A DNA stretch of 15,752 nt, taken from the NCBI GenBank assembly GCA_903930515.1, contig CAIYYW010000267.1, positions 1 through 15,752 of the forward strand, read 5' to 3'. The notes under the pieces were generated by a model. It searched no databases, had not been told where the DNA came from, and worked only from the letters and a program-made list of their open reading frames with translations. A program made the position numbers and the translations under genes. The DNA comes from an uncultured delta proteobacterium. GTDB lineage: Bacteria > RBG-13-61-14 > DRUE01. Of this stretch, positions 1-15,752 are shown piece after piece. Each line of letters opens with the position of its first letter. Within the stretch, counting starts at the first letter, position 1.

Positions 1-306
1 CACATCTTCTTCAAAAGGAAGGAAGGAGGCCGCTCCCGGGACCATAATCCCCTTGCCGTCCAGCTCCCCGCCCGGCTGGCGGATGACGATCTCCTTCACC
101 CCCTGCCCTTTCAACACTTCAAAAACCTGGAAGGTGTATTCCGTCCAGATCATATTCCCGGTCTGATATACCCGCTTGCCCGTGCAATTGCCGAGGATGA
201 TCTTGTCCGACTGATCGGTGAGCCGGTTCAGGTCCAGCGGGATCATCACCGTGGCCAGGCAAAGGCCGGGAAGCAAAACCAACAACGCGAGAATTTTCTT
301 CTTCAA
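1..306 (-). CDS. Secreted protein of unknown function, 5' part only
   Basis: The reading frame is open for 102 codons from a TTG at 304-306 to the left edge, so the C-terminus is missing. I chose TTG because AGGAGA (complement of 315-320) lies 8 nt upstream and the protein then begins with a perfect signal peptide: Lys-rich KKK, a Leu-rich core, and a likely cleavage site after LCLA near residue 18. The only Cys of the core is preceded by Leu, so it is not a lipobox. The mature part holds patterns such as SDKIILGN, FQVFEVLKG and VIRQPGGELDGKG, followed by VPGA and a Pro-Phe-Glu-Glu stretch. These recall a family of short secreted bacterial proteins with a YT-x-VEVLKG core, whose function I do not know. 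It is divergent from hisS, and the two share a 74-bp control region. Confidence 0.75.
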   Translation of the reverse strand, partial: MKKKILALLVLLPGLCLATVMIPLDLNRLTDQSDKIILGNCTGKRVYQTGNMIWTEYTFQVFEVLKGQGVKEIVIRQPGGELDGKGIMVPGAASFLPFEEDV

Positions 307-335
307 TTGACCTGTCTCCTTTCCTGTGTTTAAAT
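307..335 (+). promoter_or_regulatory. Likely sigma-70 promoter of the hisS-aspS operon
   Basis: TTGACC (307-312) is separated by 17 bp from TTAAAT (330-335), which is five of six and four of six matches to consensus. Transcription would start near 342, giving a leader of about 39 nt before hisS. The -35 hexamer abuts the TTG start of the divergent gene. Seen by eye only. Confidence 0.5.
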
Positions 336-345
336 AATCAGCTAA

Positions 346-364
346 TCCCGCGGCAGACGCGGGA
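346..364 (+). other. Perfect 7-bp hairpin in the hisS leader
   Basis: TCCCGCG (346-352) and CGCGGGA (358-364) pair perfectly around a 5-nt loop, 16 nt before the hisS ATG. There is no U-tract on either strand, so it is not a typical terminator. The leader is far too short for a T-box. It could affect hisS translation or simply separate the two divergent transcripts. Confidence 0.45.
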
Positions 365-380
365 CTCTTATGGAATAATT

Positions 381-1784
381 ATGAGCAAAAAATATCAGGT
401 TGTCAAAGGCTTCCGGGACATTCTGCCCCCGGAAAGCAAATTGTTCTGGCTGGCCGAAAAGCTGGCCCGCGATCTTTTCGCCCGGTTCGGGTACCAGGAA
501 ATACTTTTGCCCGTGCTCGAATCCTACGATCTGTTCGCCTGCAGCATCGGGACCGGCACGGACATAGTGGAAAAAGAAATGTTCATCGTCCCCGACAAGA
601 AGGGGCAGAACCTGGTGCTCCGGCCCGAGGCCACCGCGAGCGTGGTGAGGGCATATGTAGAGGGCCTGGCCAGCCAAGGCCCGGCCAAGCTCTTTTACTT
701 CGGGCCGATGTTCCGCTACGAGCGTCCGCAAAAAGGGCGCTATCGTCAGTTCTGGCAGATCGGCGCAGAGGCCATCGGATATGGCGGTCCGGGGGTTGAC
801 GCGGAACTGATTTTGTTGCTGGACCTTTACTTCAAGGACCTGGGATTGGCTGAGATTCAAATCCGGATCAATAACCTCGGTTGCAAAATCTGCCGGCCTT
901 CTTACCGGGAAGCCCTGGTAAAATACCTGACGGACAATGAAGCCGGCCTGTGCGAGGATTGCCGGAGAAGGCTTTCAACCAACCCGCTTCGGGTTTTGGA
1001 CTGCAAGAACGAGGCCTGCAAGACCATCGCTCAAAGCGCGCCCTGCCCCGGTGAATTTTTGTGCGTTGATTGCGCCTCTCATTTTGAAGGGCTCCAGCGA
1101 CTGCTCAACCTGCAAAAGGTTTCCTTCCAGGTGGACCCGAGGCTGGTGCGCGGCTTGGATTATTACACCCGGACCGTGTTTGAATTCCAGGCCCAGACCG
1201 GCCTGGGGGCGCAGAACGCGGTGGTGGGCGGGGGCCGGTATGACGGTTTGGTGGAAGAGATGGGAGGCAACCCCGCTCCCGCGATCGGTTTCGCGCTCGG
1301 GGTGGAGCGGCTGGCTCTTTTGCTGGAGCAGAAGATTTCCCGATCCGAGCTGGTGGCCGGGCCGGAGGTGTTCCTGATCTTTTCCGGGGAAGAAGCCTAT
1401 CGGTTCGCCTTTCAGCTCCTGTTCCTGCTCCGGGCCTCCGGCCTTTACGCCGAGATGGCCATTGACGAGCCTTCCCGCTCGCTCCGGAGCCAGTTGAAAT
1501 TTTCCGACCGGATCAAGTCCAAGTCCGCGCTGATTATCGGCGAGGATGAACTTAAGAATAAACTGCTTAACCTGAAGCTGATGGAGAGCGGCAAGGAATT
1601 GAAATTGGAGTATCAGGGCCTGAAAAACCTGGCCAATATTGACTGGGAGGAGTTGAAGAGTCATCTTCAAACCCCGGGCTTTGCGTATGCCGGCCGGGAA
1701 TACGAGCAGACCCTGGTCCAGAACCGGGACCTGTTGAAATTGTTGAAGATATATTTTAACGAGTTAAACAAGCTGGAGGCATAA
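381..1784 (+). CDS. hisS: Histidyl-tRNA synthetase (HisRS)
   Basis: Class II cytoplasmic enzyme that charges tRNA-His with histidine using ATP; 467 aa. Visible landmarks are the N-terminal KGFRDILPPE, motif 2 at about 111-126 (FRYERPQKGRYRQFWQ), the histidine-specific RGLDYYTRTVFE with the catalytic Arg257, VVGGGRYDG at 281-289, motif 3 near 301-312 (AIGFALGVERL), and a C-terminal anticodon-binding domain. The insertion domain carries nine cysteines (168, 171, 191, 194, 208, 213, 222, 228, 231), many as CxxC pairs, which could bind zinc. About 40 residues follow the usual C-terminus, making it longer than the common 420-430 aa. The ATG has only a weak ribosome site. The aspS ATG follows the stop codon directly, so the two are surely co-transcribed. 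Confidence 0.98.
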   Translation: MSKKYQVVKGFRDILPPESKLFWLAEKLARDLFARFGYQEILLPVLESYDLFACSIGTGTDIVEKEMFIVPDKKGQNLVLRPEATASVVRAYVEGLASQGPAKLFYFGPMFRYERPQKGRYRQFWQIGAEAIGYGGPGVDAELILLLDLYFKDLGLAEIQIRINNLGCKICRPSYREALVKYLTDNEAGLCEDCRRRLSTNPLRVLDCKNEACKTIAQSAPCPGEFLCVDCASHFEGLQRLLNLQKVSFQVDPRLVRGLDYYTRTVFEFQAQTGLGAQNAVVGGGRYDGLVEEMGGNPAPAIGFALGVERLALLLEQKISRSELVAGPEVFLIFSGEEAYRFAFQLLFLLRASGLYAEMAIDEPSRSLRSQLKFSDRIKSKSALIIGEDELKNKLLNLKLMESGKELKLEYQGLKNLANIDWEELKSHLQTPGFAYAGREYEQTLVQNRDLLKLLKIYFNELNKLEA

Positions 1785-3572
1785 ATGGAGGAATTGGGAA
1801 GCTGGAAGCGGACTTGCTATTGCACGGAGGTGGGCAAGCAGGACCTGGGGAAAGAGGTCTACCTGATGGGTTGGGTCAATTCTTACCGGGACCACGGCGG
1901 CGTGATCTTCATTGATCTGCGCGACCGGACCGGTTTGATCCAGGTGGTGTTCAATCCCGTTTTTGCGGGCACGGCGCACGATAAGGCGAATATGCTCAGG
2001 AACGAATGGGTGATTGCGGTTCAGGGAGAGGTGAGGGCCAGACCGCAGGATATGATCAATACCAAACTACCGACCGGCGGGATTGAAGTCTGGGTGAAGG
2101 AACTCCGGATTTTGAACCGATCCCTCGCGGTCCCGTTCGCGATTGAGGACGAGATCAAGATCAATGAGGAGTTGCGCCTGACCTACCGTTACCTTGACCT
2201 GCGCCGCCCGGAGATGCAGAAGAAAATCATTACCCGGCACCGGGTGGTCAAGCTGATCCGGGATTACTTTGACCAACACGGCTTCTATGAAATAGAAACG
2301 CCCTTCCTCACCAAGAGCACCCCGGAAGGAGCGCGCGATTACCTGGTCCCCTCCCGGCTCAATCCGGGAAAATTTTACGCCCTTCCCCAAAGCCCTCAAT
2401 TGTTCAAGCAGCTCCTGATGGTTGCCGGATACGACCGATATTTCCAGGTTGTGCGCTGTATGCGCGACGAGGACTTGCGCGCGGACCGACAGCCCGAGTT
2501 CACCCAGTTGGATGTGGAGATGAGTTTCCCGCGTCCGGAGGATATTTACGAACTGATGGAAGAGATGCTGGCAAAGGTCTGGAAGGAAATCATGGGGCTG
2601 GAAATTCCCCGGCCGTTTCCGAAAATGACCTGGGACGAGGCAATGGATAAATACGGCTGCGACCGGCCCGACACCAGATACGGTCTATTGCTGAAAAACC
2701 TATCCGACATTTTCCCCAACACGGAATACCGCTTTTTCAAGCAGGCGATTTCCGAGGGCGGGATCATCAAGGGATTGAACGCGCCCGGATGCGCGTCCTG
2801 GAGCCGCAAAGACACCGATGACCTGACCTATGCGCTCAAGGCATACGGCGCCAAGGGCCTGACCGTGATCCGCTATCAGGAAGAGGGGTTGGCCGGGCCG
2901 GTGGCAAAATACCTGAACGCGGACGAGCAGAAGCTGATGATTGAGCGGCTGGACGCCAAGGTCGGGGATGTGATGATGCTGATGGGAGACAAAGTATCCG
3001 TAACCAACGAGGCGATGAACCAGCTCCGCCAGATGATCGCGAAAAAAATGAAATTGGTTCCGGAAAATAAATTCAACTTCCTCTGGGTGACCGACTTCCC
3101 GCTCGTGGAATGGAGCGAGACGGATAAAAGATGGAAATCAACCCATCACCCCTTTACCAGCCCCAGGCCCGAGGACCTGGAAAAGCTTGAGTCCGAGCCG
3201 GGATCGGTCAAGGCCGTGGCTTATGATGTGGTGCTCAACGGCGTGGAGATCGGCGGAGGCTCCATCAGGATCCATCGGCCGGAGATCCAGGAGCGGGTCT
3301 TCCATATGCTGGGGATCAGCGACGAAGAGGCCAAAATCAAGTTCGGCTTTTTGCTTGACGCCTTCCGCTTCGGAGCGCCCCCCCACGGCGGGATCGCTTT
3401 GGGCATTGATCGCCTGATGCAGATTCTGGCGGGCGGCAACTCCATCCGCGATTGTATCGCCTTCCCCAAAACCCAGGCCGGGTCCGACTTGATGGTGAAC
3501 GCCCCGAACGAGGTGAGCGAGGATCAGCTTAAGGAGCTGCATTTGAAAATAATCAAAGAAGACCTTTCCTGA
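1785..3572 (+). CDS. aspS: Aspartyl-tRNA synthetase, probably non-discriminating
   Basis: Class II synthetase of the bacterial type, 595 aa, the family's usual length. It has an N-terminal OB-fold anticodon domain (about 1-130), the catalytic core with motif 2 around 200-246 (MRDEDLRADRQPEFTQLDVE), a GAD insertion near 300-420, and motif 3 (FGAPPHGGIALGIDRLM) near 529-545. In the anticodon domain the sequence reads YRDHGGVIFIDLRDR with His37. Family knowledge: His at this place marks AspRS that also charges tRNA-Asn, while E. coli-type discriminating enzymes have Leu. If so, Asn-tRNA would be finished by a GatCAB amidotransferase; none is in this window. The start abuts the hisS stop, with GGAGG at 1775-1779 inside the end of hisS, which indicates translational coupling. 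Confidence 0.98.
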   Translation: MEELGSWKRTCYCTEVGKQDLGKEVYLMGWVNSYRDHGGVIFIDLRDRTGLIQVVFNPVFAGTAHDKANMLRNEWVIAVQGEVRARPQDMINTKLPTGGIEVWVKELRILNRSLAVPFAIEDEIKINEELRLTYRYLDLRRPEMQKKIITRHRVVKLIRDYFDQHGFYEIETPFLTKSTPEGARDYLVPSRLNPGKFYALPQSPQLFKQLLMVAGYDRYFQVVRCMRDEDLRADRQPEFTQLDVEMSFPRPEDIYELMEEMLAKVWKEIMGLEIPRPFPKMTWDEAMDKYGCDRPDTRYGLLLKNLSDIFPNTEYRFFKQAISEGGIIKGLNAPGCASWSRKDTDDLTYALKAYGAKGLTVIRYQEEGLAGPVAKYLNADEQKLMIERLDAKVGDVMMLMGDKVSVTNEAMNQLRQMIAKKMKLVPENKFNFLWVTDFPLVEWSETDKRWKSTHHPFTSPRPEDLEKLESEPGSVKAVAYDVVLNGVEIGGGSIRIHRPEIQERVFHMLGISDEEAKIKFGFLLDAFRFGAPPHGGIALGIDRLMQILAGGNSIRDCIAFPKTQAGSDLMVNAPNEVSEDQLKELHLKIIKEDLS

Positions 3573-3609
3573 CCGAAATCCTTGGCTGCGGACAATTCAG
3601 GATCTCGGG

Positions 3610-4986
3610 ATGAAAGCCGCACTTCAACCAGGGGATATGAAAGACCCATCCCTTCAGATTTCCGGATGGAAGAACATCTTGCGCGCCTTGCGCTCCCGCA
3701 ACTACCGCCTGTTTTTTCTCGGCCAGGGCGTCTCCCTGATCGGCACCTGGATGCAGACCTTGGCGATGAGCTGGCTGGTTTACCGGTTGAGCAATTCCGC
3801 CTTCATCCTCGGAATCGTCGGTTTTGCCGGGGACCTGCCCTCATTTATATTGATGCCCCTGGCCGGGGTATGGGCCGACCGGATCAACCGCAGGAAAATC
3901 CTGGTCATCACCCAAACCCTGGCGATGATCCAGGCTTTTGTTTTGGCGATCCTGGTCCTCACCGGCTCGGTCCAGGTATGGCACCTGATCGTTCTCGCCG
4001 TTTCCCTCGGCCTGATCAACGCCTTTGATATGCCCGCCCGCCAGTCCTTTGTGATTGAGATGGTGGAGGACAAAAAAGATTTGCCCAACGCCATCGCCCT
4101 CAACTCATCCATCTTCAACTCCGCCCGCCTGATCGGGCCGGCCGTCGCCGGAATCCTGATCGCCGTTTTGGGAGAGGGTTATTGTTTCCTGATCAACGGC
4201 TTCAGCTTTCTCGCCGTGATCGCGGCCCTGCTGTCTATGCAAATCAAGCCCCATCGCGGCCGGGCCAAGATCGGCGGCACCCTCCAGGGGCTGAAAGAAG
4301 GGTTTTCCTACGCGCTCGGTTTTATGCCGATCCGGTCGCTGTTGTTCCTGGTGGCCATCGTCAGTCTGATGGGGATGTCCTATGCGGTATTGATGCCGGT
4401 GCTGGCCCGGGAGGTCCTGGCCGGAGGCTCGCACACCTTCGGATTCTTGATGGGAGCCGGCGGACTGGGAGCGCTGATCGCCGGGATTCACCTGGCCTCC
4501 AGGAAATCAGTGCTCGGACTGGGAAGGCTGATCCCTTTATCCCTTGCGCTCTTCAGTTTATCCATCATCGCCCTGTCCCTTTCCCACAACCTGGGCCTTT
4601 CCCTGGTGATTATGCTGGCGGCCGGCTTCGGGGTGATGACCCAGATCGCCTCCTGCAACACCCTGATCCAGACGATGGTGGAAGAAGATAAACGGGGACG
4701 GACCATGGGGATATACGCGATGTCCTTCCGGGGGATCTCCCCCTTTGGCAGTCTCCTGGCCGGAAGCCTGGCCTCCAAAATAGGCGCCCCCCACACCATC
4801 CAGATCGGCGGAATCTTCTGCCTGATGGCTGCGCTCTGGTTTTATCGGAAACTGCCTGCCTTCCGAAATTTTGTCCGTCCCATTTACGCCCGGGCCGGGA
4901 TCATCCCCGACCTTGATCCCGGGATCGGGTCGGAGAGGGACTTGACCATTCCCCCGGACCGACCGGAAGACAGCCAAGAAAATTGA
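3610..4986 (+). CDS. MFS transporter, EntS/MFS_3-like exporter
   Basis: Inner-membrane protein of 458 aa with about 12 hydrophobic segments. A short basic N-terminus leads into LRSRNYRLFFLGQGVSLIGTWMQ, a start typical of the MFS_3 group (enterobactin exporter EntS and related drug or siderophore exporters). The loop between helices 2 and 3 has a good MFS motif A, GVWADRINRRK at 86-96. DMPARQSFVIEMV and LNSSIFNSARLIGPAVAG are also characteristic of this group. The C-terminus is a soluble acidic tail of about 45 residues. The start at 3610 is the first ATG; Met10 (3637) is an alternative, and neither has a convincing ribosome site. It lies 37 nt after aspS and 19 nt before the transpeptidase gene, so it probably belongs to the same operon. 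The substrate cannot be told from sequence. Confidence 0.9.
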   Translation: MKAALQPGDMKDPSLQISGWKNILRALRSRNYRLFFLGQGVSLIGTWMQTLAMSWLVYRLSNSAFILGIVGFAGDLPSFILMPLAGVWADRINRRKILVITQTLAMIQAFVLAILVLTGSVQVWHLIVLAVSLGLINAFDMPARQSFVIEMVEDKKDLPNAIALNSSIFNSARLIGPAVAGILIAVLGEGYCFLINGFSFLAVIAALLSMQIKPHRGRAKIGGTLQGLKEGFSYALGFMPIRSLLFLVAIVSLMGMSYAVLMPVLAREVLAGGSHTFGFLMGAGGLGALIAGIHLASRKSVLGLGRLIPLSLALFSLSIIALSLSHNLGLSLVIMLAAGFGVMTQIASCNTLIQTMVEEDKRGRTMGIYAMSFRGISPFGSLLAGSLASKIGAPHTIQIGGIFCLMAALWFYRKLPAFRNFVRPIYARAGIIPDLDPGIGSERDLTIPPDRPEDSQEN

Positions 4987-4995
4987 TGATAAAAT
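4987..4995 (+). promoter_or_regulatory. Possible extended -10 element before the L,D-transpeptidase gene
   Basis: TGATAAAAT fits an extended -10 (TGnTAAAAT) just after the MFS stop codon. Initiation near 5002 would leave a leader of only 4-10 nt, depending on which of the two ATGs (5006 or 5012) is used. No good -35 is visible, as is common for extended -10 promoters. It may be an internal operon promoter. Low confidence. Confidence 0.3.
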
Positions 4996-5005
4996 AAATC
5001 CGGAA

Positions 5006-5797
5006 ATGCGGATGAAAATAAGCTGCGGCAAAATCGGCCTTATCTCGCTTGCTTTGACTATGCTGATCCTTTGCTTAAAAACCGCCGGCGCTAAAAAAGG
5101 CAGCCGGGAAGACCTGGGGAAATATAGCGGTCCCCGGGTGGAAGCCGCGCGGAAAAGCCAGACGCAGGAAATAATTAAATTGTTTGAAAAAGCCGGACTG
5201 ACCCGCCCCTCCGATAAAATATTCATCCGCGTGTTCAAGCTGGAGCGCTCAGTGGAGCTTTGGGCTTTTCACCCGGAAGGCGGCAAATATAAATTGATCC
5301 AGGAATATCACGCCTGCGCCTTAAGCGGGAACCTTGGACCCAAGCGCAAACAGGGAGACCACCAGGTCCCCGAGGGGTTCTATAACATCACGGATTTAAA
5401 CCCGGCCAGCCGTTTCCATTTATCAGCCCGGGTGAACTATCCCAACCAGTCCGATCTGATCCTGGGAAACAAGCTTTTGCCCGGCGGAGATATTTTCATT
5501 CACGGCTCCTGCGTTTCCGACGGCTGCGTCTCTATCCGGGACCAGCCGATTGAGCAGGTGTATCTGATCATCCTGGACGCCAAAGCCGCGGGCCAGAAGA
5601 ATATCCCGGTCCATATTTTCCCCTGCCGGATGGACAAGTCCTATTGCGAAAGCACGCTGGGTTTTTTCTCCATGGACAAGGAAGGCCTGAAAACCTTCTG
5701 GGATTCCCTCAAGCCGGGCTATGATTATTTTGAAGCCAACCAGACCGTCCCGGAAATCAAGACCAACCCGGACGGGTCTTACCAGATCAAGCAATGA
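5006..5797 (+). CDS. YafK/DpaA-like L,D-transpeptidase-family protein, periplasmic
   Basis: 263 aa. A short basic N-terminus and a hydrophobic stretch (ISLALTMLILCL) ending near TAGA form a signal peptide or anchor. The rest is a YkuD-fold domain with the catalytic motif HGSCVSDGCVSI: His166, Ser171, Gly173 and the nucleophile Cys174. FIRVFKLERSVELWAF, GNLGPKRKQGDHQVPEGFYNI and NPASRFHLSARVNYPNQSD match the layout of E. coli YafK (DpaA). Family knowledge: DpaA cleaves the bond between Braun lipoprotein and peptidoglycan, while other members make 3-3 cross-links, so the reaction here is either hydrolysis or transpeptidation in the cell wall. ATGs at 5006 and 5012 are both possible starts. The stop overlaps the next gene by 4 nt. 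Confidence 0.92.
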   Translation: MRMKISCGKIGLISLALTMLILCLKTAGAKKGSREDLGKYSGPRVEAARKSQTQEIIKLFEKAGLTRPSDKIFIRVFKLERSVELWAFHPEGGKYKLIQEYHACALSGNLGPKRKQGDHQVPEGFYNITDLNPASRFHLSARVNYPNQSDLILGNKLLPGGDIFIHGSCVSDGCVSIRDQPIEQVYLIILDAKAAGQKNIPVHIFPCRMDKSYCESTLGFFSMDKEGLKTFWDSLKPGYDYFEANQTVPEIKTNPDGSYQIKQ

Positions 5798-6951
5798 AAC
5801 TCTCCAGGCGGGAGTCCATCAAGATCGGCGGTTTAATGGCAATGACTGTTTTATCTAAAAAAATATTGGCCGGAATTTTCGGAACGGAAAGATTCTTCCC
5901 GGTCTTTGAGATCGGCGCCCAGGATTATTTTGAGCTGGGTCAGAAAATCGGCGCCCGGGCAAAAGCCCGGGTTCATTCCGGGCTGAAGCGAAGAAAAAAA
6001 TGGATGGCGGATTTGAAAAAATTCGCGGACGCGGACCGCCGGAAACGCTTTGATCCCTTCCTGGCTGCGCTCAAGCGGAACTTTCCCGATTACCTGGACG
6101 AGCTTAAAGGCATTGCCCAAGGCGCGGAGGTTGATTTTGATCTGATCTTTACGCTCAACTTGAACCCGGAATTGAGCGCGATGATGAGGGCGGGCCGGGA
6201 AGAGGACTGCTCAACCGTGATCGCGAAAACCGGCGACAAGATTTTGCTCGGTCATAATGAAGACGGCTCCGAGCAATACCTGGACTTGATGTTTCTGCTC
6301 AAAGCCAAAACTCCGGCCGGGAAAATATTCTTCGCCCTGACCTATCCCGGAATCATCCCCGGAAACGGGCCTGGGATCAACAACCAGGGGATCATCCATA
6401 CCTGCAATTACATCGGCGGCAAAAAATTTCAAGAAGGCATCCCCAGGTATTTTATTGACCGGGCGATGCTGGAAGCGGATTCAATGGACCAGGCTATTTC
6501 CTTCGGATCCCATCCGGCCCGGGCCTATTCCCAGGCCCATAATTTGGTGTCCATTTCGGAAAAACGCGCCGTAATGCTGGAAAGCTCGGTAAGCAAGGTC
6601 GCGGTCAAGGAGGTGAACGGGATTCTTCCCCGAACCAATCATTACATCCTTCCGGAAATGCGGGACGAGCCGGAATTCGCTTCCTACCAAATGAATTCGC
6701 TCCCGCGCTTGAAAGCCCTGGAAGCAGAGTTGGCCGGGATCAGCCCGGAACAGATCAACGCCGAGCTCATCCTCAAATCGCTCAGCTCTCACAAAAACAG
6801 CCCGATCTCCCCCTGCCGTCATAAAAACAAGGCCGTCCCCGGAGCTACCCTGGGAACTTTTATCTTTGACAGCGCCAAAACCGAATTCCAATTCTTCTAC
6901 CAAAGTCCCTGCAAAGACCTCGTCCAGAAATTCCCGCGACCGTCCGGTTGA
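5794..6951 (+). CDS. C45-family Ntn-hydrolase (acyltransferase-like), probably Tat-exported
   Basis: 385 aa, starting in an ATGA overlap with the previous gene. The N-terminus SRRESIKIGGLMAMTV resembles a twin-arginine (Tat) signal. Residues 136-158 hold the family hallmark: EEDCST with Cys139, then LGHNEDG with Asn155, Glu156 and Asp157. This is the arrangement of peptidase family C45 (penicillin acyl-CoA:6-APA acyltransferase relatives). Later motifs PGIIPGNGPGINNQGI and RTNHYILPEM (the His-rich NH near the middle of the fold) also fit. Family members hydrolyse or transfer acyl groups on amides, and a few act on beta-alanyl or muramyl-type amides; the substrate here is unknown. In classic members the nucleophile is freed by cleavage between Gly and Cys, whereas here Asp precedes Cys. 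Its place after a cell-wall enzyme suggests a periplasmic role. Confidence 0.82.
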   Translation: MKLSRRESIKIGGLMAMTVLSKKILAGIFGTERFFPVFEIGAQDYFELGQKIGARAKARVHSGLKRRKKWMADLKKFADADRRKRFDPFLAALKRNFPDYLDELKGIAQGAEVDFDLIFTLNLNPELSAMMRAGREEDCSTVIAKTGDKILLGHNEDGSEQYLDLMFLLKAKTPAGKIFFALTYPGIIPGNGPGINNQGIIHTCNYIGGKKFQEGIPRYFIDRAMLEADSMDQAISFGSHPARAYSQAHNLVSISEKRAVMLESSVSKVAVKEVNGILPRTNHYILPEMRDEPEFASYQMNSLPRLKALEAELAGISPEQINAELILKSLSSHKNSPISPCRHKNKAVPGATLGTFIFDSAKTEFQFFYQSPCKDLVQKFPRPSG

Positions 6952-7092
6952 TAAGTTGAAAGGATGATCGGTTAAAGAAGGCATCGGAACAGCCTCCCTT
7001 GTCGGCGTAATCGTGGTGCGTTCTAAAAATATCAAGTCGTTCCTTGCCGCGGATAGTTCCTTGAGGTCCCGGATCAGGTCCGCGAGGGTTTC
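6952..7092. other. Gap between the C45 gene and hicA, holding a recG fragment
   Basis: 141 bp between two convergent genes. No clear terminator (stem plus T-run) is visible on either strand. The only recognisable content is the 50-bp copy of recG sequence at 7036-7085, described separately. Confidence 0.6.
7036..7085 (-). repeat. 50-bp direct repeat, copy 1: orphan fragment of recG
   Basis: Identical to 7779-7828 at 49 of 50 positions. Read on the minus strand it would encode the same residues as RecG 665-680 (ADLIRDLKELSAARND). The one difference (7044 T, 7787 G) changes CGG to AGG, both Arg. It lies 8 nt beyond the hicA stop codon and happens to be in the hicA frame. Sequence on both sides is unrelated to recG. 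Confidence 0.95.
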
Positions 7093-7320
7093 TCAAAGCA
7101 ATTTGAGGAACTGATCCAGGTCTATTTGGGCTTGTTTGAGGATGTGCGCGAGGGTGGAACGCTTGACCGGAGTGTGAGCGGGAACGGTCAGTTTGAGAGT
7201 TTTTTCACCCATATTTTTTTGAAGCCGGATATGACTCCCTTTCTGACGCACAACCACCCATCCATCTCGGCGAAGGGCATAGATGATTTGCCGGTAAGAA
7301 AGGCTGGGGACTTTGCTCAC
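7093..7320 (-). CDS. hicA: HicA-family mRNA interferase toxin
   Basis: 75 aa, a double-stranded-RNA-binding-like fold. Family knowledge: HicA toxins cleave mRNA, using one essential His. Visible: SYRQIIYALRRDGWVVVRQKGSH, with Gly28-Ser29-His30 being the catalytic site, then LTVPAHTPVKRSTLAHILKQAQI, the standard HicA C-terminal half. The start is GTG at 7318-7320, overlapping the hicB stop by 4 nt (GTGA), so toxin translation follows that of the antitoxin. Length is normal and all expected motifs are intact, so it is probably active. The gene sits between recG and a stray recG fragment. Confidence 0.93.
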   Translation of the reverse strand: MSKVPSLSYRQIIYALRRDGWVVVRQKGSHIRLQKNMGEKTLKLTVPAHTPVKRSTLAHILKQAQIDLDQFLKLL

Positions 7321-7520
7321 AAGATCAGTTCCTTGACCGTGGCCTTTTCGCTCGGCTGGGCGTCATCTTCAATATTTTCCAGGTAAAGCTCAATGGCCTC
7401 CCGGATATTAGCCAGAGCCTCTTTCTCGGTTTCCCCTTCACTGATGCAGCCGGGAAGCGAGGGCACATAGACCGTGAATCCGCCTTCCTCGCTCGGCTCC
7501 AGAATCACCTTTACTTTCAT
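7317..7520 (-). CDS. hicB: HicB-family antitoxin, short form
   Basis: 67 aa. The sequence follows the HicB pattern: KVILEPSEEGGFTVYVPSLPGC, then ISEGETEKEALANIREAIELYLE. This is the partial RNase-H-like fold that covers the HicA active site. There is no C-terminal helix-turn-helix or ribbon-helix-helix domain, so unlike longer HicB proteins it may not repress its own promoter. AGGAGG (complement of 7527-7532) lies 6 nt before the ATG, a very strong ribosome site consistent with antitoxin excess. The order is antitoxin first, the reverse of E. coli hicAB but common elsewhere. Confidence 0.92.
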   Translation of the reverse strand: MKVKVILEPSEEGGFTVYVPSLPGCISEGETEKEALANIREAIELYLENIEDDAQPSEKATVKELIL

Positions 7521-7545
7521 CTCCAGCCTCCTTACGGTTTGCTAA

Positions 7546-7574
7546 TCTATAATGTAATTATGGCTATTTGTTCA
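7546..7574 (-). promoter_or_regulatory. Possible hicBA promoter
   Basis: On the minus strand TGAACA (7574-7569), 17 bp, then TATAGA (7551-7546); four of six matches each. The stretch is noticeably AT-rich, and initiation near 7539 would give a leader of about 19 nt that contains the AGGAGG site. The 147-bp gap to recG (7521-7667) shows no other gene, so hicBA probably has its own promoter rather than relying on recG. Confidence 0.35.
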
Positions 7575-7667
7575 GCGCTTTTCAACCAAAGCCTTTGAGC
7601 TTGACCCTTGAGCGGAATTGCCGCATTTTGAGTTTATAACCGGAAACGGCAAACCAAAAACAATAAT

Positions 7668-9818
7668 TCATCCCGCCCTTGCCAGGTGCAGGAACTTTCC
7701 GTATTTTTGGCGGATCTCTTTCCGGAGCGGGGCCAGGTCGGGCCGGTTGATGTTTCCGGTTTCGATCCATTGGAAGGCGTCGTTCCGTGCCGCGGATAGT
7801 TCCTTGAGGTCCCGGATCAGGTCCGCGAATCTGAACGGGGGCATCCCGCTCTGCGCGGTTCCGAGGAATTCTCCGGGCCCGCGCAGGCGCAGGTCGGTTT
7901 CCGAGATTTTGAAACCGTCGGTGGTTTCGGTCATCACCTTAAGCCGCTCCCGGGCCGGGTCGGTGAGGGGGGGATGCGCGACCAAAAAGCAGATCGCGGA
8001 TTTGTCGCTTCGGGCCACCCGTCCCCGGAGTTGATGAAGTTGGCTCAAGCCAAACCTCTCCGCGTGTTCAATCACCATCGCCGTGGCGTTGGCGACATCA
8101 ATCCCGACTTCAATCACGGTAGTCGCGATCAGGATTTGGATTTCGCAGACTCGGAATTTTTCCATCACCGCTTCCTTTTCCTCGGGCTTGAGCCTTCCGT
8201 GCAAAAGCCCGAGCCGATATTCCGGAAAGACTTGTCGGGAAAGCTCCTGGAATTTTTGGGTGGCGTCCTGCAGCTCCATCCGTTCCGACTCCTCCACCAG
8301 CGGATACACCACATAGGCCTGCTCGCCCTGTCCGACCCGCTTTTTCAGTTCGCGCCAGGCCGCGTTGACTTCGCGGGCCTTAAGCAGTTTGGTCTCAACC
8401 GGTTTTCTTCCCGGGGGCAACTGGTCCAGGATGGAGATGTCCAAATCTCCGAACGCGGTCATTGCCAGACTTCTCGGAATCGGGGTTGCGGTCATCACCA
8501 AAATATGCGGGGTCTCACCCTTGCCCTTGGCTTTGAGACGGGAACGCTCGGCCACTCCGAAGCGATGCTGCTCGTCAATGATGGCAAGACCTAGTTTGGC
8601 AAACTCCACCTTTTCCTGGATCAGGGCCTGGGTCCCGACCAGAAAAGAAAGCTCGCCGGTCCTTGCCTGGTTCAGAACTTTTTCCCGCTCTGGCCCGCGC
8701 ACGCCCGAAGTGAGCAGGGCGGAGGAGATGCCCATCTGGTCCAGCCCGCGATGGATATTGAGCCAATGCTGTTCCGCCAGCACCTCGCTGGGAGCCATCA
8801 TCGCGGCCTGCAAGCCGCCGGCAATGGCCCGGAGCGCGCAAAACAGCGCGATCACGGTCTTGCCCGAGCCGACATCGCCTTGGAGCAATCGGTGCATGGG
8901 CCGCGGCCGGGCCAGGTCATCCTCAATCTCAAGGAGCACCCGCTCCTGGGCAGCGGTCAATTGGAAATGCAGGAGCGACCTGAATTTTTGGATTTGAGCA
9001 TCGCCTCCTGAAATCGGTTTTGCCGGGCTTTCCGACAATCCCCTCCGGCTCAGGGCCAAAGCCATCTCCAGCACAAAAAATTCCTGGTAATAGAGCGAGC
9101 GATGCGCAAGTGTCCTATGCTCGTTGAGGGCGTGGAGATCCGCGTCCATCCCCGGGAAATGAAGGTTGTGGAGCGCGCCCTTGAGATCAAGCCAATGCCG
9201 CTGTTCCAAAAGCTCGGCCGGGACAAAATCAAGGAGCTGGTCCAGGTTGAGCGAAAGCGCCTGGTTGGTGAGCGCCCGGAAAGTTTTTTGTGAAAATCCC
9301 TCGGGCAAAGAATAGATCGGCACGATCCGTCCGAAGCTGAGGGAATCCAGCTCTTCCCCCTCTTCCAATACTTCCAGCTCCGGATGATCCATTTCCAGAA
9401 GGTCTCCGTATTCGCGGACGGTCTGGCTCGCAACCACCACCCTGCCCTTCTGGATTTTTTGTTGCAGATAATTCCCGGGCAGATGAAACCATTTCAAGGT
9501 GAGCGCGCCGGTGCCGTCGTCAATCACGGCCTGAAAAGCCTGTCTCCGCCATCTCCCGCTTTTGGAAACCGCGATCACCTTGCCGGTGGTCACGGCTTTG
9601 ATTCCGGGCCGGAGCCTGGAGATCTGGGTGGTCTCGCGCCGATCCTCATAGCGGAAGGGCAGATGGTAGATCAAGTCCTGGATGGAGCCGATCCCTTTTT
9701 GCAGGAGCCTTTCGCCCAAGCGGGGCCCGACCCCTTTCAAATAACGAGCGGAATCCTTCAAGCCCGGCTGATATTTATCCGCGGATTTAGGGGACGGAAG
9801 GGTTGGCTCGGGGATCAT
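7668..9818 (-). CDS. recG: ATP-dependent DNA helicase RecG
   Basis: 716 aa, close to the family norm. RecG reverses stalled replication forks and migrates branched DNA. Domains in order: an N-terminal region with a helix-hairpin-helix-like stretch (YLKGVGPRLGERLLQKG), the OB-fold wedge domain (about 65-170), helicase domain 1 with Walker A GDVGSGKT at 314-321, motif Ia PSEVLAEQH and the DEQH box at 415-418, TATPIPRSLAM, then helicase domain 2 with GLLHGRLKPEEKE, ATTVIEVGIDV and QLRGRVARS, and the C-terminal TRG region (FKISETDLRLRGPGEFLGTAQSG). Residues 664-680 are encoded by one copy of a 50-bp repeat; the protein runs intact through it to a normal-looking end. It is divergent from the Crp/Fnr gene. 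Confidence 0.98.
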   Translation of the reverse strand: MIPEPTLPSPKSADKYQPGLKDSARYLKGVGPRLGERLLQKGIGSIQDLIYHLPFRYEDRRETTQISRLRPGIKAVTTGKVIAVSKSGRWRRQAFQAVIDDGTGALTLKWFHLPGNYLQQKIQKGRVVVASQTVREYGDLLEMDHPELEVLEEGEELDSLSFGRIVPIYSLPEGFSQKTFRALTNQALSLNLDQLLDFVPAELLEQRHWLDLKGALHNLHFPGMDADLHALNEHRTLAHRSLYYQEFFVLEMALALSRRGLSESPAKPISGGDAQIQKFRSLLHFQLTAAQERVLLEIEDDLARPRPMHRLLQGDVGSGKTVIALFCALRAIAGGLQAAMMAPSEVLAEQHWLNIHRGLDQMGISSALLTSGVRGPEREKVLNQARTGELSFLVGTQALIQEKVEFAKLGLAIIDEQHRFGVAERSRLKAKGKGETPHILVMTATPIPRSLAMTAFGDLDISILDQLPPGRKPVETKLLKAREVNAAWRELKKRVGQGEQAYVVYPLVEESERMELQDATQKFQELSRQVFPEYRLGLLHGRLKPEEKEAVMEKFRVCEIQILIATTVIEVGIDVANATAMVIEHAERFGLSQLHQLRGRVARSDKSAICFLVAHPPLTDPARERLKVMTETTDGFKISETDLRLRGPGEFLGTAQSGMPPFRFADLIRDLKELSAARNDAFQWIETGNINRPDLAPLRKEIRQKYGKFLHLARAG
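7779..7828 (-). repeat. 50-bp direct repeat, copy 2: within recG
   Basis: This is the native copy, since ADLIRDLKELSAARND fits the C-terminal consensus of RecG proteins. Its partner is at 7036-7085 in the same orientation, 743 bp away. The two copies enclose hicBA and the last 36 codons of recG. Confidence 0.95.
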
Positions 9819-9826
9819 TTCCGATG

Positions 9827-9835
9827 ATTTTAGCA
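9827..9835 (-). promoter_or_regulatory. Possible extended -10 promoter of recG, leaderless layout
   Basis: On the minus strand the bases read TGCTAAAAT, an extended -10 (TGnTAAAAT). TTGGGC lies 17 bp upstream as a poor -35. Initiation about 7 nt downstream falls near 9820, only two bases before the recG ATG (9818-9816), leaving no room for a Shine-Dalgarno in the mRNA. Confidence 0.4.
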
Positions 9836-9904
9836 GAAATTTTCGGCCCGCCCAAAACCGGCTCCGGAAAAAAGGCTGGGCGCGGTTTTTCGCGGGACAA
9901 GGAT

Positions 9905-9933
9905 TTGACTTGTTTTTAAAAATTGTCTATCTA
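9905..9933 (+). promoter_or_regulatory. Likely promoter of the Crp/Fnr-family gene
   Basis: TTGACT (9905-9910), 17 bp of AT-rich spacer, TATCTA (9928-9933). Predicted initiation near 9940 gives a leader of about 63 nt. I looked for an FNR-type (TTGAT-N4-ATCAA) or CRP-type (TGTGA-N6-TCACA) palindrome in 9819-10002 and found none, so autoregulation is not evident. Confidence 0.45.
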
Positions 9934-10002
9934 TTAGGTAGCAGGCAGCGCATTTTGCGGCTTGGGCATAAAATAAAAAGCAAGGGGATTTGAGGTTGGT
10001 TG

Positions 10003-10686
10003 ATGAAAGAGATTCTTGAGCAACTGAGCGATACTTTTCCTTTTTCCGTCCTGTCCAAGCGCGAACTGGAAATCATCGCCGAGGATGCCGGCGAACTGGA
10101 CCTTTCCAACAGCGAGAGCTTGTTCCAGGTCGGCAGCCCAAGCGACGCCTATTACCTGGTGCTTTCCGGCGGTCTCAAATTGATCCGTAACAACCCGGGC
10201 AAGGGGAGGCTGATCCTGGAAATTTTCGGCCCGGGCGAACTGGTGGTGGAAGACGGTTTTTCCCGGAACACCTCCCACTCTTCTGAGGCGGCTCCGATCG
10301 GCGCGGTGAAAGTCCTCAAGATCAGCCACAAGGTTATGAACAAGATTTTCGATTCCAACAGCAAGTTTTTGCTCTCCTGGATGGAAATGATCGCGAAATG
10401 GCTTGACTATTACCAGGGACGGCTGGCGTCAATGGTGTTCCTGGATGTGGAGAAGAGGTTGGCAGGGGCGCTGCTTTCGCTCTGCCGCAAGTTCGGCAAG
10501 AAGGATCAAAAGGGAACGATGATCGCGGTGAAGGTCACCCACCAGGATCTATCCGAGTATATCGCGGCCAGCCGCGAGACTGTGAGCCTGGCGCTCGGGG
10601 ATTTGAAAAAGAAAAAATTGCTCCAGTCCAATATGCGCTGGCTGGTGATCCCGGATTTGAAGGCGCTCCGGAAACGCGCGGAATAA
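10003..10686 (+). CDS. Crp/Fnr-family transcriptional regulator
   Basis: 227 aa, counting from ATG 10003; a TTG directly before it (10000) is possible but GAGG at 9992-9995 is best spaced for the ATG. The N-terminal cyclic-nucleotide-type beta-barrel shows LFQVGSPSDAYYLVLSGGLKLI and FGPGELVVEDGF (about 75-87). A long dimer helix follows, and the C-terminus is a winged helix with THQDLSEYIAASRETVSLALGDLKKKKLL at 179-207; SRETVS is the recognition helix of the family. The phosphate-binding Arg-Ser/Thr-Ala of true cAMP receptors is not seen after GEL (the region reads SRNTSHSSEAAPIG), and there is no N-terminal cysteine cluster as in FNR. The ligand is therefore unknown. Targets cannot be told. 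Confidence 0.93.
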   Translation: MKEILEQLSDTFPFSVLSKRELEIIAEDAGELDLSNSESLFQVGSPSDAYYLVLSGGLKLIRNNPGKGRLILEIFGPGELVVEDGFSRNTSHSSEAAPIGAVKVLKISHKVMNKIFDSNSKFLLSWMEMIAKWLDYYQGRLASMVFLDVEKRLAGALLSLCRKFGKKDQKGTMIAVKVTHQDLSEYIAASRETVSLALGDLKKKKLLQSNMRWLVIPDLKALRKRAE

Positions 10687-10689
10687 ATT

Positions 10690-10742
10690 GGGGATTCGGG
10701 ATTCGCCAATTCCCAATTTCAAACCCGCAACTCCCAATCCCC
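10690..10742. repeat. Imperfect inverted repeat with GGGATTCGGGATT-like units
   Basis: GGGGATTCGGGA (10690-10701) can pair with TCCCAATCCCC (10732-10742) with one bulged base. The roughly 30-nt loop contains further related units (CCAATTCCCAATTTC). There is no T-run, so it is not a standard terminator. It may be an intergenic repeat of the REP type or a weak end for the upstream transcript. Nothing else occupies this gap except the xerD promoter. Confidence 0.4.
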
Positions 10743-10772
10743 TGCTTCTTTCAATCATTCCCGAACCTGGTT

Positions 10773-10778
10773 TATAAT
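10773..10778 (+). promoter_or_regulatory. Consensus -10 box placed for a leaderless xerD transcript
   Basis: A perfect TATAAT lies immediately before the first in-frame ATG (10780). TTCAAT, 17 bp upstream, is a weak -35. Initiation 7 nt after the box falls at 10785, next to the second ATG at 10786, so the mRNA would begin at the start codon. No Shine-Dalgarno precedes either ATG. Confidence 0.45.
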
Positions 10779-10785
10779 AATGGTG

Positions 10786-11679
10786 ATGGACGCGGTGGCG
10801 CGATTTTGGGAACATCTTCGGGTGGAACAGGGGATGAGCCGTAACACCCTCTCTTCTTATCAACGCGAGCTTTGCCGTTTCCAGGAATGGCTCCCGAATA
10901 AAGATTGGGCCGCGGTCAAGCCCGACGAGATCCGGGAATACCTGGCGGGGTTGCGTCGGGAGGGAATCGGGGCGCGCTCGGCATACCATAACCTGGCGGT
11001 GATCCGTCGCTTCTACCGTTTTTTATTGGAGGAGGAGTTGGTGGATGCGAACCCATCGGAGCTGGTGGAGTTCCCCAAATTAGATGAGCCGCTCCCGGAA
11101 TGGCTGAGCCGGGACGACGCGAAAAAAATGCTGAACGCGGTCAAGGACGACACTCGGGAAGGGATCCGGAATCGGGCGATCCTGGAACTGCTTTACGGAT
11201 GCGGCTTACGGGTGAGCGAACTGACCGGTCTGCGGCTGGACCATCTGCATTTTGAGTTGGGGTATATCGTCGCCCTGGGCAAGGGCAAAAAGGAGCGGGC
11301 CATTCCGATCAACGATCTGGCGAAAGCGGCTTTGCAAAAATACCTGCATGAGAGCAGAGGCTTTTACGACAAGAGCCGGAGCAGTCTGTATTTGTTCCTC
11401 AACCGCCAGGGCAAGCGATTGAGCCGGCAATCGGTTTTCAATCTGGTCAAGAGGACCGCGCTCCAGGCGGGGTTCAGGGGCACAATCTCTCCGCATACCT
11501 TCCGCCATTCCTTTGCCACCCATTTGCTGGAGGGGGGCGCCAATCTGCGGGCGGTGCAACTGATGCTCGGTCATTCCGATATTTCCACCACGGAAATTTA
11601 CACCCACCTGGACCGGGTGCGTTTGCGGAAGGAATATGACGAGAAGCATCCCCGGTCTCGGATAAGGAGCGGCAAATGA
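10786..11679 (+). CDS. xerD: Tyrosine site-specific recombinase, XerD-like
   Basis: 297 aa from ATG 10786 (299 aa if ATG 10780 is used). Family knowledge: XerC/XerD resolve chromosome dimers at dif during division. The N-terminal SAM-like domain reads FWEHLRVEQGMSRNTLSSYQREL. The catalytic domain has all expected residues, numbered from 10780: Arg144 in GCGLRVSEL, a Lys in GKGKKERAIPI, His239 and Arg242 in SPHTFRHSFATHLLEGG, His265 in LGHSDISTTEIYTH, and the nucleophile Tyr274. The ending KHPRS and the HSD-STT-IYTH wording favour XerD over XerC. I prefer 10786 because the -10 box would start the mRNA there. The stop overlaps the DUF1232 gene by 4 nt. It is a housekeeping gene, not evidence of a mobile element. 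Confidence 0.93.
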   Translation: MDAVARFWEHLRVEQGMSRNTLSSYQRELCRFQEWLPNKDWAAVKPDEIREYLAGLRREGIGARSAYHNLAVIRRFYRFLLEEELVDANPSELVEFPKLDEPLPEWLSRDDAKKMLNAVKDDTREGIRNRAILELLYGCGLRVSELTGLRLDHLHFELGYIVALGKGKKERAIPINDLAKAALQKYLHESRGFYDKSRSSLYLFLNRQGKRLSRQSVFNLVKRTALQAGFRGTISPHTFRHSFATHLLEGGANLRAVQLMLGHSDISTTEIYTHLDRVRLRKEYDEKHPRSRIRSGK

Positions 11680-12149
11680 AAAAAGAGGAAATCGGGGGAG
11701 TGGAGCATATAGATTTTTACCGGAATCTGCGGGACCGCATCCATAGCTTTGCGAAGCAGAAGGGCAAGGGCTATCAATACCTGGAATACCTTTTGCTGGC
11801 GCCGGACTTTTTTTATCTGCTGGTCCGGCTGATGCTGGATAAGCGGGTGCCGATCAAGGCCAAGGCCAAGATCGGGATCGTGGTGATCTACTTCCTTTCC
11901 CCCTTTGACATCATCCCGGAGGCCCTGCTCGGCCCGATCGGGTTCGCCGACGACCTGGTGCTGGCGGTCTGGACCATCAATAGCCTGATGCGCTCGGTGG
12001 ACCGGGAAGTGCTTTTGGAGCATTGGCCGGCGGAGCAGAATTTATTTATCACAATGGAAAAAATCATGGCCGCCTCTGATAATTGGCTGAACAAGGGGCC
12101 ATATCAGAAGCTGAAGAAATTTTTCCGGGAAAAGGTTCTGGGCCGCTGA
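11676..12149 (+). CDS. DUF1232 (YkvA-type) small membrane protein
   Basis: 157 aa, starting in an ATGA overlap with xerD, with GGAG 6-10 nt upstream inside the xerD end. The middle holds the DUF1232 signature: AKIGIVVIYFLSPFDIIPEALLGPIGFADDLVLAV, that is, a hydrophobic helix, SPFDIIPE, and an FADDLVLA helix. This gives one or two membrane-embedded helices flanked by charged soluble ends. No biochemical function is known for the family. The 4-nt overlap indicates co-translation with the recombinase. Its stop is 1 nt from the stop of the convergent SAM hydrolase gene, so the two transcripts must overlap or end inside each other. Confidence 0.88.
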   Translation: MKKEEIGGVEHIDFYRNLRDRIHSFAKQKGKGYQYLEYLLLAPDFFYLLVRLMLDKRVPIKAKAKIGIVVIYFLSPFDIIPEALLGPIGFADDLVLAVWTINSLMRSVDREVLLEHWPAEQNLFITMEKIMAASDNWLNKGPYQKLKKFFREKVLGR

Positions 12150-12150
12150 C

Positions 12151-12936
12151 TCATCCGTCCGCGTTTGACAATTCCACCGCCTGCCCCACCCCGGCCTTGA
12201 GCCGGTGAGCGGCGCTGTCCCTTGCCAGGGATATTTCCAGGTGGCCGGCGCTGCCGATGATGGCGAGCAAGGTCCCGGCCGGGGCGTCATAGGAGTTGGA
12301 AATTCCCGAGATCGCCTTTCCCATAATCCGGATCAGGGGTTTTTCCGGAAGCTGTTCCTTTGAGATGTTGGTGATCAGATTCCCGAACCGGTCAATATGG
12401 ATGACCTGGCCGAGGATGCGGCCGGGTTGTATTTCCGGTTGGGGACGCGGGAGCCGGACGGCATCCGGGATCGCCTCTCCCAACTGTTCCGGGCGCTTCC
12501 CCTTGGCCAAGTGCGCCGCGCAGGGGGCGAAGATGTCTCTTCCGTGAAAGGTCTGGCTGATGTGGTTGAGAAAAAATCCCGGCCGGTTGAGATGGAATAT
12601 TTTTGCCTCCGGGGAGATGAAATCGGTGAGCAGACCGTTGTCCGGCGCGATCAGGAATTGTTCGCGGGCCTGAACCAGGATCGGCCTTCGGGAGGTTCCC
12701 ACCCCCGGGTCCACCACGGCCAGATGCACGGTTCCTTCCGGGAAATACGGGACCGAGGTCTTCAGCAGGTATCCGGCCTGCTGGATATCCTGCGGGTCCA
12801 GGTTGTGCGAGATGTCCACCAGCCGTGCCTTTGGGAAAAGGGAAAGGATTACTCCCTTGATAATCCCGATATAGGCGTCGGCCAGTCCGAAGTCGGAGGT
12901 GAGGGTGATGATCCCGGAGCGGGTCAGGGTTTCCAT
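12151..12936 (-). CDS. SAM hydroxide adenosyltransferase (DUF62, SAM hydrolase)
   Basis: 261 aa. Family knowledge: these enzymes split S-adenosylmethionine with water (hydroxide) into adenosine and L-methionine, as trimers, and are related to the fluorinase and chlorinase. Visible: LTSDFGLADAYIGIIKGVI at 12-30 (Asp15, Asp20), VVDPGVGTSRR with Asp76 and Arg83, APDNGLLT with Asp99-Asn100, and TFHGRDIFAP with His131. The Asp76, Arg83 and His131 set corresponds to the Asp-Arg-His triad that activates water. The C-terminal beta-barrel includes GQVIHIDRFGNLITNI. I took ATG 12936 because the fold begins just after it; the frame is open further upstream but only over the exonuclease gene. It overlaps the exonuclease stop by 13 nt, so translation is probably coupled. 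Confidence 0.93.
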   Translation of the reverse strand: METLTRSGIITLTSDFGLADAYIGIIKGVILSLFPKARLVDISHNLDPQDIQQAGYLLKTSVPYFPEGTVHLAVVDPGVGTSRRPILVQAREQFLIAPDNGLLTDFISPEAKIFHLNRPGFFLNHISQTFHGRDIFAPCAAHLAKGKRPEQLGEAIPDAVRLPRPQPEIQPGRILGQVIHIDRFGNLITNISKEQLPEKPLIRIMGKAISGISNSYDAPAGTLLAIIGSAGHLEISLARDSAAHRLKAGVGQAVELSNADG

Positions 12937-13634
12937 AAGCGCCTGGCTTTCTTGATCGGCATATACTCCAGTTGCTTGAGTTCGGCCAGGGTGCGAACCC
13001 CGATTTTTTGCGCCAACTCCAAGAGCGAGAGAAAAACCTTGCCGCACACCCAGGCGTCCCCCAGGGCGCGGTGCCGGCTGGAGGGTCCGGTGGCTCGTCC
13101 GAACTCCTGCTCGAAATACCAGGCGAGGTGGTCCAGGGAATGGCCGGGCGAATCAAAGACCAACCGGCGGCTGAGCCGGACGGTGCAGAGGCTGGGCATT
13201 TCCAAGGTCTTGATCCCCAGCCGTTTGGCTTCCCAGTCCACGAACGCGCGGTCAAAGGCCGCGGAATGTGCCACAAAGATCCCGCTCTTGAGATGAGAGA
13301 AGAGCCAGGGAAAAACTTCCGCGGATTTGGGCGCCGCGTAAATCATCTGGTTGCTGATCCCGGTGAGCTTCTGGATCCAATAGGGGATCGAACATTCCGG
13401 GTTGACCAGGGTATGGATCACCCGCCGCATCTCCCCTTCCCGAACCTTGATCGCGGCGATTTCTATGATCCGATGATCGCTGGCGTTCCCGCCGGTGGTT
13501 TCAACATCCACCACCCAGAATGGGACCTGCTCAAAGGGAAGGTTTTCCATCTCCGTAAAATCCATCCGGTCCCGGGAGATCCGGGATTCAATCAAGCCGC
13601 GCAGTTCAATGATTTTGGAATCGGATTTGCTCAT
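12924..13634 (-). CDS. DEDDh 3'-5' exonuclease (DnaQ/PolC epsilon-like)
   Basis: 236 aa from ATG 13634, which forms an ATGA overlap with the anti-sigma stop; the open frame extends further upstream, but only across that gene. The exonuclease fold carries the DEDDh residues: VVDVETTG with Asp43 and Glu45, Asp128 in VAHSAAFDRAF, and His188 with Asp193 in SRHRALGDA. The usual His-Asn of the second motif is His-Ser here. Related stand-alone proteins are annotated as DNA polymerase III epsilon-like and trim DNA 3' ends or RNA. There is no UvrC-like or helicase fusion domain. A basic C-terminus (PIKKARRLWKP) ends the protein. As third gene after a sigma/anti-sigma pair, it may be made under the same stress control. 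Confidence 0.92.
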   Translation of the reverse strand: MSKSDSKIIELRGLIESRISRDRMDFTEMENLPFEQVPFWVVDVETTGGNASDHRIIEIAAIKVREGEMRRVIHTLVNPECSIPYWIQKLTGISNQMIYAAPKSAEVFPWLFSHLKSGIFVAHSAAFDRAFVDWEAKRLGIKTLEMPSLCTVRLSRRLVFDSPGHSLDHLAWYFEQEFGRATGPSSRHRALGDAWVCGKVFLSLLELAQKIGVRTLAELKQLEYMPIKKARRLWKP

Positions 13635-13876
13635 AGGCTGGATGGTAATTTGGATTGCAGATATTGCCGGAGCCGGATCGCCATATCCTTGGGGGGGGCC
13701 ACCTGGTTGACCTTTTGTAAAATAAAAATGGTCTTGACATAGCTTTCCATCAAGGCCTCGCACAACGGGCATTTTTCCAGATGATCCTTGACCAGGGCAT
13801 GCTGGACCTGGTCCAGGTCTCCGTCCACAAAATCAATCAGGCAGTTGGAAAATTGATCGCAGCCGATTTCAGCCAT
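13631..13876 (-). CDS. Soluble zinc-binding anti-sigma factor (zf-HC2/ZAS)
   Basis: 81 aa. Residues 6-39 follow the anti-sigma zinc-finger plan: an early Cys (Cys6 or Cys12), LIDFVDGDLD, then His32-x3-Cys36-x2-Cys39 in KDHLEKCPLC. There is no membrane segment, so it stays in the cytoplasm, like RsrA and ChrR rather than like RseA. Members of this kind hold an ECF sigma factor inactive and release it when the thiols or the metal change. It starts 2 nt after the sigma factor stop codon, with AAGGGG formed by the last sigma codons, which supports making the pair in equal amounts. The partner is presumably the sigma factor just upstream. Confidence 0.85.
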   Translation of the reverse strand: MAEIGCDQFSNCLIDFVDGDLDQVQHALVKDHLEKCPLCEALMESYVKTIFILQKVNQVAPPKDMAIRLRQYLQSKLPSSL

Positions 13877-13878
13877 CT

Positions 13879-14475
13879 TTATTCCCCTTCATATAGTTGC
13901 CGATAGAATTCCTCCAGGCGCTTCCGCAAAAATAGCCGCGCCCGATGCAGCCGGCTCTTGACCGCGGCCGGACTCAACTCCAACAGTTTCCCCACTTCCT
14001 CCGTGCTCAAGCCGTCAATGTCCCGCAAAGTAACCACTATTTTAAACTCATCCGGCAATTTTTCCATCGCATCCGTAATAACCCCGATCGCTTCCTCGCT
14101 CAACAACTCGTCATCCGGACGCCGGGCCCAGTCCGTGGCGCCGGCCTTTGCGCTTTCCTGGTCAAGCAACCTTTCCACTTCCTCCAAGGACATCACCTCG
14201 GTGCCCTTCTTCTCCCGGATTTTCATAAAGGTGGTGTTGATCGCGACCCGGTAGAGCCAGGAGGAAAAAGATGATTCGCCCTTGAAGGTGTGGAGCTTCC
14301 GGAAGATTCGGAGGAACACTTCCTGGATCACTTCCTCGGCGTCCTGGGGGTTTCTCAGGATCCCGAAGGCGAGCCGATACACGCGGGTTTGATACCTTTG
14401 CAGAAATTGGTCAATCACCTCCTGGTTTCCCTGGTGAAAAAGCGCCACCAACTCCTGGTCGGATAAATCCGACAT
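13879..14475 (-). CDS. ECF RNA polymerase sigma factor (RpoE/SigW-like)
   Basis: 198 aa from ATG 14475. Region 2 spans about 5-90: DQELVALFHQGNQEVIDQFLQRY, then DAEEVIQEVFLRIFRKL and SSFSSWLYRVAINT, which bind core polymerase and melt the -10. Region 4 spans about 137-187: LPDEFKIVVTLRDIDGLSTEEVGKLLELSPAAVKSRLHRAR, with the -35-reading helix. There is no region 3, as expected for the group. An upstream ATG at 14550 would add 25 residues and overlap the lipoprotein gene; region 2 begins only after 14475, so the shorter form is preferred. Its own ribosome site is weak, and the gap to the lipoprotein stop is 29 nt, so it is likely read from the lipoprotein promoter. No ECF-type self-promoter (GGAAC-type) was seen. 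Confidence 0.93.
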   Translation of the reverse strand: MSDLSDQELVALFHQGNQEVIDQFLQRYQTRVYRLAFGILRNPQDAEEVIQEVFLRIFRKLHTFKGESSFSSWLYRVAINTTFMKIREKKGTEVMSLEEVERLLDQESAKAGATDWARRPDDELLSEEAIGVITDAMEKLPDEFKIVVTLRDIDGLSTEEVGKLLELSPAAVKSRLHRARLFLRKRLEEFYRQLYEGE

Positions 14476-14504
14476 CTCGGTTTTTGGTTCATTGCCGAGA
14501 TGGC

Positions 14505-15260
14505 TCAATATTTGATCTCTCCCACATTCAAATATTTTTCGGAAATCCATCCCTGTTTTTCGGTGGAAGGCGATTCCACGAAATAGATGGTCTGTTCCGG
14601 GGAGAAAAGCAAAATCCGGATAAATTTCACCCGGGTTCCATTCGGGACCGTGTCCACCACGGTTTTATATTTGCCCTCCGGAGTGACCTCCTGATAAATC
14701 CGGGCGTCCCCCCATTGCTTGATGTAATTATCCGGGGCGTCCACCATAATGTAACGGTCGGCGACAATACTGGTATTGCGGGTCTGGCTGATGTCTTTGA
14801 CCAGTTGATCCGCTTCCTTGGGCAGGGTCTGGAAATCTTTCCTTTGATAGCGCGCCTCGTCCTCCCAGTAGCGCTTGATCAAGGGATAATTCACCGGATA
14901 CAGGGTTTGCAGATCCGTCCTGGCCTGGTCACGGGAAACGCGGATTTTGGCGATCTGTTCTTTCCAGACCTGCAGCGACATCGCGGCCTGCTCCCCGGCC
15001 TGTTCCGCCAGGGCAATGGCCTGGACGGTGTCGCCCTTGGCTTTGAAAGATTCGGCCTGGCTGATCAGGGTGCGGTAATGATAAGTCAAAGTTTCCGGAG
15101 GGTTGTAGCCCATCAACTCGTTGTAGGTGGACCGGGCTTTGGAAAATTCCGCCTGCTCCTGATCCGGCGTGACCGTGACCTTGGGGGCGCATCCCGAAAT
15201 GGTTATTCCCAGGACCAAGGCCAGCCCGATTCCCGCGTATATTTTTTTACTGTTCATCAT
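14505..15260 (-). CDS. Lipoprotein with helical region and SH3-like C-terminus
   Basis: 251 aa from ATG 15260 (ATG 15257 also possible). A Lys-rich start and a hydrophobic stretch lead to the lipobox ISGC with Cys24; the next residue is Ala, which favours the outer membrane in diderms. Residues 35-150 are rich in Ala, Glu, Gln and Lys (FSKARSTYNELMGY, AIALAEQAGEQAAMSLQVWKEQ), giving long helices like DUF4398-type lipoproteins. Residues from about 190 on (KTVVDTVPNGTRVKFIRI to EKQGWISEKYLNVGE) look like a bacterial SH3 domain, which often binds peptidoglycan. I do not recognise a named family. As first gene of the sigma/anti-sigma operon it may be an envelope sensor or a co-regulated envelope part; that is inference. 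Confidence 0.85.
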   Translation of the reverse strand: MMNSKKIYAGIGLALVLGITISGCAPKVTVTPDQEQAEFSKARSTYNELMGYNPPETLTYHYRTLISQAESFKAKGDTVQAIALAEQAGEQAAMSLQVWKEQIAKIRVSRDQARTDLQTLYPVNYPLIKRYWEDEARYQRKDFQTLPKEADQLVKDISQTRNTSIVADRYIMVDAPDNYIKQWGDARIYQEVTPEGKYKTVVDTVPNGTRVKFIRILLFSPEQTIYFVESPSTEKQGWISEKYLNVGEIKY

Positions 15261-15266
15261 CGTATG

Positions 15267-15295
15267 ATTATAACCATTTGATTTTGAATGGTCAA
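15267..15295 (-). promoter_or_regulatory. Strong promoter of the lipoprotein-sigma operon
   Basis: On the minus strand TTGACC (15295-15290), 17 bp, TATAAT (15272-15267): 11 of 12 consensus bases at ideal spacing. Initiation about 7 nt downstream falls at 15260, the A of the first ATG, so the transcript would be leaderless. No Shine-Dalgarno is present before the start codons. It is a housekeeping (sigma-70) type promoter rather than an ECF type. Confidence 0.75.
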
Positions 15296-15320
15296 TAATC
15301 GTTGCCTTGCCGGGCCCAGG

Positions 15321-15348
15321 TTGACAAGCGGGAGGATCTTTTTATACT
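15321..15348 (+). promoter_or_regulatory. Strong promoter of the tRNA-Glu gene
   Basis: TTGACA (15321-15326), 16 bp, TATACT (15343-15348). Initiation near 15355 leaves about 10 nt of 5' leader for RNase P to remove. It faces away from the lipoprotein promoter. Confidence 0.7.
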
Positions 15349-15364
15349 TGATTGAAACCTGAAT

Positions 15365-15439
15365 GTCCCCATCGTCTAGCCTGGTCTAGGACATCGGGCT
15401 TTCAATCCGGTAACGCGGGTTCAAATCCCGCTGGGGACA
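15365..15439 (+). tRNA. tRNA-Glu (anticodon UUC)
   Basis: 75 nt with a full cloverleaf: acceptor GTCCCCA (15365-15371) pairs with TGGGGAC (15432-15438), D stem GTCT/GGAC, anticodon stem TCGGG/TCCGG with loop CTTTCAA, T stem GCGGG/CCCGC with loop TTCAAAT. The anticodon TTC is at 15401-15403, which reads GAA and GAG as Glu. The discriminator is A. The next bases are CTA, so the 3' CCA is not encoded and must be added by nucleotidyltransferase. Outer anticodon-stem pairs are G-U wobbles. It is a single gene, not part of a cluster in this window. Confidence 0.95.
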
Positions 15440-15509
15440 CTAACTAAATACGGTAAACGATCCGTGGTTTCGGCATCTCTGGAATCGCCTCAACCGCCAT
15501 TCTAGACAA

Positions 15510-15752
15510 TCAATTCTGGCATTTGGGACAAAAAAAACTGCTGCGGTTACCGATGGTGGTTCTGAGTATTTTAGATCCGCACCGAAGGCATGGCTCCCCT
15601 TCCCTTCCGTAAACCTTGGGCTGATAGTCGCCGGATTTTCCGAAGCTGGTTTTGTAATCGCTGAAAGTGGTTCCCTGTTTTTGAATGGATTTTCTTAAAA
15701 CCCGTTTGATGGCGCTGACTAATTTCCCGATCTCCATCTTGCTCAAACTTCC
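15510..15752 (-). CDS. mutM: Formamidopyrimidine-DNA glycosylase, C-terminal part
   Basis: The last 80 codons of a gene that runs off the right edge. Fpg/MutM removes 8-oxoguanine and ring-opened purines and nicks the DNA. The fragment holds GSLSKMEIGKLVSAIKRVLR from the helix-two-turn-helix domain, GGTTFRDY-like QGTTFSDY, VYGREGEPC, and the C-terminal zinc finger Cys-x2-Cys-x16-Cys-x2-Cys (CLRC to CPKC). NRSSFFCPKCQ is the DNA-binding beta-hairpin loop with its conserved Arg. The frame is open to the window edge, so the true start lies outside. It converges on the tRNA-Glu gene across about 70 bp in which I see no clear terminator. Confidence 0.95.
   Translation of the reverse strand, partial: GSLSKMEIGKLVSAIKRVLRKSIQKQGTTFSDYKTSFGKSGDYQPKVYGREGEPCLRCGSKILRTTIGNRSSFFCPKCQN

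Follow-up and report, generated by a model that had tools for sequence, protein, structure and literature searches.

How did a piece of recG come to lie beyond the toxin gene of the neighbouring toxin-antitoxin (TA) locus? In the window, by which we mean the whole 15,752-nucleotide stretch of DNA that was analysed, hicBA is bracketed by two directly oriented copies of a 50-bp segment, 743 bp apart and identical at 49 of 50 bases (Table 1). The initial annotation had described this repeat, and its coordinates, orientation, spacing and identity proved exact on recheck; alignment confirmed that the outer copy is an isolated fragment of recG past hicA and that the inner copy is native recG code. 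The HicA and HicB domains sit in an overlapping two-gene operon with the antitoxin first, and besides the recG tail the DNA between the two copies contains only hicB and hicA, with no recombinase gene. A XerC/XerD-like tyrosine recombinase ORF, recognised by eye at 10780-11679 of the window, ~3.3 kb from hicBA, is probably a housekeeping enzyme. The genome that contains the window, G000, comprises 3.65 Mb in 401 contigs, with an estimated contamination of 2.4%.

Table 1. Features of the recG-hicBA locus, in window coordinates.
Feature	Position	Strand	Description
AAT-family gene	5794-6951	+	PF03417; convergent with recG and hicBA
Gap between outer copy and AAT gene	6952-7035	.	84 bp; without recG tail
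Outer 50-bp copy	7036-7085	-	Isolated recG fragment, recG sense on minus strand
Spacer, hicA stop codon to outer copy	7086-7092	-	7 bp
hicA toxin	7093-7320	-	75 aa; PF07927, 60.6 bits; overlaps hicB stop
hicB antitoxin	7317-7520	-	67 aa; PF15919, 47.7 bits
recG-hicB intergenic region	7521-7667	-	Includes hicB upstream sequence; 74% to G001 over 128 columns
recG	7668-9818	-	716 aa, intact; Pfam RecG_wedge, DEAD, Helicase_C, RecG_dom3_C; G001 alignment
Inner 50-bp copy	7779-7828	-	Native recG codons 664-680

Both edges of the repeat are sharp, and chance is excluded as its origin because the longest of the other direct repeats in the window reach 27 nt, at 74% identity. When up to 3 mismatches were allowed, the 41-base exact core of the repeat occurred at only two places in the 401 contigs, one of them in recG; the genome-wide search that the initial annotation had proposed thus found no third copy, and the 50-mer is not a dispersed repeat. 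The only base that differs between the copies is a synonymous Arg change, which the initial annotation had suggested would fit a related, selected allele. This difference says nothing on selection, since of the 150 single-base changes that the segment could undergo, 40 (27%) are synonymous. Two other candidate roles of the 50-mer were rejected: RNA structure, because folding was no better than that of shuffled sequences (z from -0.9 to +0.7), and a terminator, because the terminator scan was negative at the copy. Deletion between the copies is predicted to produce an 864-aa RecG fusion that runs antisense through the AAT gene, which agrees with the earlier expectation that no normal RecG end would result; recG is not restored. 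The outer copy ends 36 codons before the recG stop, and these last 36 codons and the stop are absent. If the outer copy were an old recG fragment left behind, as had been proposed, these codons would be expected past the 50-mer; a search of 6900-7035 for the missing tail found no match longer than 9 bp. The gap at 6952-7035 has no significant match to G001 loci or to the sampled contigs.

We compared the locus with a single genome of the same genus, G001, whose recG is 69% identical. The order of the recG tail, the intergenic region and hicB is the same there; the C-terminal tail of recG is homologous to that of G001, and hicB at the same position is identical at 88% of amino acids and 85% of nucleotides. 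As this order is common to both genomes, the linkage of recG and hicB predates the split of the window lineage and G001, so that a recent arrival of hicBA together with a replacement recG tail is contradicted. The comparison of the tail with the rest of recG points the same way as regards that idea: DNA identity to G001 is 76-78% over codons 601-680 and 70% in the tail, GC3 is little changed, and a foreign recG tail was rejected for want of a supporting step in divergence or GC3 at the 50-mer. Ten sites of the inner copy differ from G001 recG within the 50-mer; at all 10 the outer copy has the state of the inner copy, and it has one private change when it is compared with both. Because it shares all the states that separate this recG from that of G001, the outer copy was made from this lineage's own recG after the split, or was homogenised with it.

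The MFS-YkuD-AAT block is conserved in G001, where the AAT ortholog is followed by the apparent start of a Phd/YefM-like antitoxin (by eye). On the hicB side of G001, hicA is lost directly after its start codon, and a DUF262-like frame (by eye) comes next, together with a sequence that recurs at contig ends. By this comparison, the interval between hicA and the AAT gene is variable and rearranged between G000 and G001. The orphan hicB of G001 is located at L004 (G001:C240) 1-1043, where by eye hicA is replaced by a DUF262-like (GmrSD-type) frame. The recurring sequence, AACTTAACTACCTGTCCAGTTTTTGGGGGG, occupies positions 1-38 of L004, at the contig end, and recurs in G001 at ~8 further places, most of them close to the end of a contig; it is probably an IS end.

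To place the repeat in context, direct repeats of at least 40 bp, with at least 90% identity and a spacing of 300-1500 bp, were collected from 120 G000 contigs picked by number with their content unseen (1.03 Mb). Besides the window, four such repeats were found, and all four enclose or sit within TA loci. On contig C101, the repeat is 119 bp from a solute-binding-protein gene and encloses hicBA, with one copy reaching the contig end. On C202, 54 bp from the end of tatD flank a PIN/DUF2281 (vapBC-type) pair, and on C207, 80 bp from the end of a ferredoxin-domain gene flank a RelB-like/ParE pair. C206 has a 239-bp tandem duplication inside a hicBA locus, assigned from its sequence. The C206 duplication, at L155 (G000:C206) 6462-7273, is 98% identical and results in two hicB segments and a truncated first hicA.

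The association was also seen from the side of the TA loci. Among 59 TA loci located by sequence or Pfam search in G000, G001 and a further genome, G002, six are bracketed at the repeat thresholds given above, versus 0.2% of 20,000 random 200-bp intervals drawn from the sampled G000 contigs (Fisher p = 4e-9, or 1.9e-7 if the window is omitted and 7e-6 if C262 is omitted as well), an enrichment whose size is approximate because the random control is from G000 only and core-gene loci are an imperfect match for plastic regions. The bracketed loci are unevenly distributed (5/16 in G000, 0/23 in G001 and 1/20 in G002). In other phyla, 6 of 30 HicA loci are bracketed, two of the six in one array, while recG-centred control loci had no such repeat in 133 kb, and over 293 kb 0.03% of intervals were bracketed. 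No bracketing repeats were found at the hicB/hicA loci of plasmids (5) and viruses (1), and phage records gave no match to HicA. The repeats at C262, L280 and L290 look like dispersed intergenic repeats and are kept in the raw tally only. A tRNA 3' end as target on C96 of G002 (L240) was discarded, as the 27-bp match continues as tRNA-to-tRNA similarity; L284 looks tRNA-like, and ARAGORN found no tRNA there. The pairing of a TA module with a duplicated 3' end of its neighbour, as first noticed at recG, therefore recurs in G000 and in other genomes, but the specific arrival with a recG tail that had been built on it is unsupported.

At four of the other loci, joining across the copies gives a full-length host gene. 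Three of these are in G000, namely C207, C202 and C94 (hicBA at a xylose-isomerase-like gene), and one is in another phylum, G037 (hicBA at a metallo-beta-lactamase-fold gene). One copy starts 0-9 bp past the toxin stop codon in the window (7 bp), in C207 (6), C202 (2) and C94 (9), and in an array of genome G005. In C202, the outer copy has a stop codon of its own that abuts a convergent GH31-like gene, and it shares with G001 four states that are absent from the inner copy. These four states and the end adjoining the GH31-like gene mark the C202 outer copy as the original gene end and the TA pair as the insertion. In G005, which represents a third phylum, a 215-aa protein lacking any Pfam match is encoded next after a urocanase gene (PF17392), and hicBA modules come after it. 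A copy of the urocanase 3' end lies 0-2 bp past the toxin stop of each module, and the first module is 67-68% identical in amino acids to the HicBA of the window. The modules at L293 (G005:C15) 294-3165 and at L275 are separated by urocanase 3'-end copies of 40-90 bp.

Several of these sites have further features. At L065 (G000:C94) 1905-2430, two duplicated host-end pieces follow hicBA in swapped order, and a palindrome and an apparent C-terminal fragment of a REP-type transposase lie nearby (by eye). G001 has hicB at recG and vapBC at tatD, and at its FeS gene the sequence departs at the stop codon and then reads as a different TA-like pair. By eye, L263 (G001:C579) 2560-2951 contains a DUF4258/DUF2283-like pair after the ferredoxin-domain gene, at the place where G000 has the RelB-like/ParE pair. 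No single-copy empty site for the TA insertions was found among the loci compared with G001.

The window resembles the other TA loci in being bracketed, in having the repeat directly behind the toxin stop and in that the repeat comes from a host gene. On balance, we favour the view that the outer 50-mer is a scar of illegitimate joining that accompanied the insertion or re-joining of the TA module and was later truncated or remade on the AAT side. In this process, the 3' end of a host gene would receive a piece of DNA ending just past the toxin stop codon, and if the two joints were offset, the gene end would be duplicated and one intact copy of the gene would survive. Such insertions may persist through addiction: an inserted module would be hard to lose because a cell that loses it is exposed to its toxin. 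Subsequent deletion or re-joining on the hicA-AAT side would then have left only 50 bp of recG. Against a scar count the lack of the recG end in the window copy, the failure of excision to restore recG, and the absence of such repeats at the 23 G001 TA loci and at the plasmid and viral loci. Since the recG-hicB linkage is older than the copy, the copy cannot be an undisturbed scar of the first insertion, unless it has been homogenised.

The main rival is a duplication in which the TA module played no part. Repair of a break or stalled fork between hicA and the AAT gene would have copied 50 bp from recG, ~700 bp away, and the copied end would then have been joined to the AAT side. A single event of this kind accounts for a piece of recG that is short, internal and lacks the end of the gene, and it agrees with the rearranged hicA-AAT interval and with an outer copy that is young and stems from the recG of this lineage. 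No Ku gene was found in G000-G002, which fits copying over classical end joining. However, no such repeats occur away from TA loci in 1.03 Mb, and the joint 7 bp past the toxin stop resembles those at the other TA loci, so that we consider this rival possible but rather unlikely. Ku-dependent end joining itself was rejected on the absence of Ku from the G000-G002 search.

Re-acquisition within the species or genus is improbable. The recG 3' end and hicBA of a donor would have entered a strain lacking hicBA, by homologous recombination within recG on one side and illegitimate joining past hicA on the other, and the outer 50-mer would be the old recG allele of the recipient, truncated later; this is the proposal of the initial annotation with a deletion added. 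Such a history would explain at once why the copies differ by a synonymous change, why the outer one is recent and why recG and hicB are linked across the genus, but it requires an extra deletion of at least 111 bp, and divergence from G001 has no clear break at the 50-mer. A chimeric join in this metagenome-assembled genome, which 401 contigs and 2.4% estimated contamination might suggest, is very improbable, because the two copies are not identical (one base differs), a misjoin within the core that they share would itself require a genome with hicA or the AAT gene beside a recG fragment, and the pattern is repeated in several independent assemblies.

Known systems offer partial parallels. 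Long target duplication by restriction-modification systems is reportedly credited to Nobusato et al. 2000 and Furuta et al. 2010. As in the window, a selfish, addiction-type unit there lies between host-derived direct repeats of tens to ~100 bp and variable length; the units here are type II TA modules (hicBA, relBE/parE, vapBC) instead of restriction-modification systems. Passages in PMC3874152 and PMC3031569 describe the insertion of some restriction-modification systems with long, variable target duplications of the order of 100 bp, and an example appears in a passage of PMC1643837. The window has a repeat within the range of ~50-100 bp that flanks such units (50 bp, 49/50) and a single-copy host target (two genomic copies, one in recG). 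Excision restores the target at C207, C202, C94 and G037 but not in the window. We do not assign the window to this class because the copy is internal to recG, recG is not restored, and the copy is younger than the recG-hicB linkage.

Elements bounded by attL and attR sites of tyrosine recombinases likewise have direct repeats of a host 3' end, and the host gene is intact at the other loci described here. In contrast to such elements, no integrase is seen in these units of ~0.5-0.8 kb, repeat boundaries vary by locus, and the window repeat is internal to recG and excised without restoring its target. As regards an IS or transposon, a search for inverted pairs of at least 20 nt found no such terminal repeats at the ends of the recG-hicBA unit. 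As a type II TA system, the window HicBA is ordinary, with HicA (PF07927) and HicB (PF15919) overlapping and the antitoxin first; its toxicity and neutralisation are predicted from sequence, and the interest of the locus lies in the flanks and not in the proteins.

These findings bear on how chromosomal TA systems spread when no vehicle is evident. Passages in PMC2654758 and PMC3874152 stress the mobility of chromosomal TA systems and give no insertion mechanism for bare modules. The literature searched, whose coverage of subscription journals was incomplete, yielded no account of bare TA modules inserting with long target duplication. The recurring bracketing in G000 and other bacteria suggests that TA modules enter genomes through imprecise insertion, in which the end of the neighbouring gene is copied. 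More tentatively, and with somewhat less than even confidence, we propose that type II TA modules of several phyla may move as bare cassettes into the 3' ends of host genes and duplicate 40-120 bp; that this would be repeatable and give rise to arrays such as that at the G005 urocanase gene; that it may need a general activity in trans; and that recG-hicBA would be a decayed example. This TA-wide pattern is wider than the case of the window and is the part worth following. Should bracketing by the duplicated ends of host genes prove general, it would provide a searchable insertion signature that marks unit boundaries, the divergence between copies would date TA insertions, and TA systems would be tied to the mode of insertion already inferred for restriction-modification systems.
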